Below are positions 1 through 64,000 of a stretch of 64,000 bases of DNA, in pieces. The stretch lies in NCBI GenBank assembly GCA_937922015.1, contig CAKZVB010000041.1:1-64000 (forward strand), written 5' to 3'. Position 1 is the first letter of the stretch. Each line of letters begins with the position of its first letter. The notes under the pieces were generated by a model, which was not told where the DNA came from, made no database searches, and saw only the letters and a list, made by a program, of their open reading frames with translations. Position numbers and translations under genes: made by a program. This DNA is from an uncultured Granulosicoccaceae bacterium. Its GTDB lineage: Bacteria; Pseudomonadota; Gammaproteobacteria; Granulosicoccales; Granulosicoccaceae.

Positions 1-747
1 GCTTGTGTCACCGTCGTTTACATCACCAGCTTCAGTTTCGAAAGTGATTCCAAAGCTAGTCTTGCCAGCGCCGTAAGAAGCTTTGGCACTGATGGTTTCG
101 CGATTGTTGTCGAAGTCTTTGAACGCAAGACCGACTGACGCGCCACCAAGACCGAATGTAGCACCAACTGACATTCTGCTATCGTCGCCAACAGTACCTG
201 CGCCTATACCAATGCCAAAACCGCCAGCACTAAACTTAACACCAGCGCCAAAACGATCGCTGCTGCCTTCTGGAGACCAGTTCAGACCAATTGTCGCTCC
301 ACCGAATGAACCAGTGTAGCTGATACCAGCATTCTCACCGTCGATGTCCGAGCTTAACTGAGCTCCACCAACATCACCAGCTACCTGACCATAACCGATC
401 GCGTCAGGAACTTCACCGATACGGATATCGCCGAAATCACCCTTGATACCAAGGTGGATGTCGTCACCAGTAGCAGTGTCACCGACTAAGGCCAAATCTG
501 TACGATAGTTTGCGTAACCAGTCAGTCCATTATCCAGTTCGCCAGTGGCGTTTACGTTGATAGTAGAATCATCACCGAAAACAGTCAGGTCACCAGTTTT
601 TGTCACTGCACCAGTTTCGTCGACTACCTCGTCGCCACCGGTTATGCCGATTGCTACCTGACCTGTCAGGGTTACTTCTGCTTGTGCCATTGGTGCTACA
701 GCAATACCTGCCAGTGCCAATGCCGCTGCGGTCTTTGTTAATTTCAT
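1..747 (-). CDS. Gram-negative general porin, 3' end cut by window edge
   Basis: Outer-membrane beta-barrel porin for diffusion of small hydrophilic solutes. Reading leftward from the ATG at 747, 249 codons are open to the window edge, so the C-terminal strands are missing. Residues 1-23 form a classic signal peptide (lysines, an alanine/leucine core, then an AQA cleavage site), and the mature protein begins EVTLTGQV, a typical first porin strand. The rest alternates glycine-rich amphipathic strands (for example GDFGDIRIGE and GASVGLAFKDF) with acidic Asp/Gly/Thr loops. A GGAG Shine-Dalgarno lies about 9 bases before the ATG. It is transcribed away from the LysR gene. The protein resembles marine gammaproteobacterial porins of the Porin_4/OmpC-like group; selectivity cannot be read from the sequence. 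Confidence 0.85.
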   Translation of the reverse strand, partial: MKLTKTAAALALAGIAVAPMAQAEVTLTGQVAIGITGGDEVVDETGAVTKTGDLTVFGDDSTINVNATGELDNGLTGYANYRTDLALVGDTATGDDIHLGIKGDFGDIRIGEVPDAIGYGQVAGDVGGAQLSSDIDGENAGISYTGSFGGATIGLNWSPEGSSDRFGAGVKFSAGGFGIGIGAGTVGDDSRMSVGATFGLGGASVGLAFKDFDNNRETISAKASYGAGKTSFGITFETEAGDVNDGDTS

Positions 748-1185
748 TTTTTGTTCTCCAGTCGGGATCTGATCTGTGAAAGTTTCTAGTTTTACAATGC
801 GCCGCTGTTCAGGACGGCTGCGCTACAATTAGTGATACACATACACACAAAATGTTTTTTGCATCACAAATTAGACCGAAGTCTAAAAGCATCAGCGAGC
901 GCCTGAAGCACATTGCAACTGGCATCTCTAGCGACACAGTGTGTGGATGAAATCCTAACGAGGTATTTGCATAAAAACAACAGCTATTTGTGTTTTTGAG
1001 GGTAATAAAGGTTGCTGTTGTGAAAGATTGTGATAAAAAGCAAGTAAAATGCCCCATTTGACCTATGCAAAACCAATTTTGTGGTTATTTTACTACTACT
1101 TTGCAATCTTGCCAGCTATCGCCGGCCAAAGAATTGTTCAGTCAAAATCAAATAATGACTGAATATAATATTGTGTAGATTTATA
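748..1185. other. Divergent intergenic region between porin and LysR gene
   Basis: About 440 bases with no convincing gene. The 82-codon minus-strand frame at 809-1057 is Cys/Phe-rich, lacks a ribosome site and looks like noise. The region must hold the promoters of the porin (leftward) and the LysR regulator (rightward). The last 50 bases are AT-rich and contain TATAAT at 1164-1169. Confidence 0.5.
1141..1169 (+). promoter_or_regulatory. Possible sigma70 promoter of LysR gene
   Basis: A perfect TATAAT (1164-1169) lies 17 bases after GTCAAA (1141-1146, only 3 of 6 consensus positions). Transcription would start near 1176, leaving a very short leader before the ATG at 1186. The -35 match is weak. 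Confidence 0.3.
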
Positions 1186-2190
1186 ATGGGCGGTATGACC
1201 GTTGCTACCTCTAACCAAAATCGCTATCGCCAACTAAGAGCGTTCTGCCAGACGGCGAAAACCGGCAGTATTTCCAAGGCCGCCGCGCGCCTGGAGCTCA
1301 GCCAGCCATCTGTCTCACTGCAGATACAAGCGCTGGAGAAGGAACTGCAGATCCTTTTATTTGAACGACGGGGGCCGCGTATAAGGCTGACACCGGCTGG
1401 TCAGCTGCTGCTGGATATGGCTGAACCGCTGGTCGAAGGCATGGACAATCTGGTTGACACCTTTAGTTCTGCCGTCAGCGATGTCACTTCCGGACCATTA
1501 GACATCGCCGCCGGCGAGTCCACTCTCTTATACATACTGCCGGAACTCACCAAACGATTTATGGACACCTACCCTGCCATTACTGTGCGTCTGCACAATG
1601 TAACCGGCCGGGACGGTATGGCGATGATGCGGGACGATTCCGCTGATTTTGCCATCGGCGCAATGGATGATGTACCGGAAGACCTGATTTACTATCCAAT
1701 CTACAACTACGAGCCAATTCTGATTGCCCCGGTTGATCATCCACTGGCATCCAAAGACACTGTCACCCCTGAAGACATCAGTCCGTACGGGTTTATCCTG
1801 CCACCACGCAGCCTGAGTACTTTGAATCAAATAGATGCTGTTTTTAAAGAGAACGGGCTCAACTGCCAGGTGGTATTGGAAGTCGGTGGCTGGGAGGTCA
1901 TTAAGCGGTATGTTGAATTGGGATTGGGGATAAGCATAGTCACCAGCTTTTGTTTGCGTGGCCATGAAAGGCTGATAAAGATACCCGTCGATAATTATTT
2001 TCCCAGTCGCAGTTTTGGTGTTGTATTGCGACGAGGCAAATTTCTATCACCGCAGGCAAAGGCCTTTCTGGAATTCATGGACGCAGACTTTTTTAGCAGT
2101 CATGACTCATACGGACGGCCGGAATCTATGCGCGATGAAGACATCGCCGCCCTGTCTAAACTCAAACAACAATTAAACGCACCAGCGTAG
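1186..2190 (+). CDS. LysR-family transcriptional regulator
   Basis: DNA-binding regulator with the standard LysR architecture. A winged helix-turn-helix lies at about residues 14-72, with the signature SISKAAARLELSQPSVSLQI followed by LEKELQILLFERR and LTPAG. A periplasmic-binding-protein-like effector domain covers about residues 90-300. The total is about 334 residues. The effector half, with GWEVIKRYVELGLGISIV, resembles the CysB/Cbl branch, but the inducer is unknown. I chose the ATG at 1186; a TTG at 1171 and an ATG at 1195 are in the same frame and no clear ribosome site decides between them. It is divergent from the porin and precedes nudJ by 37 bases. Control of the porin is possible but not shown. 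Confidence 0.85.
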   Translation: MGGMTVATSNQNRYRQLRAFCQTAKTGSISKAAARLELSQPSVSLQIQALEKELQILLFERRGPRIRLTPAGQLLLDMAEPLVEGMDNLVDTFSSAVSDVTSGPLDIAAGESTLLYILPELTKRFMDTYPAITVRLHNVTGRDGMAMMRDDSADFAIGAMDDVPEDLIYYPIYNYEPILIAPVDHPLASKDTVTPEDISPYGFILPPRSLSTLNQIDAVFKENGLNCQVVLEVGGWEVIKRYVELGLGISIVTSFCLRGHERLIKIPVDNYFPSRSFGVVLRRGKFLSPQAKAFLEFMDADFFSSHDSYGRPESMRDEDIAALSKLKQQLNAPA

Positions 2191-2227
2191 GCATCACCTT
2201 GCGCGCCAGTGACAGCATGGATCTTTG

Positions 2228-2743
2228 ATGGTGGAAAACGGACTGAGCACGAACAACCCCGCAGACACAACAGACACGGCCGGGCCGACGATTTGGACAC
2301 CACACACAACGGTAGCTGCAGTGGTGGAACGCGACAATCACTTTTTGATTGTTGAAGAACCCAAAAACGGCCGCATTGTATTTAATCAACCTGCCGGTCA
2401 TCTTGAGGACAACGAAAGTCTTATCGATGCGATCATTCGCGAAGTGCGCGAGGAAACTGCCTGGGGGTTCACGCCAGAGTACCTTCTGGGTGTATACCTT
2501 TGGAAACTTCCCGAGAAAAGCCGGACATATCTGCGGTTTACGTTTGTTGGCAGCGTTCATGATCACGACCCGAACCAAACCTTGTTCGACGGCATACTGA
2601 GCGCCAACTGGAAAACACTATCTGACCTGCACAGCAACACCGCCCAACTCAGAAGTCCGATGGTGCTTAGCTGTATCAACGACTACCTTGCCGGTCATCG
2701 ATATCCGCTGGACCTGCTGCACAATATAAACCAGAAAAAATGA
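2228..2743 (+). CDS. nudJ: NUDIX hydrolase, NudJ-like phosphatase
   Basis: Hydrolyses nucleoside di/triphosphate-type substrates; E. coli NudJ releases phosphate from thiamine pyrimidine pyrophosphate and NTPs. The Nudix box occupies residues about 57-79 (GHLEDNES, then IIREVREETAW), with the catalytic RE..EE glutamates present. The usual Gly near the end of the box is Ala here. The start is the ATG at 2228, directly preceded by an in-frame TTG. The stop overlaps the mnmA start by 4 bases (ATGA), so the two are probably translationally coupled, and the nudJ-mnmA order matches that of enterobacteria. The first 22 residues are low-complexity and may vary among relatives. Confidence 0.88.
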   Translation: MVENGLSTNNPADTTDTAGPTIWTPHTTVAAVVERDNHFLIVEEPKNGRIVFNQPAGHLEDNESLIDAIIREVREETAWGFTPEYLLGVYLWKLPEKSRTYLRFTFVGSVHDHDPNQTLFDGILSANWKTLSDLHSNTAQLRSPMVLSCINDYLAGHRYPLDLLHNINQKK

Positions 2744-3846
2744 CTTTAAACAACACAACAGACAAAGAGCATGTCGTCATTGGTATGTCCGGTGGGGTTG
2801 ATTCATCTGTTGCTGCATGGCTGCTGAAACAAGATGAAAATATTCACCTTGAAGGGCTTTTCATGCAAAACTGGGAGGAAGACGAAGACGACTACTGCAC
2901 CGCTATTGAAGACTTTCGCGATGCATCAGGCGTTTGTGCGCAGTTAAAAATCCCCTTGTCGAGCGTTAACTTTTCTGCCGAATACTGGAAGAAAGTATTT
3001 GCAGGATTTCTTGAAGAATATAACGCCGGGCGAACACCTAACCCTGACATATTGTGCAACAAGGAAATAAAATTCCGCGCTTTTCTTGATCACGCTAAGG
3101 GAATCGGCGCAAGCGCAATTGCCACGGGTCACTATGTGCAAACCGACAAAGACCCGCACGGCAAAACCAGACTCCTGCGAGGCGCAGACCCGGGCAAAGA
3201 TCAATCGTACTTTCTACACACGCTGGATCAACAACAACTGTCCCATGCGCACTTTCCTGTGGGAGGGTTACTTAAAAGTGACCTCAGAGCCATAGCACAG
3301 GATCTTGGACTTCAGGTTCATAACAAGAAAGACAGCACCGGCATATGTTTTATCGGCGAGCGAAAGTTTGCAGATTTCCTGCGAGAGTATGTGGCGACAA
3401 AACCCGGTCCGATTACAAGCACAGATGGGGATCATCTGGGTACCCACAACGGCATCGCGTTTTATACGATAGGCCAACGACAGGGGCTGGGAATTGGCGG
3501 GAGCTCCAGACACAAACCAGACCCGTGGTATGTGGCAGATAAAAACACCAGCACCAATGAATTGATCGTCGCGCAGGGACATGACCACCCGAGGCTACAC
3601 AAGAAGTCGTTGCTGGCGAGCAACATCCACTGGATAAGGGAGATTCCTTTGACCGACTTTCAGTGCACAGCCAAAGTCCGCTATCGCCAACAGGACTGCC
3701 CATGCACCGTTCGACTGCAAAACTCCAACGAGGTGATTGTAGAGTTCAAAGACAGCGTACGAGCCGTTACCCCCGGCCAATCTGTAGTTTTTTACAATGA
3801 TGAAGAATGCCTGGGCGGTGGCATCATTGAATCCGCCTGTGAGTGA
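2740..3846 (+). CDS. mnmA: tRNA-specific 2-thiouridylase MnmA
   Basis: Catalyses ATP-dependent 2-thiolation of the wobble uridine (U34) of tRNA Lys, Glu and Gln, receiving sulfur from the IscS-Tus relay. The PP-loop SGGVDSS is at residues 17-23. The two catalytic cysteines are both present: C106 in NPDILCNKE and C203 in DSTGICFIGERKF. The 368-residue length is normal for the family. Other family landmarks are GKDQSYFLH, FYTIGQRQGLGIGG and the C-terminal barrel. It is the second gene of nudJ-mnmA-hflD and overlaps nudJ by 4 bases. Confidence 0.97.
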   Translation: MTLNNTTDKEHVVIGMSGGVDSSVAAWLLKQDENIHLEGLFMQNWEEDEDDYCTAIEDFRDASGVCAQLKIPLSSVNFSAEYWKKVFAGFLEEYNAGRTPNPDILCNKEIKFRAFLDHAKGIGASAIATGHYVQTDKDPHGKTRLLRGADPGKDQSYFLHTLDQQQLSHAHFPVGGLLKSDLRAIAQDLGLQVHNKKDSTGICFIGERKFADFLREYVATKPGPITSTDGDHLGTHNGIAFYTIGQRQGLGIGGSSRHKPDPWYVADKNTSTNELIVAQGHDHPRLHKKSLLASNIHWIREIPLTDFQCTAKVRYRQQDCPCTVRLQNSNEVIVEFKDSVRAVTPGQSVVFYNDEECLGGGIIESACE

Positions 3847-4042
3847 CTTATTGAACCTGATACTTTTCACTCACACCAAACGCAGGTCAGGGTCGAGAAT
3901 TCTGATCTGCAAATTTGCAAAGCCCACCAGGCGAATGGTTGTATAATAAGCGACTAGTAAAAGCGCACTGCAATGACGCAATGCGCAATTACCTGATTCA
4001 CAAATATTGGCTTTTCTACAACACACAACCTTTCGGTCACAG

Positions 4043-4666
4043 ATGCCACAATCGCTGGAACATCAAACTATTTCACTAGCCGGTCTGTTTATGGCGACTG
4101 AGCTTGTTCAAAATATTGCCAACACGGGTGAATACGACGAGGGGATCATGCGTATTACTCTTGAATCGCTATTTGCTCTGGACGCGGAAAGCGTACCGGC
4201 AGTATTTGGTGGCAAGCAGAATATCCGCTCAGGATTTCAAAGACTGGTGTCTCAACTAGCGGGTTCTGACGCAAATCCGGACATGCAAATTACCCGTTAC
4301 GCGCTGACATTGCTCAAACTTGAAAGCAAACTGCCGTCCAACTCCTCAGCAATGGAACGCATCAGACGCGGATTGCAGGAAGCGGAAAAAATGCGCACAC
4401 ATTATGACACGCTGGATCCGAAAATCATCTCGATATTGGCCGACATCTACAGTGAGAACATCAGCAATTTGTCGCCCAGAGTCATTGTGCATGGCAACGA
4501 GGATTACCTTAAAGATGAAACCCGTGCCAATTGTATACGCGCCTGTTTACTGGCCGGCGTTCGTGCAGCTGTGCTATGGCGGCAATGCGGCGGAAGCCGC
4601 TGGAAGCTGGTTACCAGCAGGCAAAGATTTGTTAACCAGGCCAGCAAAGACCTCAGAGCGATTTAA
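4043..4666 (+). CDS. hflD: HflD-family high-frequency lysogenization protein homolog
   Basis: Peripheral membrane protein family known from E. coli, where HflD binds phage lambda CII; its housekeeping role is unclear. It matches the family along its length: an N-terminal LAGLFMATELVQNIA segment, AVFGGKQNIRSGFQRL, TRYALTLLKLESKL, and the C-terminal LLAGVRAAVLWRQCGGSRWKL. I use the ATG at 4043 (207 residues). A TTG 36 bases upstream is also in frame, but family members begin close to the LAG helix. The place after mnmA is the usual one. The purB gene that often follows is absent; a minus-strand lpxO-like gene follows instead. Confidence 0.85.
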   Translation: MPQSLEHQTISLAGLFMATELVQNIANTGEYDEGIMRITLESLFALDAESVPAVFGGKQNIRSGFQRLVSQLAGSDANPDMQITRYALTLLKLESKLPSNSSAMERIRRGLQEAEKMRTHYDTLDPKIISILADIYSENISNLSPRVIVHGNEDYLKDETRANCIRACLLAGVRAAVLWRQCGGSRWKLVTSRQRFVNQASKDLRAI

Positions 4667-4708
4667 CAGACCGTGGTTCCGTAAGCGTTTTGGATTAGCC
4701 GACGATAG

Positions 4709-5692
4709 CTAAACAACAGACTGAACCAGGCGAATAATTACAGCCGCCACAGCAAACAAAGCAGATAATAACGCCAGCACAATCACACTGTTCAACGCCC
4801 ACTTAATTGATAGATAAAGCGGACGATTCGTTTGTTTTAAGGCCTTGCCCTTCGCCAATATCGGCGACACTTTATAAAAGGTTCTGCTAAAAAGACCAGC
4901 ATCGTCTCCCGCCAGATTTGGCACCAGCATCATGCCCAATATTTTTTTGTACAAAAAATTGAAACCACGCCCGAGAAAAAACATCGGCCGTTCAACATCA
5001 CACATTAATATCAGTCTTGGTGTTTGCGTATCGTTGTGTGCAAAGTGCAGATAGGTTTCATCAAACAATAATGGCGTACCGTCCCGCCACGAATGAACGT
5101 TGCCATCGATTGAGATATAACAATCGTCATCGTTGGGCGTACTTAAGCCTAAATGATAGCGCAAAGAGCAGGCTATCGGATCAAGGTGCCGCGTAAGCTT
5201 TGACCCTGGTGGAAGTAACGTAAACATTGCACCATTGACAGAATCTATACTTTCCAATAGCGCAACCGTTTTAGGACAATGCTGTTGCGCTGAGTTATGA
5301 ACAGTTCCGTACCACTTGCAATAGAACTTGCTCCAGCCATATTTATAGAAAGTGCGGAACCCTACATCATAGTAACTTTGATTATTTACATCGGTGGTGG
5401 AATCAAAATAACCGTTTTTATAAAGCCCTAGCGCTTCTTCGCGAAGTGTTTCCCAGTTTTCTTGCAATACTGCCAACTCCGGGTAGTCCGCCAGATCCAG
5501 AATCGGGCTTTTGGCTTTGCGCTCAGAGAACCCGTAAAGCAAGACATTGAGCGGCGCGAATATCGGCCAGCCTTTTCGGAAGTACTCCACCGGCCCGGTG
5601 AACCGTTGCTCCCCTCGAAACTTGTACACATACATCAAAGAGGCGATCGGGAATAAAATAAAGCCGCAAAGTGCGATTGAGATTGGAGACAT
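4709..5692 (-). CDS. lpxO: Aspartyl/asparaginyl beta-hydroxylase family, LpxO-like lipid A hydroxylase
   Basis: Fe(II)/2-oxoglutarate dioxygenase. LpxO members 2-hydroxylate the secondary acyl chain of lipid A at the inner membrane. Residues 1-21 are a membrane anchor. The catalytic core shows the expected ligands: H169-x-D171 in LTRHLDP, H216 in DETYLHFAHND and the 2-oxoglutarate arginine R226 in TPRLIL. A further hydrophobic segment at about 300-325 gives a second membrane helix. The 327-residue length agrees with LpxO. The gene stands alone, converging with hflD. Lipid A as substrate is inferred from overall resemblance (GGxxTLLPPGSKL, then DGTPLLFDETY); other small-molecule or protein substrates exist in the family. 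Confidence 0.8.
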   Translation of the reverse strand: MSPISIALCGFILFPIASLMYVYKFRGEQRFTGPVEYFRKGWPIFAPLNVLLYGFSERKAKSPILDLADYPELAVLQENWETLREEALGLYKNGYFDSTTDVNNQSYYDVGFRTFYKYGWSKFYCKWYGTVHNSAQQHCPKTVALLESIDSVNGAMFTLLPPGSKLTRHLDPIACSLRYHLGLSTPNDDDCYISIDGNVHSWRDGTPLLFDETYLHFAHNDTQTPRLILMCDVERPMFFLGRGFNFLYKKILGMMLVPNLAGDDAGLFSRTFYKVSPILAKGKALKQTNRPLYLSIKWALNSVIVLALLSALFAVAAVIIRLVQSVV

Positions 5693-6197
5693 GCTCAGCC
5701 TTTAGATTCCGGATTTATCACTGTAGGTGTTTGCCGAAAAGGTGGTTAAAGCCTATGTTGCGCTATCGAGACCTGGATGGCTGCAGCGGCATGCCTGACT
5801 ATGCTTCATAGGCTACATACCTGTTTTCCAGCAGTGATTACACAACATGTAAGGCGTATCGGCCCAAATTCTAATCACACACACCGTGTAAATCCACCTC
5901 GAATACCTTCAAACAGGCAGTATTTGATTATTATTAGGCAAGACACGTTGCGCCGCTTTTTCCAAATTCCGACCGCCACATCTGCAAATGCACTACAATT
6001 TTCACGTCGTACGTGCATTCACTGGAAAAAAGGGACGGACAACTTAAAAAAATCAGCTTGTCTGCGACCCCGCTTCATCATTAGTTTGTGATACTCAGTG
6101 CCGATGGTTAGAATCACTGTTAACAGAACTGTACGTATTCAGGTGCAGCAGCGCCTGTGTAATCTCGGCATTTCAATATAATTTGGGGGATAGTCTC
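5693..6197. other. Intergenic region upstream of lpxO-like and OmpA-type genes
   Basis: About 500 bases without a convincing gene. A plus-strand frame at 5777-6091 is His/Arg/Thr-rich, lacks a ribosome site and resembles nothing I know. The region presumably holds two divergent promoters. I see no terminator or riboswitch. Confidence 0.5.
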
Positions 6198-7670
6198 ATG
6201 GAAAGAACAATACACGCTGCCGTATATCTGGTATTGCTGGCCACCAGCTGCATAGCGTTTGGAGATGAAGCAAATTCACAAACGGCCTCTGCATCTGCAA
6301 TATTTACCGTGAGCGGCGAGGCTGGCGGGGGCCATGAGGGAGTCGACGCCCTGAAAGCCGAAATAGCAAGTCTTACATCAAAACTCGAAAATGCCGAGAC
6401 CGGACGCAGCTATCTGCAGGCAAGGGTTCGGGAAGTTCTGGAGGAATCCAGAGCCTCACAAAGTGCTTCGAGTGAACTGGCAAAACAAAATGCTGAACTC
6501 TCAAAATCATTGAATATGGTCACCGACAGCCGCGACTACTTTTCCAATGAACTGGACAGCCTCAAAAAGGTCAGCAATGAAAATGAACAGCTGGACGGTG
6601 AACTTCAGCGCGCCTTGAAAGGCAGAGAGTTTCTTAGCCGTCAATCAAATAGAAATCGAATCAAGCTGATGGAAGAAAGAAAAGAAAACGCCCGGCTATC
6701 ACTGTCGCTGGACAGAGCTCAGCAGGGTAGAAAATTTCTGAGTAAGAAATTCATCGGCAACCTCAAAGAACTGAAACAGAGCAAAAAGGCACTGGAACAA
6801 GAGACATTAGCGTTAGAGCAGGAAAAAGCAGAGTCCGCCAGACTGGCACTGGCTCTCGAACGGGCACTACTGGGCCGTGGCTATTATAGCGACCTGGTCA
6901 AGGAGAAAGAAGCTGAAGTACTGGCCGCTAAAAAAGAAACCGATCAGCTTGCCGAAGTATCCTTTGCGCAGATAAACAGCGCCACAGAGCAAGGAAAAGC
7001 TGCGTTGGAGCAGGAAAAGGCAGAGTCCGCCAGACTGGCACTGGCTCTCGAACGGGCACTACTGGGCCGTGGCTACTATAGCGACCTGGTCAAAGAGAAA
7101 GAAGCTGAAGTATTGGCTGCTAAAAAAGAAACCGACCAGATTGCCGAGGTATCTTTTGTGCAGATAAACAGTGCCATTGCTGAAGCCACCAAGGCAAAGC
7201 AGATGCTGGGAAGCACCGATTGGGCTGACAATCTATCAGCGGGCCTGACGGCCGCCTTTGCTGACCTGGATGGAACCGAAGTTACTTCACACAGCAACAA
7301 TAGCGTAGCAATTAAAGTTGGAAATACCGGCCTGTTCAGACGGGGTGGCACAGTGTTGAGTAACAGTGGACAAAGGCTGCTCGCCACTATCGGTAAAGAG
7401 ATCGCCGATCGAGGTGATTCGAATATAAAAATTGTCGGGCATACCGATAACATTCCAACCGGGGCAGACAGTCGCTTCGCCAGTAATAACGAATTGTCAC
7501 TGGCCCGTGCAGCATCAGCACTGTCTTATATGACCGGTTTCGGTATTCCAGCAGAACGTCTATCTGCATCCGGTGTTGGCGACATCAGCCCTGTTGCCAC
7601 GAATGACACAGAAGCAGGCAGAACGGCAAACCGGCGAGTAGAGATTATTCTCACCTCGTTGAGAAATTAG
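6198..7670 (+). CDS. OmpA-family peptidoglycan-binding protein with long coiled coil
   Basis: Probable periplasmic or outer-membrane-associated protein. The N-terminal segment (about 22 residues, ending SCIAFG) is a signal peptide. Residues 40-330 are almost entirely heptad-like helix rich in Glu, Lys, Leu and Ala, including two nearly identical 58-residue blocks at about 205-262 and 269-326. The C-terminal 125 residues are an OmpA-like domain with IVGHTDNIP, NNELSLARA and TANRRVEIIL; the NxxLSxxRA and NRRVE residues bind diaminopimelate in relatives. The ATG at 6198 follows GGGGGA by 7 bases; a TTG at 6183 is less likely. A strong terminator follows. It may span the periplasm or scaffold cell-envelope complexes (inference). 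Confidence 0.85.
   Translation: MERTIHAAVYLVLLATSCIAFGDEANSQTASASAIFTVSGEAGGGHEGVDALKAEIASLTSKLENAETGRSYLQARVREVLEESRASQSASSELAKQNAELSKSLNMVTDSRDYFSNELDSLKKVSNENEQLDGELQRALKGREFLSRQSNRNRIKLMEERKENARLSLSLDRAQQGRKFLSKKFIGNLKELKQSKKALEQETLALEQEKAESARLALALERALLGRGYYSDLVKEKEAEVLAAKKETDQLAEVSFAQINSATEQGKAALEQEKAESARLALALERALLGRGYYSDLVKEKEAEVLAAKKETDQIAEVSFVQINSAIAEATKAKQMLGSTDWADNLSAGLTAAFADLDGTEVTSHSNNSVAIKVGNTGLFRRGGTVLSNSGQRLLATIGKEIADRGDSNIKIVGHTDNIPTGADSRFASNNELSLARAASALSYMTGFGIPAERLSASGVGDISPVATNDTEAGRTANRRVEIILTSLRN
6810..7176 (+). repeat. Tandem in-frame duplication, 192-base period
   Basis: The segment 6810-6984 recurs at 7002-7176 with only scattered, mostly silent differences. Both copies are 175 bases, and the period of 192 bases equals 64 codons. 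It duplicates one coiled-coil block containing ARLALALERALLGRGYYSD in the OmpA-family protein. The near identity at DNA level points to a recent duplication or to gene conversion. Confidence 0.95.
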
Positions 7671-7687
7671 CAACCGACCGACTCTGG

Positions 7688-7716
7688 AAAAAAAGTCGAC
7701 ATCAGTCGACTTTTTT
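7688..7716. terminator. Bidirectional Rho-independent terminator
   Basis: A run of A, then GTCGAC, loop ATCA, GTCGAC, then six T: a perfect stem extended by A-T pairs. It serves the OmpA-type gene (plus). It can also work in the minus direction, although the glucokinase gene ends 60 bases to the right. Confidence 0.9.
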
Positions 7717-7778
7717 AATCCTGGAGTAATTTCTTAACCGCCAACATCAAAAGCAAGGGCGCGTTCTTGCTACTCAGA

Positions 7779-8762
7779 CTACCCCGTGACGGTGAAGCCA
7801 AACTGATCATAGTGCTCATCGAGGCAGGTAAAGCTTCCATACAATGCGGGTTCACCTTCCATCACCAATCGAACCGGCATTTCTTTTACAAACTCACTAA
7901 ACCGTCCTTTGTTATGCAACCAGTACAAGAAGTCAGACTCTTTGAAGTATTCACCTAATCGCGGCACGATCCCGCCGGCAATATAAATACCCCCTGTAGC
8001 CCCCAGCGTTACCGCTAAATTACTGGCAACCACACCAAGCCACTTGCAAAACAATTGCATCACTTCGCCACAAACTGCGCAGCGTCCGGCTATTGCCGCG
8101 CCGCTTATTTGTTCGGCTTTTTCAAACGTCGCCGACAGACCATCAAGCTGACAAATAGCCTGATATAACTCAACGGTACCAATACCGGACAGGTACCGCT
8201 CAGCGGACACATGAGTGTATTTTTTTTCAAGTATTTTATAGATCGCGAGTTCACGCTGTGTTTGAGCTGCCATCGAAACATGACCACCCTGGCTCTGTAA
8301 CGGCAACCAATATTTTCCCGCGTTAACCAGACCAGACACTCCCAGACCGGTCCCCGGCCCTAACACAGCACGAGGGCCCTGCGGATCAGGACTACCCGGA
8401 GAAATTACTGACAGACACTCTGCTGGCAGGCTCATAATTCCCACCGCGGCTGCCGTAAAATCATTGACCACCCTGCACCGCTGCAATGAGAATCGATTCA
8501 ACAAACCGGAAACCGACAAACTCAAATCGCTGTTCGTCAGCTCCATATTGTCCTGATACTCGTGCGTACTGGCAAAAGAAAATGAAGCTTGTTGTACAGA
8601 AGTACAATTAATAAGCTGCAGATACTCTTCGACAGCATCTCCGAGGTTATTGTGGTTTATAACCGGAATTACCCTGAATGTATCAGCGGCGTAGTTGCCA
8701 TTTTCAAACAATACAAATCGCGCATTTGTGCCACCTATATCACCGGTTAGTACAGTATTCAT
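7779..8762 (-). CDS. glk: Glucokinase
   Basis: ATP-dependent phosphorylation of glucose to glucose 6-phosphate in the cytoplasm. It is a proteobacterial Glk (about 327 residues) with the phosphate-binding GDIGGTNARF near the N-terminus, the VVNDFTAAAVG segment with its catalytic Asp, GPGTGLGVS, and the C-terminal GATGGIYIAGGIVPR. The start is the ATG at 8762; the preceding TTG is in frame but unneeded. The gene is isolated and converges with the OmpA-family gene across a shared terminator. It provides the substrate step upstream of GalU-dependent nucleotide-sugar formation, although galU is 10 kb away. Confidence 0.92.
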   Translation of the reverse strand: MNTVLTGDIGGTNARFVLFENGNYAADTFRVIPVINHNNLGDAVEEYLQLINCTSVQQASFSFASTHEYQDNMELTNSDLSLSVSGLLNRFSLQRCRVVNDFTAAAVGIMSLPAECLSVISPGSPDPQGPRAVLGPGTGLGVSGLVNAGKYWLPLQSQGGHVSMAAQTQRELAIYKILEKKYTHVSAERYLSGIGTVELYQAICQLDGLSATFEKAEQISGAAIAGRCAVCGEVMQLFCKWLGVVASNLAVTLGATGGIYIAGGIVPRLGEYFKESDFLYWLHNKGRFSEFVKEMPVRLVMEGEPALYGSFTCLDEHYDQFGFTVTG

Positions 8763-8872
8763 CAATTATTCAATTCACAAAAAGGCATGATCAATAGCTT
8801 TTGGGTATTAATCAATCAGCACGTTAACGAAAGCAACACCTAAAGACATTACCAGAGGCCTCAGCTGTTAAC

Positions 8873-9664
8873 TTATAGCTTGGGACGCGTGTAGAAGTTC
8901 ACACGCATAGGTTGAGTCAACGTGTAGGACCCGTGACTATCACGACAACTCTCAAAGCGGCTTTTAACGGCATCGCTGCGCACGTTGTCTGCTGAATAAT
9001 GGTTATAGCTCAAGTTCATGTAGTGATCTGCGAACTCATCAAAATTCCGGAAGGTACGATCAACGTCATAGTAGATTTCACGCATCGTTGTATATTGCGG
9101 CAGTGCATACTTTACCAGCGCGTTGTACGCATTAAGCCGCACCACAGTTTCGTCGTGGAACAATTCGATGGCGTGTTGATAAGTACCGTTTGCGACTGGC
9201 TCCATGACATACAGAAAACCATCTGCTCGCAAGATGCGAAGCATCTCATCAAAGACCATCGGGTAATGATCCGCGGGGACGTGATGCATTGAATTTGCAA
9301 AAATGACACCATCAACTGAACGTGTCTCAACCGGTATATCGCCAGCACCTGCCTGTGCAAACCCGACATTCTCGACAATCGGGGCAGTATTATTTTTCTG
9401 TGCCTGGACAGGGTCAGGCTCGATACCCAATACCCTGGCACCGCGTTTTGCCAGCGCGTAACTAAGCCCGCCCTCGCCACATCCGGCATCGACAATAAAG
9501 CGGTTGTTGAAATCAATTAATTTTTCCAGAACCTCTAAATCAGTCTGGTGTCCCCAGTCTTCGGCCATCTGCGGGCTCTCCAAATCAAAACCACTATATT
9601 GTAACAGGCCTGTGAACCCCGGCGAGTCAATTATCGCAGGCGATGCACCATTACAAACCTTCAA
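8873..9664 (-). CDS. Class I SAM-dependent methyltransferase
   Basis: Methyltransferase with a Rossmann-type SAM site: motif I FIVDAGCGEGGLSYA at about residues 57-70, the acidic IEPDP at the end of strand 2, GAGDIPVETRSVDGVIFAN for motifs II/III, then MHHVP as in Methyltransf_11 proteins. The 263-residue protein has an aromatic-rich C-terminal part that probably closes over the acceptor, which I cannot name. The only in-frame start near the N-terminus is TTG at 9664. An in-frame stop lies 15 bases upstream and there is no obvious ribosome site, so the start is uncertain; the next Met is residue 33, just before the conserved region. It stands alone on the minus strand, divergent from the DUF1800 gene. 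Confidence 0.75.
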   Translation of the reverse strand: MKVCNGASPAIIDSPGFTGLLQYSGFDLESPQMAEDWGHQTDLEVLEKLIDFNNRFIVDAGCGEGGLSYALAKRGARVLGIEPDPVQAQKNNTAPIVENVGFAQAGAGDIPVETRSVDGVIFANSMHHVPADHYPMVFDEMLRILRADGFLYVMEPVANGTYQHAIELFHDETVVRLNAYNALVKYALPQYTTMREIYYDVDRTFRNFDEFADHYMNLSYNHYSADNVRSDAVKSRFESCRDSHGSYTLTQPMRVNFYTRPKL

Positions 9665-9894
9665 GCACAGCGATTAGTGCAGCCGCCACCACAAAATTAT
9701 TGTCGAGATCCACTTTTGGCTGCCGGGTCCTTTTCAAATTCAGGCACCGGGCATTACCTGCAATCCACAAACTGCTAAACTGTCCCTGACAGTAAAGGAT
9801 GCCGGATCGCGTAACGGCTCTCTTATACCCGGCAGCATTTTTTTGTCAGCAACCTCACTGCCGCTGACCTTTGTTGATCACAGGACTGTTAGCG

Positions 9895-12477
9895 ATGAAA
9901 CATCTCCTCAAGCAAATAGTTTTTGCCAGCCTGTTGCTCTTTGTCTCATCGTCAGCAGCCGCACAACCGCCATGGCTGTCAAAAACGCTATCGAATGCTG
10001 ATGCGCGACACCTGATATCACGCACCGGATTCGGCGTCTCTGCCAACCAATTAAAAGCACTGCGCGGATTAAGCCGGGCACAGGCGATTGACTTCATTAT
10101 TCAAGGCTTTCGCAGCACGCCTGAGTTGCCAATGCCGGCCTGGACCGACGAGCCCGCCCCCCTTTTCTGGACACGACAGGATTTGTCGCCCGAAGAAAGA
10201 CGGCGCTTTGACCGCGAACGCGATTCAGAATTTATCGAGTTGCGTCAATGGTGGGTAAACAATCTACTTGCCACCAACTCCCCGCAAAGCGAGCGCATGG
10301 TTTTATTCTGGCACGATCACTTTGCCACCAGCTACCACAGCATTGACAGGCAATCGATTGCTCTGGCACGACAAAACCAGACATTCAGACAACAGGGCAT
10401 GGAAGATTTCAAAAAGCTTGTCAAAGCAATGATCAGAGATCCGGCACTGCTGAATTATCTGGATAACATTAGTAACCGCAAGGCAGCACCAAACGAAAAC
10501 CTCGCACGAGAACTTTTGGAATTGTTTACTCTGGGAGAGGGCAACTATGATGAACACACCGTACGGGAAGCCGCACGCAGCCTGACCGGTTACAACGTAT
10601 CTCAAAATAAAAATCTATCGTTTGAATTTCAGAGCTGGAGCCACGATAACGGCCGCAAAACGTTGTTTGGTCAATCGGCTGATTTCGATGGCGACGACCT
10701 CGTCGATAGACTGTTTCAACAACCGGCCCTTGCAAGATTTATTGCCACCAAATTCTGGCACGCATTTATCGCAGACCAGCCACCGTCAAGCGATAAGGCG
10801 GGGCACAATCCAGTAGAACAACTTGCCCGACATTTTAAGCAAAACGACTTCAACATTACCAGTCTCTATCGAGCCACACTTGAAAGCAAGGAGTTCTGGT
10901 CAGATGAATTTCGCGCCGGGCTTGTTAAGTCTCCGGCGCAACTTATCGTCGGTTTTGCACGTTCAATGGAATATCCGAAAAAAATCAACCAGCAGATTCC
11001 GTCGTTACTCGCACGCAGTGGCATGGATTTATTTGCCCCGCCCAACGTCTCCGGATGGAACGAAGGGGATGCCTGGATAACCACCGGCCGACTGTTAAAT
11101 CGTTACAACGCCATAGACAACCTGGCCATTAGCGGGAGCGACACCACCGCGGATATCGGCAATATGAATAGTATGTCTATGATAGCAACTGAAAACACCA
11201 TGACCGGCAACGGCAACCCTATGAACAACACGATGCCAACGCCTGCGTATTCAACACCGACAAGCAGCACCAATGAAAGCCGCCTGAAAGTACTGTTGGC
11301 TGCAGAAGACTACCATGGTCCGGTCAACTATAAGGTCGACTTGATTGACGCTGCTGACAACGAGTTGTGGAATAGCGGCAGACAAGAATTGGCCGGAGGC
11401 CACGACACCCGTAAGTACGGACGCCTCAGGATTCCTGAAGACTTAGCCTGGCAGACAGTTAATTTTGATATCCCTAAAACCACACTGGCTGAAGCCGCGT
11501 TGCTGCGCGTACATTATCTCAACGATAGTGCCGGGGAAGATGGCGATCGAAATATGTACGTCGACGGAATCAGCCTTGATCGCCAGTGGCTCGACAGCTC
11601 GCTGGGTCGACAGACCAGCAACTGCCCGCCAGGTGCGCTAGCCGATGCCGGCAACCTGTACTGTGCGGGCAACATAAGCCTGCCTCTTGAACAGACCCGG
11701 CTTCCTTCTGTACAGCCATCACTGGTAACTCCACAGGCGTCTTCCGTTCACATACACTGGGTTCGATGGAAAGAAAAGACGGATAAACTGGATCTCACAC
11801 TGACTCTGCAAAACTTACACACAGATAGCAGGACTTCACCTGTATTTTCGTTCCACTTGAAATCAAAGAACGGCGGTGAGCCAACACTCGAATTGAATTC
11901 CTTTGGCTGCTGGCCGGAGTGCGTTTCGCAGTGGCCGGATTGCAGTTGGACAGACCCTGACTCCCCGGATAGAAAATCAATGGTGTTTCCAATGTCCGGT
12001 GCGGCAGCAAATAAGAATTTGAAATGCCACTATGACTCCCTGACACAGACCGAAGAAAAATTGGTTTACAGCCTGATGGCAAGCGCTCCGTCCCTCTTAA
12101 AGGAAGCTGTAAGCTCACACCGGCCGATCAGGCCGGAGAAAAGACAAGCCATCGCACAATGGCAAAAGTTGTTTAAAAAATACCACAGCAAGTTAAGCAG
12201 TGGCCAATACGATTCGGCATCAGCTCCACAGATCACTATCAATAGAAAAATGAAAATCAACAAGCCTGAGCGGTGGCTGGCACAACACATTCCAGCCACT
12301 GCAAGCTCATTAGCTGAACACGGCGACAATCTGATCCGTGATGGAATTACGCTGTCTCAGCTGTTGTTGCCCGGTTTATCTGAAACCCGGTTTAAGGGCC
12401 TGGATCAACTACAGGAAAAACCAATTGCCGTACAACTGGAAGCACTGATAAATCACCCCGCTTTTCAACTCCACTAG
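9895..12477 (+). CDS. Exported DUF1800 protein with inserted CBM60-like region
   Basis: Residues 1-23 are a signal peptide. Residues 30-415 are a DUF1800 domain (ADARHLISRTGFG, WHDHFATS, NENLARELLELFTLG, PPNVSGWNEGDAWI). A Met/Asn/Thr/Ser-rich linker follows (about 423-460). Residues 464-569 resemble a small beta-sandwich with N543-D544 and D551-R-N-x-Y-V-D557, the calcium-binding pattern of CBM60/CBM36 xylan-binding modules. A Cys-containing beta-rich stretch comes next. The last 45 residues (ending LINHPAFQLH) look like the normal DUF1800 C-terminus, so the extra 400 residues are probably an insertion. The ATG at 9895 starts a good signal peptide; a TTG 24 bases earlier is less likely. DUF1800 function is unknown. 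The partner DUF1501 gene begins 8 bases after the stop. Confidence 0.85.
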   Translation: MKHLLKQIVFASLLLFVSSSAAAQPPWLSKTLSNADARHLISRTGFGVSANQLKALRGLSRAQAIDFIIQGFRSTPELPMPAWTDEPAPLFWTRQDLSPEERRRFDRERDSEFIELRQWWVNNLLATNSPQSERMVLFWHDHFATSYHSIDRQSIALARQNQTFRQQGMEDFKKLVKAMIRDPALLNYLDNISNRKAAPNENLARELLELFTLGEGNYDEHTVREAARSLTGYNVSQNKNLSFEFQSWSHDNGRKTLFGQSADFDGDDLVDRLFQQPALARFIATKFWHAFIADQPPSSDKAGHNPVEQLARHFKQNDFNITSLYRATLESKEFWSDEFRAGLVKSPAQLIVGFARSMEYPKKINQQIPSLLARSGMDLFAPPNVSGWNEGDAWITTGRLLNRYNAIDNLAISGSDTTADIGNMNSMSMIATENTMTGNGNPMNNTMPTPAYSTPTSSTNESRLKVLLAAEDYHGPVNYKVDLIDAADNELWNSGRQELAGGHDTRKYGRLRIPEDLAWQTVNFDIPKTTLAEAALLRVHYLNDSAGEDGDRNMYVDGISLDRQWLDSSLGRQTSNCPPGALADAGNLYCAGNISLPLEQTRLPSVQPSLVTPQASSVHIHWVRWKEKTDKLDLTLTLQNLHTDSRTSPVFSFHLKSKNGGEPTLELNSFGCWPECVSQWPDCSWTDPDSPDRKSMVFPMSGAAANKNLKCHYDSLTQTEEKLVYSLMASAPSLLKEAVSSHRPIRPEKRQAIAQWQKLFKKYHSKLSSGQYDSASAPQITINRKMKINKPERWLAQHIPATASSLAEHGDNLIRDGITLSQLLLPGLSETRFKGLDQLQEKPIAVQLEALINHPAFQLH

Positions 12478-12485
12478 ACTGCATT

Positions 12486-13646
12486 ATGAACCGACGTCAA
12501 CTACTACAACTACTGATAGCAGGAATCGGAATCCCTGCGGGCTTATCGGTCGTCAATGATGCATTGGCCAGCACCGGTAAACGACTGATATTAGTCGAAT
12601 TAACAGGCGCAAATGACGGCCTCAATACCCTGGTACCATTATCAGACGACAACTATCATAAAAGCAGACCCACCATTGCACTGAAGAACAATGACGTCAT
12701 TAAGCTCAATGACGATTTTTCAATTCATCAGTCGCTCAAGCCTCTTATGGAACTTTGGAATCAGGACAACATGGCATGGATACACGGGCTCGGCTACCCA
12801 TCTCCCAATCGGTCTCATTTTAAATCAATGGCGCTCTGGGAAACGGGCGGTGATGGAATTAAATCCGGCAGACAGGGATGGTTAACGCATGACATAGAAC
12901 ATCGTCTGGGGCGCAATATTATTGATGCACACGGCATCAGTCTGGCGGGTGATATGAATTTGTTTTCAAGCACTAGCGGTCACTGGCTTAGCATGACATC
13001 GCCAGAGCAGTTTCTTGCCGACAGACAACCATCAATATTAAAAACGAAGACCATGAACAAGTCCCTGCAGCTGGTCAGCCAACGCATGGAAAAACTTGAA
13101 AAATCGCTACAGGGATTATCGCGGAAACTTGAAAACACACCAAAGGTCCGTCGCCTGCCCGGAGGTAAGCTGGGTGCACAGTTGCAACAGGTGGTCAGAC
13201 TGATCAGAGCGGGTGTTGATACACCGGTATTCCGTGTTCAGCTCAGTGGTTTTGACACACACGAAAACCAGGCTTATAAACACTCTGAACTATTAGCAAC
13301 ACTTGCTAACGCCCTTGGTGCATTCGCGTCACAACTAACATTCGATGGCGAGTGGCAAAATACTCTGGTCATGAGTTACTCCGAATTTGGTCGCCGTGCC
13401 ACTGAAAATAAATCTGCCGGTACTGACCACGGTACTGCTGCACCACACTTTGTATTAGGTGGCAGTGTAAAAGGCGGACTCTATGGGACCCCTACTGATC
13501 TGGGCAACCTGGGCGAGGATGGTGATCCTGACTACACAATGGATTATCGCGCTCTGTACGATCAGGTACTAAATGGCTGGTTCGGCATAGCGCATAATTC
13601 TTTTGACGCTTATAGCGACGACAGGCTCAGGAAATTAGTTACCTAG
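12486..13646 (+). CDS. DUF1501 family exported protein
   Basis: The second gene of a DUF1800-DUF1501 pair, a common arrangement in marine and environmental bacteria. The N-terminus MNRRQLLQL followed by a hydrophobic stretch and an ALA site looks like a twin-arginine signal. The core shows the DUF1501 landmarks: LVELTGANDGLNTLVP, HGLGYPSPNRSHFKSMALWETG, FDTHENQ, and SYSEFGRRATENKSAGTDHG. The latter resembles the metal-binding region of the alkaline-phosphatase/sulfatase fold. The 386-residue length is usual. The substrate is unknown. It starts 8 bases after its neighbour's stop, so co-translation is likely and the two probably form a secreted complex or act on the same compound (inference). 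Confidence 0.88.
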   Translation: MNRRQLLQLLIAGIGIPAGLSVVNDALASTGKRLILVELTGANDGLNTLVPLSDDNYHKSRPTIALKNNDVIKLNDDFSIHQSLKPLMELWNQDNMAWIHGLGYPSPNRSHFKSMALWETGGDGIKSGRQGWLTHDIEHRLGRNIIDAHGISLAGDMNLFSSTSGHWLSMTSPEQFLADRQPSILKTKTMNKSLQLVSQRMEKLEKSLQGLSRKLENTPKVRRLPGGKLGAQLQQVVRLIRAGVDTPVFRVQLSGFDTHENQAYKHSELLATLANALGAFASQLTFDGEWQNTLVMSYSEFGRRATENKSAGTDHGTAAPHFVLGGSVKGGLYGTPTDLGNLGEDGDPDYTMDYRALYDQVLNGWFGIAHNSFDAYSDDRLRKLVT

Positions 13647-13893
13647 GAGCCGGCGCGGCAGAACCTCTGCTACTGCGAACGCGCCCTGACGGTGCGCCCA
13701 AGGCGATAGTAATTATCGATCATTTTCGGGACAATTGAACAACTATGCGCCTCAAATGATCGTACCATCTTTTACTAAGACAAGGGCCCTCGCCATGGCA
13801 CGTTCTCGCTACGCAGACTTCTACCGCGCAGACTCCTAGGCTGTCCGCAAATTCAGGAGGCGATCAGTGGAATTGACTGTATATTCGACACCA

Positions 13894-14898
13894 TCAACGC
13901 TGTAAATCCACAGTCGGGTCAAAAATTCTTTTCATGAGTAATTTGGCGTTTGAAAAATCTCTGGATGTTTCCGCCTCCAGACTCTTGACCGGCCTGACAC
14001 CTGAGTCGGTCACCTGCCCTACTGTAAACGCAAATATATACGCACCTTCAATCCCCATTCGCAGGTCAACCATCTGTACCTCATCAGCTGCCTGTTGCAC
14101 CTTATAAAACCCATGTGTGAACTCTTTTAGTCGCTGCACCGGCCAATGATCCTGAATATCGCTCAACAGACTTTCATCGGAGTGGTAGCTAAAGGTATCT
14201 AACACATTGTCGTCAGGATCAAGCAGCGAGTAATAACCGGTAAGATAACCATCGTCCTGCATAGCGACAAAACGCCAGCCTATGGTGTTAAACGGCATCG
14301 GGGTAGTGAGAAGTCTATGGTGAGTGATCGCCTGCCGGTCCAATGCTTCCAGCACCGCTTTTTCAACCATGAATTTAGCCATCACAGACCACGAGAGATA
14401 CGCAGCAGATAAAATTAAACCAGCCATATTCCATGCAGCGCCGTTTATACCGCGTCGACTGGCCAGCAACAATCCGCTTATTAACAATATGGTGTAGATC
14501 GGATCGATTATAAATACACTCGAACCCGATACCGGATAGTTGCTCACCGGCCAGAATAGCTGTGTGCCATAAACCGTAAAACCGTCGAGTAAAGGGTGTG
14601 TAACTAACGCCAGCCAGGTCATTAACCACCACTGCCTGAACAGCAGCTGCGGTTTTCGCCATAGACGTTGCAAAAGCAAGGCAATGCATGGAGACAACAG
14701 GGTAAGCACAATCAGGCTGTGACTGAAACCGCGGTGGTAGGTAAATGACTCAACCGCTCCGTCAAATGGAATAAGAACATCCAGGTCGGGCAAACTGCCG
14801 ACAATGGCGCCAACGATCATCGCCTTGTTGCCCAGACGCCTGCCAAGCACCATTTCGCCAATAGCAGCACCTAATGCCATTTGAGTAACCGAATCCAA
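13894..14898 (-). CDS. YdjM-type inner-membrane metal-dependent hydrolase (DUF457)
   Basis: Integral membrane protein of the YdjM/DUF457 family, several of which are LexA-regulated in other bacteria. It begins LDSVTQMALGAAIGE, exactly where the family begins. The TTG at 14898 is preceded by AGGAG at 5 bases, so I place the start there. The open frame extends 118 codons further upstream, but that part is Cys/Ala-rich and unlike the family. Conserved metal-ligand candidates are in SLPDLDVLIPF, YHRGFSHS and THPLLDGFTVYGTQLFWP. Four to five hydrophobic segments fill residues 20-190. The 334-residue length includes a soluble C-terminal half. No LexA box was recognised. The physiological substrate is unknown. 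Confidence 0.83.
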   Translation of the reverse strand: MDSVTQMALGAAIGEMVLGRRLGNKAMIVGAIVGSLPDLDVLIPFDGAVESFTYHRGFSHSLIVLTLLSPCIALLLQRLWRKPQLLFRQWWLMTWLALVTHPLLDGFTVYGTQLFWPVSNYPVSGSSVFIIDPIYTILLISGLLLASRRGINGAAWNMAGLILSAAYLSWSVMAKFMVEKAVLEALDRQAITHHRLLTTPMPFNTIGWRFVAMQDDGYLTGYYSLLDPDDNVLDTFSYHSDESLLSDIQDHWPVQRLKEFTHGFYKVQQAADEVQMVDLRMGIEGAYIFAFTVGQVTDSGVRPVKSLEAETSRDFSNAKLLMKRIFDPTVDLQR

Positions 14899-15437
14899 AA
14901 CAACTCCTGTATCGGGGACTTGCCCACACCTGCTCAAGCACATACGATGCATCGGGTGTGTCAAACAAACAAGAGCTAAAATAGAAATGTCGAAACAGCA
15001 AGCAGCGCAACAACTAGCCCACGCGTGTGGCAGCCAACAGCAGGTAGCGCTTGCACCATTCGCATCGATTGAAACACTCAACGACGCCTGCACCATGCAA
15101 TCTCTGGCCACGAGTGCTGACAACTCCCCAGACCAACACCGAAACCGGTGCGGCGGTACCGGGTCATCCGCTAAATTCACCGTTGTGGCTGCACACCCAC
15201 TACAATCAGGCAAGTCAGGGCTCAAAGCCAATGAATGGGTCAGTACCGGCACTTGCCTTGGTGTTATCTAAGCAGTTCCAGCTTCAACGGCTGACGTGCA
15301 ATTTAGCGAGTGCGGGCAGATCAGCTACGAGATTATCTGACATTGCAGTCCTGTGTCATACTACTGAAGGACGCCGGATTTAACCATGGCTGAAATGTTT
15401 ATCTATCTATCGCTTAAGCGTTTTCGGAATAACCAAC
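14899..15437. other. Intergenic region between ydjM-like and thioesterase genes
   Basis: About 540 bases. Open frames on both strands (plus 14987-15271 and 15051-15383, minus 14899-15252) have unusual Cys/His/Thr composition and no ribosome sites, so I regard them as noise. It must hold the divergent promoters of the two flanking genes. No RNA gene was recognised. Confidence 0.45.
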
Positions 15438-15872
15438 TTGAATGACACACCGCAACAACTCGTCATTACACGTGAGACCGCTACCCGGCGCTTTGACGAA
15501 ATCTTTGCCCCCTGGATTCAGGAGCTGAATATTTCCATAGAGAGGATCAACAGCGAGGAAGTAGTTATGCGCATGCCATACAGCGAAAAGCTATGCCGGA
15601 TCGGCGGCATGGTTTGTGGCCAGGCATTGATGGCAATGATCGATACCTGCATGGTGTACGTCTGTTTTGTGGGACTAAACAAGTTTACCAACTGCGCAAC
15701 AGTGAACCAAAATACCAGTTTCCTCAGACCTGTGGTCGGCAAAGACATCATCGCCACCGGCAAAGTTATTAAGGCGGGTAAAACACTGGTGTTTGGTGAG
15801 GTAACACTGCACGCAGACGGCGATAAAAGACCCGTCTGCAATGCAACCTTGACGTATGCGGTTCTCGCCTAG
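15438..15872 (+). CDS. PaaI-family hotdog thioesterase
   Basis: Small acyl-CoA thioesterase-like protein with a single hotdog fold (144 residues). Recognisable parts are the substrate-entry segment around IGGMVCGQALMAMIDTC, where PaaI relatives have GGxxxxLxDxx, and the strand NQNTSFLRPVVGKDIIATGKVIKAGKT, typical of the 4HBT family. The acyl group is not predictable. An upstream in-frame stop at 15381 leaves TTG at 15438 as the only plausible start; an ATG four bases later is out of frame. Its 3' end overlaps the convergent glutathione transferase gene by 4 bases. Confidence 0.78.
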   Translation: MNDTPQQLVITRETATRRFDEIFAPWIQELNISIERINSEEVVMRMPYSEKLCRIGGMVCGQALMAMIDTCMVYVCFVGLNKFTNCATVNQNTSFLRPVVGKDIIATGKVIKAGKTLVFGEVTLHADGDKRPVCNATLTYAVLA

Positions 15873-16525
15873 CCCGCAGGCTTCTGGTTTTTTTTCACTG
15901 AAGGTCTGTTCGATACCGTGTCATACCAGCGCATAAGGCGCAGCTGATCTCGAGCAGGCTCAAGCTTTATCCATTTTGCAAAATCAATGCTTACCAGTGC
16001 AGTGATATCTGCCAATGAAAAGAATTCTCCTGCAATATATTCCCGATCAGACAAGTGTTCATCAAGCCAGCTGAAAAATTCCATCGCCCTTGACCGGCCG
16101 CGCTCTACTAATTGCGGAATTTGCTGATGTTGAACTTTTCCGGTAAACACATTGTTTGCAAATGCCTTTGATCGATTGCGAAATGCCTCTCCGACAGCTG
16201 CGAAGCCCTGTTGTTCAATTCGCCAGTCCAGGTCAATGACCTGCCCGCGCTCAACCGCATTGCGGCCCATCAATGGTGGCTGCGGGTGCACAGTTTCCAG
16301 GTAACTCATAATGCCAATACTTGTGGTTAACCTGGTACCACAGTCAAGTTCCAGCACCGGCACTGTACGATGAGGGTTAATAGAAATAAAAGCGTCCGAA
16401 TGTTGTTCCCGGTTTGCCAGGTCCACCTCAACAACAGGGATATGCAGACCTTTCTCGGCGATAAAAATACGCACTCGTGTCGGACTCGGCGCTGTCTGGC
16501 AGCTGTAAAATTTCAATGTGCTCAC
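15869..16525 (-). CDS. Glutathione S-transferase family protein
   Basis: Cytosolic GST, 218 residues. The N-terminal thioredoxin-like domain has LKFYSCQTAPSPTRVRIF as the first strand and helix, NPHRTVPVLELDCGTRL with the cis-proline, and TTSIGIMSYLE, which binds the gamma-glutamyl part of glutathione. The helical C-terminal domain carries EYIAGEFFSLADITALVSIDF, the family N-capping motif. The start is GTG at 16525. Substrate unknown. It is convergent with the thioesterase and divergent from the FKBP gene. Confidence 0.85.
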   Translation of the reverse strand: MSTLKFYSCQTAPSPTRVRIFIAEKGLHIPVVEVDLANREQHSDAFISINPHRTVPVLELDCGTRLTTSIGIMSYLETVHPQPPLMGRNAVERGQVIDLDWRIEQQGFAAVGEAFRNRSKAFANNVFTGKVQHQQIPQLVERGRSRAMEFFSWLDEHLSDREYIAGEFFSLADITALVSIDFAKWIKLEPARDQLRLMRWYDTVSNRPSVKKNQKPAG

Positions 16526-16544
16526 CGGTATTTATGCGTTAATT

Positions 16545-16553
16545 TGCTACAAT
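16545..16553 (+). promoter_or_regulatory. Possible extended -10 promoter of FKBP gene
   Basis: TGCTACAAT has the TG of an extended -10 followed by TACAAT (5 of 6). No good -35 element lies 17 bases upstream. It sits about 90 bases before the FKBP start. Confidence 0.35.
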
Positions 16554-16643
16554 ATTGGACAAGTGAACTAAATTCAAAGCAATTCGTCTGATTTTGCTCT
16601 AACTCATATTGCTTTACCTTCAATCTAACTAATTTGGGGCCCC

Positions 16644-17306
16644 ATGAAGAAATTACTATTAACCGTACTGGTTACCGGATTTTGCACTGGCACCGCGCTG
16701 GCAGAAGTCGATTTGACTGACGAAAAATCAAAACGCAGTTATGCGCTGGGACTAATGCTGGCGGATCGCGTGACCAGTCGCTACGGTGATTTGGACTACG
16801 ATGCACTGATCGAAGCCATTCGCACCCAACACGAAGGCAAAGAGGCAGCCATGAATCTTCAGGATGCAGAATCTACGTTGCAGACGTATGAAAAAAAAGC
16901 AATGGCTGAAAAAAGCGCCAAATCCAAAGCCGAAGGCCTGGCTTACCTGGAAAATAATAAAAAGCGAGAAGGCGTTAAAGTGACAGAGTCTGGTCTTCAA
17001 TATGAAGTATTAGTCGAAGGCACCGGTCCCAAACCATCGGCTTCAGACTCCGTCAGCGTCCACTACGCAGGTACATTGATCAGCGGCAAGGAATTCGACA
17101 GCTCAATAAAACGCGGAAGCCCGGCTGAATTCAAACTAGGTGGTGTTATCGCCGGCTGGACAGAAGGCCTTCAGCTAATGAACACCGGCAGTAAATTCAA
17201 ATTTACTATCCCATCCGAGCTCGCCTATGGCGATCGCGGTGCAGGTGCTGACATTGGACCTGGTGAAACACTTATCTTTGAAGTAGAACTGCTGGAAATT
17301 AAATAA
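16644..17306 (+). CDS. FKBP-type peptidyl-prolyl cis-trans isomerase, periplasmic (Mip/FkpA/FklB type)
   Basis: Protein-folding catalyst that isomerises Xaa-Pro bonds in the periplasm. Residues 1-20 are a Sec signal peptide ending in ALA. Residues 21-105 form the helical dimerisation domain (KRSYALGLMLADRV, AMAEKSAKSKAEGLAYLENNKK). Residues 118-220 are the FKBP domain with SVHYAGTLISGKEFDSS, GWTEGLQLM, IPSELAYGDRGAG and ETLIFEVELLEI, including the active-site aromatic and Asp positions. The 220-residue length suits FkpA/Mip. The ATG follows a GGGG sequence. A strong hairpin terminator follows. Confidence 0.93.
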   Translation: MKKLLLTVLVTGFCTGTALAEVDLTDEKSKRSYALGLMLADRVTSRYGDLDYDALIEAIRTQHEGKEAAMNLQDAESTLQTYEKKAMAEKSAKSKAEGLAYLENNKKREGVKVTESGLQYEVLVEGTGPKPSASDSVSVHYAGTLISGKEFDSSIKRGSPAEFKLGGVIAGWTEGLQLMNTGSKFKFTIPSELAYGDRGAGADIGPGETLIFEVELLEIK

Positions 17307-17323
17307 TTTATTCTGATGCGTTG

Positions 17324-17356
17324 CAGAAGACAGAATCATATTCTGTCTTCTGTTTT
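17324..17356 (+). terminator. Rho-independent terminator of FKBP gene
   Basis: A perfect 12-base stem (CAGAAGACAGAA / TTCTGTCTTCTG) with loop TCATA is followed by TTTT, 18 bases after the stop codon. There is no T-run on the other strand, so it works for the plus strand only. Confidence 0.9.
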
Positions 17357-17359
17357 AAC

Positions 17360-18919
17360 CTAAGACCCGGGTACCATTATTTTACGCGGCAACATCACGT
17401 TAAATTCACTTCGTAGTGCCTCATCCAGCTCCGCTGAAATGTGTGCCGGATAGTGATTGCCCAGAATTTCTTCCACTTTCGCCGAAGCCGATTTTAACAG
17501 CTCCGGTCTGTTTTTCTCATACCATTCCTTGGGGCTGTTGCGGTCACCGATTTCAGGGTATAGATATTCCTTTTGCATCAGGTTCATTGTCTGCTGATGA
17601 CCCAGGTAATGCAGTGGTCCATCAATACAAACGTCCCGCATGGTTTGAATCGATAATGTTTCATCGTTGACATCGATACCCCTTACCGTTCTGTTTATCG
17701 CACCCAGCATATCATTGTCAATGACATAACTTTCCAGACACGCTCCCAACAGACTGGCGTGCATACCTGCAGATTCGTAGATCATGTTCGCGCCGGAGTG
17801 AGCAGCAAGTGTGACGGTGTAGCCTTTCTCATATCCCGATTGCGCATCAGGCAGCTTTGCGTCAGCCATGCCCGCGGCCACCCCCGTAGGTAAATTGTAG
17901 TAGCGACCCATTTGTCCACAGGCAGCCATGAGTACAGCCTGTTCACCGCTTCCACCACTCATCGACCCGGTACGCAGGTCAGAAACAAACGGCCAGGTAC
18001 CAAAGATAGCCGGATGCTTTGGTTTCAGCATATTCACATACACAAGGCCCGCCAGTACTTCAGCTACTGACTGAACAACTGAACCTGCAATCGCCGCAGG
18101 ACTGGTCGCCCCGGCCTGCCCTGCAGAGAGCAACAATACAGGCATGCCACCATGGACTGCTGCCTCAAGACAAGCGCAGGCATCTTCTGCAAACCGCAGT
18201 GGAGGTACAACAAAGCAGCATGACATCGAAACAAACGGACGGGCACGCCACGCCTCTTCTGAACCTGCGATACGGTGCAGAAATTTTAGTGACTGATCTA
18301 CATGTTCCGGAACCACCCAGCTGCTGCCAACATGTTTAGCGGTGCCTGAGACAGAGGCATATAAGGTATTAAAATCGAGATCTTCCGGTTCAACCATGTC
18401 GCGCGCGACAATTGATCGCTGAAAATAGTGAATGTGATCCATTTTGTCGACAATCCGGGCAATGTTATACAGATCCGCAAGCGTTGAGTCCCGATATTCC
18501 CGGCTTTCAACATCGACTATATGAACAGCGGCACCGGCGGTTCCAAAATACATTTTCGAGCTGCTGATATCGATATCGTGCTCGGGACGTTGGCCATAAA
18601 GTGTAAAATCACGACCACAATTGGCAATAGTGTCCTCAACCAGCGAACGGGGAAAATGCAAGCGCCCATCCTTGTACGTACCACCGCCTTTTTTTACCGC
18701 ATCAACACAAGAGGGAATCGCCTGTGAAAGCCCGATATTCTCAAGCACATCCATCACGGCTTCGTTGACTTTACTAATATCCGGATCAGACAGCGGTGCA
18801 AAGCGCCCACTCAACATACCCGGGTTTACAGCGCGCTCATCGACCGATAGCGGTCTGCCACGCTCCGCCATCTTCGCCGCTCGAGCACCACGTCTCGATC
18901 TTTTTTTCTTTTCAGCCAT
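17360..18919 (-). CDS. MttB-superfamily (trimethylamine methyltransferase family) protein, non-pyrrolysine
   Basis: Member of the COG5598/MttB family, which transfer a methyl group from trimethylamine, glycine betaine or other quaternary amines to a corrinoid protein. The protein is 519 residues with no internal amber codon, so it is the non-pyrrolysine type, whose known members use glycine betaine and related compounds rather than trimethylamine. Visible family features are FGTAGAAVHIVD, MSCCFVVPPLRFAEDAC, the glycine-rich SAGQAGATSPAAIAG and GSGEQAVLMAACGQMGRYYNLP. The start is the ATG at 18919, giving a Lys/Arg-rich tail; the frame also extends to 18994. No corrinoid protein or activase gene is nearby. 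Actual methyl donor not known. Confidence 0.85.
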   Translation of the reverse strand: MAEKKKRSRRGARAAKMAERGRPLSVDERAVNPGMLSGRFAPLSDPDISKVNEAVMDVLENIGLSQAIPSCVDAVKKGGGTYKDGRLHFPRSLVEDTIANCGRDFTLYGQRPEHDIDISSSKMYFGTAGAAVHIVDVESREYRDSTLADLYNIARIVDKMDHIHYFQRSIVARDMVEPEDLDFNTLYASVSGTAKHVGSSWVVPEHVDQSLKFLHRIAGSEEAWRARPFVSMSCCFVVPPLRFAEDACACLEAAVHGGMPVLLLSAGQAGATSPAAIAGSVVQSVAEVLAGLVYVNMLKPKHPAIFGTWPFVSDLRTGSMSGGSGEQAVLMAACGQMGRYYNLPTGVAAGMADAKLPDAQSGYEKGYTVTLAAHSGANMIYESAGMHASLLGACLESYVIDNDMLGAINRTVRGIDVNDETLSIQTMRDVCIDGPLHYLGHQQTMNLMQKEYLYPEIGDRNSPKEWYEKNRPELLKSASAKVEEILGNHYPAHISAELDEALRSEFNVMLPRKIMVPGS

Positions 18920-19244
18920 CGCTATAAACTCACAGATTGTAGATGCATTAATACCACGCAACCTACCAATACGGATTGGCGATTTACGACACATTTTCGA
19001 GAAGTATATAGGCTCCGGTTTTTACACGGTGAGTGCAGTCGTTTTCGTTCACAGTACTTATCCGGGCAAAACCTCATCACCACCGCCGCGTAAGACAACA
19101 GCGGATCAATATAAAAAGGTATTTGGTCTTTTTGCCGTGAAAAGTGTCAGGCAACTTGCGGACAAGGCGTCGAATAGGTTATGGACGGCAAGCTACTTAG
19201 CTGACTAGTAAACATCTAAAGCAAATGACAAATCCGTACAAATA
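18920..19244. other. Intergenic region upstream of mttB-like gene
   Basis: About 325 bases between the mttB-like start and the terminator next to galU. No gene, RNA or recognisable riboswitch. It should hold the leftward promoter of the mttB-like gene. Confidence 0.45.
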
Positions 19245-19271
19245 AAAAAGGCGCTCACAGGGCGCCTTTTT
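19245..19271. terminator. Bidirectional Rho-independent terminator after galU
   Basis: AAAAAGGCGC, loop TCACAGG, GCGCCTTTTT: a five-base GC stem extended by A-T pairs. It ends 23 bases from the galU stop on the minus side. Confidence 0.88.
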
Positions 19272-19293
19272 GCATCAACTGATAGTCAACAAA

Positions 19294-20199
19294 CTACCCA
19301 TTGGCAGCCTGCTTCTGCTCAATCGCACCCAAATCGAGAGTTGACAGGTAATCTCTGAAATCATCACCCACTTCATCATGTGCCAGCGCGTATTCAACCT
19401 GTGCCTGCAAATAACCAAGCTTACTACCGCAATCGAAGCGCTTACCTTTGAAGTTGTAAGCTAGTACACGTTGCGAACCTAATAGTCTGGCAATCGCATC
19501 GGTCAGCTGGATTTCATTTCCCGCACCGCGTTCCTGCGTCTCCAGCAGATCAAACAGCCTGGGCGTTAATATGTAGCGACCAACCACTGCCAGATTAGAC
19601 GGCGCATCTGCTTGTGCCGGTTTTTCAACCATGCCGTTAACTTCATAGACACGATCACTTGCATCACGGGCGTCAACCACACCGTATTGATGCACTTCTT
19701 CCATCGGGACTTCCTGAACACCCAATACAGAACAATGTTGATAGTTGTAGACATCAACCATCTGGCTCAGTACTGGTTGATCATCCGAGCTAATTAAATC
19801 ATCTGCCAGAATAACGGCAAATGGCTCGTCCCCGACAACAGGCTTGGCACAAAGCACAGCATGCCCCAGGCCCAGAGCCTCTGACTGACGTATAAACACG
19901 CACTTTGCATGTGGTGGCAGGATTTCGCGCACAATACGCAGCATCTTTTCTTTATTGCGTTCTTCCAGCTCACGCTCAAGCTCATAAGCAGTGTCGAAAT
20001 GATCTTCGATTGATCGCTTGTTACGGCCTGTCACAAAAATCAGGGTATCTATACCCGCCGCTACAGCTTCTTCCGCTGCATACTGTATCAGCGGTTTGTC
20101 CACGACTGGCAGCATTTCCTTGGGATTTGCTTTAGTTGCCGGTAAAAATCGTGTTCCCATTCCCGCTACAGGAAACACCGCTTTTCTGATTGGTTTCAT
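19294..20199 (-). CDS. galU: UTP-glucose-1-phosphate uridylyltransferase
   Basis: Makes UDP-glucose from UTP and glucose 1-phosphate for lipopolysaccharide, exopolysaccharide and trehalose precursors. It starts [20 protein letters not shown] with the nucleotide-binding loop, followed by [20 protein letters not shown]. Family motifs [39 protein letters not shown] and [11 protein letters not shown] are all present. The 301-residue length is typical. The nearest upstream gene, alr, is 216 bases away. Confidence 0.97.
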
Positions 20200-20415
20200 T
20201 TATTTTCCGTGACCTCACACACAAACTCAAAGAGCCGTACCATCCTCGCATGCACACATTCTTCATGCCAGACTATTTCTACTGCTGCCCTTTTCTCATA
20301 CTCACATTAGGGGTTGGCGCAGACACCGTACTCTACCGTAGTTATACTTCCCCGATAACAGGGACAGACACGAATTTGCATTGTATAAACCTTATGAAAC
20401 ACTATGTTACCGTCA

Positions 20416-21582
20416 TCAAACTGACTTGTCATCTGTAATATTGCGAATATTGGCCTCAGGGGAGGGATCAATCCAACTGCGTCTGCCTTTAATTGAACAT
20501 AACAATTCGTAGGGTATTGTACCCATGCCAGTGGCTATTTCATCGACTCGCAGTTTCTCATGGCCCCACAGAGTCACCGGGTAATCCAGAGGAGGAGCGA
20601 CAGATAAACCACTGACATCCACACTCATCGAATCCATCGACACGCGACCCACCACAGGGCACCGGCGATTACCAAACATGACACAGGTCCCGGCAGGAAT
20701 GGTGCGCGGATAACCATCGCCATATCCGGCACCCACTACGGCAACACGGGTTTGCCCTGAACACTCGTAAAGTCCACCATAGCCAATTCTGTCACCTCGC
20801 TTGAAATCCCGAATTGCGATCACCGGCGCAGTTACCCGCATCGCCGGCTGAAGACCGAAGTCGGTTTCCAATGGCCGCGCAGAAGATTGCATCGAATTTT
20901 CATCACTCTGGAATGGATCAGCACCGTAGAGCATGATGCCCGGTCGCACCCAGTCATAATGACTGTCACTGCGACTCAACAACGCTGCCGAGTTCGCAAC
21001 TGACCGGGGTATAGAGTCACCAGGGCGCAGCGAACGAAACACTTTTAACTGTCTTTCAGTGGACATATTCCTGCGGCTATCGGCCGCGGCCAGATGTGTC
21101 ATCACTCCGCCAACCGTGACAGAAGATTTGCCTAACATCTGAATAACCTCTGCAAACCGGGCTGGTTTCACACCCAGTCGCCCCATGCCGGTATCGACCT
21201 TCACCCAACAAACAAGCGAGGCGTTGTTAGTAGTTTCAAGCATTTTTATTTGATCGATATGGTGGATTACCGGCCAAAGTCCCGACTGAATACAATTGTT
21301 CAACTGCGATGTTGAGTAAAACCCCTGCAGCACCAACACGGGTTTTTCGGCATTGACCTGTCTGACCGCCAGCCCTTCTGGCACATTAGCAACCGCAAAG
21401 CCATCGGAATCCTGCAGTGCCCGCACAACTTGTTCAAGCCCGTGCCCATAGGCATCAGCCTTAACAACACTGAATATTTTCTTGCCGGGAGCGGCAGCAC
21501 GGACACGATTAAAGTTATGCCGTATGGCGGCAAGATCAATGCGTATATTGACGTAACGATTATGCCTGCTGATCGTATCCAT
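20416..21582 (-). CDS. alr: Alanine racemase
   Basis: Pyridoxal-phosphate enzyme that makes D-alanine for peptidoglycan. The PLP lysine is K41 in VVKADAYGHG and the second catalytic base is Y268 in RIGYGG. Other markers are RLGVKP, VANSAALLS, VRPGIMLYG and VGRVSMDS. The 388-residue length is slightly longer than usual because of a short C-terminal tail. It lies 5 bases after dnaB on the same strand, the common dnaB-alr order of gammaproteobacteria, and is probably co-transcribed. Confidence 0.97.
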   Translation of the reverse strand: MDTISRHNRYVNIRIDLAAIRHNFNRVRAAAPGKKIFSVVKADAYGHGLEQVVRALQDSDGFAVANVPEGLAVRQVNAEKPVLVLQGFYSTSQLNNCIQSGLWPVIHHIDQIKMLETTNNASLVCWVKVDTGMGRLGVKPARFAEVIQMLGKSSVTVGGVMTHLAAADSRRNMSTERQLKVFRSLRPGDSIPRSVANSAALLSRSDSHYDWVRPGIMLYGADPFQSDENSMQSSARPLETDFGLQPAMRVTAPVIAIRDFKRGDRIGYGGLYECSGQTRVAVVGAGYGDGYPRTIPAGTCVMFGNRRCPVVGRVSMDSMSVDVSGLSVAPPLDYPVTLWGHEKLRVDEIATGMGTIPYELLCSIKGRRSWIDPSPEANIRNITDDKSV

Positions 21583-21587
21583 CGATA

Positions 21588-22991
21588 TTACTCATCGAGA
21601 TCCTGAATACCGCCGTAATGTTCATTGGCGTAATTATCAAAGCGGGTCCACATACCGTTAAACGTTAACCGCACCATACCGGTCGGTCCATTACGCTGTT
21701 TACGAATCAATATTTCCGCGGTGCCTTTATCCGGTGATTCAGGGTTATACACCTCATCGCGGTAGACAAATGCAATGACATCGGCGTCTTGCTCTATCGC
21801 TCCGGACTCACGCAAATCGGACATAATCGGTCGACGATCGGGACGGCTTTCCAGGCTTCGGTTTAACTGCGACAACGCAATAACCGGCACTGATAGTTCT
21901 TTTGCCAACGCTTTAAGTGAACGTGAAATTTCCGAAATTTCCGTCGCTCGGTTTTCCGTACGGGTACCGGTTTGCATTAACTGCAGGTAGTCGATCACCA
22001 CCAGACCGATACCGCCGTGCTCGCGGTGCAGTCTTCTGCAACGCGCCCTGACTTCGGTAGGGGACATACCTGGAGTCTCATCAATATAGATACGGCTGTG
22101 CTGGTGAAGTATATTGGTTGCCGAGGTGATTCTTGCCCAGTCAGCATCATTGAGCAGTCCGTTACGTACCCTGTTCAACTCGATTTTGCTCAACGATGCG
22201 ATCATCCGCATACACAGTTGCTCACCCGGCATTTCCATACTGAACATTGCCACGGGCAAATCCTGATCCGGGTTTAACGCTACGTTCTCGACAAGGTTCA
22301 TCGCAAACGAGGTCTTACCCATTGAAGGTCGGCCGGCGAGAATAATCAGATCAGATTTCTGCAAACCAGAGGTGATTTTATCCAGATCGGTATAGCCCGT
22401 TGACACCCCTGTAAGTGAACTGGGGTTCTCGCCAAGCTCTTCCAGCTTTTCTTTGGTCGATTGCATGATTTCACCGACCTTTGTCAGTCCCGTCGTTGAC
22501 CGACTGGTTTGATCAGCAATCCTGAACATCTGGGTTTCGGCCGAGTCGAGAATTTCAGCCACTGTCAGACCTTCGGGCCGGAACGCCAGATCAGCAACTG
22601 AATTACACGTTGAAATGAGTTGCCGCAACACTGATCGCTCACGCACGATAGTCGCATAGGCTACAACATTGGTTGCACTGGGGGTGTGCTCTGCCAGTTC
22701 GACCAGGTAGGCCAGCCCGCCGGTTTCGGCGAGGTCACCGGCATTTTCCAACCGCTCGGATACCGTCACCGCATCACGCGGAGCGTTTAACTCTGAGAGA
22801 TATTCAATCGCCCGAAAAATGAGCCGGTGGTCGTTGCGGTAGAAATCCTCTTCTACGACGATATCCGCAATTTTATCCCAGGCATCGCCGGTCAGAATCA
22901 GCGCACCAAGTACTGAACGCTCGGCTTCGATTGAATGCGGCGGCAACCGGATGGCAGCGGAGTCGTTATCTAGCGGATATGGAGTAGCCAA
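21588..22991 (-). CDS. dnaB: Replicative DNA helicase DnaB
   Basis: Hexameric 5'-3' helicase at the replication fork. The N-terminal domain starts LPPHSIEAERSVLG. A linker at about 165-195 is followed by the RecA-type ATPase domain with Walker A GRPSMGKTS (220-228), Walker B-like LVVIDYLQLM, ALSQLNRSLE and DLRESGAIEQDAD. The 467 residues match the family and no intein is present. The start appears to be TTG at 22991, because no ATG is in frame and a stop lies 15 bases upstream. It is followed by alr and preceded, across a 400-base gap, by the ribosomal protein genes. Confidence 0.96.
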   Translation of the reverse strand: MATPYPLDNDSAAIRLPPHSIEAERSVLGALILTGDAWDKIADIVVEEDFYRNDHRLIFRAIEYLSELNAPRDAVTVSERLENAGDLAETGGLAYLVELAEHTPSATNVVAYATIVRERSVLRQLISTCNSVADLAFRPEGLTVAEILDSAETQMFRIADQTSRSTTGLTKVGEIMQSTKEKLEELGENPSSLTGVSTGYTDLDKITSGLQKSDLIILAGRPSMGKTSFAMNLVENVALNPDQDLPVAMFSMEMPGEQLCMRMIASLSKIELNRVRNGLLNDADWARITSATNILHQHSRIYIDETPGMSPTEVRARCRRLHREHGGIGLVVIDYLQLMQTGTRTENRATEISEISRSLKALAKELSVPVIALSQLNRSLESRPDRRPIMSDLRESGAIEQDADVIAFVYRDEVYNPESPDKGTAEILIRKQRNGPTGMVRLTFNGMWTRFDNYANEHYGGIQDLDE

Positions 22992-23395
22992 TCGATGGGC
23001 CAGTTACGGATCACGGCCGGTTATTTTACCGAAATAATGAAGAGACATGACATTAAATTAGACGATAAATCTGACAAACAGCCATCCTTCTCACGGCACC
23101 AACTTACATCGAAATCTTTCTATTCAGCGCAATAAAATAACGCGACCGCAGCGCCCGCGGCCGGTTCGGGGTTGTGACTACATCGACTCGAACTACACAC
23201 CAGGCGCGAAGCCGTAGGATGGGGGGAACGATCTTTCTTGCCCGTTGTCCTGTTCATTTATCTACCCCGCTTCAGCACCGGATTCGACAGAACACAATTG
23301 GCAGAGGCACCAGAGGTGCCCGTTTGTACACATCTATTCAGGCACCCTGTCAGGCAGCCAGGATAACCCTGGCCAACCCGGTTAAGACAGATCAA
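22992..23395. other. Intergenic region between rplI and dnaB
   Basis: About 400 bases with no convincing gene. Two short GC hairpins near the rplI end, GGCACC-AGA-GGTGCC at 23306-23320 and GCCAGG..CCTGGC near 23360, lack a T-run. They may be attenuating or processing structures but are not clear terminators. Confidence 0.45.
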
Positions 23396-23848
23396 CTACT
23401 CTTCTTCACCTTCAACAACAACCTTAACTGTCACATCCACCTCGGGATGTATGTGCAGCACGATTTCGTGCTCACCTGTGTTACGCAGTGGTCCCTCAGG
23501 CAAGCGCAATTCACGCTTTTCAACTGGCAGGTTGCTGGCGGCAAATGCATTGGCAATTTCTTCTCCGCCCACTGAACCGAAAAGCTTACCTTCATTACCG
23601 GCTCTGGCCAGAACCGTAACACTGGCACCTTCGAGTGACGCGGCACGCTGCTTGGCGGCTTCCAGCAATGAAGACTGCTGAGCTTCATACTCGGCTCGCT
23701 TGGTCTCAAACTCTTCGATATTGGCCTTGGTCGCCATTTGAGCTTTACCGGAAGGCAGCAGGAAATTACGCGCAAAACCCGGCTTAACCTCAACCAGATC
23801 ACCCAAGCTGCCTACATTACTGATCTTTTCAAGCAAGATGACTTGCAT
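23396..23848 (-). CDS. rplI: 50S ribosomal protein bL9
   Basis: Large-subunit protein that binds 23S rRNA near L1 and helps limit frameshifting. The N-terminal domain MQVILLEKISNVGSLGDLVEVKPGFARNFLLPSGKA is diagnostic. It is followed by the long connecting helix and the C-terminal RNA-binding domain. 150 residues, with a short acidic end (VEGEEE). It is the last gene of rpsF-rpsR-DUF2232-rplI. Confidence 0.97.
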   Translation of the reverse strand: MQVILLEKISNVGSLGDLVEVKPGFARNFLLPSGKAQMATKANIEEFETKRAEYEAQQSSLLEAAKQRAASLEGASVTVLARAGNEGKLFGSVGGEEIANAFAASNLPVEKRELRLPEGPLRNTGEHEIVLHIHPEVDVTVKVVVEGEEE

Positions 23849-23861
23849 ATTCTTTCACCTG

Positions 23862-24791
23862 TTAAGTTTCCCCGTCGTCACGGGTCTTGTTTCCAATTCT
23901 TGTTCTGTATTTGGTCCATGTGTCTGTTAAGCCCATCGCCGCTAAAAACAACAATGACTCAGGTAACAGAAACAACACCAACACATAAGCGCCGATCAAC
24001 CAGCCTCTGGTCAGATTACGCCGCGCAATCAGGGCATGAACAATAGCCATTCCCTGCAGCGAAAATACCGCACAAACTACTATACCAAGGCTGTAAAAAA
24101 CCTCGAGTCGTGTAATCACTGCCGCAAGTACAATCGCCAGCCCTGCAATACTTGCCGATACTCCATAACGAAGCTCGTGAAATTCTTTTTGCAATCCACC
24201 GGGATTGTACAAATGTGCCTGCCATGAACGCGCAAGCAATAAACTCAACGCTGCCAATACAAACAATATAGCCGCGTATAACCCAGTTACAAACTTGCTC
24301 GCTGTGGCCAGAAGATCCTGTACTTCTTCAGGTTTCAGCCCCTGCAAGTTACGCGGGGTCAGGTTGGGGTTGTCAAGCAATCGGGTAAAAAGCGCCTGCC
24401 AACTCGCCGCAGGATCAGGTACCACTACATAGACAACCAGTATAATCAACCCCACCAACACTGCACCGGCCAGCAAAGCCAGATTTAAACTGATGGTGTC
24501 GCGTAGTACCCACGCCATCACGATGACCGGTAACCACGATGAAATCATTACACCTGCCGGAGCAAGTGCCGGAAGCGCCGAAAATGAAGCGATGATGGTC
24601 GAAAGCAGCAGAGACAACCCTACCGCCAGTGCACCCGCCCCGGGGCCTGCACGCATCCAGACCAAAGCAACCACGGCGCTACTGACAACCACAAGTGGTG
24701 CCAGAAGCGTTGATAAAACCAGTGTACTCGAGGCGACTAACGCCGCCTGAAGAGGTCCACGCACTGCATAAGCTGCGAGCGCTTGAAACAT
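23862..24791 (-). CDS. DUF2232 multi-spanning membrane protein
   Basis: Inner-membrane protein (309 residues) with about eight hydrophobic segments, separated by a soluble loop with ASWQALFTRLLDNPNLTP at mid-length. DUF2232/YybS-like proteins are found between rpsR and rplI in pseudomonads and other gammaproteobacteria, exactly as here. It starts ATG at 24791, 37 bases after rpsR, and ends 13 bases before rplI, so it is in the ribosomal operon. Function unknown. Fold resemblance to energy-coupling-factor S components has been noted for the family, but nothing here identifies a ligand. Confidence 0.8.
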   Translation of the reverse strand: MFQALAAYAVRGPLQAALVASSTLVLSTLLAPLVVVSSAVVALVWMRAGPGAGALAVGLSLLLSTIIASFSALPALAPAGVMISSWLPVIVMAWVLRDTISLNLALLAGAVLVGLIILVVYVVVPDPAASWQALFTRLLDNPNLTPRNLQGLKPEEVQDLLATASKFVTGLYAAILFVLAALSLLLARSWQAHLYNPGGLQKEFHELRYGVSASIAGLAIVLAAVITRLEVFYSLGIVVCAVFSLQGMAIVHALIARRNLTRGWLIGAYVLVLFLLPESLLFLAAMGLTDTWTKYRTRIGNKTRDDGET

Positions 24792-24827
24792 AAAGCTGTT
24801 ACTGGTCTACCTGACAAAATCCCTTCG

Positions 24828-25052
24828 CTAATGTTGATCGCTGTAAGGAAGCAATGCCAGAAAACGAGCACGCTTGACCGCTGTGGCCAACTGACGCTGG
24901 TAACGTGCGCTGGTGCCGGTGATTCGGCTTGGCACAATTTTACCGGTTTCAGTGACGTACGCCTTTAACAACTCAAGATCTTTGTAGTCGATGTGGGCGA
25001 TGTTCTCTGCAGTGAAACGACAGTATTTCTTACGTCTGAAAAAACGAGCCAT
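24828..25052 (-). CDS. rpsR: 30S ribosomal protein bS18
   Basis: Small-subunit protein that forms a heterodimer with bS6 on 16S rRNA. 74 residues with the family sequence [42 protein letters not shown] and a basic [10 protein letters not shown] end. GGAG precedes the ATG. It lies 2 bases after rpsF. Confidence 0.97.
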
Positions 25053-25054
25053 GG

Positions 25055-25555
25055 TTATTCTCCTGATTCTGCGCTGTTGGTTTCAACTGGTTCTGATCCG
25101 GTTGATTCAGGTGCTGCCGCTGCTTCTTCAACGATTGAAGGCTCGCCTTCATTCACGTTGTACGCTGGTCGGTCTTCCGCGTCAGAAGAGCCGCTTGAAT
25201 CGCTGCGGTCTTCACGTGGACGACGGGTTTCTTCTTCTTCGCGTTTTAACAGAGGTGATTCAGCGGTTACTGCCTGCTTGCGCTGAAGAACCATGTGACG
25301 GATAACAGCGTCATTGAAGCGGAACGCACTTGTTAACTCTTCGAGCGACTCATGAGTAGACTCGATATTCAGCAGAATATAGTGCGCTTTGTAAACCTTG
25401 TTGATCGGGTAGGCAAGCTGGCGTCTGCCCCAGTCCTCTTCACGGTGCACAGCGCCACCGGAATTTTCAATAATGCCGCGGTATCGCTCTACCATGGCCG
25501 GGACTTGCTCACTCTGGTCTGGATGCACCAGAAAAACGATTTCGTAGTGTCGCAT
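25055..25555 (-). CDS. rpsF: 30S ribosomal protein bS6, with long acidic tail
   Basis: Small-subunit protein that binds the central domain of 16S rRNA with bS18. Residues 1-95 are the normal fold: [39 protein letters not shown]. From about residue 105 a Ser/Glu/Pro-rich acidic tail runs to residue 166, longer than in E. coli (about 130). Such tails receive extra glutamates from RimK in E. coli; whether that occurs here is unknown. The start has a good AGGAG 7 bases upstream. It is the first gene of the operon. Confidence 0.96.
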
Positions 25556-25635
25556 TGCTGCTCCTATGGATTATTGCCCGCGCCATTATCAGCACTGGAC
25601 AAGGAGTTATTCGAATTGTGTACGGCTAACCGCCA

Positions 25636-25664
25636 ATTATACCATATCTGTAAAGGATGGTGAA
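25636..25664 (-). promoter_or_regulatory. Promoter of the rpsF operon
   Basis: On the minus strand, TTCACC (25664-25659), 17 bases, then TATAAT (25641-25636) preceded by TGG, an extended -10. Transcription would begin near 25629, giving a leader of about 74 bases before rpsF. An S6:S18 binding element in this leader is possible but I cannot confirm its fold. Confidence 0.65.
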
Positions 25665-25778
25665 ACTAATTTGAAGGTTGATATGGCTATTTGCCAATCG
25701 CAAAATCAATTATCCAGCGGGATGTTCAACTTTCGCTCCAGCAAATAAAATCACACTGCCCGCACCGCTCTCCCTGCA

Positions 25779-26522
25779 CTAATCGGCACGCTGACGGACT
25801 ATCTCATACAGACAAATGCCAGTCGCCACCGACACATTAAGGCTCTCGACGTATCCCGCCATCGGTATGCTAATTAGCCCGTCACACGCCTGTTTGGTAA
25901 GCCTGCGCAACCCTTTGCCTTCAGCCCCCATGACCAGCCCCACCGGTCCACGGTAATCTATCGAGCTGTACTCGACGGATTGCTCACCGGCCGCCGCGCC
26001 ATATAACCAGATCCCGATCGAACGCAGCTCCGCCAACGAGCGGGCCAGATTAGCTACCTGACAAAACGCCACCGTCTCTGCAGCCCCGGACGCCACCTTT
26101 CGAACCACCGGTGTAATACCCACGCTGGCATTTTTCGGTGCAATTACACAATGCACTCCGGCCGCATCTGCAGTTCGAAGAATAGCCCCGAGATTGTGCG
26201 GATCAGTGACCCCGTCAAGAATCAGAACCAGCGCCGGTGCCGAGAGACCGGAGAGCATCTTCAGCATTTGCGGCTCGCTCAGTGGCTCTTTTGGTTTACA
26301 TTCGGCAACCACTCCCTGATGCCGCTCGCCGCTGAAACGCCTGTCCAGTTCGCGACGCTCTATGCGCTCCAGTGCAACATTGTTTTCTTTTGCCAAAGAC
26401 TCAATGTCCGCCAGACGTTTGTCATTGCGATCATCCGATAGATAAACAATATTCACCGCCGCTGCATTTTTAGCGACAATTGCAGTAACTGCATGGATGC
26501 CAAAAACGGTATGCGACTTCAC
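25779..26522 (-). CDS. rlmB: 23S rRNA (guanosine-2251-2'-O)-methyltransferase RlmB
   Basis: SpoU-class methyltransferase that modifies G2251 in the 23S rRNA P loop. The N-terminal substrate-binding domain starts VFGIHAVTAIVAKN. The knotted catalytic domain has DPHNLGAILRTADAAGV (motif 1 with the key Asn and Arg), VMGAEGKGLRRL (motif 2) and SIPMAGYVESLNVSVA (motif 3). The 247-residue length is normal. Its start overlaps the rnr stop by 4 bases (ATGA), the standard rnr-rlmB coupling. Confidence 0.96.
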   Translation of the reverse strand: MKSHTVFGIHAVTAIVAKNAAAVNIVYLSDDRNDKRLADIESLAKENNVALERIERRELDRRFSGERHQGVVAECKPKEPLSEPQMLKMLSGLSAPALVLILDGVTDPHNLGAILRTADAAGVHCVIAPKNASVGITPVVRKVASGAAETVAFCQVANLARSLAELRSIGIWLYGAAAGEQSVEYSSIDYRGPVGLVMGAEGKGLRRLTKQACDGLISIPMAGYVESLNVSVATGICLYEIVRQRAD

Positions 26523-29233
26523 GTCTTCTTTGTCACGCGTTTTTTACGTACCACTTTACTGACCTTCTTTGCGGCAGATTTCTTTTTAGCAGCTGCTTTG
26601 CGCGCTACCGCTTTAGCTGCGGCTACTGTAGTGCCTGAAGATTTAGTTCCGACAGGTTCAGTACTGGTTGGTTTCGTACCGGTAGGTTTCGTACTGGCAG
26701 GTTTAGTACTGGCAGACTTTACACCGGTCGATTTACTGCGGCCTGAAGCTTCCTGTACAGTTTTAGTTTTCACCGCCCGGGTTTTACTGCCGGCTTTCTT
26801 TTTTTGAACCTTCTTGCGGCTTGTTTTCTTTTTGGCTTTTTTTGTTTCTTTTTTATTGCCTGCCGTCTTCTTGCCTGCCGACTTACTTCCCCGGTCCTTC
26901 CTCTTTTTCTGAGCATTGCCCCACGGACCGCCATCAGAATCACCATGCAGCACCGGTTGATTGTCGCTCAGTTGAAAATCAATTTTACGTTCATCCAGAT
27001 TTACTGCCGCGACCAGCACTTCGACTTTCTGCCCAAGCTCAAAGCTACGACCACCCGCTCGCCCAAGCAGGCGATGGTTGACCGAATCAAAGTCATAGAA
27101 ATCCTGTGGCAGAGAGGTGATATGAACCAGACCTTCCACGTGAATGTCAGCAAGTTCGACAAAAATACCAAACGACGTCACAGCGGTGACCACGCCACCA
27201 TGGGTAGTACCAATCTGATCCTGCATGTACTCGCACTTGAGCCAGGCAACCACATCGCGAACCGCGGCCTCTGCTCGACGTTCGGTGACAGAACAATGAT
27301 CACCTATTTCGGCGACTCTGGCTCCGTCGTAGGCAAAGCTGTCTTTGCTCTTGTGCACCAGCATGTGTTTAATGGCGCGATGAATCATTAAATCCGGATA
27401 GCGTCTGATTGGTGAAGTAAAGTGGGCGTATTCTTCAAGCGCCAGACCAAAATGGCCGTTATTGCGGGTGGTGTACACCGCCTGATTCATTGAACGCAAC
27501 AACACAGTTTGTATGACCAGCAGATCGGCACGCCCCTGCGCGTCTTGCAGTGTACGAGCATAATCAGATGCCTGTGGCTTGTCTCCACCACCTAATGACA
27601 ATGAACGCTGAGCCAGAAACTTGCGGACATCAACCAGCTTATCTTCACCTGGCCCTTCGTGGACTCTGAATAAACCTGGCACTCTGCGTTTTTCAACAAA
27701 ACGCGCCGCACTTATGTTTGCCGCAATCATGCATTCTTCAATCAACATGTGGGCATCATTGCGTATAACCGGCAGTAAATTCTCGATCTTTAAATCATCG
27801 TTAAAGACAATTCTTGTCTCGGTACTTTCAAACTCAATAGCGCCACGTGCAGCCCTCGCCTCACGCATTGCCTGATACATATCGTGCAGAGTGCGCAAGT
27901 GCTTGCCCAGCGCACCTATATGCTGCGCGGCGTCGATATCACCTTGCAGAAAATCATTTACCTGGGTGTACGTCAGTCTTGCATGCGAACGCATCGTGGC
28001 TGGATAAAATCGCGCCCGTTTGATTTCACCTTCATGGGTAATTCCCATATCGCAAACCATACACAAACGATTGACGTCAGGGTTAAGAGAACATAAACCG
28101 TTGGATAAGCTCTCCGGCAGCATGGGTATGACCCGTTGCGGAAAGTAGACTGATGTTCCACGGTTAAATGCTTCGTTATCAAGTGCCGAATTTACCTGTA
28201 CGTAGTGGGATACATCGGCAATTGCCACCACCAGTCGCCAGCCGTAAGGCTTCACTTCGGCAAACACAGCGTCATCAAAATCACGCGCGTCCTCGCCATC
28301 AATCGTCACCAGTGGTGTTGATCTAATATCTTTGCGCTCTTTGATCACGGCCGGGTCAACTTCAGTGGCAATTGCACCACTTTCTGACAAGACCTCCTGC
28401 GGCCAGACCTCGGGGATATCACGGGAGCGAATGGCAATATCGATCTCCATGCCCGGAGCCATCTGCTCCCCCAGCACTTCGATGACAGAGCCTATCGGCG
28501 AGCGTCGATTTGTCGGCTGCTCAATAATCTCTGCCAGTACAATCTGGCCGTCTTTGGCCGTACCGGTATCGCTAATCAATATTTCATGGACAATACGTTT
28601 GTTGTCCGGATGCAGCACCGCCACCCCCTGACTTATACCAAGCCGGCCCACTATTGTCTTATTGGCACGTTCGACTACATCGACTATCGAGCCCTCTGAG
28701 CGGCCACGGCGGTCAGTGCCGGTGATGTTTACTACTACGCGGTCACCATCGAGCACCCGCCGCATTTGCCGAGCACTCAGAAAGACATCGTCTCCACCAT
28801 GCTCATTAATCAGAAACCCGAAACCATCCGGATGGGCTGAAACCCGCCCTCTGATCAGGTTTTCTTCATCGACCGGAAGATAAGCGCCGCGCCGGTTACG
28901 GATAATCTGCCCGTCACGCGCCATCGCCCCGAGACGCTTGCCGAGCGCCTCAAACTTCTCATCACGCGCATACATTTCCAGCGCATCGGCGACCTGCTCA
29001 TGTGTCAGTGGGCTACCCGCTGTTGCCAGTAGCTCAAGCAGGGAATCACGACTGGCTATCTCAAACTGGTACTGCCTCGGGCTCTGAGCCGGCCGGCCCT
29101 TTTCACGGTCGCCTTTGGCACGGGAAGACTTCCCACCTGCACTTTTTCGTCCGCGAGATTTTCGATCTGCAGACTTATCATTTTTATTTTTTGGACGCGA
29201 GCGTCCGGGCTTTTTCTTAGCCATAGTTTTCAT
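26519..29233 (-). CDS. rnr: Ribonuclease R with long basic C-terminal tail
   Basis: 3'-5' exoribonuclease of the RNB family that degrades structured RNA. Order: a basic N-terminus, an HTH-like region, cold-shock domains (AYLPVDEENLIRGRVSAHPDGFGFL), the RNB catalytic domain with IDGEDARDFDDAVFAE carrying the magnesium-binding aspartates, HFTSPIRRYPDLMIHRAI, then an S1 domain (GVVTAVTSFGIFVEL). From about residue 745 comes a tail of Lys, Ala, Ser and Thr of about 160 residues. It includes five degenerate pentapeptides of the form A-S-T-K-P. The total of 904 exceeds E. coli RNase R (813). ATG at 29233 is used; ATG at 29224 is equally possible. It is translationally coupled to rlmB. Confidence 0.95.
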   Translation of the reverse strand: MKTMAKKKPGRSRPKNKNDKSADRKSRGRKSAGGKSSRAKGDREKGRPAQSPRQYQFEIASRDSLLELLATAGSPLTHEQVADALEMYARDEKFEALGKRLGAMARDGQIIRNRRGAYLPVDEENLIRGRVSAHPDGFGFLINEHGGDDVFLSARQMRRVLDGDRVVVNITGTDRRGRSEGSIVDVVERANKTIVGRLGISQGVAVLHPDNKRIVHEILISDTGTAKDGQIVLAEIIEQPTNRRSPIGSVIEVLGEQMAPGMEIDIAIRSRDIPEVWPQEVLSESGAIATEVDPAVIKERKDIRSTPLVTIDGEDARDFDDAVFAEVKPYGWRLVVAIADVSHYVQVNSALDNEAFNRGTSVYFPQRVIPMLPESLSNGLCSLNPDVNRLCMVCDMGITHEGEIKRARFYPATMRSHARLTYTQVNDFLQGDIDAAQHIGALGKHLRTLHDMYQAMREARAARGAIEFESTETRIVFNDDLKIENLLPVIRNDAHMLIEECMIAANISAARFVEKRRVPGLFRVHEGPGEDKLVDVRKFLAQRSLSLGGGDKPQASDYARTLQDAQGRADLLVIQTVLLRSMNQAVYTTRNNGHFGLALEEYAHFTSPIRRYPDLMIHRAIKHMLVHKSKDSFAYDGARVAEIGDHCSVTERRAEAAVRDVVAWLKCEYMQDQIGTTHGGVVTAVTSFGIFVELADIHVEGLVHITSLPQDFYDFDSVNHRLLGRAGGRSFELGQKVEVLVAAVNLDERKIDFQLSDNQPVLHGDSDGGPWGNAQKKRKDRGSKSAGKKTAGNKKETKKAKKKTSRKKVQKKKAGSKTRAVKTKTVQEASGRSKSTGVKSASTKPASTKPTGTKPTSTEPVGTKSSGTTVAAAKAVARKAAAKKKSAAKKVSKVVRKKRVTKKT
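26655..26729 (-). repeat. 15-base coding repeats in the RNase R tail
   Basis: Five consecutive 15-base units starting at 26655, 26670, 26685, 26700 and 26715, of the form GGTTTCGTACTGGCA on the plus strand, with decreasing similarity. They encode the Thr-Lys-Pro-type pentapeptides of the disordered tail. Confidence 0.8.
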
Positions 29234-29321
29234 TTCTCAATATGGCACCACACAAACACCATTCTGCCCTATGGCAGTTTCTTTTATCTGGTGAAATTCG
29301 ATACAAAAAGCCATCGGCCAA

Positions 29322-29350
29322 TTGACATGTGCGGTGCAGACTTCTATAGT
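29322..29350 (+). promoter_or_regulatory. Strong sigma70 promoter of tRNA-Leu
   Basis: TTGACA (29322-29327) is perfect, the spacer is exactly 17 bases, and TATAGT (29345-29350) matches 5 of 6. The following GGCGCGC is a GC-rich discriminator, as in stringently controlled stable RNA promoters. The tRNA begins 27 bases after the -10. Confidence 0.85.
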
Positions 29351-29376
29351 GGCGCGCTTAGATCTACTCCATCTTT

Positions 29377-29463
29377 GCCGAGGTGGCGGAATTGGTAGAC
29401 GCGCTAGCTTCAGGTGCTAGTGGGGGTAACCCCGTGGAGGTTCAAGTCCTCTTCTCGGCACCA
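29377..29463 (+). tRNA. tRNA-Leu, anticodon CAG
   Basis: An 87-base tRNA with encoded CCA. The acceptor stem GCCGAGG pairs with TCTCGGC, followed by discriminator A. The D arm is GGCGGAATTGGTAGACGC. The anticodon stem CTAGC/GCTAG encloses TTCAGGT, giving CAG at 29411-29413. A long variable arm GTGGGGGTAACCCCGT is diagnostic of a class II tRNA. The T arm contains GGTTCAAGTCC. It reads leucine CUG codons. Confidence 0.98.
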
Positions 29464-29583
29464 TCTTATTTGTTTTTTTCCTAAAAACTGCCATTCGTAA
29501 AGCGACTGTGGTTTACTCCGAGCCGCTTGTCAATTGACTGCTTATAAGACACTTTTGTTTGTCTGCCTTGTGACGGTCAGACA

Positions 29584-29645
29584 TTCTCAAGAGACAGCAC
29601 CCGCTGCTTTTGAGAACAATTTTCAGATCGACTAACGGTCGATCT
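29584..29645 (+). terminator. Candidate terminator hairpins after tRNA-Leu
   Basis: Two consecutive inverted repeats: TTCTCAA..TTGAGAA with an inner CAGC..GCTG (29584-29616), followed by CAATTTT, and AGATCGAC..GTCGATCT (29625-29645), followed by CTCTTT. Neither has an ideal T-run, but together they could end the tRNA transcript or, read leftward, purA. Confidence 0.4.
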
Positions 29646-29689
29646 CTCTTTGCCCGTCCCGGTTGCTGTCCGGAAACTACTGTCTGAGG

Positions 29690-30982
<1,293 letters not shown>

Positions 30983-32176
30983 CTAACAATTCTCCAGCAG
31001 CCAGTCGCTACCTTGTTCTACTAAAATTTGATCACACATAGATGCTTCACTCTTGCCAAGCTGCACAATGACGATTTCACCAGCTGATCGCAGTTGCTGT
31101 ATCTTCGCGCGCAGCCTCTGCGTGGCATCTGCTGATGATCCACTCATTGGCGCGAGAATACCTCGCTTCACAATGGATGGATCAGCTGATGACACCAGAC
31201 TCATTAACGTTTTTAAATCAGTACTATAACCGGTCGCAGGTCGGGCACTGCCGAACACTTCACCAATGCCGTCGTATCGACCACCCCGCGCTATCTCCGC
31301 GCCCCTGCCCGGCACATAGGCCGCAAACACTATCCCGTTGTGGTACTGGTACCCTCTCAGTTCTGCAAGATCATAGTGAACTACGGCACTATCATTGAGC
31401 ACACCGAGCGCCTGTCCAACCTTACGCAGGCCATCAATTGCGCCCAGCATCTTATCACCATAGACACCCAGAATCGTCTCTGCCCGGTCCAACACGCTCT
31501 CGTCACCATTCAGGGTACAAAGCTGACAAAGTAACTCCTTGTCTCGATCGGCGATACCAAGGGAACCTGCAAACTGGCTTATATCGGATTCTGCTTTACG
31601 CTGCAGTAAATCAAAAAGTGCTGCCTGATCAACAGAGGACAATTCGAGACGTTCCAGCAGGCTGCGATAAATTTCCACATGCCCCAGATCAAGATGAATA
31701 TCGCGCACACCTACATTGTTGAGTGCCGCCAGCATCAGCTGAATAATTTCGAGATCGCTGTCGATACCGCTATGGCCAAAAAGCTCGGCCCCCAGCTGCA
31801 GCGGACTGCGCCCACCAGCTCCGTCACCATAGGCACGTATTACCGTACCCAGGTAGAACAGTCGCGAGATGTCTATGCCGTTTAGCTGGTGCGCGTCAAT
31901 GCGCGCCACCTGCGGTGTCATGTCTGCACGCACCCCCATCATCCTGCCACTGGCGGGATCGACAATTTTAAACGTCTGCCGGTCAAAATCGCGCCCGGCG
32001 CTCGACAACAATGACTCCAGATACTCCACAAACGGCGGATGTACAGGCTGGTAGCCCCAGCTCAGGTGCAAGTCGTAGATACGACGCCTGAGGTGCTCAC
32101 GGATATGCGCCTCCTGAGGCAGCATTTCGTCCATGCCCTCTGGCAATTGCCAGTGGTTTTGGCCTTGCGTATTCAA
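30983..32176 (-). CDS. hisZ: ATP phosphoribosyltransferase regulatory subunit HisZ
   Basis: Histidyl-tRNA-synthetase-like protein that forms a complex with short-form HisG for the first step of histidine synthesis. Class II motifs remain, such as LPEGMDEMLPQEAHIREHLRRRI, YQPVHPPFVEY and RADMTPQVARIDA, but the anticodon-binding domain is lost, giving 397 residues. Glycine-rich GRGAEIARGGRYDGIGEVFG is the HisZ hallmark. The start is TTG at 32176; no ATG is available. HisG is not in the window. The placement between DUF2065 and purA is common in beta- and gammaproteobacteria. Confidence 0.93.
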   Translation of the reverse strand: MNTQGQNHWQLPEGMDEMLPQEAHIREHLRRRIYDLHLSWGYQPVHPPFVEYLESLLSSAGRDFDRQTFKIVDPASGRMMGVRADMTPQVARIDAHQLNGIDISRLFYLGTVIRAYGDGAGGRSPLQLGAELFGHSGIDSDLEIIQLMLAALNNVGVRDIHLDLGHVEIYRSLLERLELSSVDQAALFDLLQRKAESDISQFAGSLGIADRDKELLCQLCTLNGDESVLDRAETILGVYGDKMLGAIDGLRKVGQALGVLNDSAVVHYDLAELRGYQYHNGIVFAAYVPGRGAEIARGGRYDGIGEVFGSARPATGYSTDLKTLMSLVSSADPSIVKRGILAPMSGSSADATQRLRAKIQQLRSAGEIVIVQLGKSEASMCDQILVEQGSDWLLENC

Positions 32177-32206
32177 TCGCTTAATTCTTTGGCTCAGGTT
32201 GAGAAG

Positions 32207-32392
32207 TTAATGCACAAACTGCAATAGTATCGTGCCCGCCACCATTAGTGCCAGACCTGTTATACGGATACCGCGGGAGGACTTCGACGCGAGCTCTAAA
32301 GCAGCTCGCTTATACGCAGATGGACTAATAGCAGGTAACAATCCCTCAATCACAAGGACGAGGGCGATCGCGGTTAGGATTTCTCCGGCCAT
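32207..32392 (-). CDS. DUF2065 (YjeT-like) small membrane protein
   Basis: 61-residue protein with two transmembrane segments: ILTAIALVLVIEGLLPAI and ITGLALMVAGTILLQFV, separated by a short polar loop. It aligns end-to-end with E. coli YjeT, which also sits in the hflK-hflC region. The ATG at 32392 gives the family length; ATGs at 32416 and 32428 are in frame and possible. Function unknown; association with HflKC is suggested by context only. Confidence 0.8.
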   Translation of the reverse strand: MAGEILTAIALVLVIEGLLPAISPSAYKRAALELASKSSRGIRITGLALMVAGTILLQFVH

Positions 32393-32480
32393 GTCCAGGC
32401 TCTGGTTGCGGTTCATTGCGGCTTGCATTACAAGCCGTTGGTTTACCTGCTCTGGAGCGTCTGATCAATACTTCGCTATG

Positions 32481-33356
32481 TTAATTTCCGTCAGCACTAT
32501 TGAAGTACTTGAAAAACTGCGAGTCAGGCTTGATCAATAATACGTCATTTTTTCCACTAAAGGTGGTCTTGTAAGCATTGAGGCTTCTATACATAGTGTA
32601 GAAGTCCGGATCCTTACCATAAGCCTTAGCATAAATTTCCGCCGCTTCTGCATCGGCTTTACCGCGAATCTGCTCAGACTCGTTGTAGGCCTCTGCCAGT
32701 AGCACTGAGCGTTGCCGCTCGGCGTCGGCGACGATACCCTTGGCTTTTTCCTGACCTTTAGAGCGAAAGTCTTTTGCCACTTTCGCACGCTCCTGACGCA
32801 TACGGCTATACACCGAATCACTCACGTCTTCCGGAAGCTCGACTTTCTTCACCCGGACATCGACGATTTCGACTCCCAACGGCTTGGCTTGTATATTGGT
32901 CGCTACAGCGACTTCCCGCATGATTTCCAGTCGCTCACCAGAGATAACATCCTGCATTGTTCGCTTACCAATCGCATCCTTTATCCCTTTATTGATGAAC
33001 TGCGACAACAGCCTTTCTGCACGACGATTATCACCGCCGGTTGCTTTGAAAAACTCGTGCGGATCTTCGATCCTCCACTTCACAAACGAAGACACAATCA
33101 CGTTTTTCTTTTCACTGGTCAAAACACGCTCAGGGATGGCATCGATATTCATGATGCGACTGTCGAAGGTGTGAACGGTGTTGAAAAACGGCAGCTTGAA
33201 GTGCAGCCCGGGCTCGTATTGTCCCTCTTCAATTTCACCAAGAAAGAGTTTGATCGCAACCTCGCGCTCATCGACCTTAAAAAAAGGTGCCACTGTGCTG
33301 TTTACAGACACTAAAAACGCAACCACCGCTAAAGCGATTAATACTACTCTAAACAT
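32481..33356 (-). CDS. hflC: Protease modulator HflC
   Basis: SPFH/prohibitin-family inner-membrane protein that, with HflK, forms a large cage around the FtsH protease. It has an N-terminal transmembrane anchor (about residues 3-21), the SPFH domain (FKVDEREVAIKLFLGEI, YEPGLHFKLPFFNTV, VIVSSFVKWRIEDP), then a long helix rich in Ala, Glu and Arg (ERLEIMREVA, AEAYNESEQIRGKADAEAAEIYAKAYG). 291 residues. Its ATG overlaps the hflK stop by one base (TAATG). Confidence 0.96.
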   Translation of the reverse strand: MFRVVLIALAVVAFLVSVNSTVAPFFKVDEREVAIKLFLGEIEEGQYEPGLHFKLPFFNTVHTFDSRIMNIDAIPERVLTSEKKNVIVSSFVKWRIEDPHEFFKATGGDNRRAERLLSQFINKGIKDAIGKRTMQDVISGERLEIMREVAVATNIQAKPLGVEIVDVRVKKVELPEDVSDSVYSRMRQERAKVAKDFRSKGQEKAKGIVADAERQRSVLLAEAYNESEQIRGKADAEAAEIYAKAYGKDPDFYTMYRSLNAYKTTFSGKNDVLLIKPDSQFFKYFNSADGN

Positions 33357-34546
33357 TATCTTGTCTCCCGTGATCGCGCCCGACTGCCGTCTGTACGCGT
33401 TGCCGGTAACAGGTCACTTGGCAATGAGTTTGTAAACTTGGTCCCGCTATTGTTATTGACGCTTTCAACAGCCGGACTGGAAATACCCGCACCGCCCATT
33501 AGCTTGTCAATTGGCAGGTACATCAGATTATTACCACCGTCAACATCAACCATTACCTTACTGCTGTTTGATAAAACAGCCTCCAGTGATTCAAGATACA
33601 AACGCTGCCTGGTCACTTCCGGTGCTTTTGTATACTCCGTTAACAGTGATTCAAATCGGGCGGCTTCACCCTGAGCAGCGTTGACCACCTGCGAGCGGTA
33701 CGCACGTGCTTGCTCGAGAGCAATAACCGCGTCACCACGCGCCTGAGGTAACAGACCGTTTTTGTAGGCTTCTGATTCGTTGATAAAGCGTTCCTGATCC
33801 TCGCGAGCCTTGATCGCATCTGAAAAGGCATCCTGCACGGCTTCCGGTGGCTGGGCACTTTGCAGGTTAATTGCAGTCACCAGCACGCCGGCTTCATAGC
33901 TGTCCAGAGTTTCCTGAATCTTTTCTTTGGTGTCCGCCTGGATAATACCGCGACCTTCAGTGATCACCTGGTCCATGACGGTTAAGCCCACCGTCTCACG
34001 CAGGGCACTTTCAGCAGCCTGGCGCAATGTCGAGTCAGGGTCAGTGACATTAAACAGGTACCCACCGGCATCTGAAATTATGTACTGTACCGACAGATCG
34101 ATCTCAACGATGTTTTCGTCTTTGGTGAGAATCTCCTGAGATTTAAGCTCAACGGCCCGGTTTTGGTCTACGTTCACACGCTGCACACTTTGCACAGGCC
34201 ACGGAAAGCGCCAGTGTGGCCCGGGTTGAGTCGTTTTAACGTACTTGCCAAACTGCTGCACCACACCACGCTCAGCAGGCTGAATGATGTAGATGCCACT
34301 AAGCAGCCACAGCAACGCCGCAACAAACAGCAGTGCCATCAATCCGATAGAGCCTAATTTGCCGGGGAAACCCAATCCACCGCCGCCACTGCCTCCGGTT
34401 CCGCCACCTCGCTTACCGCCAAAGATGCCTTCCAGCTTTTTCTGCAGATTGCGAAAAACCTCATCGAGATCCGGGGGACCGCTATCGTTGTTCTTCTTAT
34501 TACCCCAAGGGTCATTGTTATTGCCCCCAGGTTCGTTCCAGGCCAT
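33356..34546 (-). CDS. hflK: FtsH modulator HflK
   Basis: Partner of HflC in the SPFH cage that regulates FtsH. It begins MAWNEPGGNNNDPWGNKK, the usual glycine/asparagine-rich cytoplasmic start, followed by DLDEVFRNLQKKL, a glycine-rich stretch, a transmembrane segment (about 70-90), and the SPFH domain with PAERGVVQQFGKYV, PGPHWRFPWPVQSV and VQYIISDA. A coiled-coil helix and Ser/Asn-rich C-terminus follow. 396 residues. First gene of hflK-hflC-DUF2065-hisZ-purA. Confidence 0.96.
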   Translation of the reverse strand: MAWNEPGGNNNDPWGNKKNNDSGPPDLDEVFRNLQKKLEGIFGGKRGGGTGGSGGGGLGFPGKLGSIGLMALLFVAALLWLLSGIYIIQPAERGVVQQFGKYVKTTQPGPHWRFPWPVQSVQRVNVDQNRAVELKSQEILTKDENIVEIDLSVQYIISDAGGYLFNVTDPDSTLRQAAESALRETVGLTVMDQVITEGRGIIQADTKEKIQETLDSYEAGVLVTAINLQSAQPPEAVQDAFSDAIKAREDQERFINESEAYKNGLLPQARGDAVIALEQARAYRSQVVNAAQGEAARFESLLTEYTKAPEVTRQRLYLESLEAVLSNSSKVMVDVDGGNNLMYLPIDKLMGGAGISSPAVESVNNNSGTKFTNSLPSDLLPATRTDGSRARSRETR

Positions 34547-34744
34547 GCCGACTCCAAGAAAATTACCAGACAGGCGCGCACGCGCCGGAATCCTAATGCT
34601 AGTAGAAAATATTGCGATTACCCGCTGAACAAGAAATTAGTCCCAACATATTCCATGGGACCAAGCAGCCAAGTTTAGGCGTACAGTGGGCGTCTATCAA
34701 CTCAAATATGAAAAAGGCTTTTACGCCCGAAAAGGTATATGGCG

Positions 34745-36025
34745 TCATACAGGACTGTTTACAAGCTCTGCCTCGACACCGGTTTGTTTCAGAAATCGCT
34801 GCCAGTCCTGTTCGGCGATTTCCAACTGCAGAATAAATTCGCCTGTGGAACCGATTTGTTCGTCCTTTACGGCGTCGTTTTCATACAGCAAGGCTCGTTC
34901 CCGCCCTTGCCGGGCAGACAGCGTAAGCCATCCACGACGCCGGTGAGGCCTGACTCTGTCGGCAATTCGCTGCAACAGCTTGTCAATTCCTTCACCGCTG
35001 ATCGCCGATACCGCCACCCCGTCCTCTCCCAGCAGCTCGTCCTTCAATTGCTCGCGAGCGCTGGCATCAAGCATATCTATTTTATTAAAAACCAGAATCT
35101 GCGGCACATCTGCGCCAATTTCCGTCAACACCTCCTGCACTTGCTGGCGCCGGTCTGTCAGTGCCGGGTCGGAGGCGTCCAGCACATGCAGAAGAACCGT
35201 TGCTTCACGAGTCTCCTGTAACGTAGAACGGAACGAGTCGATCAGCTCGTGCGGCAGGTTATTAATAAAACCCACCGTATCAACAATCAGGGCATGTTCC
35301 CCAGCGCCTAGCTCAAGCTTGCGTATGGTCGGGTCAAGAGTGGCAAAAAGCTTGTCGGCAGAATACACCACCGAGTCTGTCAGGCGATTAAACAACGTTG
35401 ATTTGCCAGCGTTAGTGTAGCCAACCAGCGATACGGTAGGCAGCTCGTTTTTCTTGCGGTTGCGGCGGCCCTGCTCGCGGCGGGCATCAACGCGCTGAAG
35501 CCGTTTTTGAATTTGCTTTATACGCGCACCAATTAAACGTCGGTCGGTCTCCAGCTGGGTCTCGCCGGGACCACGCAGGCCGATACCGCCCTTCTGACGC
35601 TCAAGGTGAGTCCAGCCACGCACAAGCCGCGTGGACAGATGCGCCAGTTGCGCCAGTTCTACCTGCAACTTTCCTTCGAACGAGCGGGCGCGCTGTGCAA
35701 AGATATCGAGAATCAAGCCGGCGCGATCAAGCACCCTGCATTTGAACAGCGCTTCAAGGTTGCGCTCCTGACTGGGAGACAGAGAATGATCAATAATCGC
35801 AATTTCGGCGTGGCTCTCTGCCACCAGCTCAGCAACTTCCTGTGCTTTGCCGGTGCCGAAAAAATATCTGGGATGTGGTTTTGCAACTTTGACGTCAATA
35901 CTGCCGACCACATTGGCGCCGGTAGATTTGACAAGCTCCATGAATTCCCCGGCGTGTTTTTCCTCGCCGGGGATTTCAATATTCACAACAACACAATCGT
36001 TTCCAAATTCCGGGCGGTCAAACAA
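34745..36025 (-). CDS. hflX: Ribosome-associated GTPase HflX
   Basis: GTPase that splits stalled ribosomes under stress. Begins MFDRPEFG as in E. coli. The N-terminal HflX domain has PHPRYFFGTGKAQEV and SPSQERNLEALFKCRV. GLRGPGETQLETDRRL is the glycine-rich linker. The G domain has VGYTNAGKSTLFNRL (G1), ATLDPT (G2), DTVGF (G3), NKIDML (G4) and SAISGEG (G5). 426 residues. Start TTG at 36025, supported by alignment. It lies 23 bases after hfq. Confidence 0.96.
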   Translation of the reverse strand: MFDRPEFGNDCVVVNIEIPGEEKHAGEFMELVKSTGANVVGSIDVKVAKPHPRYFFGTGKAQEVAELVAESHAEIAIIDHSLSPSQERNLEALFKCRVLDRAGLILDIFAQRARSFEGKLQVELAQLAHLSTRLVRGWTHLERQKGGIGLRGPGETQLETDRRLIGARIKQIQKRLQRVDARREQGRRNRKKNELPTVSLVGYTNAGKSTLFNRLTDSVVYSADKLFATLDPTIRKLELGAGEHALIVDTVGFINNLPHELIDSFRSTLQETREATVLLHVLDASDPALTDRRQQVQEVLTEIGADVPQILVFNKIDMLDASAREQLKDELLGEDGVAVSAISGEGIDKLLQRIADRVRPHRRRGWLTLSARQGRERALLYENDAVKDEQIGSTGEFILQLEIAEQDWQRFLKQTGVEAELVNSPV

Positions 36026-36048
36026 ATCGATTTGACCTGATAAAACCT

Positions 36049-36300
36049 TTAGCTTTCAGCAGCTTCCTGCTCCTCTGGCGACGGCGGCACTATTTTTACA
36101 GCGCGTGCCGGCACAATCGTGGATATGGCGTGTTTATAAACCATTTGACTCACGGTATTTTTCAGCAATACCACAAACTGATCAAATGATTCGATTTGCC
36201 CCTGCAATTTTATACCATTTACAAGGTAAATAGAGACTGGTACACGTTCTTTTCGCAGCGTGTTCAAGAAGGGTTCTTGTAGCGATTGCCCTTTTGCCAT
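36049..36300 (-). CDS. hfq: RNA chaperone Hfq
   Basis: Hexameric Sm-like protein that pairs small RNAs with mRNAs. 83 residues with [20 protein letters not shown] (Q8 of the uridine pocket), Sm1 strand [22 protein letters not shown], and the YKHAIST Sm2 motif with K56-H57. The C-terminal tail is short and acidic. hfq-hflX order is normal, but miaA, its usual upstream neighbour, is absent. Confidence 0.98.
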
Positions 36301-36713
36301 TGGTCTGGCTCCCGGTTTTATTATTCTCTCCGGATCATGCAGTAAACGGACTGGTTTCGCTTACCGCCTGAGTCGCGGAGTACCATATTATTGTTTATGT
36401 CCGGGTTAGCGAGATTCGAGCATTTAACTGCGCCCGGTTGCATCGCACCCACCCTTCTGTCGCCAAGTCTGAATTGTTACCTAACGTTAACATCCTGTCA
36501 ATTTCTATAGCAGCTTCAGCGCACTGAAGAACCTCCTTCATCGCTATATTTACAATTATTCACCCGTTCCGGGTTTAATTACCGATATTTCTACGAACAG
36601 AGATTACTTTATTTAGCACATAAATACGTTTTCACAACACAGCAGCGTTGTCCGGATACGAGTTGTGGGCCACAATTGTCAGGCCTTTCCAACCGTTTGA
36701 ACGTGAGATACCG
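36301..36713. other. Divergent intergenic region between hfq and prpE
   Basis: About 410 bases without a gene. It contains a likely hfq promoter (36473-36501) and must hold the rightward promoter of the propionate genes, which I cannot place. Confidence 0.5.
36473..36501 (-). promoter_or_regulatory. Probable hfq promoter
   Basis: Minus-strand TTGACA (36501-36496, perfect) is followed by 17 bases and AACAAT (36478-36473, 4 of 6). The leader to the hfq ATG would be about 165 bases. Confidence 0.45.
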
Positions 36714-38612
36714 ATGCCTGGCTACCAAGAAGTATACGAATCATCAATCACCGACAGCAGAAAATTCTGGCTGGATCTGGCTCAGGACATCCACTGGTAT
36801 CAGGCACCCAGCCATGCACTCGACGACTCAAACCCGCCATTTTACCGCTGGTTTCCAGACGGAAAAACCAATGCCTGCTTCAACGCGGTCGATCTGCATG
36901 TGAACAATGGCCGCGGTGATCAGACAGCCATCATATATGACAGTCCGATTACCGGCAGCGCCGCGAAGATCTCCTTTCAGGAACTTCAGACCCGGGTAAG
37001 CCTGGTTGCCGGAATTATGGTGGACAACGGGGTTGTCGCTGGCGATCGGGTAATTATATATATGCCCATGATTCCCGAGGCGGCAATTGCAATGCTGGCT
37101 TGCGCGCGTATCGGGGCCATTCACTCAGTGGTTTTCGGCGGCTTTGCGGCCAATGAGCTGGCGGTAAGAATCGACGACTGCACGCCGAAACTGATTTTTG
37201 CAGCATCGTGCGGTCTGGAACCCGGGCGCACCGTGGAATACAAACCTCTGCTGGACAGTGCCATCTCCACGGCTACTCACCAACCCGACACCTGCGTAGT
37301 TTTACAGCGCCCGCAGGCCACAGCATCGATGATTGAAGGTCGCGACGTCGACTGGACAACAGCCGAATCCAGCGCCAGCCCGGCTGATTGTGCAGAGCTG
37401 GCGGCCGACCACCCGCTGTACATTCTCTACACATCCGGCACTACCGGACAGCCGAAAGGCGTAGTTCGTGACACCGCCGGTGGTATTGTCAGCCTGAAAT
37501 GGACCATGAAGAATATATACGGCGTTGAACCGGGTGATGTCTACTGGGCCGCCTCTGATGTTGGCTGGGTGGTGGGTCATTCATACATCGTTTATGCACC
37601 GTTGTTTCACGGCAACACCACCGTTCTATATGAGGGAAAGCCAGTGGGCACTCCTGACCCCGGTGCATTCTGGCGCGTGATCTCGGAGCACAACGTGCGA
37701 ATATTGTTCACCGCACCAACAGCCTTCCGGGCAATAAAAAAGGAAGACTCAAGCGGCGAGTACCTGAAAAAATATGACGTATCCTGCCTCAAAGCGCTGT
37801 TCCTGGCCGGTGAACGCTGCGATCCGGACACCCTGCACTGGGCAGAGCAAAAACTGGCCGTGCCGGTAATCGATCACTGGTGGCAAACCGAAACCGGCTC
37901 TTCCATCTGTTCAAATTATCTGGGATTCGATTTACTGCCGATCAAACCCGGCTCACCTACAGTTGCTGCACCCGGTTATCAAGTGGATGCACTCAACCCC
38001 CGGGGCGAACTCTGCGCCGCTGGCGAAATAGGCGCACTGGCAATCAAGTCACCGCTGCCACCCGGGACATTCACCAATCTGTGGAATGCGCCTGAGAGAT
38101 ACCAGCAGGCCTATTTTTCCACCTTCCCCGGCTATTACGAAACCGGCGACTCCGGCTACATTGATGAAGATGGCTATGTTTTTGTGATGGCCAGAACCGA
38201 TGACGTCATCAACGTGGCCGGGCATCGCCTGTCAACAGGGGCCATGGAAGAAGTACTGGCTGCACATCCGGATGTGGCAGAGTGCGCAGTGATTGGCGCT
38301 GACGACTCCCTTAAAGGACAGGTACCGGTCGGCATGCTGGTCCTCAACAGTGAATGCAACAAGAGCGAAGATGAAATTTGCAAAGAAGTTATTCAGCGCG
38401 TCCGCAACGAAATCGGCCCGGTCGCCGCCTTCAAGAGTGCAGTTGTGGTAAAGAGACTACCGAAAACCCGATCCGGCAAAATATTGCGTGCCACCATGCG
38501 CGCTATCGCTGACGGCAGCGACTGGAAAATGCCGGCTACCATTGACGATCCCGCTATACTTGATGAAATTGCAGGGTCACTGCGCAGCATTGGCTACCCG
38601 CAAAGAACCTGA
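36714..38612 (+). CDS. prpE: Propionyl-CoA synthetase PrpE-like
   Basis: AMP-forming acyl-CoA synthetase that activates propionate to propionyl-CoA. Residues 1-60 match the PrpE N-terminus (YQEVYESSITDSRKFW, SNPPFYRWFPDGKTNACFNA). Core motifs: YTSGTTGQPKG (P-loop), GWVVGHSYIVYAPL, WWQTETG, and RTDDVINVAGHRLSTGAMEE. The end VKRLPKTRSGKILR contains the catalytic lysine that can be acetylated. 632 residues from the ATG at 36714; the frame stays open to a TTG at 36648, but PrpE alignment and a GTGAGA ribosome site favour 36714. First gene of prpE-pccB-pccA-epimerase. Confidence 0.92.
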   Translation: MPGYQEVYESSITDSRKFWLDLAQDIHWYQAPSHALDDSNPPFYRWFPDGKTNACFNAVDLHVNNGRGDQTAIIYDSPITGSAAKISFQELQTRVSLVAGIMVDNGVVAGDRVIIYMPMIPEAAIAMLACARIGAIHSVVFGGFAANELAVRIDDCTPKLIFAASCGLEPGRTVEYKPLLDSAISTATHQPDTCVVLQRPQATASMIEGRDVDWTTAESSASPADCAELAADHPLYILYTSGTTGQPKGVVRDTAGGIVSLKWTMKNIYGVEPGDVYWAASDVGWVVGHSYIVYAPLFHGNTTVLYEGKPVGTPDPGAFWRVISEHNVRILFTAPTAFRAIKKEDSSGEYLKKYDVSCLKALFLAGERCDPDTLHWAEQKLAVPVIDHWWQTETGSSICSNYLGFDLLPIKPGSPTVAAPGYQVDALNPRGELCAAGEIGALAIKSPLPPGTFTNLWNAPERYQQAYFSTFPGYYETGDSGYIDEDGYVFVMARTDDVINVAGHRLSTGAMEEVLAAHPDVAECAVIGADDSLKGQVPVGMLVLNSECNKSEDEICKEVIQRVRNEIGPVAAFKSAVVVKRLPKTRSGKILRATMRAIADGSDWKMPATIDDPAILDEIAGSLRSIGYPQRT

Positions 38613-38693
38613 ATCACAACCCTCCCGCGGGTCTCACCAGACTACAACACCATTGTCTTTCATCTGCGCAGGCGCGTAAGGTAACAAACAATA

Positions 38694-40226
38694 ATGCAAA
38701 CCATAGATCAACAATTGCAGGAACGTCGAGAAGCGGCACGAGCCGGTGGCGGTCAGGAGCGAATCGATAAACATCACGCCAAAGGAAAGCTCACCGCCAG
38801 AGAAAGACTCGAACTGTTACTTGATGAGGGCAGCTTCAAAGAATCAGATATGTTCGTGGAGCATCGCTGCACTGACTTTGGCATGCAGGATCAAAAAATC
38901 CCCGGTGATGGAGTAGTTACCGGCTGGGGAACGATCAACGGCAGACTGGTGTTTGTTTTCAGCCAGGACTTCACCGTATTCGGCGGTTCGTTGTCAGAAG
39001 CGCATGCCGAAAAACTTTGCAAGGTCATGGACCAGGCAATGAAAGCGGGTGCACCGCTAATAGGTCTGAACGATTCAGGTGGCGCAAGAATACAAGAGGG
39101 CGTTGCTTCACTGGGTGGTTATGCAGAGGTTTTTCAGCGCAATGTACTGGCATCCGGTGTTGTACCTCAAATATCAATGGTTATGGGGCCTTGCGCCGGT
39201 GGCGCTGTATATTCACCGGCGATGACTGATTTCATCTTTATGGTTCGCGATACCTCTTATATGTTTGTAACCGGGCCAGAGGTTGTAAAAACTGTCACTC
39301 ATGAAGAAGTCACACACGAAGAACTGGGGGGTGCAGATACACATTCTTCAATTTCCGGTGTCTGTGATATCGCGTTCGAAAACGAAGTTCATGCGCTGCG
39401 CAAGCTGCGTGAATTCTACGATTTTCTACCACTGAACAATCGTGAAAAACCGCCTGTACTTCCGTGTAATGACCCTGTCGACCGACGCGATGGTTCGCTG
39501 GATACACTGGTCCCGGACAACCCCAACCAACCTTACGATATGAAAGAACTAATACACAAGGTTGTCGATGACGCACATTTTTTTGAGCTGCAACCGGACT
39601 ATGCAAAAAACATCATTGTAGGTTTCGCACGCCTGAACGGCAGCACTGTGGGAATAGTCGCCAACCAGCCACTGGTGCTAGCGGGTTGCCTTGATATTAA
39701 ATCATCGATTAAAGCTGCCCGCTTTGTTCGATTTTGCGATGCCTTTAACATACCTATTGTCACCTTTGTCGATGTACCCGGATTTCTGCCCGGCACCTCG
39801 CAGGAGTACGGCGGCATCATAAAACACGGTGCAAAACTGTTGTTCGCCTACGCCGAATGCACAGTACCCAAAATAACCGTAATAACACGCAAAGCCTATG
39901 GCGGCGCCTATGATGTAATGGCCTCAAAGCACCTGCGTGGCGATGTCAACCTTGCCTGGCCCAAAGCCGAAATTGCCGTAATGGGTCCTAAGGGAGCAGT
40001 AGAGATTATTTTTAGAAAGGACATCGGCGATGCTGAAAAAATAGAAAAGCGCACCGAAGAATATCGCCAGAAATTTGCCAATCCCTTTGTCGCCGCCAGC
40101 CGCGGTTACATCGATGATGTCATAAAACCCTCCGGCACCAGACACCACATCTGCAGATCGCTTTCCATGCTTTCCAACAAACAACTGGAGAATCCATGGC
40201 GTAAGCACAGCAACATGCCACTGTAG
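38694..40226 (+). CDS. pccB: Propionyl-CoA carboxylase beta subunit (carboxyltransferase)
   Basis: Transfers carboxyl from carboxybiotin to propionyl-CoA to give methylmalonyl-CoA. 510 residues with two crotonase-like halves. Recognisable: [100 protein letters not shown] and [15 protein letters not shown], ending RKHSNMPL as in PccB. The [12 protein letters not shown] context indicates propionyl rather than methylcrotonyl specificity. It sits between prpE and pccA. Confidence 0.94.
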
Positions 40227-40277
40227 AATTTAAAGCATCCAGAGCAGATACAAGCAACTAACACAGACACTAAATCC

Positions 40278-42287
40278 ATGGGTTCAAACACAAGTACCTT
40301 TAAAAAAATACTCGTCGCCAATCGCGGTGAGATTGCGTGCCGTGCAATGCGAACCGCGCGCAAAATGGGTATCGCCACGGTGGCAGTCTATTCCGAAGCA
40401 GACAGCACGGCTTTGCACACCACCAGCGCCGATGAAGCCATATGCATAGGCCCGGCTGCCTCCGCAGAAAGCTACCTCGTGATAGATAATATTATACAGG
40501 CGTGCAAATCCACCGGCGCTGATGCGGTATATCCGGGTTATGGCTTTTTATCTGAAAACTCTGACTTTGCAGCCAGACTCGAAGCTGAAAACATCAATTT
40601 TATCGGCCCGGGAAAACTGGCCATTGAAAGCATGGGCGATAAAATAACATCAAAAAAACTGGCCATAGAAGCGGGAGTCAGCTGCGTTCCCGGACACACA
40701 GACATCATTAAAAACCCTGATCACGCAGTCGAAATTTCCGCCGGTATCGGCTATCCGGTAATGCTTAAAGCCAGTGCTGGTGGTGGCGGTAAAGGCATGC
40801 GAGTGGCATGGGACGAAGCACAGTGCCGGGAAGGTTTTGAGCGCGCCAGCAATGAAGCGCGATCAAGCTTTGGCGATGACCGGGTGTTTATTGAAAAATT
40901 CTTAGAAGAACCGCGTCACATCGAAATTCAGGTACTGGCAGACAAACACGGCAATACAATATATCTCAATGAACGTGAGTGCTCCATTCAGCGTCGGCAC
41001 CAGAAGGTAATCGAAGAGGCCCCCTCCCCCTTCATCACTGAAACCACTCGTGCCGCGATGGGTGAACAAGCCTGCGCACTTGCTAAAGCCGTTAATTATC
41101 ACTCGGCGGGAACCGTCGAATTTATTGTTGATAAACATCAGAACTTCTACTTCCTTGAAATGAACACCCGCCTTCAGGTTGAACACCCGGTTACCGAAAT
41201 GATTACCGGACTTGATCTGATTGAACAAATGATCAACATCGCCGCAGGCCATGATCTGGCTATTAAGCAATCAGATATTGGCATTAACGGCTGGGCCATG
41301 GAAGCAAGGGTCTATGCTGAAAACCCTTTTAGAGAATTCCTGCCATCGACTGGCAGACTAACCAGTTACGCGGAACCCGCAGACATTGAAAACGTTCGTG
41401 TTGACAGCGGCGTCATTGAAGGCGGAGAAGTATCGATCTACTACGACCCGATGATCTCCAAACTGATTACCTGGGGTAGCGACAGACAAACAGCCATCCT
41501 CACCATGCAACACGCACTCGATCGCTATTTGATCAACGGGGTTACCACCAACATACCTTTTCTAGCGGCGTTGTTTGACCACAGTGATTTTCAAGCCGGA
41601 GATTTTTCAACCAATTTCATTGATCACCACTACCCTGACGGTTTTGCCAGACAACAACCCACGGCAACAGACTCACAGCAAATGGACGCCGCAGCGGCAG
41701 TAGCACACTTCCTGCTGGAACAACGCACAGCGCGAATAAGCGGCGCCATGCATGCAGTAGAGCCACCGCAGGCACTTGATTTATGCGTCATAGAGGGTGA
41801 TCGACACACAGCCGTAAACGTTCAGGCCGATGGCAACCAACAATACACACTGACAACTAATGGCAGCACCATGTCAATGCGCACTGACTGGCAGCCAACC
41901 AGCCCGGTCCTGACAGCACAATTTAACAACGGACCACAGGTTGTTTTTCAATGGAAACGAACCTTTATCGGCTACCAGTTATCCAATGGTCGCTATCTGT
42001 CCGAACTACTGGTCATGTCACCGCGCGCGGCGGAGCTTCATCAATTAATGCCGGTGCGCAAAGTTGCAGATACCTCAAAGTTGCTTCTGTCTCCTATGCC
42101 GGGTTTGTTAATCGACGTACTGGTCAGTGAAAACCAAAGCGTCCGTGCTGGCGATTCCCTGGCCATCGTCGAGGCCATGAAAATGGAAAACGTATTAAAG
42201 GCAGACCGCGACGCGGTGGTGTCAAAGGTGTTCGAATCAACTGGTGCGACACTGGATGTAGATCAAAAAATCCTCGAATTCGAATAA
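40278..42287 (+). CDS. pccA: Propionyl-CoA carboxylase alpha subunit (biotin carboxylase + BCCP)
   Basis: ATP-dependent carboxylation of its own biotin. The biotin-carboxylase domain has KKILVANRGEIACRAMRTA, HPGYGFLSE-like VYPGYGFLSEN, KASAGGGGKGMRV, ECSIQRRHQKVIEEAPS and FLEMNTRLQVEHPVTE. The central BT domain links to PccB. The C-terminal biotinyl domain has EAMKMEN, with biotin on K635. 669 residues, typical of PccA. It begins 51 bases after pccB. Confidence 0.94.
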   Translation: MGSNTSTFKKILVANRGEIACRAMRTARKMGIATVAVYSEADSTALHTTSADEAICIGPAASAESYLVIDNIIQACKSTGADAVYPGYGFLSENSDFAARLEAENINFIGPGKLAIESMGDKITSKKLAIEAGVSCVPGHTDIIKNPDHAVEISAGIGYPVMLKASAGGGGKGMRVAWDEAQCREGFERASNEARSSFGDDRVFIEKFLEEPRHIEIQVLADKHGNTIYLNERECSIQRRHQKVIEEAPSPFITETTRAAMGEQACALAKAVNYHSAGTVEFIVDKHQNFYFLEMNTRLQVEHPVTEMITGLDLIEQMINIAAGHDLAIKQSDIGINGWAMEARVYAENPFREFLPSTGRLTSYAEPADIENVRVDSGVIEGGEVSIYYDPMISKLITWGSDRQTAILTMQHALDRYLINGVTTNIPFLAALFDHSDFQAGDFSTNFIDHHYPDGFARQQPTATDSQQMDAAAAVAHFLLEQRTARISGAMHAVEPPQALDLCVIEGDRHTAVNVQADGNQQYTLTTNGSTMSMRTDWQPTSPVLTAQFNNGPQVVFQWKRTFIGYQLSNGRYLSELLVMSPRAAELHQLMPVRKVADTSKLLLSPMPGLLIDVLVSENQSVRAGDSLAIVEAMKMENVLKADRDAVVSKVFESTGATLDVDQKILEFE

Positions 42288-42296
42288 GGCCGGGTA

Positions 42297-42701
42297 ATGA
42301 TAGGTAAATTGAATCACGTAGCGATCGCCGTGGCCGATCTGGACAAAGCTGTTGCTGTGTATCGCGATACCCTGGGTGCAAATGTCAGTGCTGCCACTGA
42401 CCTGCCGGAACACGGAGTCACTACCGTCTTTGTCGAACTGCCCAACACAAAAATAGAGTTATTACGACCACTGGGAGAGAACAGTCCAATTTCGCGTTTC
42501 CTGGAAAAAAATGCCGACGGTGGAATTCATCACGTTTGTTATGAAGTCGATGACATCACCGCCGCGACCGAGAAGCTTCTGTCACAGGGGGCACGAGTGC
42601 TGGGCGACGGCCAACCCCGCATTGGCGCTCACGGCAAACCCGTTTTATTCCTGCACCCCAAAGATTTTTGCGGAACGCTGGTCGAACTGGAACAGGTTTA
42701 A
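42297..42701 (+). CDS. mce: Methylmalonyl-CoA epimerase
   Basis: Interconverts (S)- and (R)-methylmalonyl-CoA using a divalent metal. Two glyoxalase-fold beta-alpha-beta modules are visible: LNHVAIAVADLDKAVAVYRDTLG and GGIHHVCYEVDDI, with metal ligands expected at H8, H77-78 and the final E in GTLVELEQV. FVELPNTKIELLRPLGENSPI is characteristic. 134 residues. It starts 9 bases after pccA. Methylmalonyl-CoA mutase, the next step, is not in the window. Confidence 0.94.
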   Translation: MIGKLNHVAIAVADLDKAVAVYRDTLGANVSAATDLPEHGVTTVFVELPNTKIELLRPLGENSPISRFLEKNADGGIHHVCYEVDDITAATEKLLSQGARVLGDGQPRIGAHGKPVLFLHPKDFCGTLVELEQV

Positions 42702-42946
42702 CACAATACGGCGAATCCGTGAGCCACAGCCAGTATCGGGTTAAAAAAGCGACGATCAGACATTGCTACGGTGTATATAATTTTCCTGCTGCCGATACCC
42801 TCCCTCCATTGCACGCAACGGTTATAATCCGGTTGCGGTTTCTCACAAGGCAAGTTCAAATCCGTGTAACTGCGCCCACTTTGACTGCTCACCAGTTACT
42901 CCGGCATCCGCACTAACTACCCGCACCCAATAAACGGAAAACCACA

Positions 42947-44149
42947 ATGAAGCATGCATATATTTGTGAAGGCCTACGTACACCAATAGGTCGTTTTGGT
43001 GGAGCGTTAGCAAGCGTCAGACCCGACACTCTGCTGGGCGACATCCTGCATTCACTAATAAACGATGCCAGCTCGCTTGAACCTGAGATGATCGACGATG
43101 TTTATATCGGCTGCGCCAACCAGGCCGGTGAAGACAATCGTAACGTTGCACGCATGGCTGTACTTCTTGCCGGCATGCCAATCTCGGTGCCCGCGGTGAC
43201 TTTTAACCGACTGTGCGGTTCCGGGCTGGACGCCGTCGGCACAGCTGCCCGCGCAATAGCGGCCGGTGAAGCAGAAGTCATCATCGCCGGAGGCGTGGAA
43301 AGCATGAGCCGCGCACCTTTCGTCATGCCTAAAGCCGATACCGCATACTCACGCCGAGCCGAGATTTACGACACCACCATCGGCTGGCGATTCGTCAATA
43401 AGGCATTAAAAAATGCCTACGGCGTTGACTCCATGCCCGAGACCGCGGAAAACGTTGCCAGCCAATTTAAAATAAGCCGTGAAGATCAGGATGCTTTTGC
43501 GCTACGCTCACAACAGCGCGCCGCCGCCGCAATTACCAGCGGACGTATGGCAATGGAAATAGACACAGTAAAGATCGTCAACCACAAAAACGAATCAACA
43601 ATCGTCACAACCGACGAACATCCACGCGAGACAACTATTCGAAAACTCGCGTCGCTATCTACCCCTTTCAAAGCCGGCGGCTCTATTACCGCAGGCAATG
43701 CGTCAGGTGTAAATGATGGCGCGGCTGCACTGATAATTGCGTCAGAAGAAGCGGTTAAGCAATACAATCTAAACGCTCGTGCACGAATCACTGGTATGGC
43801 AACCGCCGGTGTCGAACCTCGAATTATGGGCTTCGGCCCATCGCCCGCCTCCAGGAAACTTCTGCAACGACAGAAACTCTCTATAACAGACATAGACGTA
43901 ATAGAACTCAACGAAGCCTTTGCCGCACAGGCACTGGCTGTTACCCGTGATCTTGGCCTCGCGGATGACAGCGAGATCGTCAACCCTAACGGCGGTGCTA
44001 TTGCACTGGGCCATCCATTAGGGATGTCTGGTGCAAGACTGGCACTCACCGCTGCCATAGAATTACAACAACAAAATAAGACACGCGCCTTATGCACCAT
44101 GTGTATCGGCGTTGGCCAGGGCATCGCACTGACCATGGAAAAAGTCTAA
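42947..44149 (+). CDS. Thiolase, beta-ketoadipyl-CoA thiolase type
   Basis: Cleaves a 3-oxoacyl-CoA with CoA. The nucleophile is C90 in FNRLCGSGLDAVG, the other catalytic residues are H356 (ALGHPLGMSG) and C386 (TMCIGVGQG). The N-terminus EGLRTPIGRFGGALASVRPDTL and the YDTTIGWRFVN segment match PcaF/PaaJ, which split 3-oxoadipyl-CoA to acetyl- and succinyl-CoA. 400 residues. No other aromatic-degradation gene is linked, so the assignment rests on sequence pattern alone. It is 245 bases after the epimerase and 21 before the ureohydrolase. Confidence 0.88.
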   Translation: MKHAYICEGLRTPIGRFGGALASVRPDTLLGDILHSLINDASSLEPEMIDDVYIGCANQAGEDNRNVARMAVLLAGMPISVPAVTFNRLCGSGLDAVGTAARAIAAGEAEVIIAGGVESMSRAPFVMPKADTAYSRRAEIYDTTIGWRFVNKALKNAYGVDSMPETAENVASQFKISREDQDAFALRSQQRAAAAITSGRMAMEIDTVKIVNHKNESTIVTTDEHPRETTIRKLASLSTPFKAGGSITAGNASGVNDGAAALIIASEEAVKQYNLNARARITGMATAGVEPRIMGFGPSPASRKLLQRQKLSITDIDVIELNEAFAAQALAVTRDLGLADDSEIVNPNGGAIALGHPLGMSGARLALTAAIELQQQNKTRALCTMCIGVGQGIALTMEKV

Positions 44150-44170
44150 AACGTATAGCAGAACCTGGCC

Positions 44171-45136
44171 ATGTCAATCAAAGACTATCCTGAATTCGAA
44201 GATCCTCGCGCCAGACCACGGTACGTTGGTCTGCCGACTTTTCTTCGCGCTCCCTACCACGAAGATCTTCAACACACCGATGTGGGCATTATCGGTGTAC
44301 CGTTTGATGGCGGAGTCACTAACCGACCCGGTTCCCGCCACGGACCACGCGAGGTGCGTAATCAGTCCACTTTAATACGCATGAAAAACCAGTCCACCGG
44401 AATCGCCCCTCACGAACTATGCAGAGTCAGTGATATCGGTGACGCATGGGTGCCATCGCCCTTTGAGCTGGTCGGCAGTCACCTGGCCATTCAGGAAACT
44501 TTCGAGAAGGTACACGCAAAGGGCATCATACCCATCGCTGTAGGTGGAGATCATTCAGTATCGCTGCCAATCCTCAGAGCGCTGGCGAAAGACAAACCCG
44601 CAGGTATGGTGCACATTGATGCTCACTGCGATACCGGTGATGATTATATGGGCTCAAAGTTTCATCACGGCGCCCCGTTCAGTCGCGCCGTTGAGGAAGG
44701 ACTTCTCGATCCCAAACGCACCATTCAAATCGGTATCCGCGGATCCGTGAATGACCTGGATTTGTGGAAGTTCAGTCACGACAGCGGTATGCGCGTCATT
44801 TACATGCATGACTTCTATCAGATGGGCCTGGACAAAGTGATTAAAGAAATTCACAGAGTCACGGGCGATGGGCCGGTCTACATCAGCTTCGATATCGACA
44901 GTCTTGACCCGGCTTTCGCGCCGGGCACAGGGACACCGGAGATCGGAGGATTGACAACCCTTGAGGCTCAACTGCTCATTCGCGCATGCAGCGGGCTCAA
45001 TATTATCGGCGCAGACATGGTCGAAGTCGCCCCGCCATTCGACCCATCGGGTAACACCGCACTGGCAGGTGCCGGCATTTTGTTTGAATTGCTATGTGTC
45101 GTTTGTCAAAGCCTTGCCAACTCACGCGCAACCTGA
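44171..45136 (+). CDS. Ureohydrolase, agmatinase/guanidinobutyrase family
   Basis: Di-manganese enzyme that hydrolyses a guanidino compound to urea and an amine. Metal ligands: H128 (GGDHSVSLP), D150-H152-D154 (HIDAHCDTGD), D241 and D243 (FDIDSLDP). 321 residues. N-terminal YVGLPTFLRAPYHEDL, then GVPFDGGVTNRPGSRHGPREVR, follow agmatinase, 4-guanidinobutyrase and guanidinopropionase; the exact substrate cannot be told. The preceding thiolase is probably co-transcribed (21-base gap). Confidence 0.88.
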   Translation: MSIKDYPEFEDPRARPRYVGLPTFLRAPYHEDLQHTDVGIIGVPFDGGVTNRPGSRHGPREVRNQSTLIRMKNQSTGIAPHELCRVSDIGDAWVPSPFELVGSHLAIQETFEKVHAKGIIPIAVGGDHSVSLPILRALAKDKPAGMVHIDAHCDTGDDYMGSKFHHGAPFSRAVEEGLLDPKRTIQIGIRGSVNDLDLWKFSHDSGMRVIYMHDFYQMGLDKVIKEIHRVTGDGPVYISFDIDSLDPAFAPGTGTPEIGGLTTLEAQLLIRACSGLNIIGADMVEVAPPFDPSGNTALAGAGILFELLCVVCQSLANSRAT

Positions 45137-45683
45137 ATGCGCTCTACCATCGCATCGCTGACCACCTGCGCCGTCAAACTATCCCGGCCAGCTGATTAGC
45201 GCCAAAACCCGCAAGCTATAAGGGTCGCGAGGACATTTCAGCCGCCAAATCCACCATTACTGAACACTGATCAAGCGAATATCACGGTTATTGTCTATAC
45301 TCAGTGTGTTGGTGCAGATCTTTGCATAAACCGGCCGGATTGTTAGAAACCACACTGTCCGACACATTGCGTAGAGTTTAGACACAGTGTTATCCAACGC
45401 ATGCGCGCGCTGCAGTATTCAGAAATGCGCGGCGTCGGGTGATACAAAAGATCGAAAATTGACGCTATTTAGCGATAAGGTCGCAGCGTTGTTTGGTCGA
45501 TTGATCAGGGATTTGTAAGAATCTAACGAATTGTCTGGTACTTTAGTACAATAACGCCTGGACAGCTCAATACACGAATTTAGTTTTCCTTGAAAATTTT
45601 ATATAAAACTCTGTCAGTATAATTATCAATATTATTAGCCAGGGCCTGAATAAGACACTATTAACTAATATAAGGTAAATTCC
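45137..45683. other. Intergenic region after ureohydrolase
   Basis: About 550 bases, becoming AT-rich toward the right. No gene. TATAAT occurs at about 45618-45623 without a good -35, and GTACTTTAGTAC is a small palindrome near 45540. It should hold the promoter of the next small gene. Confidence 0.45.
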
Positions 45684-46061
45684 ATGACCAGCCCGAATAC
45701 GTTATTCATACTGTCAAAGCATGGATTAAAGCTAATAGACAAAAAAGGCATCTGCGAGTCATGGATGTGGCTTCTCACCGAAGACGAGGAGACCATGAAG
45801 TATCTTTCCTTACACAAATCAAAATCAGATCGCGCCTACAAGGGCGGTGAAATTCTGGGTATTCGTGAAGCTACAGATGAAGAAGTGGTGCAACATCACG
45901 AGGAAATCGAAAAGGAAAACCCGGAGAAAGCAAAAAACAGAAAAATTGTAACCTTCCAGATTGATCGTGACTGGCACGCACTGTGGCCAAAAGATGCACG
46001 CAAAAATCCGATGGCTTACAAAGGTGTCGGCCACATCGAAAAAGAACCCGCACCTGAATAA
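45684..46061 (+). CDS. Small protein of unknown function (125 residues)
   Basis: Not recognised. Starts MTSPNTLFILSKHGLKL at an ATG preceded by AAGGTAAATTCC, a plausible ribosome site. It has no signal peptide or membrane segment. Features: CESWMWLL, a Lys/Glu-rich middle with HHEEIEKENPEKAKNRK, and a WHALWPKDARKNPMAYKGVGHI end. Soluble and charged. Flanked by long non-coding stretches, so it is a monocistronic gene. It is probably real because of its codon pattern, ribosome site and balanced composition. Confidence 0.65.
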   Translation: MTSPNTLFILSKHGLKLIDKKGICESWMWLLTEDEETMKYLSLHKSKSDRAYKGGEILGIREATDEEVVQHHEEIEKENPEKAKNRKIVTFQIDRDWHALWPKDARKNPMAYKGVGHIEKEPAPE

Positions 46062-46537
46062 TTTTTACAAAGACAAGTTCAATGTAAACTATCGACTAAC
46101 AAGTCAATGCGATCGAAGCAGTAAGCAGTTGTTATCGACATGGATGTCACAAACAAATACCAGGCAGTGCACATTCACTTCAGTTACCTGATGTCTATAG
46201 TCCATTCGTAGCGCATCTTATTATTGACTCGCCAGTAACGAAGACGTATCAAGATCTATACATAACAGGAATACGTTGTGTTCATTTTCCCAACGCAGCA
46301 GCGAAAATAGCAATTTTTGCGGCTTTTTCTGCCATTACCGTAGCCGTACGGAAAATACACACTGACACCCGCACCCAGCAACACTTTCAACTAAAAATTT
46401 TCATTCCTGCCGTAGAATTTTTCTTGTTTATTCTTAAATGTTTAATATACAAGGCGAAAATTCTGTTATCTTCAAGAGGGGATAAAGAATTTAGACCCGA
46501 TAAAAATGTAAAGTAAACATCAGGAATTGATAGAAAT
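46062..46537. other. Long leader region before cold-shock gene
   Basis: About 475 AT-rich bases. It contains a possible promoter (46424-46451) and the 5' leader of the cold-shock gene. No other gene is seen. Confidence 0.45.
46424..46451 (+). promoter_or_regulatory. Weak candidate promoter for cold-shock gene
   Basis: TTGTTT (46424-46429), 16 bases, TATACA (46446-46451). Only moderate matches. It would give a leader of about 80 bases. Confidence 0.3.
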
Positions 46538-46744
46538 ATGAGCAAAGGTACAGTTAAGTGGTTCAACGCTGACAAAGGGTTTGGTTTTATTACCCCTGAA
46601 GACGGCGGCAAGGATTTGTTTGTGCACCACTCGGAAATACAAGCCGGCGGCGGTTTCGCTACGCTTAATGATGGACAGGCCGTGGAATTTGAAGTTGGCG
46701 AAGGTCAGAAAGGCCCTTGCGCCACTAAAGTAGTAGCAATCTAA
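46538..46744 (+). CDS. Cold-shock protein, CspA family
   Basis: Single cold-shock domain that binds single-stranded RNA and DNA and acts as an RNA chaperone. 68 residues with the starting [18 protein letters not shown] (RNP1 is KGFGFI) and LFVHHSEI (RNP2). The C-terminus [12 protein letters not shown] is standard for the family. CAGGAA lies 10-12 bases upstream. Regulation by cold is possible but cannot be seen. Confidence 0.94.
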
Positions 46745-47216
46745 GTAGAAAACGTATTACGTCGGGTTGGCACTTGGGCCACCCGGCGATCTAAACAATT
46801 TAAACACCCCGCTCCGTTGATCTACATCACACAGTTTGCAGCGCTACGCGTTCCTCCAATGCAATCGACTCAGGCAACCCGCTATACCCTATGCTACGCG
46901 CCTTCGTGAGTCCTTATTCAACCAATGGTCATAAACCCTGGTGCTTCACGCCGTGGGCTTCCAACCTTTATTGATCCCCGCCCGGACTTCCCGGAACATC
47001 ATGTGAATACGCGATTTAACAATGCGCTCGACCGGATTTTTTGCGTTGTTTGCAGCATGCCAGCGCACTGACCGAGCTAACTGACACTCCGGCGCAACCC
47101 TGCCGCACACAGCACCAAAGCTAAAACACACCTTCACCAAGCTCATTCGGCTGATAATTTGCCCATTTACGGGCAAAATACTACCATTTTATCCACAACA
47201 CCGTTATTTTGCCCGA
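46745..47216. other. Intergenic region with operator-like repeats
   Basis: About 470 bases after the cold-shock gene. The minus-strand frame at 46946-47176 is not convincing. The right end carries three TTTGCCC half-sites described separately. Confidence 0.45.
47156..47215. promoter_or_regulatory. Inverted-repeat operator or RNA hairpin over the start of the next gene
   Basis: CGGGCAAAAT (47170-47179) and ATTTTGCCCG (47206-47215) are perfect 10-base inverted repeats, 26 bases apart. The second ends one base before the ATG at 47217. A related AATTTGCCCA lies at 47156-47165, making a second inverted repeat TTTGCCC-N6-GGGCAAA. This could be a repressor site or an RNA stem hiding the start codon. 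Confidence 0.6.
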
Positions 47217-47486
47217 ATGGATGACCTGCCTCTCAACGACCTGATCGAACACCTAAGCCGCACCAGAGCATTGGATTCTGATGAAGCGCAACAATTGGTG
47301 GCAGAGGTATTGGCCTATTTCCAGGAACCGGCTGAACACTACATCCGGCGGCGTCACCGGGAGATGCAACTGCAGGGCTACAGCAATGCCGATATTTTTA
47401 TCGCCATCAAAGCAGAAATGCAAAACCGCGTTTTCCCGATTGCAGAATTCTCTGAACGACAAATCAGACGAACTATTTACGGCTAA
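47217..47486 (+). CDS. Small protein of unknown function (89 residues)
   Basis: Not recognised. Predicted all-helical, charged protein: DLIEHLSRTRALDSDEAQQL, RRRHREMQLQGYSNADIFIA, then FSERQIRRTIYG. The density of Arg near the middle and end could suit nucleic-acid binding or a protein-interaction role, but no known motif is present. There is no ribosome site before the ATG; instead a 10-base inverted repeat ends one base before it. It ends 48 bases before glmS. Confidence 0.65.
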   Translation: MDDLPLNDLIEHLSRTRALDSDEAQQLVAEVLAYFQEPAEHYIRRRHREMQLQGYSNADIFIAIKAEMQNRVFPIAEFSERQIRRTIYG

Positions 47487-47534
47487 CTCTTTATAAATCG
47501 CTAGCTACACCACAAACAATAACGGAATAAAAAC

Positions 47535-49367
47535 ATGTGCGGAATCATCGGTTATACCGGACCACAGGCCGCAGCGCCCATTTTAATCGACGGCCTGCGT
47601 CGGCTGGAATACCGCGGTTATGACTCTGCCGGTATAACAGTACATTCGAGAAAAAAGCTGCTTAGCTGGAAAGCTGCAGGCAAAATTGCGGTGCTGGAAT
47701 CCCAGCTACCGGAAACCATCAAAAGCAACAGCGGCATCGGCCATACCCGATGGGCAACTCATGGCGCCCCCACCGACAGCAATGCACACCCGCACCTGAA
47801 CAGCAACCAGACCTTGTCTCTGGTACACAATGGCATAATTGAAAACGCAGACACACTAAAAGAAGCGCTGCTCGATGACGGGATTGAATTTAAATCTGAA
47901 ACTGACACCGAAATACTGGTGCACTTGCTGTCAAGGACTGTCAATGACAACCAGCTTAGCCTGATAGATGCTATGCGGATCACGCTGTCAAAGATTGTCG
48001 GCACCTACGGCATTGCCGCCATCAGCAATAGTGACCCGGGCACGCTGGTACTGGCACGCAACGGCAGCCCCGTTATCATCGGTATCGGACAGGGAGAAAT
48101 GCTGGCGGCGTCTGATATGTCTGCACTTTCCCGCTACACACGTGAAGTGGTACATCTGGACGACGGCGAACTTGCGGTCATTAATCCCAACGGGTTTGAA
48201 GTCTCCACCATGGATGCCATTGCGAAAGACAAAGCATCAATCACCTTATCCAACAGCACCGAAGACTACGACAAGGGAGGTCACAAACACTATTTGTACA
48301 AAGAGATTATCGATCAACCGGAAACTGTGCGTCGCACGCTGAGTGGCCGACTGAATACACGCTTCAGCACTGCCCACCTCGGAGGACTTAACCTGGATCC
48401 CAGGGAATTACTGAAAATCACACGTATAAAAATTCTGGGCTGCGGCTCTGCGCTGTATGCGGGTATGGCCGGTTCGCACATGATCGAATCCCTGGCACGC
48501 ATCCCTACAGACGCAGAAGCTGCAGCAGAGTTTCGCTACCGCAATCCGGTTATCGAAGCAGACACCCTGTATATTGTCGTCAGCCAATCCGGTGAGACCT
48601 TCGACACACTGGCCGCCACACGAGAGATACAACGCAAGGGTGGGTTTGTTCTTGGCATTGTAAATTCTGTTGGCAGCACGATCGCCCGTGAAGTTGATGG
48701 TGGTATCTATATGCACGCCGGACCAGAGGTATCAGTGGCATCTACCAAGGCCTACACGTCCATGCTTAGCGTTTTTGCCTTACTGGCAATATTATTTGGC
48801 AGAAGCCGCGATATCTCTCCACAAAAAGGGACACAGTTACTACAGGAGTTACAGTCGATACCTGAAAAAATCACGGCAGTAATCGCACTGGAAAAACAAA
48901 TTGCCGCAATAGCGAAAAAATACTGTAAATGTCACAGTGCATTTTTCATTGGCCGAACCTCAGCCTATCCTGTCGCGCTGGAAGGCGCCCAGAAACTGAA
49001 AGAAATATCGTACATACATGCCGAAGCCTACCCCGCATCTGAATTGAAACATGGCCCGCTGGCTCTGGTAAGCAAAGACACTCCCTGCTTTGTGATATTG
49101 CCAGACACAGACTTGCTGCTTAAGTCTGTTGGCACACTAGAAGAAATCAAAGCCCGCAGCGCACCAGTGATTGCCGTGACCGACTCAAACAACAAACGCA
49201 TCGACGAACTGGCAGACCACGTCATCCGAACACCAACGTCAGACCCGTTGGTTCAGGGGATTATTTCAGGTATTGCACTACAGCTTCTGGCCTACCACAG
49301 CGCTGTAGCCCTTAAACGGGATGTGGATCAACCGCGCAATCTTGCTAAAAGTGTCACTGTAGAATAA
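47535..49367 (+). CDS. glmS: Glutamine-fructose-6-phosphate aminotransferase (isomerising)
   Basis: Makes glucosamine 6-phosphate for peptidoglycan and lipopolysaccharide. The N-terminal glutaminase has catalytic C2 (MCGIIGYTG), LRRLEYRGYDSAG, GIGHTRWATHG and SLVHNGIIEN. Two SIS domains follow: ILGCGSALYAGMAGSHMIE, VVSQSGETFDTLAA, and GRTSAYPVALEGAQKLKEISYIHAEAYPASELKHGPLA. Ends RNLAKSVTVE, family standard. 610 residues. glmU is not adjacent. Confidence 0.97.
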   Translation: MCGIIGYTGPQAAAPILIDGLRRLEYRGYDSAGITVHSRKKLLSWKAAGKIAVLESQLPETIKSNSGIGHTRWATHGAPTDSNAHPHLNSNQTLSLVHNGIIENADTLKEALLDDGIEFKSETDTEILVHLLSRTVNDNQLSLIDAMRITLSKIVGTYGIAAISNSDPGTLVLARNGSPVIIGIGQGEMLAASDMSALSRYTREVVHLDDGELAVINPNGFEVSTMDAIAKDKASITLSNSTEDYDKGGHKHYLYKEIIDQPETVRRTLSGRLNTRFSTAHLGGLNLDPRELLKITRIKILGCGSALYAGMAGSHMIESLARIPTDAEAAAEFRYRNPVIEADTLYIVVSQSGETFDTLAATREIQRKGGFVLGIVNSVGSTIAREVDGGIYMHAGPEVSVASTKAYTSMLSVFALLAILFGRSRDISPQKGTQLLQELQSIPEKITAVIALEKQIAAIAKKYCKCHSAFFIGRTSAYPVALEGAQKLKEISYIHAEAYPASELKHGPLALVSKDTPCFVILPDTDLLLKSVGTLEEIKARSAPVIAVTDSNNKRIDELADHVIRTPTSDPLVQGIISGIALQLLAYHSAVALKRDVDQPRNLAKSVTVE

Positions 49368-49501
49368 CCGTACTCCGTATTTATACCGAGAAAATCCATG
49401 AATCCATCACAATAGTTAACACCGGTAACACTCAGATTTCCCGCGGTAAAACGATAACATCTCCACGAACATCAACAAGCAGCATCGAGGAGTAACAGCA
49501 G

Positions 49502-49870
49502 ATGATACCAATTGACAGAAATCGTATGAATATCCAGGTGGTAGGTCAGAACTCTCTTAACCTGGATGCCTTTAGCCGAATGTTCACTATTGACAAGCTG
49601 AACATAAGATCGGTTAATCGAAATAGATACGTTCAGAATTCGATTATTTACGGCATGACAGAGTTACTGGTCATTGATCTTGACGCCTGCGGCATGACTG
49701 ATACCAGCTTCCTGATATTTCTCGCCAAGAGTTTCACGCCAGCCACACCGATTGTACTCATGACAAGCAAGCCTATAGCGGCTTCACTTAAAAATCGCTT
49801 TCTCTCCGCTGGCGCACAAGCCGTAATACAGCTAAACGATTCATCAAAAAATGCAGTCATGATCGCTTAA
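49502..49870 (+). CDS. Degenerate receiver-like small protein
   Basis: 122-residue protein that resembles a response-regulator receiver domain: strand IQVVGQNSLNLDAF, LLVIDLDACGMTD (with acidic residues where phospho-Asp would be), then PIVLMTSKP and RFLSAGAQAVIQLND. The first acidic pair and the final lysine are not convincing, so phosphorylation is doubtful. No output domain. GAGGAG is 9 bases before the ATG. It lies 134 bases after glmS. It may act as a stand-alone or atypical receiver; no partner kinase is visible. Confidence 0.6.
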   Translation: MIPIDRNRMNIQVVGQNSLNLDAFSRMFTIDKLNIRSVNRNRYVQNSIIYGMTELLVIDLDACGMTDTSFLIFLAKSFTPATPIVLMTSKPIAASLKNRFLSAGAQAVIQLNDSSKNAVMIA

Positions 49871-49909
49871 TTTGATCATTGAATTAAAAAAGCAGTGACT
49901 GGTCTGGCT

Positions 49910-50992
49910 TTAATCGGACCAGCGATTATTATTGTATAGACTGAGGTCCATATCCACCTGTTTACGATTATCCTTATCGTAAACACGATAACTTAACTGC
50001 ACCGGATCGCGGTCCCAGTGGATATCCAGTAAACTGAAGTTTAATCCAAAATAACTGTTCTCAGTACCATAATAATATTTAAACACCTGTGACACACGTT
50101 TTCTATTCATGTAGTGTGTAAGCCCGCTGCTCATAAACTCATGAAACTCCCGGCCCTTTACTGATTCCTTCAGGTGCGATGAAAAGTGCCTGTCACCGGT
50201 AAGAAAGATCACTCCGGGCAACTGGTATTGATCTATCAGCTTAAAAAGACGTTTACGGGACCACTTAAAATCGTTCCACTCCTCTGCAAACGGAATTTGA
50301 TCTGACAATACCGATACACCGGAGACTATAAAGTTAATGGTTGCGGTGCTATTCTTAATTTCGTTTTCAAGCCACTGCCATTGCACCTCACCAAGCAGAT
50401 CTGCGCGACCGGTGCCCGGGCGTTCCCGGTGGTAGCGTGTATCAAGCAGTATTAGCTTGACGCTGCGCTTACCACTGCCATAGGTGTAGGAGGTGTAAAT
50501 ACCCTGCTGTCGGCGCCTGGGTGAGTTCTCAGGCTCTCCTAGAAAATTTAAAAACTGGTGCTGACTCTGCGCTCTTATCGGATATTCTTTACCACCATTA
50601 TTGGCTCCGAAATCATGGTCGTCCCAAATACCAATCACCGGATATTTTCCGGAGAATTTTTTATAGTCGGAAACAGACAATTGCTGACGGTATTTTCTTT
50701 TCATCTCCTGCGGGTCGATTGTGTCTGCGTAGATCACATCACCGGTCCAGAGAAACAAATCCGGCTGATGAGAATCTATGACAGACCACATGGGTTGTTT
50801 AAGATGGGAGTGGTTGCACGAACCAAATGCAATAGTGTTTAATTCTGCCGCGTGCAGGCCCTGACAACACATCGACACGAACCACATCAACACTGCGGCC
50901 TGGCAACAACGGTTAACACGGCGTAACCGGGTCTTACAATCCGCAGAAACCACAGGCATGGGTAGTGTCGGAAAATTCAATACTGGACTCAT
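49910..50992 (-). CDS. PhoD-like alkaline phosphatase/phosphodiesterase, exported
   Basis: Calcineurin-type phosphatase of the PhoD family. The N-terminal 48 residues include a hydrophobic export signal (AAVLMWFVSMCCQGLHAA). Core: IAFGSCNHS, FLWTGDVIYAD, GIWDDHDFGANN (metal ligands) and VIFLTGDRHFSSHL. 360 residues, shorter than full PhoD and similar to single-domain marine members. It may release phosphate from phosphodiesters or phosphonate-type compounds; the substrate is unknown. Convergent with the receiver-like gene and divergent from the Tm-1-like gene. Confidence 0.82.
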   Translation of the reverse strand: MSPVLNFPTLPMPVVSADCKTRLRRVNRCCQAAVLMWFVSMCCQGLHAAELNTIAFGSCNHSHLKQPMWSVIDSHQPDLFLWTGDVIYADTIDPQEMKRKYRQQLSVSDYKKFSGKYPVIGIWDDHDFGANNGGKEYPIRAQSQHQFLNFLGEPENSPRRRQQGIYTSYTYGSGKRSVKLILLDTRYHRERPGTGRADLLGEVQWQWLENEIKNSTATINFIVSGVSVLSDQIPFAEEWNDFKWSRKRLFKLIDQYQLPGVIFLTGDRHFSSHLKESVKGREFHEFMSSGLTHYMNRKRVSQVFKYYYGTENSYFGLNFSLLDIHWDRDPVQLSYRVYDKDNRKQVDMDLSLYNNNRWSD

Positions 50993-51122
50993 TTAATCGA
51001 AAATTAACCTATACAATAGATCGGTGACTCACTGGCGTCGGTTACAAGGAAAGTACTGTGCCACAATTATGTATTAATATGCTAAGTAAGACACCACTGC
51101 ACACACGATTAAAAGGCAAGCG

Positions 51123-52355
51123 ATGAGCAAAAAAACCATTCTGATCGTCGGTACATACGATACCAAAGACGACGAACTCAATTATATGGCAACTCGCATC
51201 AGCGCCATGGGTGGCAACGTGCTGTCGATGGACGTCAGCGTGCTGGGTGACCCGACAAGCCCGTGCAATATCAGCAAACACGAGGTAGCCGAAGCGGCCG
51301 ACTCATCAATTCAGGCGGCCATAGACAGCGGCGATGAAAACACCGCCATGCAAATTATGGCCACCGGTGCTGCAGCCCTCGCCAGTAGATTACACGACAA
51401 GGGAAAATTCGATGGCGTAGTCATTCTGGGTGGCACCATGGGTACCGATCTGGCCCTGGATGTTTGTCAGGCACTGCCACTGGGAGTCCCTAAATACATC
51501 GTATCAACCGTGTCATTCTCACCGCTGATTCCACCTGATCGGCTGTCAGCAGACATACAGATGATCTTGTGGGCCGGCGGCCTGTACGGACTTAATTCAA
51601 TTTGTAAATCCTCGTTAAGCCAGGCGGCAGGTGCGGTGCTTGGCGCGGCCACCGCGGTAGAGCCACCCGGCAACGACAAACCATTAATCGGCATGACCTC
51701 GCTTGGCAGCTCATGTCTTAGCTACATGAAACTTATCAAACCGGAGCTCGAAGCTCGCGGTTATGAAGTGGCCATCTTTCATGCCACCGGTATGGGTGGC
51801 ATGGCCTATGAGAGCATCGCGAAAAATGGCGGCTTTTGTTGTGTGATGGACTTTGCCCTGCCGGAACTGGGCAACCTGTTAGCCGGCTCGGTAGTTCACG
51901 GCGGCGCAGATCGAATGCTAAATGCCGGCGCCTCCGGTATTCCACAACTCATCGCGCCCGGCTGCCTTGATCTTATCGACTTTGCCGGCTGGCAGGAGAT
52001 CCCGGACAAATATTCAGACCGACCATTCCATGCGCACAATCGACTAATCAAATCGTCGGCACTGAATGAACAGGAACGCCGGCAAACCGCACGTGAAATA
52101 GCAGATCGTCTGCAACAATCTGCGGCACCTGCCCACGTCATACTGCCCAATGGTGGCATTGAAGAATGGGACAGACCAGGTGACGTCGCCCACGACCCAG
52201 ACGGGCTGGCCGCTTTTCTCGATGAGATGCGCAGCAGCATAAAACCCCCACTACAGTTAACTGAAATAGACGCGCACATTAACGATCAGCTATTCGCAGA
52301 CACCGCGCTGGAAATATTCGATCAATGGGTCGCTGATGGCACAGTAAAAACGTGA
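51123..52355 (+). CDS. Tm-1-like ATP-binding protein (UPF0261)
   Basis: Member of UPF0261, related to the N-terminal domain of tomato Tm-1, which binds ATP. Motifs: ILIVGTYDTKDDELNYM (nucleotide loop), GGTMGTDLALDVCQALPLG, PKYIVSTV, GMTSLGSSCLSYMK, FHATGMGGMAYESI and APGCLDLIDF. 410 residues. A GGCAAGCG sequence precedes the ATG. The stop overlaps the start of the next flavoprotein gene (GTGA), indicating translational coupling. Activity in bacteria is not established. Confidence 0.85.
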   Translation: MSKKTILIVGTYDTKDDELNYMATRISAMGGNVLSMDVSVLGDPTSPCNISKHEVAEAADSSIQAAIDSGDENTAMQIMATGAAALASRLHDKGKFDGVVILGGTMGTDLALDVCQALPLGVPKYIVSTVSFSPLIPPDRLSADIQMILWAGGLYGLNSICKSSLSQAAGAVLGAATAVEPPGNDKPLIGMTSLGSSCLSYMKLIKPELEARGYEVAIFHATGMGGMAYESIAKNGGFCCVMDFALPELGNLLAGSVVHGGADRMLNAGASGIPQLIAPGCLDLIDFAGWQEIPDKYSDRPFHAHNRLIKSSALNEQERRQTAREIADRLQQSAAPAHVILPNGGIEEWDRPGDVAHDPDGLAAFLDEMRSSIKPPLQLTEIDAHINDQLFADTALEIFDQWVADGTVKT

Positions 52356-54403
52356 GCCGCTACGACCTACTGTTTGAACCCGTAAAAATCGGACCGGTCA
52401 CCGCACCAAACCGATTCTATGCCGTGCCGCATGCCACCGGCCACGGATGGTCCCAGCCGAATGGTGCTATCGCATTAAGAGCGACAAAAGCACAGGGCGG
52501 CTGGGGAGTTGTGGCCGCACAAATGCAGGAAATATCCGCCGACAGCGATCTCGCCAGTCACCCGATGGACCGAATATGGGATGACACCGATACGGCAGCA
52601 CACGTGGCCCAGGTACAGGCAATCAAATCTCACGGCGCACTCGCCGCAATAGAACTGGCGCATGGTGGCATGCGCTCGCGCAACCTGACCACCGGGTTGC
52701 CAGTGCGCGGACCCAGTCACTTACCCATACTAAGACCGGAACTGCCAATACAGGCACGTGCCATGAACAAAGACGACATAAAAAATTTCCGCCAGTCGCA
52801 TCTTGCCGCGGCTGGTCGCGCCATCGCCGCCGGCTATGATATTTTGTATGTCTACGCCGCACACGATCTCTCACTGCTCAGTCACTTTTTATCGCGACGC
52901 ACTAATCACCGCACAGACCAATACGGCGGATCACTCGGCAACCGCTTACGCCTGCTTCGCGAAGTACTCGAAGACACACTCGAGCTCGCCAATAAAAACA
53001 ACAGGGCAGTCGCTCTGCGCTTTAGTGTTGCAGAGCCAGACAGCGCAATCGGCCTTAGACAGGACGGGGAAGGCCGCGAAGTCGTAGAAGCACTGGCAGA
53101 ATTACCTGATCTCTGGGATGTTAATATATCCGGCTGGCCACAAGACAGCGCCACCTCCAGGTTTACCGAAGAGGGATATCAACTGAGCTTTACCGACTTC
53201 GTAAAATCAGTGACCACCAAACCAGTAGTCGGTGTTGGCCGCTTCACCTCCCCTGACTTAATGGTGTCGATGGTAAAGAACGGCCAACTGGATCTTATCG
53301 GTGCGGCACGCCCGTCAATCGCCGATCCATTTCTACCGGAAAAGATAAAACAGGATCGTCTCGAAGACATTCGTGAATGCATAGGCTGCAATATATGCGT
53401 AAGCATGGATGGTTACGGTGTACCTCTGCGTTGCACTCAAAACCCTACCATTGCAGAAGAATGGCGCCGCAACTGGCACCCTGAACATATACCACCGTCC
53501 AGCAACAAACAGTCCCATTTGATCATCGGAGCAGGTCCCGCCGGCCTGGAGTGCGCCTGGACCCTGCTGCGCGCAGGCCACAAAGTAACCATTGCCGATG
53601 CAGCCGATTTTGCCGGTGGCAGAGTCACCCGCGAAGCCGCCCTGCCCGGCCTGAACACATGGACACGGGTGCGCGACTACCGCGTGGCGCAAATTCAAAA
53701 GAGCAATCTGGCGGAACTCTATCTGTCGAGTGAAATGACGGTTGACAACCTCTGCGAATTTGACGCAGATCATATTGTGATTGCCACCGGCTCACACTGG
53801 CGGGGTGATGGCATTGGCTCATGCAGCATGCAGAAAATCGACTTCAACACCGATACCGTGCTGTCACCGGATGACATCATGAATGGCCATATTTTTGATC
53901 AACAGAACACTGACATAGTGGTCTACGACGATGATCACTTTTACATGGCCAGTGTGATCGCAGAAAAGCTGGCCGGCCTCGGCCATAACATAACCTACGT
54001 CACTCCTGCATCTACAGTGGCAAGCTGGACTGATTACACACTCGAGCAAAGCCGGATTATTCAGCGCATGAATGAACTGGCGATCAATATCAAAGTAAAT
54101 ACAGCACTTGAGGTATCGGGAGAATTTAAATCCACCCTCACCGGTCAGCCAATCACCATAGATCACACAGCCTTGATTATGGTCGGTGCAAAATCCCCTG
54201 ACGACACTCTGTTTCTTGCCGCCAGCGCCGACCCGCGGCTAAAGAATGTACATATCGCAGGTGACTGCCAGTCTCCGGGCATCATTCAGGCTGCGGTATT
54301 GTCGGGCCACACCTGCGCACGGCAGATTCTCTCCGGCAGCTCGGCACCGCTGCCATTTAAACGAGAATCTTCAATAGTAATAAGGCAGGATCAGCGCCCT
54401 TAA
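52352..54403 (+). CDS. TMADH/dienoyl-CoA-reductase-type flavoprotein (NADH:flavin oxidoreductase)
   Basis: FMN, 4Fe-4S and FAD/NAD-binding enzyme of the trimethylamine dehydrogenase family. The N-terminal TIM barrel covers about residues 1-330 (LFEPVKIGPVTAPNRFYAVPHATG, RTDQYGGSLGNRLR). Cysteines C343, C346, C349 and C361 match the Fe-S motif CIGCNIC-x11-C. A nucleotide-binding domain starts LIIGAGPAGLECAW. 683 residues. Start is GTG at 52352, four bases inside the previous gene. The substrate is unknown; a methylated amine is likely, given the context. Confidence 0.88.
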   Translation: MSRYDLLFEPVKIGPVTAPNRFYAVPHATGHGWSQPNGAIALRATKAQGGWGVVAAQMQEISADSDLASHPMDRIWDDTDTAAHVAQVQAIKSHGALAAIELAHGGMRSRNLTTGLPVRGPSHLPILRPELPIQARAMNKDDIKNFRQSHLAAAGRAIAAGYDILYVYAAHDLSLLSHFLSRRTNHRTDQYGGSLGNRLRLLREVLEDTLELANKNNRAVALRFSVAEPDSAIGLRQDGEGREVVEALAELPDLWDVNISGWPQDSATSRFTEEGYQLSFTDFVKSVTTKPVVGVGRFTSPDLMVSMVKNGQLDLIGAARPSIADPFLPEKIKQDRLEDIRECIGCNICVSMDGYGVPLRCTQNPTIAEEWRRNWHPEHIPPSSNKQSHLIIGAGPAGLECAWTLLRAGHKVTIADAADFAGGRVTREAALPGLNTWTRVRDYRVAQIQKSNLAELYLSSEMTVDNLCEFDADHIVIATGSHWRGDGIGSCSMQKIDFNTDTVLSPDDIMNGHIFDQQNTDIVVYDDDHFYMASVIAEKLAGLGHNITYVTPASTVASWTDYTLEQSRIIQRMNELAINIKVNTALEVSGEFKSTLTGQPITIDHTALIMVGAKSPDDTLFLAASADPRLKNVHIAGDCQSPGIIQAAVLSGHTCARQILSGSSAPLPFKRESSIVIRQDQRP

Positions 54404-54454
54404 ATTAACATAACTTATGGCGGCTGCATCAGTCCGAAAACAGGTCGCTGTGGA

Positions 54455-54485
54455 TTGACAATGATGTTTCGATTTCAGGTATTTT
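54455..54485 (+). promoter_or_regulatory. Weak promoter candidate for second flavoprotein
   Basis: TTGACA (54455-54460, perfect) and TATTTT (54480-54485) are 19 bases apart, longer than optimal. About 50 bases upstream of the GTG start. Confidence 0.35.
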
Positions 54486-54534
54486 GATTCTACTAAATCA
54501 ACGAACACCAGCAGTTTGTAAAAAGGATAAAGCC

Positions 54535-56580
54535 GTGTCTAAAGACCCGCTGTTACAACCGTTTCAACTAAAACACCTGACACTTCGAAACCGCATCATG
54601 ACCACCAGCCATGAGCCGGCCTATCCTCAGGACGGCATGCCGAAAGAGCGCTACACCGCCTACCATGCAGAGCGTGCAAAAGCAGGCGTAGCGTTAACCA
54701 TGACCGCCGGTTCAGCTGCTGTCAGCAAAGACAGCCCGCCCGTGTTCAACAACATTCTCGCCTACAAGGATGAAGTCGTACCGTGGATAAAAAACCTCAC
54801 TGACAGCTGCCATGACCATGGCTGTGCGGTGATGATCCAGCTCACCCATCTGGGCAGACGAACCAACTGGAATAAGGGCGACTGGCTGCCGTCTGTGTCA
54901 TCGTCCAAACACCGCGAACCCGCTCACCGGTCATTTCCCAAACTGGTTGAAGACTGGGACATCGAACGCATCATCACAGACTTTGCCGATGCCGCTGAAC
55001 GCATGCAGGCCGGTGGTATGGACGGCATAGAGCTTCAGGTGTACGGCCATCTGCTCGATCAGTTCTGGTCACCATTAACCAATGATCTGACCGGACCCTA
55101 CGGCGCAGACACGCTCGACAACCGCTTGCGAATGCCCATGGATGTTATTGATGCGATTCGCAAACGAGTTGGCAATGAGTTTATTATCGGCCTGCGTTAC
55201 ACGGCCGATGAAGTACAACAAGGCGGTATTACCGCAGCAGACGGCATCGAGATATCCAAACGCCTGGCCGACAGTGGCAAGGTTGATTTCCTTAACGTGA
55301 TACGCGGTCGCATACACACCGACCCCGCCATGACAGACGTCATCCCGGTGCAGGGCATGCCTGCAGCACCGCACCTGGATTTTGCCGGCGCCGTTAAAAA
55401 GGCCACAGGCATGCCCACTTTCCATGCGGCAAAAATCCCCGATGTAGCAACCGCCAGACACGCTGTGTCTGCCGGACTACTCGATATGGTCGGTATGACT
55501 CGCGCGCACATGGCCGACCCGCATGTAGTGCGTAAAATAATCGAGCGACGTGAACATGATATAAGGCCATGTGTTGGTGCCACCTACTGCCTTGACCGGA
55601 TCTATCAGGCCGGTGAAGCGCTCTGTATACACAACGCCGCCACTGGTCGCGAACTATCAATGCCACATGATATCCCGCCCGCTAAAATCAAAAAGAAAGT
55701 AGTCGTCATTGGCGCCGGCCCCGGAGGAATGGAAGCAGCGAGAGTAGCGGCAGAACGCGGCCACGATGTCGTCGTGTTTGAAGCCGCACAGGATGCCGGC
55801 GGCCAAATACGCCTGACCGCACAATCTCCGCGCCGCCGCGAAATGATCTCGATCATCGACTGGCGGGTGGCCCAGTGCGAGGCCCATGGCGTGGTCTTCC
55901 ATTTTAATACCTGGGCCGAGGTTCAGGACATTACCCCGCTGAATCCCGACGTTGTCATTGTGGCAACTGGTGGGCTGCCGAATACCGAACTCTTCGAAAC
56001 CAAAGGACAGCAGGCAGAAGTTGTTACCACCTGGGACATCATCGCAGGGGATGTAAAGCCTGCCGATAATATATTGATCTATGATGAGTCCGGAGACCAT
56101 CCTGCTCTGCAAGCCGCGGAGGTTGCCGCAAACAGTGGAGCGACCGTAGAAATCATGACCCCGGACCGCGTCTTTGCACCGGATGTCATGGCCATGAATC
56201 TGGTGCCTTACATGCGCACACTGCAAGACAAAGACGTAACCTTTACTGTCACCCGGCGACTACTGGATGTAGCACGCACAGGCAACAAACTGACAGCGAC
56301 GATCGGCACTGACTACAGCGATCACACCCATCAGGCCAAATATGATCAGGTGATCGTAAACTACGGCACGCTGCCATTGGATGAGCTCTACTTTGATCTA
56401 AAACCACTGTCATCCAATGGCGGTGCCGTGGATCAGGATGCGCTAATTAACGGTAATCCACAGAACATCGTGCGTAACAAAAAGGGGGATTTTCAGCTGT
56501 TTCGCATTGGCGATGCGGTATCTGCCAGAAATACACACGCCGCAATTTACGACGCATTGCGGCTGTTAAAAGATATCTGA
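54535..56580 (+). CDS. Dimethylglycine/N-methylproline demethylase-type flavoprotein
   Basis: Second member of the same flavoenzyme family, 681 residues. TIM barrel with LLQPFQLKHLTLRNRIM, HEPAYPQDGMPKERY and QLTHLGRRTNW, then VVVIGAGPGGMEAARVAAERG for FAD. The Fe-S region is C346-VGATY-C352-x11-C364; the usual second Cys is Ala349. The overall pattern, including CVGATYCLDRIY, is that of DgcA and Stc-type N-demethylases. GTG at 54535 follows AAAGGATAAAGCC, a good ribosome site; the frame also begins at 54484. The substrate (a dimethyl- or N-methyl-amino acid) is inferred from family resemblance. Confidence 0.85.
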   Translation: MSKDPLLQPFQLKHLTLRNRIMTTSHEPAYPQDGMPKERYTAYHAERAKAGVALTMTAGSAAVSKDSPPVFNNILAYKDEVVPWIKNLTDSCHDHGCAVMIQLTHLGRRTNWNKGDWLPSVSSSKHREPAHRSFPKLVEDWDIERIITDFADAAERMQAGGMDGIELQVYGHLLDQFWSPLTNDLTGPYGADTLDNRLRMPMDVIDAIRKRVGNEFIIGLRYTADEVQQGGITAADGIEISKRLADSGKVDFLNVIRGRIHTDPAMTDVIPVQGMPAAPHLDFAGAVKKATGMPTFHAAKIPDVATARHAVSAGLLDMVGMTRAHMADPHVVRKIIERREHDIRPCVGATYCLDRIYQAGEALCIHNAATGRELSMPHDIPPAKIKKKVVVIGAGPGGMEAARVAAERGHDVVVFEAAQDAGGQIRLTAQSPRRREMISIIDWRVAQCEAHGVVFHFNTWAEVQDITPLNPDVVIVATGGLPNTELFETKGQQAEVVTTWDIIAGDVKPADNILIYDESGDHPALQAAEVAANSGATVEIMTPDRVFAPDVMAMNLVPYMRTLQDKDVTFTVTRRLLDVARTGNKLTATIGTDYSDHTHQAKYDQVIVNYGTLPLDELYFDLKPLSSNGGAVDQDALINGNPQNIVRNKKGDFQLFRIGDAVSARNTHAAIYDALRLLKDI

Positions 56581-56594
56581 AAAGGCGTGAACAA

Positions 56595-57842
56595 TCAGGC
56601 TGCCGCCTCATACTCTGCTGACGCCAGCTTAATGCAGCAGGCAACAAGCTCCATGGCCTGCTGGACTTCCTCAAGCGGCGGCCTGGTCGGGGCTAATCTG
56701 ATATTTCGATTTTCAGGATCTACCCCGTCCGGGTAGGTAGCACCGGTCGGTGTCAGTGCCAGGCCGGCTTCTTTGGCCAGTTCAACGACCCTGCTCGCGA
56801 CTGGCAGTGCTGTATCAAGACTCACAAAATATCCACCGCGCGGTACCGTCCAGCTTGCCACGCCTAAGTTGCCAAGCTCGGTGTTTAATACATCCTGCAC
56901 GCAGTCGAATTTCGGCTTGAGGATTTTTGCATGATCACTCATCAGGCCTTTCAGCCCACCGGGATATTTACGCAGAAACAGCACATGTCGCCACTGCTCT
57001 GCCTTATTAGGGCCGATCGTTTGCGTGTTCAGTGCCGACGACCAAAAATTTATATTAGCCTCACACATCCCTGCCAGCCCAAGCCCGCCACTGGCAAACG
57101 TCACCTTTGACGTTGACCCGAACAGCAGCACCCTGTTTTCAGTTCCGGCATCCTTCGCTAACTGCAACAGGTTTGCTGCAGGCTCCGGATTATCGACCAG
57201 ATGGTGTACAGAGTAGGCATCGTCTGCGAAAATCGTAAAGTCACTTGCCGCCGTCGGTATACTGACCAATCGCCGGGCGGTATCGGCTGACAGACTGTCA
57301 CCGGTAGGGTTGCTGTAAGTGGGCACAAAATAGATGCCTTTTACCGACGTATCGTTGCTGACCAATGCCTCAACTGCATCCATATCGGGGCCATTGGCTG
57401 TCATTGGCACACTAAGCAATTCGAATCCCAGCGCTTTCGCCAGTGTAAAATGACGGTCATAGCCCGGCACTGTGACGATCAGCTTTGGCGACTGATTAAC
57501 CCAGCCCTGCGCACTGCCGAGCACGCCTTTGAGCAGTGCCCAGGAAAACATACGCCCCATCAGATCCAGACTTGAGTTATTACTGATGATGACTTCATCC
57601 GGTGCTACAGAGAGTTGTTCGCAGAAGATTTCGCGCGCCTCTTTCAACCCCAGCACGCCACCGGGGTAGTTACGAATATCAACTCCGTTATCTGTCATAT
57701 AGTTAGACGCATCAACCTCAGACAGAATCGGTAAACTTAAATCAAAATTAGCATCAGCAGGCTGCCCCCGCTCCATATTTAAAGACGCCCCCGCACTTTT
57801 GTATTTCTCATACTGTGCTCTTAGGGAATTCAGGTCAGCCAT
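56595..57842 (-). CDS. PLP-dependent aminotransferase, aspartate-aminotransferase type Ic
   Basis: Fold-type I aminotransferase, 415 residues. PLP lysine K246 in LLFGSTSKVTFASGG; phosphate-binding ISNNSSLDLM and pyridine-N partner in FADDAY. MERGQPADANFDLS and the overall layout match the type Ic class (Asp_aminotransf family). It would transfer an amino group between aspartate/glutamate-like donors and a keto acid. It is convergent with the flavoprotein (14-base gap) and co-directional with the Rieske gene. Substrate unknown. Confidence 0.83.
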   Translation of the reverse strand: MADLNSLRAQYEKYKSAGASLNMERGQPADANFDLSLPILSEVDASNYMTDNGVDIRNYPGGVLGLKEAREIFCEQLSVAPDEVIISNNSSLDLMGRMFSWALLKGVLGSAQGWVNQSPKLIVTVPGYDRHFTLAKALGFELLSVPMTANGPDMDAVEALVSNDTSVKGIYFVPTYSNPTGDSLSADTARRLVSIPTAASDFTIFADDAYSVHHLVDNPEPAANLLQLAKDAGTENRVLLFGSTSKVTFASGGLGLAGMCEANINFWSSALNTQTIGPNKAEQWRHVLFLRKYPGGLKGLMSDHAKILKPKFDCVQDVLNTELGNLGVASWTVPRGGYFVSLDTALPVASRVVELAKEAGLALTPTGATYPDGVDPENRNIRLAPTRPPLEEVQQAMELVACCIKLASAEYEAAA

Positions 57843-57951
57843 CGTTTATCCGCGATTAAAAATTAGAGGGGCATACTTTACCAGTATTTTGCAGTGTCGG
57901 AACACCAAAGCCGGTCACTGAAGCGCTGAAACCAATAACGACGCTCCGGAC

Positions 57952-59097
57952 CTATCCGACACCCTCGACGGCAGCAAGTCCCTGCGCCAGTTTGCGTATC
58001 AAATAATCGTGGAAGTTTTTTACTGAGCCCTCAAGATCTGCCGGCGCTAGCTGCCCGCCCTGATAAAAGGAAGATCTCAAGCCTCGCTGTAAGCACTTGA
58101 GAATGTTGTGGTCCTCGCGGTTTATCTCCTGCCATTTCTTTATTCGCTGATCCTTTTGCTCTTCGTCGAGGTCTTTTTCAAAGCTCGACAAGCCCCATTT
58201 GACTGATACCTTGTCTACACCGTCCGGTTGCATCGACAGATAGACCAGCGTATCCGGTGAGACAGAAACCACCACAGAGGGATAAATGCAGAACAACCGG
58301 GACTGACGTCTCTCATCTGCAGTCAACAGTGCAGAGTGATTCAGGCGCTCCGGTGCTGCCAACGCATAATTAGCGATATAGCCCGTGTAGGCACCATTAC
58401 TGGACATTGTCTGGCAAAGATTGGTCGGGGTCAGCGGTCGCAGCGTCTGCGGATGCACCACAGACAGATGATACCCGTCCATAAAATTCTCAATCAGAGA
58501 CTTCCAGTTGCAGTCCCACGTTTCATGGAAACAACTGATATGATGCATGCCCTCCATCTGGTAGTGCTCGATAGCCTCCTGCAATTCGCTAAGCTGACTC
58601 TCAAGACTTTCAGCCGCCTCATTGAGGGTGGCAAAAATAAACCCGCCCCAGCACTCAGACCGAATCACCGGCAACCGGCAACCTTTAAGTGACGCCTTGT
58701 CTTCCATAAGCGGCGCGCTGCGAAGCTTACCATCCAGCGCATAGGTCCAGGCGTGGTAGGGACAAACAAATTGACGGGTGTTGCCCGCACCGTTAGCCAC
58801 CTGCATGGCCCGGTGCTGACAGACATTGGCATACACGGACACTGTTGACGGATCAGACCTCACCACCACCAACGGCTCACTCAGCAAACTACTGGTGAAA
58901 TAATCTCCCACAGCAGGTATTTCATCTGCCCGACCAAGACACATCCAGCTGTCGCGAAAAATGAGTTGCTCTTCAAGTTGCAGATAGCCTTCATCTATAT
59001 AACAGTCCGACGGCAACGCCCTGTTTTTGCCCAGACAATTTTCTACAATGGTTTCAACTACGCTTTGACTGTCCGGCCTTGAGTTTATAGCTGTCAT
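57952..59097 (-). CDS. Rieske non-heme iron oxygenase alpha subunit, quaternary-amine type
   Basis: Oxygenase with a Rieske cluster (C93, H95, C112, H115 in CQHRAM and CPYHAW) and a mononuclear iron site (H210, H215 and D329, with the bridging D207 in ENFMDGYHLSVVH). 381 residues. Such subunits hydroxylate methyl groups of glycine betaine (GbcA), stachydrine, choline or carnitine, releasing formaldehyde. The presence of flavoprotein demethylases nearby supports a quaternary amine as substrate. No ferredoxin reductase partner is in the window. Aromatic ring hydroxylation is a less likely alternative. Confidence 0.82.
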   Translation of the reverse strand: MTAINSRPDSQSVVETIVENCLGKNRALPSDCYIDEGYLQLEEQLIFRDSWMCLGRADEIPAVGDYFTSSLLSEPLVVVRSDPSTVSVYANVCQHRAMQVANGAGNTRQFVCPYHAWTYALDGKLRSAPLMEDKASLKGCRLPVIRSECWGGFIFATLNEAAESLESQLSELQEAIEHYQMEGMHHISCFHETWDCNWKSLIENFMDGYHLSVVHPQTLRPLTPTNLCQTMSSNGAYTGYIANYALAAPERLNHSALLTADERRQSRLFCIYPSVVVSVSPDTLVYLSMQPDGVDKVSVKWGLSSFEKDLDEEQKDQRIKKWQEINREDHNILKCLQRGLRSSFYQGGQLAPADLEGSVKNFHDYLIRKLAQGLAAVEGVG

Positions 59098-59181
59098 GAT
59101 CTACCGAAAACTCTGTTAATTAATCCACTATGCCTGCAGAGATACAAAAGAACTATTTTCCAGAAATATTTCCCGCTTAAA

Positions 59182-59784
59182 CTAGCCTGTCATACCGATA
59201 TAGCCAACCTGGTTTTTTACAGTGCCGAGCCAGCGCACAATACCGGGAAATCGATCAAGATCAATGCCCGCCTCATCTGCAACATGCGTATAGGCATACA
59301 AGCTGATGTCTGCTATTGAGTAGCTTTCACCGACCAGAAAGTCGTGTTCAGAAAGTCGCTTTTCCATCACGCCCAGTGCACGGTAACTGCCCTCTTCTTT
59401 TGCGTTGTATTCCACCAGCCGATCGGCCGGCAGGTTGAGGAATTTTTTTATAAACCGGCGCACCGCGATAGTCGGCTCGTGATTGTATTGCTCAAAAAAT
59501 TGCCACTCAAGCACTCGCGTGTGCAATAATTTTTCGGTGGGAACAAGGTCAGTGCCAGCCGCGAAATAATGCAAAACAGCGTTTGACTGCGTGAGCACTG
59601 TACCGTCGTCCAGAATCACTGCAGGGATCTGCCCGGCCGGATTCATCGATAAAAACTGCTCAGTTCTGGTCTCGCCCTGCGTGACCAGAATTTCACGCCA
59701 CTCATGTGCGATATCAAGCTGCGCAAACAGCAGAGCAATCTTGTAGCAGTTTCCGGACTGCATATCTCCGTAGACAATTGTCAT
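59182..59784 (-). CDS. Glutathione S-transferase family protein
   Basis: 200-residue cytosolic GST: MTIVYGDMQSGNCYKIALLF, MNPAGQIPAVILDDGTVLTQSNAVLHYFA (glutathione site) and HDFLVGESYSIADISLYAYTHVADEAG, the C-terminal N-capping box. Probably in the same leftward group as the Rieske gene (85 bases) and EamA gene (40 bases). A formaldehyde- or electrophile-detoxifying role is possible in a demethylation pathway but not shown. Confidence 0.85.
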   Translation of the reverse strand: MTIVYGDMQSGNCYKIALLFAQLDIAHEWREILVTQGETRTEQFLSMNPAGQIPAVILDDGTVLTQSNAVLHYFAAGTDLVPTEKLLHTRVLEWQFFEQYNHEPTIAVRRFIKKFLNLPADRLVEYNAKEEGSYRALGVMEKRLSEHDFLVGESYSIADISLYAYTHVADEAGIDLDRFPGIVRWLGTVKNQVGYIGMTG

Positions 59785-59823
59785 CGTATATTTTCCATAA
59801 ATGCAGTATTCAACAGACTGAAA

Positions 59824-60690
59824 TCAGACGCTCAGTCTACTCACTTTTACACTCACATATAGCACTGTCACCAGCACCAGAGCGCCACCGACAAGCACAT
59901 TTACGTCAGGGTATTGATAATATAACGCCGCGGCTAGCACCACACCGTAAACCGGCTCCAGTCCGGCCGCGATAAGGCTTGCCACTGCCGCGTTCAGCTC
60001 ACGCATCGAGTTTATGAACAAGGTTTGCGCCAGTGCTGTACAAACGGTACCCAGAAAAATCAATTGCAGCCACTGCCCCCCGGAAATTTCCGGCAGATTG
60101 CCAAAAACAAACGGTAAAATCAAACAACAGGCGACGGCATTTTGAACCAGCGCCAATGACGTCGCACTATGGGTGGCGGTCAGCTTGCGATTCAGCAACT
60201 GCAGAAAAGCAAACGTCAATGCACTCACCAGCCCCCACAACACACCGGCACCGAAACGAATTTCACCTGCGTACACACCGGTCATTATTACTATGCCGAG
60301 CACGACAATGATCGCGGGTACAAGCGACCCTAAATCAAACCGCTCACGAAACAGCAAGGGCTCCAGCAACGCGATAAATATCTGGCAGGTTGAGAACATA
60401 ATTAACCCGACAGCCACCGTGGATACCTTAATCGAGGTGAAAAAGCAGATCCAGTGCAGACACAACAGCAGCCCGCTGAATAAAACGGTCACGTCTACAC
60501 CAGAGCTTAGTAGCGACGTATTTCTTTGCGTAAGAAATTTCCAGAAAAGCAATAGAGCGATGGTCGCAAACAGGGTGCGACCAAAGGTAATAAGCACAGG
60601 ATCAAGACCGGTCGACAGAACAAAGATCCCGGCAAGGCCGAAAAAAAAGGTGGCAACGTGCACCTGAAAAAGCGAAGAAAATGCTGGCAA
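59824..60690 (-). CDS. EamA/DMT-family transporter
   Basis: Inner-membrane protein with ten hydrophobic segments and two EamA repeats (HVATFFFGLAGIFVLSTG and GVLWGLVSALTFAFLQLLNRKL). 288 residues. The start appears to be TTG at 60690, since no upstream ATG is in frame. Drug/metabolite exporter or uptake carrier; the ligand is unknown. It lies at the right end of the methylated-amine cluster and could export or import a pathway compound. Confidence 0.82.
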   Translation of the reverse strand: MPAFSSLFQVHVATFFFGLAGIFVLSTGLDPVLITFGRTLFATIALLLFWKFLTQRNTSLLSSGVDVTVLFSGLLLCLHWICFFTSIKVSTVAVGLIMFSTCQIFIALLEPLLFRERFDLGSLVPAIIVVLGIVIMTGVYAGEIRFGAGVLWGLVSALTFAFLQLLNRKLTATHSATSLALVQNAVACCLILPFVFGNLPEISGGQWLQLIFLGTVCTALAQTLFINSMRELNAAVASLIAAGLEPVYGVVLAAALYYQYPDVNVLVGGALVLVTVLYVSVKVSRLSV

Positions 60691-60779
60691 CAGGCTTAAT
60701 ACTCAGGAGATATTCAGGGTGAAGATTAGCACTGTGATAGCGCTTTCCAGTTGTGAATTCACGACACTAAAAAGGTATA

Positions 60780-61760
60780 TCAGTTAGCAGCCATCACGTT
60801 AATGGTTTTGCTGCTTTTCTTAATCGTCCAGCTAACACCACCATAGATTCCTGTATTGGTGTTTTCCTCAAACAATGGACTATTACTGTTTTTAGCCCCG
60901 TCGTGCAACGACAGTCTAACGCCTAAAAAGCCACTGACATCTTTATTGAATTGATGCCCGATACCCAACGACAACCCGGACCCCGTGTAACCGGCTTTCG
61001 CATCATAGGCTGCGCGCTGATCAGTAGCAAAAGCCGGATCAACCTGGTAGAAATAATCCATTAGCTGTTCACCCACCCAATAGGCACTGGCTGAAGCCGA
61101 TACAAATGAACGCGCGCCGAATAATCCGTCTCGCCGGTATTGCAATTCTGTTCCCAGAACAGGGCCACGCGATCGAATAGATTTTAAATCAGTAGAGACG
61201 GCTAATCGGAGCGCCGTAGACCAGTTAATCCGCCCGAACCTCTTCACGCCATCACTGCTTTGTTCAGACTCACTCTCCCACAGGCGAACATCGATCTTGG
61301 GGCCGAGCTCGAACAGATAGTCAAGGTCAGGCATACCCTGTCTGAGCGGTGTGTCTTCAGAATCAGCATTTAGAGAACCGCTAATAGACACATCAACAGT
61401 GACACGTTGATTCTGCAGTGCGATAAGCTTCAGACCCCCATCCTGCAAACGCACTTTGTCGCCACGGTAAATAAACCAGGGCAGCAGGAATCGACGTTCA
61501 CTGGAAACCGCAGATGCCGGATAGGCAGGCACACTCAGACCGGCTGCGGCCAGTCCAAACTCCCACTGCGGCTTAGCTTCAGTCTTAAAGACAGTGGTGC
61601 CCTCCACAGCGGTTTGGGCCGCTGCCTGCTGGTGTTGCTGTGCCATCGCCGGCACGGCCACCAGCACCGGGCAAAGCAGCAATACCATGGAAAATAGCGA
61701 AGACCGATGCGAGGTAAAACTAGTGTGCGGTGGAATCAAGATGCTTGTGCCCGTGTTCAT
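60780..61760 (-). CDS. MipA/OmpV-family outer-membrane protein
   Basis: Outer-membrane beta-barrel of the MipA/OmpV family, scaffold for murein enzymes in E. coli. The long signal region ends in VAVPAMA, followed by QQHQQAAAQ and the WEFGLAAAGLSVPAYPASA segment typical of MipA. C-terminal YGGVSWTIKKS and alternating strands complete it. I use the ATG at 61760 (326 residues); a GTG at 61802 and ATG at 61688 are alternatives. The GTG extension is unlikely. It ends 90 bases from the EamA gene. Confidence 0.82.
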   Translation of the reverse strand: MNTGTSILIPPHTSFTSHRSSLFSMVLLLCPVLVAVPAMAQQHQQAAAQTAVEGTTVFKTEAKPQWEFGLAAAGLSVPAYPASAVSSERRFLLPWFIYRGDKVRLQDGGLKLIALQNQRVTVDVSISGSLNADSEDTPLRQGMPDLDYLFELGPKIDVRLWESESEQSSDGVKRFGRINWSTALRLAVSTDLKSIRSRGPVLGTELQYRRDGLFGARSFVSASASAYWVGEQLMDYFYQVDPAFATDQRAAYDAKAGYTGSGLSLGIGHQFNKDVSGFLGVRLSLHDGAKNSNSPLFEENTNTGIYGGVSWTIKKSSKTINVMAAN

Positions 61761-61998
61761 ATTGAGTTGATTCAGGTCGCCACAAAAATACCTGACAACC
61801 ACATCCTGATGAGTGGATCAAATAGCGCGTGGAGTGTGAGAGAGCTTGTCTGGCCTGCCAGTTACCTGAGAAATATACGACTGTGGTGTTTGACCATCAG
61901 AATTCATCATAATTCAGCCTGTTTTATCAGACCATTACCATGAGCCTGCCACGTTAAGAGACTTTAATAGCGATATCCCCTTCACCGGACTATCGCTC

Positions 61999-64000
61999 AT
62001 GAAAAACCACTTTGCCTCCGCCGCCGCCATTTGCCTGATGGTGATGTGCCTGTTCGCACACCACAGCGCGTTCGCCAATGCTCACGCCAATAGAGACATC
62101 ATCAATTCTACACAAAGCGGCACCCTGCTGATGAAAAGTGCCAACGACAGCCTTTTTAAATCGGCGAAGCTACTGGACACCCGCGTGAACATTACCGTGG
62201 CTGGTATGCTGGCTCGCACGCAACTGAATCAATCGTTTAGTAACGACAGTGACCAGTGGCTGGAAGCGGTTTATGTCTTTCCCCTGCCAGACAACGCCAG
62301 CGTCGACAGTCTGACGATGACCATTGGAGAACGAACCATAAACGGCAGGATTCAAACACGTGAACAGGCCAGGAAAACCTACGATAGAGCAAAAAACACT
62401 GGCAGGAAAGCCAGCCTGCTGGAACAGCAAAGAGCCAACCTGTTTACCAGCCGTGTCGCCAACATCCCACCCGGTGAGAAAATCGAAATCACCATTGCCT
62501 TTCAATCACAGGTTCGTTACCTGGACGGCTCTTTCAGTTTGAATTTTCCACTCACTATTACGCCACGCTATATGCCCGGCCACCGTTTAAAAACCACGAT
62601 CAAGGCTGACACAGATCAGTCCTACCGCAGCACTGACAACGGCTGGGGGCAAGCCATCGAAAACAGGATCACTGCAGGCGATGAAATTACCCCGCCAATG
62701 GTCGCCACGGAGTTGGCAGCGGAGACAACAATTACAATTAATATTGACCCGGGCCTGCCTCTGGAGTCAGTTGTTAGCGGCTCACATGAGATTACTACCG
62801 TACAAAACGGCGACAGCTGGCAGGTACAACTGGCCAACACCAGAATACCTATGGACAGAGACTTTCAGCTGAGCTGGCACCCCATTGCCGGGCAAAGTCC
62901 GCACGCCGCTATCTTCCGGCAAGACAGACACAGCGACTCGGGTTCTGATTCCTACGCCTCTATTATGCTAATACCACCTCAGGATTTGTTTGAACACCAG
63001 ACAAGTCTGCGCGAAGTCATCTTTGTCATCGATACCTCGGGCTCTATGCAGGGCAATTCAATCAAACAAGCACGCAGCGCACTGCGCATGGGAATCGACA
63101 GACTAAGCGACCAGGATACTTTTAACGTCATTGAGTTCGACAATGACACACACACACTATATCCAACAGCGGTGGCAGCAACGCCGGAGAATCGCCAGCA
63201 CGCGATAAGCTGGGTATCAGCGCTCTATGCTGATGGTGGCACAGAGATCGGTGAGGCTATAGATACTGCACTTGCCACACAGACGCCGGATGCAAATCGA
63301 CTGCGGCAGGTTATTTTTATCACCGATGGCAGCGTAGGCAATGAAGAAGAAATTTTTCAACACATAGAACGCGATCTGAAAGACAGCCGATTATTTACTA
63401 TTGCTATTGGCTCTGCACCCAACACCTGGTTTATGCGCAAAGCTGCCGAACTGGGTCGGGGAAGTTATACCTCCATTGCACGAGACACCGAGGTCAGTGA
63501 AAAAATGCTTGAACTCTTTAACAAACTGGAGCGCCCGGTTCTCACCAATATTGCCCTGAACTGGCAAGGCGTCGGCCAACCCGAACTCTACCCCTCCACC
63601 ATTCCAGACCTCTATGCCGGTGAACCGGTGCTGGCCGATGCGCGTTGGAACAATAAAGTAGCCAGTGGAGAACTGATCATCAGCGGCTCACACAGCGGTC
63701 AACAATGGAAAAGGCACTTGTCGCTTGGCACGCCATCCGCCGATACCGAACAAGCAGACAGCCAGCTATACAAACTATGGGCACGGCGAAAAATAGAATC
63801 CCTGGAAGACAGTCTGCTATTCAACGCCGACCCCGGATACATAAAAAACGAAATCACATCCACTGCACTGGACTATGGTCTGGTAAGTAAATACACAAGT
63901 CTTGTCGCTGTTGAAGATATAGTCGAACGAGACCCACTGGCCACGCCACTGGCATCCGCCGCCGTGCCATCGGCAATGCCGTCCGGCAATACCATGCCAT
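61999..64000 (+). CDS. VIT/vWA protein, marine proteobacterial sortase-target type, 3' truncated
   Basis: Runs off the right edge; 667 codons visible. Signal peptide at 1-27 ends with SAFA. Residues 35-165 form a VIT domain (LDTRVNITVAGMLARTQLNQSF, VFPLPDNASVDSLTMTIG, TREQARKTYDRAK, NIPPGEKIEITIAFQ). A vWA domain follows with the MIDAS DTSGSMQG at D345 and TDGSVGNEE. ALDYGLVSKYTSLVAVE is shared by the sortase-target family. The C-terminal sorting signal and membrane segment are beyond the window. Likely surface-attached and metal-binding; ligand unknown. Confidence 0.85.
   Translation, partial: MKNHFASAAAICLMVMCLFAHHSAFANAHANRDIINSTQSGTLLMKSANDSLFKSAKLLDTRVNITVAGMLARTQLNQSFSNDSDQWLEAVYVFPLPDNASVDSLTMTIGERTINGRIQTREQARKTYDRAKNTGRKASLLEQQRANLFTSRVANIPPGEKIEITIAFQSQVRYLDGSFSLNFPLTITPRYMPGHRLKTTIKADTDQSYRSTDNGWGQAIENRITAGDEITPPMVATELAAETTITINIDPGLPLESVVSGSHEITTVQNGDSWQVQLANTRIPMDRDFQLSWHPIAGQSPHAAIFRQDRHSDSGSDSYASIMLIPPQDLFEHQTSLREVIFVIDTSGSMQGNSIKQARSALRMGIDRLSDQDTFNVIEFDNDTHTLYPTAVAATPENRQHAISWVSALYADGGTEIGEAIDTALATQTPDANRLRQVIFITDGSVGNEEEIFQHIERDLKDSRLFTIAIGSAPNTWFMRKAAELGRGSYTSIARDTEVSEKMLELFNKLERPVLTNIALNWQGVGQPELYPSTIPDLYAGEPVLADARWNNKVASGELIISGSHSGQQWKRHLSLGTPSADTEQADSQLYKLWARRKIESLEDSLLFNADPGYIKNEITSTALDYGLVSKYTSLVAVEDIVERDPLATPLASAAVPSAMPSGNTMP

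Follow-up and report, generated by a model that had tools for sequence, protein, structure and literature searches.

A CBM60-like module inserted, together with a cysteine-rich domain, into a Granulosicoccaceae DUF1800 protein that is paired with DUF1501

The DNA analysed here, referred to as the window, is a stretch of 64,000 nucleotides on contig 41 of the draft genome of an uncultured Granulosicoccaceae bacterium (332 contigs, approximately 81% complete); its close relatives among the publicly held genomes are MAGs of Granulosicoccaceae. The window contains an intact gene for a DUF1800 protein with a CBM60-like module, followed 8 bases after its stop codon by a gene for a DUF1501 protein. 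The features of the two genes are collected in the Table. Judged from the signal-peptide-like stretch at its N-terminus, the DUF1800 protein is probably exported.

Table. Features of the DUF1800-CBM60 gene and of the adjoining DUF1501 gene, in window positions.
Feature	Position	Strand	Remarks
DUF1800-CBM60 ORF	9895-12477	+	Intact, ATG start, 860 aa
Putative signal peptide, residues 1-23 (...SSSAAA)	9895..9963	+	Hydrophobic stretch from residue 8, then AAA
DUF1800 core, residues 39-415	10009..11139	+	PF08811 E 1.8e-95; model mostly helical, pLDDT mostly 80-97
Met-rich disordered linker, residues 416-460	11140..11274	+	pLDDT <50; Met 12.0% in 22 relatives
CBM60-like beta-sandwich, residues 462-575, N543-D544 ... 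G550-D551-R552-N553	11278..11619	+	PF16841, AF2 + Foldseek, hhalign
Second, Cys-rich beta-domain, residues 577-699, C577, C590, C672, C676, C683	11623..11991	+	Invariant columns; strands 592-597 to 690-699
Helical segment, residues 700-770, sixth invariant Cys = C711	11992..12204	+	Helices 707-714, 718-739, 747-762, 764-768
DUF1800 C-terminal element, residues 804-860 (...LSQLLLPG...HPAFQLH)	12304..12474	+	Tail profile; similar tails in L177, L178, L180
DUF1501 partner, 386 aa, twin-arginine-type N-terminus MNRRQLLQLL	12486..13646	+	PF07394 E 1.7e-33

The match to the DUF1800 profile spans residues 39-428 and profile positions 1-369 of 419. Most other members of the family reach approximately position 418 of the profile and have ORFs of 430-650 aa; the window protein has the core and the typical C-terminal element of the family in common with them, but the element is displaced by approximately 390 residues from the core. 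The element was located with a profile made from residues 795-860 of the insert-bearing family and run against 1475 ORFs from the loci of insert-free relatives. The two best matches were the extreme C-termini of DUF1800 proteins that lack the insert and belong to other phyla, first L013 (447 residues, E 1.3e-4) and then L012 (455 residues, E 2e-3). Three insert-free DUF1800 proteins of the same family (L177, L178, L180) end in the same manner as the window protein, and the AlphaFold2 (AF2) model places C-terminal helices at 806-859. Because the last 45 or so residues match the C-termini of insert-free proteins, the interruption is an insertion of approximately 390 residues before the DUF1800 tail rather than a loss. 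A preliminary description of this DNA had a DUF1800 core (to about residue 415) and a DUF1800-like last 45 residues flanking about 400 extra residues, and both profiles agree with that anatomy; of the extra residues, however, only about 115 belong to the CBM60-like module.

We used profile searches and structure prediction to identify the module. The Pfam CBM60 profile (PF16841) matches residues 516-568 of the window protein with an E value of 2.1e-5, a borderline score of 25.4 bits by hmmscan and 29.3 bits in the genome search as against a cut-off of 28.2. The profile also matches 18 of the 22 relatives (E<=0.01, the best at 2.9e-8), and many relatives lie above the cut-off, with up to 38.2 bits in the genome search. 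An AF2 model built from the alignment of 22 members had a mean pLDDT of 82.7 and a pTM of 0.83, as compared to a pLDDT of 34 for the single-sequence model of the whole protein. In the alignment-based model residues 462-575 are mostly beta, with a pLDDT mostly of 82-94. When the model was compared by Foldseek with 350,542 PDB chains, the CBM60 structures 2XHH and 2XFD took ranks 1 and 2 with a probability of 1.00, at E values of 5e-3 and 9e-3 and TM scores of 0.64 and 0.69 of the target, thus below 0.7; the query residues aligned are probably 462-575. Alignment of the module family by hhalign with four CBM60s of other proteins gave 97.8% (E 1e-12) over the C-terminal half. This evidence is supportive but not wholly independent, as the module family itself had retrieved two of the four and the Pfam profile the other two. 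When the PDB was searched by sequence alone, neither the complete protein nor the full alignment nor the module profile returned a CBM60, and another CBM60 used as a sequence query found no CBM60 structure either. The identification as CBM60, as made in the preliminary description, is thus well supported by the Pfam matches among the relatives and by the best PDB matches of the predicted model; the refuting outcome named there, a predicted fold other than a beta-sandwich, did not occur. The predicted beta-sandwich and the ND...DRN residues are held in common with vCBM60 (2XFD/2XHH), but that module is found on a xylanase whereas this one lies inside a DUF1800 protein and has an extra loop. The loop (GGHDT...GR), located in the N-terminal half, is specific to the family and missing from the other aligned CBM60s; within it G502 and G509 are invariant and T505 is conserved.

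Conservation within the module centers on the residues expected to bind calcium. N543 is kept in 21 of 22 relatives, and D544, D551, R552 and N553 are each kept in 22 of 22. When eight CBM60s were aligned, only these five columns were the same in every sequence, those of the family sample and the other CBM60s alike. The ligand pattern initially proposed, N543-D544 plus D551 to D557, therefore stands for its (nearly) invariant residues but not for D557, which is an Asp in 5 of 22 relatives and a Gln, Lys or Gly in the other aligned CBM60s; on this conservation we ruled it out as a shared calcium ligand. In 2XFD the sugar is bound through a calcium ion coordinated by adjacent equatorial hydroxyls (PMC4444583), and calcium-dependent binding of beta-1,4-linked glycans (xylan, glucan) has been measured for other CBM60s (PMC4725902, PMC4444583). 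By analogy with 2XFD, the window module may bind a glycan by way of calcium.

The CBM60-like module is flanked by two other inserted segments. On its C-terminal side lies the Cys-rich domain, taken here as residues 577-715 (window 11623-12039), which bears the signature C-W-P-[DE]-C ... W-P-x-C. All six cysteines (C577, C590, C672, C676, C683, C711) are invariant (22/22), and since the protein appears to be exported this invariance suggests that they form disulfides. No Pfam family was matched by residues 591-860. On the N-terminal side lies the linker (residues 411-461, window 11125-11277), in which Met makes up 12.0% of residues among the 22 relatives, as compared to 1.8% outside it in these proteins and 1.0% in another linker that served as a control. 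The linker sequence drifts among relatives while its Met content stays, the Met occurring in MM, MxM and MxxM runs with almost no His. Comparable hydrophilic stretches of neighbouring proteins, used as the background for Met content, contain 0-3 Met, with one containing 5. From this composition a metal or oxidant role of the linker is possible. A weaker Met-rich spot was observed at the equivalent place in several DUF1800 proteins of Verrucomicrobia (L010, L011, L015).

To define the distribution of the architecture, we examined 48 genomes of the order, the 40 genomes nearest to the source genome, and a 369-genome sample of the class. The preliminary description had suggested a search for other DUF1800 proteins with the same insertion, and these were found in 30 of the 48 genomes of the order. 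Within the nearest 40 genomes all CBM60 matches coincide with DUF1800 loci of this kind, an assignment made from their contig positions and frame lengths. Some DUF1800 is present in 48 of the 369 class genomes, and outside the order the DUF1800-CBM60 architecture was found in just one of the 369 (G224, locus L087). A DUF1800 protein is also present in Caulobacter vibrioides. The source genome has two DUF1800-CBM60 copies that fall into different subclades (contigs C41 and C88), plus two DUF1800 proteins of ordinary length. In a tree of DUF1800 cores the 24 insert-bearing proteins form one group (support 91/74), consistent with an apparent single origin of the architecture. The sister of the insert-bearing clade (support 100/99) is a DUF1800 protein (L175:1541-3805, in G014) that contains the Cys-domain but lacks the CBM60 module; because of this sister, the inserted domains would seem to have been gained stepwise or to have undergone one early loss. 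The G224 protein (L087/L144) comes from a genome of another family and is accompanied by a DUF1501, yet is nested within the Granulosicoccaceae clade beside L066 (support 100/100), a position that makes horizontal transfer likely.

The pairing with DUF1501 is nearly constant, the partner adjoining the DUF1800-CBM60 gene in 20 of 21 loci and missing beside the gene in G001. By its Pfam clan, DUF1501 (PF07394) is a putative member of the alkaline-phosphatase superfamily. Its invariant motifs are N43-D44, D257-T-H259, E300-F-G-R and D314-H315-G; with the D-x-H and D-H-G motifs and the putative clan membership, DUF1501 may have a catalytic, hydrolytic role. The match of DUF1501 to the Sulfatase profile was weak (E 0.15), and a PDB profile search with it returned no meaningful match. 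The neighbours scanned around the window copy are housekeeping genes, with no CAZyme or polysaccharide synthesis locus among them, and no evident polysaccharide-utilisation genes were seen among the neighbours conserved across the 21 loci. A link to a chitin synthase within the same genome was considered and rejected, as Chitin_synth_2 had no match in the source genome (approximately 81% complete). Six second-subclade loci, C88 of the source genome among them, have as the divergent neighbour of the paralogous pair a gene assigned to the CBM9_1 family from two members scanned (L125:11824-12981, L135, L137, L140, L141, L143). In one genus, paired genes for a response regulator and a histidine kinase are located near the DUF1800-CBM60 and DUF1501 genes (L129, L131, L138, L142).

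Accessory extracellular domains are also present on other DUF1800 proteins. Elsewhere in the class, one protein (L162:1399-4209, in G400) has an N-terminal CBM96 (E 1.4e-22), and others combine DUF1800 with PKD and Ig domains. In this respect these proteins (L162, L182-L187) resemble the window protein, but theirs are N-terminal fusions whereas the window protein has an insertion before the C-terminal element. In an open library of 5.39 million papers only four name DUF1800, and the relevant passages give no function for it. According to the passages of PMC5122149 that concern them, DUF1800 and DUF1501 genes accompany bacterial chitin synthases in operons; that pair is adjacent and exported and its DUF1501 has a twin-arginine-type start, as is likewise predicted for the window pair, but it has a chitin synthase, an epimerase and an aminotransferase nearby, none of which was seen near the window pair, and those passages report no CBM. 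The PSCyt/PSD proteins of Verrucomicrobia and Planctomycetes are, like the window protein, proteins annotated without function that carry carbohydrate-binding modules (PMC5615132); theirs are LamG_3, NPCBM, CBM6 and PA14 together with cytochrome domains, none of which is in the window protein. One DUF1800 relative had a PSD1 match (E 2.7e-4). The domain architecture described here is new, while its parts are known. The view in the preliminary description that the module is a clue to the function of DUF1800 is a fair one, though related clues have been published in the relevant passages of PMC5122149 and in PMC5615132.

Sequence and prediction together show the anatomy of the protein, the CBM60 fold of the model with its motif, an apparently single origin, and the stable association with DUF1501. 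The explanation that we consider probable is that an exported DUF1800 protein gained a Cys-rich beta-domain and a CBM60-type module, and that this module tethers the DUF1800/DUF1501 pair to a glycan by way of calcium. In this model, an ancestor of the Granulosicoccaceae lineage would have acquired the Cys-rich domain and the CBM60-type lectin module between the DUF1800 core and the last helices. The module would bind its glycan through calcium, the ion being coordinated by neighbouring hydroxyls of the sugar as in 2XFD, and the flexible Met-rich linker would let it reach the ligand with the core undisturbed. Once bound, it would hold the pair at the glycan, with DUF1501, based on its alkaline-phosphatase-superfamily-like D-x-H and D-H-G motifs, as the hydrolytic partner. 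The glycan could be foreign food or the cell's own matrix. A polysaccharide, as suggested in the preliminary description, is a plausible target of the DUF1800/DUF1501 pair; indirect evidence for it comes from the CBM9_1 gene beside six paralogous loci, the CBM96 on another DUF1800 protein and the published chitin synthase operons. CBM60 modules are, however, also found at the C-terminus of subtilase-like proteases (L092, L093, L094), so that the family extends beyond enzymes of polysaccharides and the presence of the module is not by itself proof of a polysaccharide substrate. The housekeeping genes scanned around the window copy likewise speak against such a target.

A potential concern is whether the insertion could be an assembly chimera or a frame error of the MAG, given the many contigs of the draft. 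The chance of this is negligible, because independent assemblies carry the same architecture, 30 from the order and one from a different family. A variant of the glycan-holding explanation, to which we give serious though lesser credence, has the protein directed at the cell's own exopolysaccharide or envelope, in its synthesis, export or attachment, rather than at foreign polysaccharide, with the CBM60 as a matrix anchor. The association of DUF1800/DUF1501 pairs with chitin synthases, as described in passages of PMC5122149, and the lack of evident utilisation genes among the conserved neighbours are consistent with it, but no synthase lies near the pair and Chitin_synth_2 is missing from the source genome as assembled.

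The module might instead be a calcium-stabilised structural or protein-protein interaction domain that kept the CBM60 fold and calcium site but has no glycan ligand; it could, for instance, dock DUF1501 or fold back onto the Cys-rich domain. Such a role, which we regard as unlikely, would fit the occurrence of CBM60-like domains in proteins that are not polysaccharide enzymes (the subtilases and a coiled-coil protein) and the lineage-specific loop with its invariant G502 and G509 and conserved T505. It is opposed by the strict retention of the CBM60 calcium-motif residues and by the sister protein, which has the DUF1800 core and the Cys-domain without the module, indicating that the remainder of the protein can do without it. 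More doubtful still is that the chemistry is one of redox or copper, the linker binding Cu(I) or serving as an oxidant sink and the CBM bringing a redox-active protein to the glycan. Met-rich segments of other protein families bind Cu(I). The excess of Met over the rest of the proteins, its retention as the sequence drifts, the low Met counts of neighbouring hydrophilic stretches and the Met-rich spots at the equivalent place in some Verrucomicrobia DUF1800 proteins could all be taken in this sense, but the linker has no conserved spacing and almost no His, and Cu(I) binding by such segments is known from those other families only. PSCyt proteins, for their part, unite cytochrome c, PSD domains and CBMs (PMC5615132), which would accord with a redox role. 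A broader conjecture, and a rather improbable one, is that DUF1800 together with DUF1501 constitutes a metallo-enzyme system, secreted and directed at glycans, of a kind not yet described, in which different lineages independently provided DUF1800 with lectin modules (the CBM60 insertion, the CBM96 fusion, the CBM9 neighbour), with the Met-rich and possibly copper-binding hinge taking part in the mechanism.

With the CBM60-like module, a polysaccharide role for the widespread DUF1800/DUF1501 pair becomes a concrete and testable idea. That the CBM60-type module is kept in one clade with a strictly conserved motif leads to a specific test, calcium-dependent glycan binding, for which the CBM60-less sister L175 provides a natural control. 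The findings also carry a warning that a CBM60 match is not proof of a xylan enzyme. A CBM60-like module was additionally seen in a long protein with coiled-coil stretches (L088:364-2619, in G095), the architecture of which is unrelated.

Plasmids gave no match to the CBM60 module, and among the matches listed there were DUF1800 cores only. In a viral fold search the best match was a phage DUF1800 protein (BFVD A0A6J5M749), which is informative for the core only. A DUF1800-family protein is also present in an uncultured phage record (GenBank MT837425.1:5035-5709).
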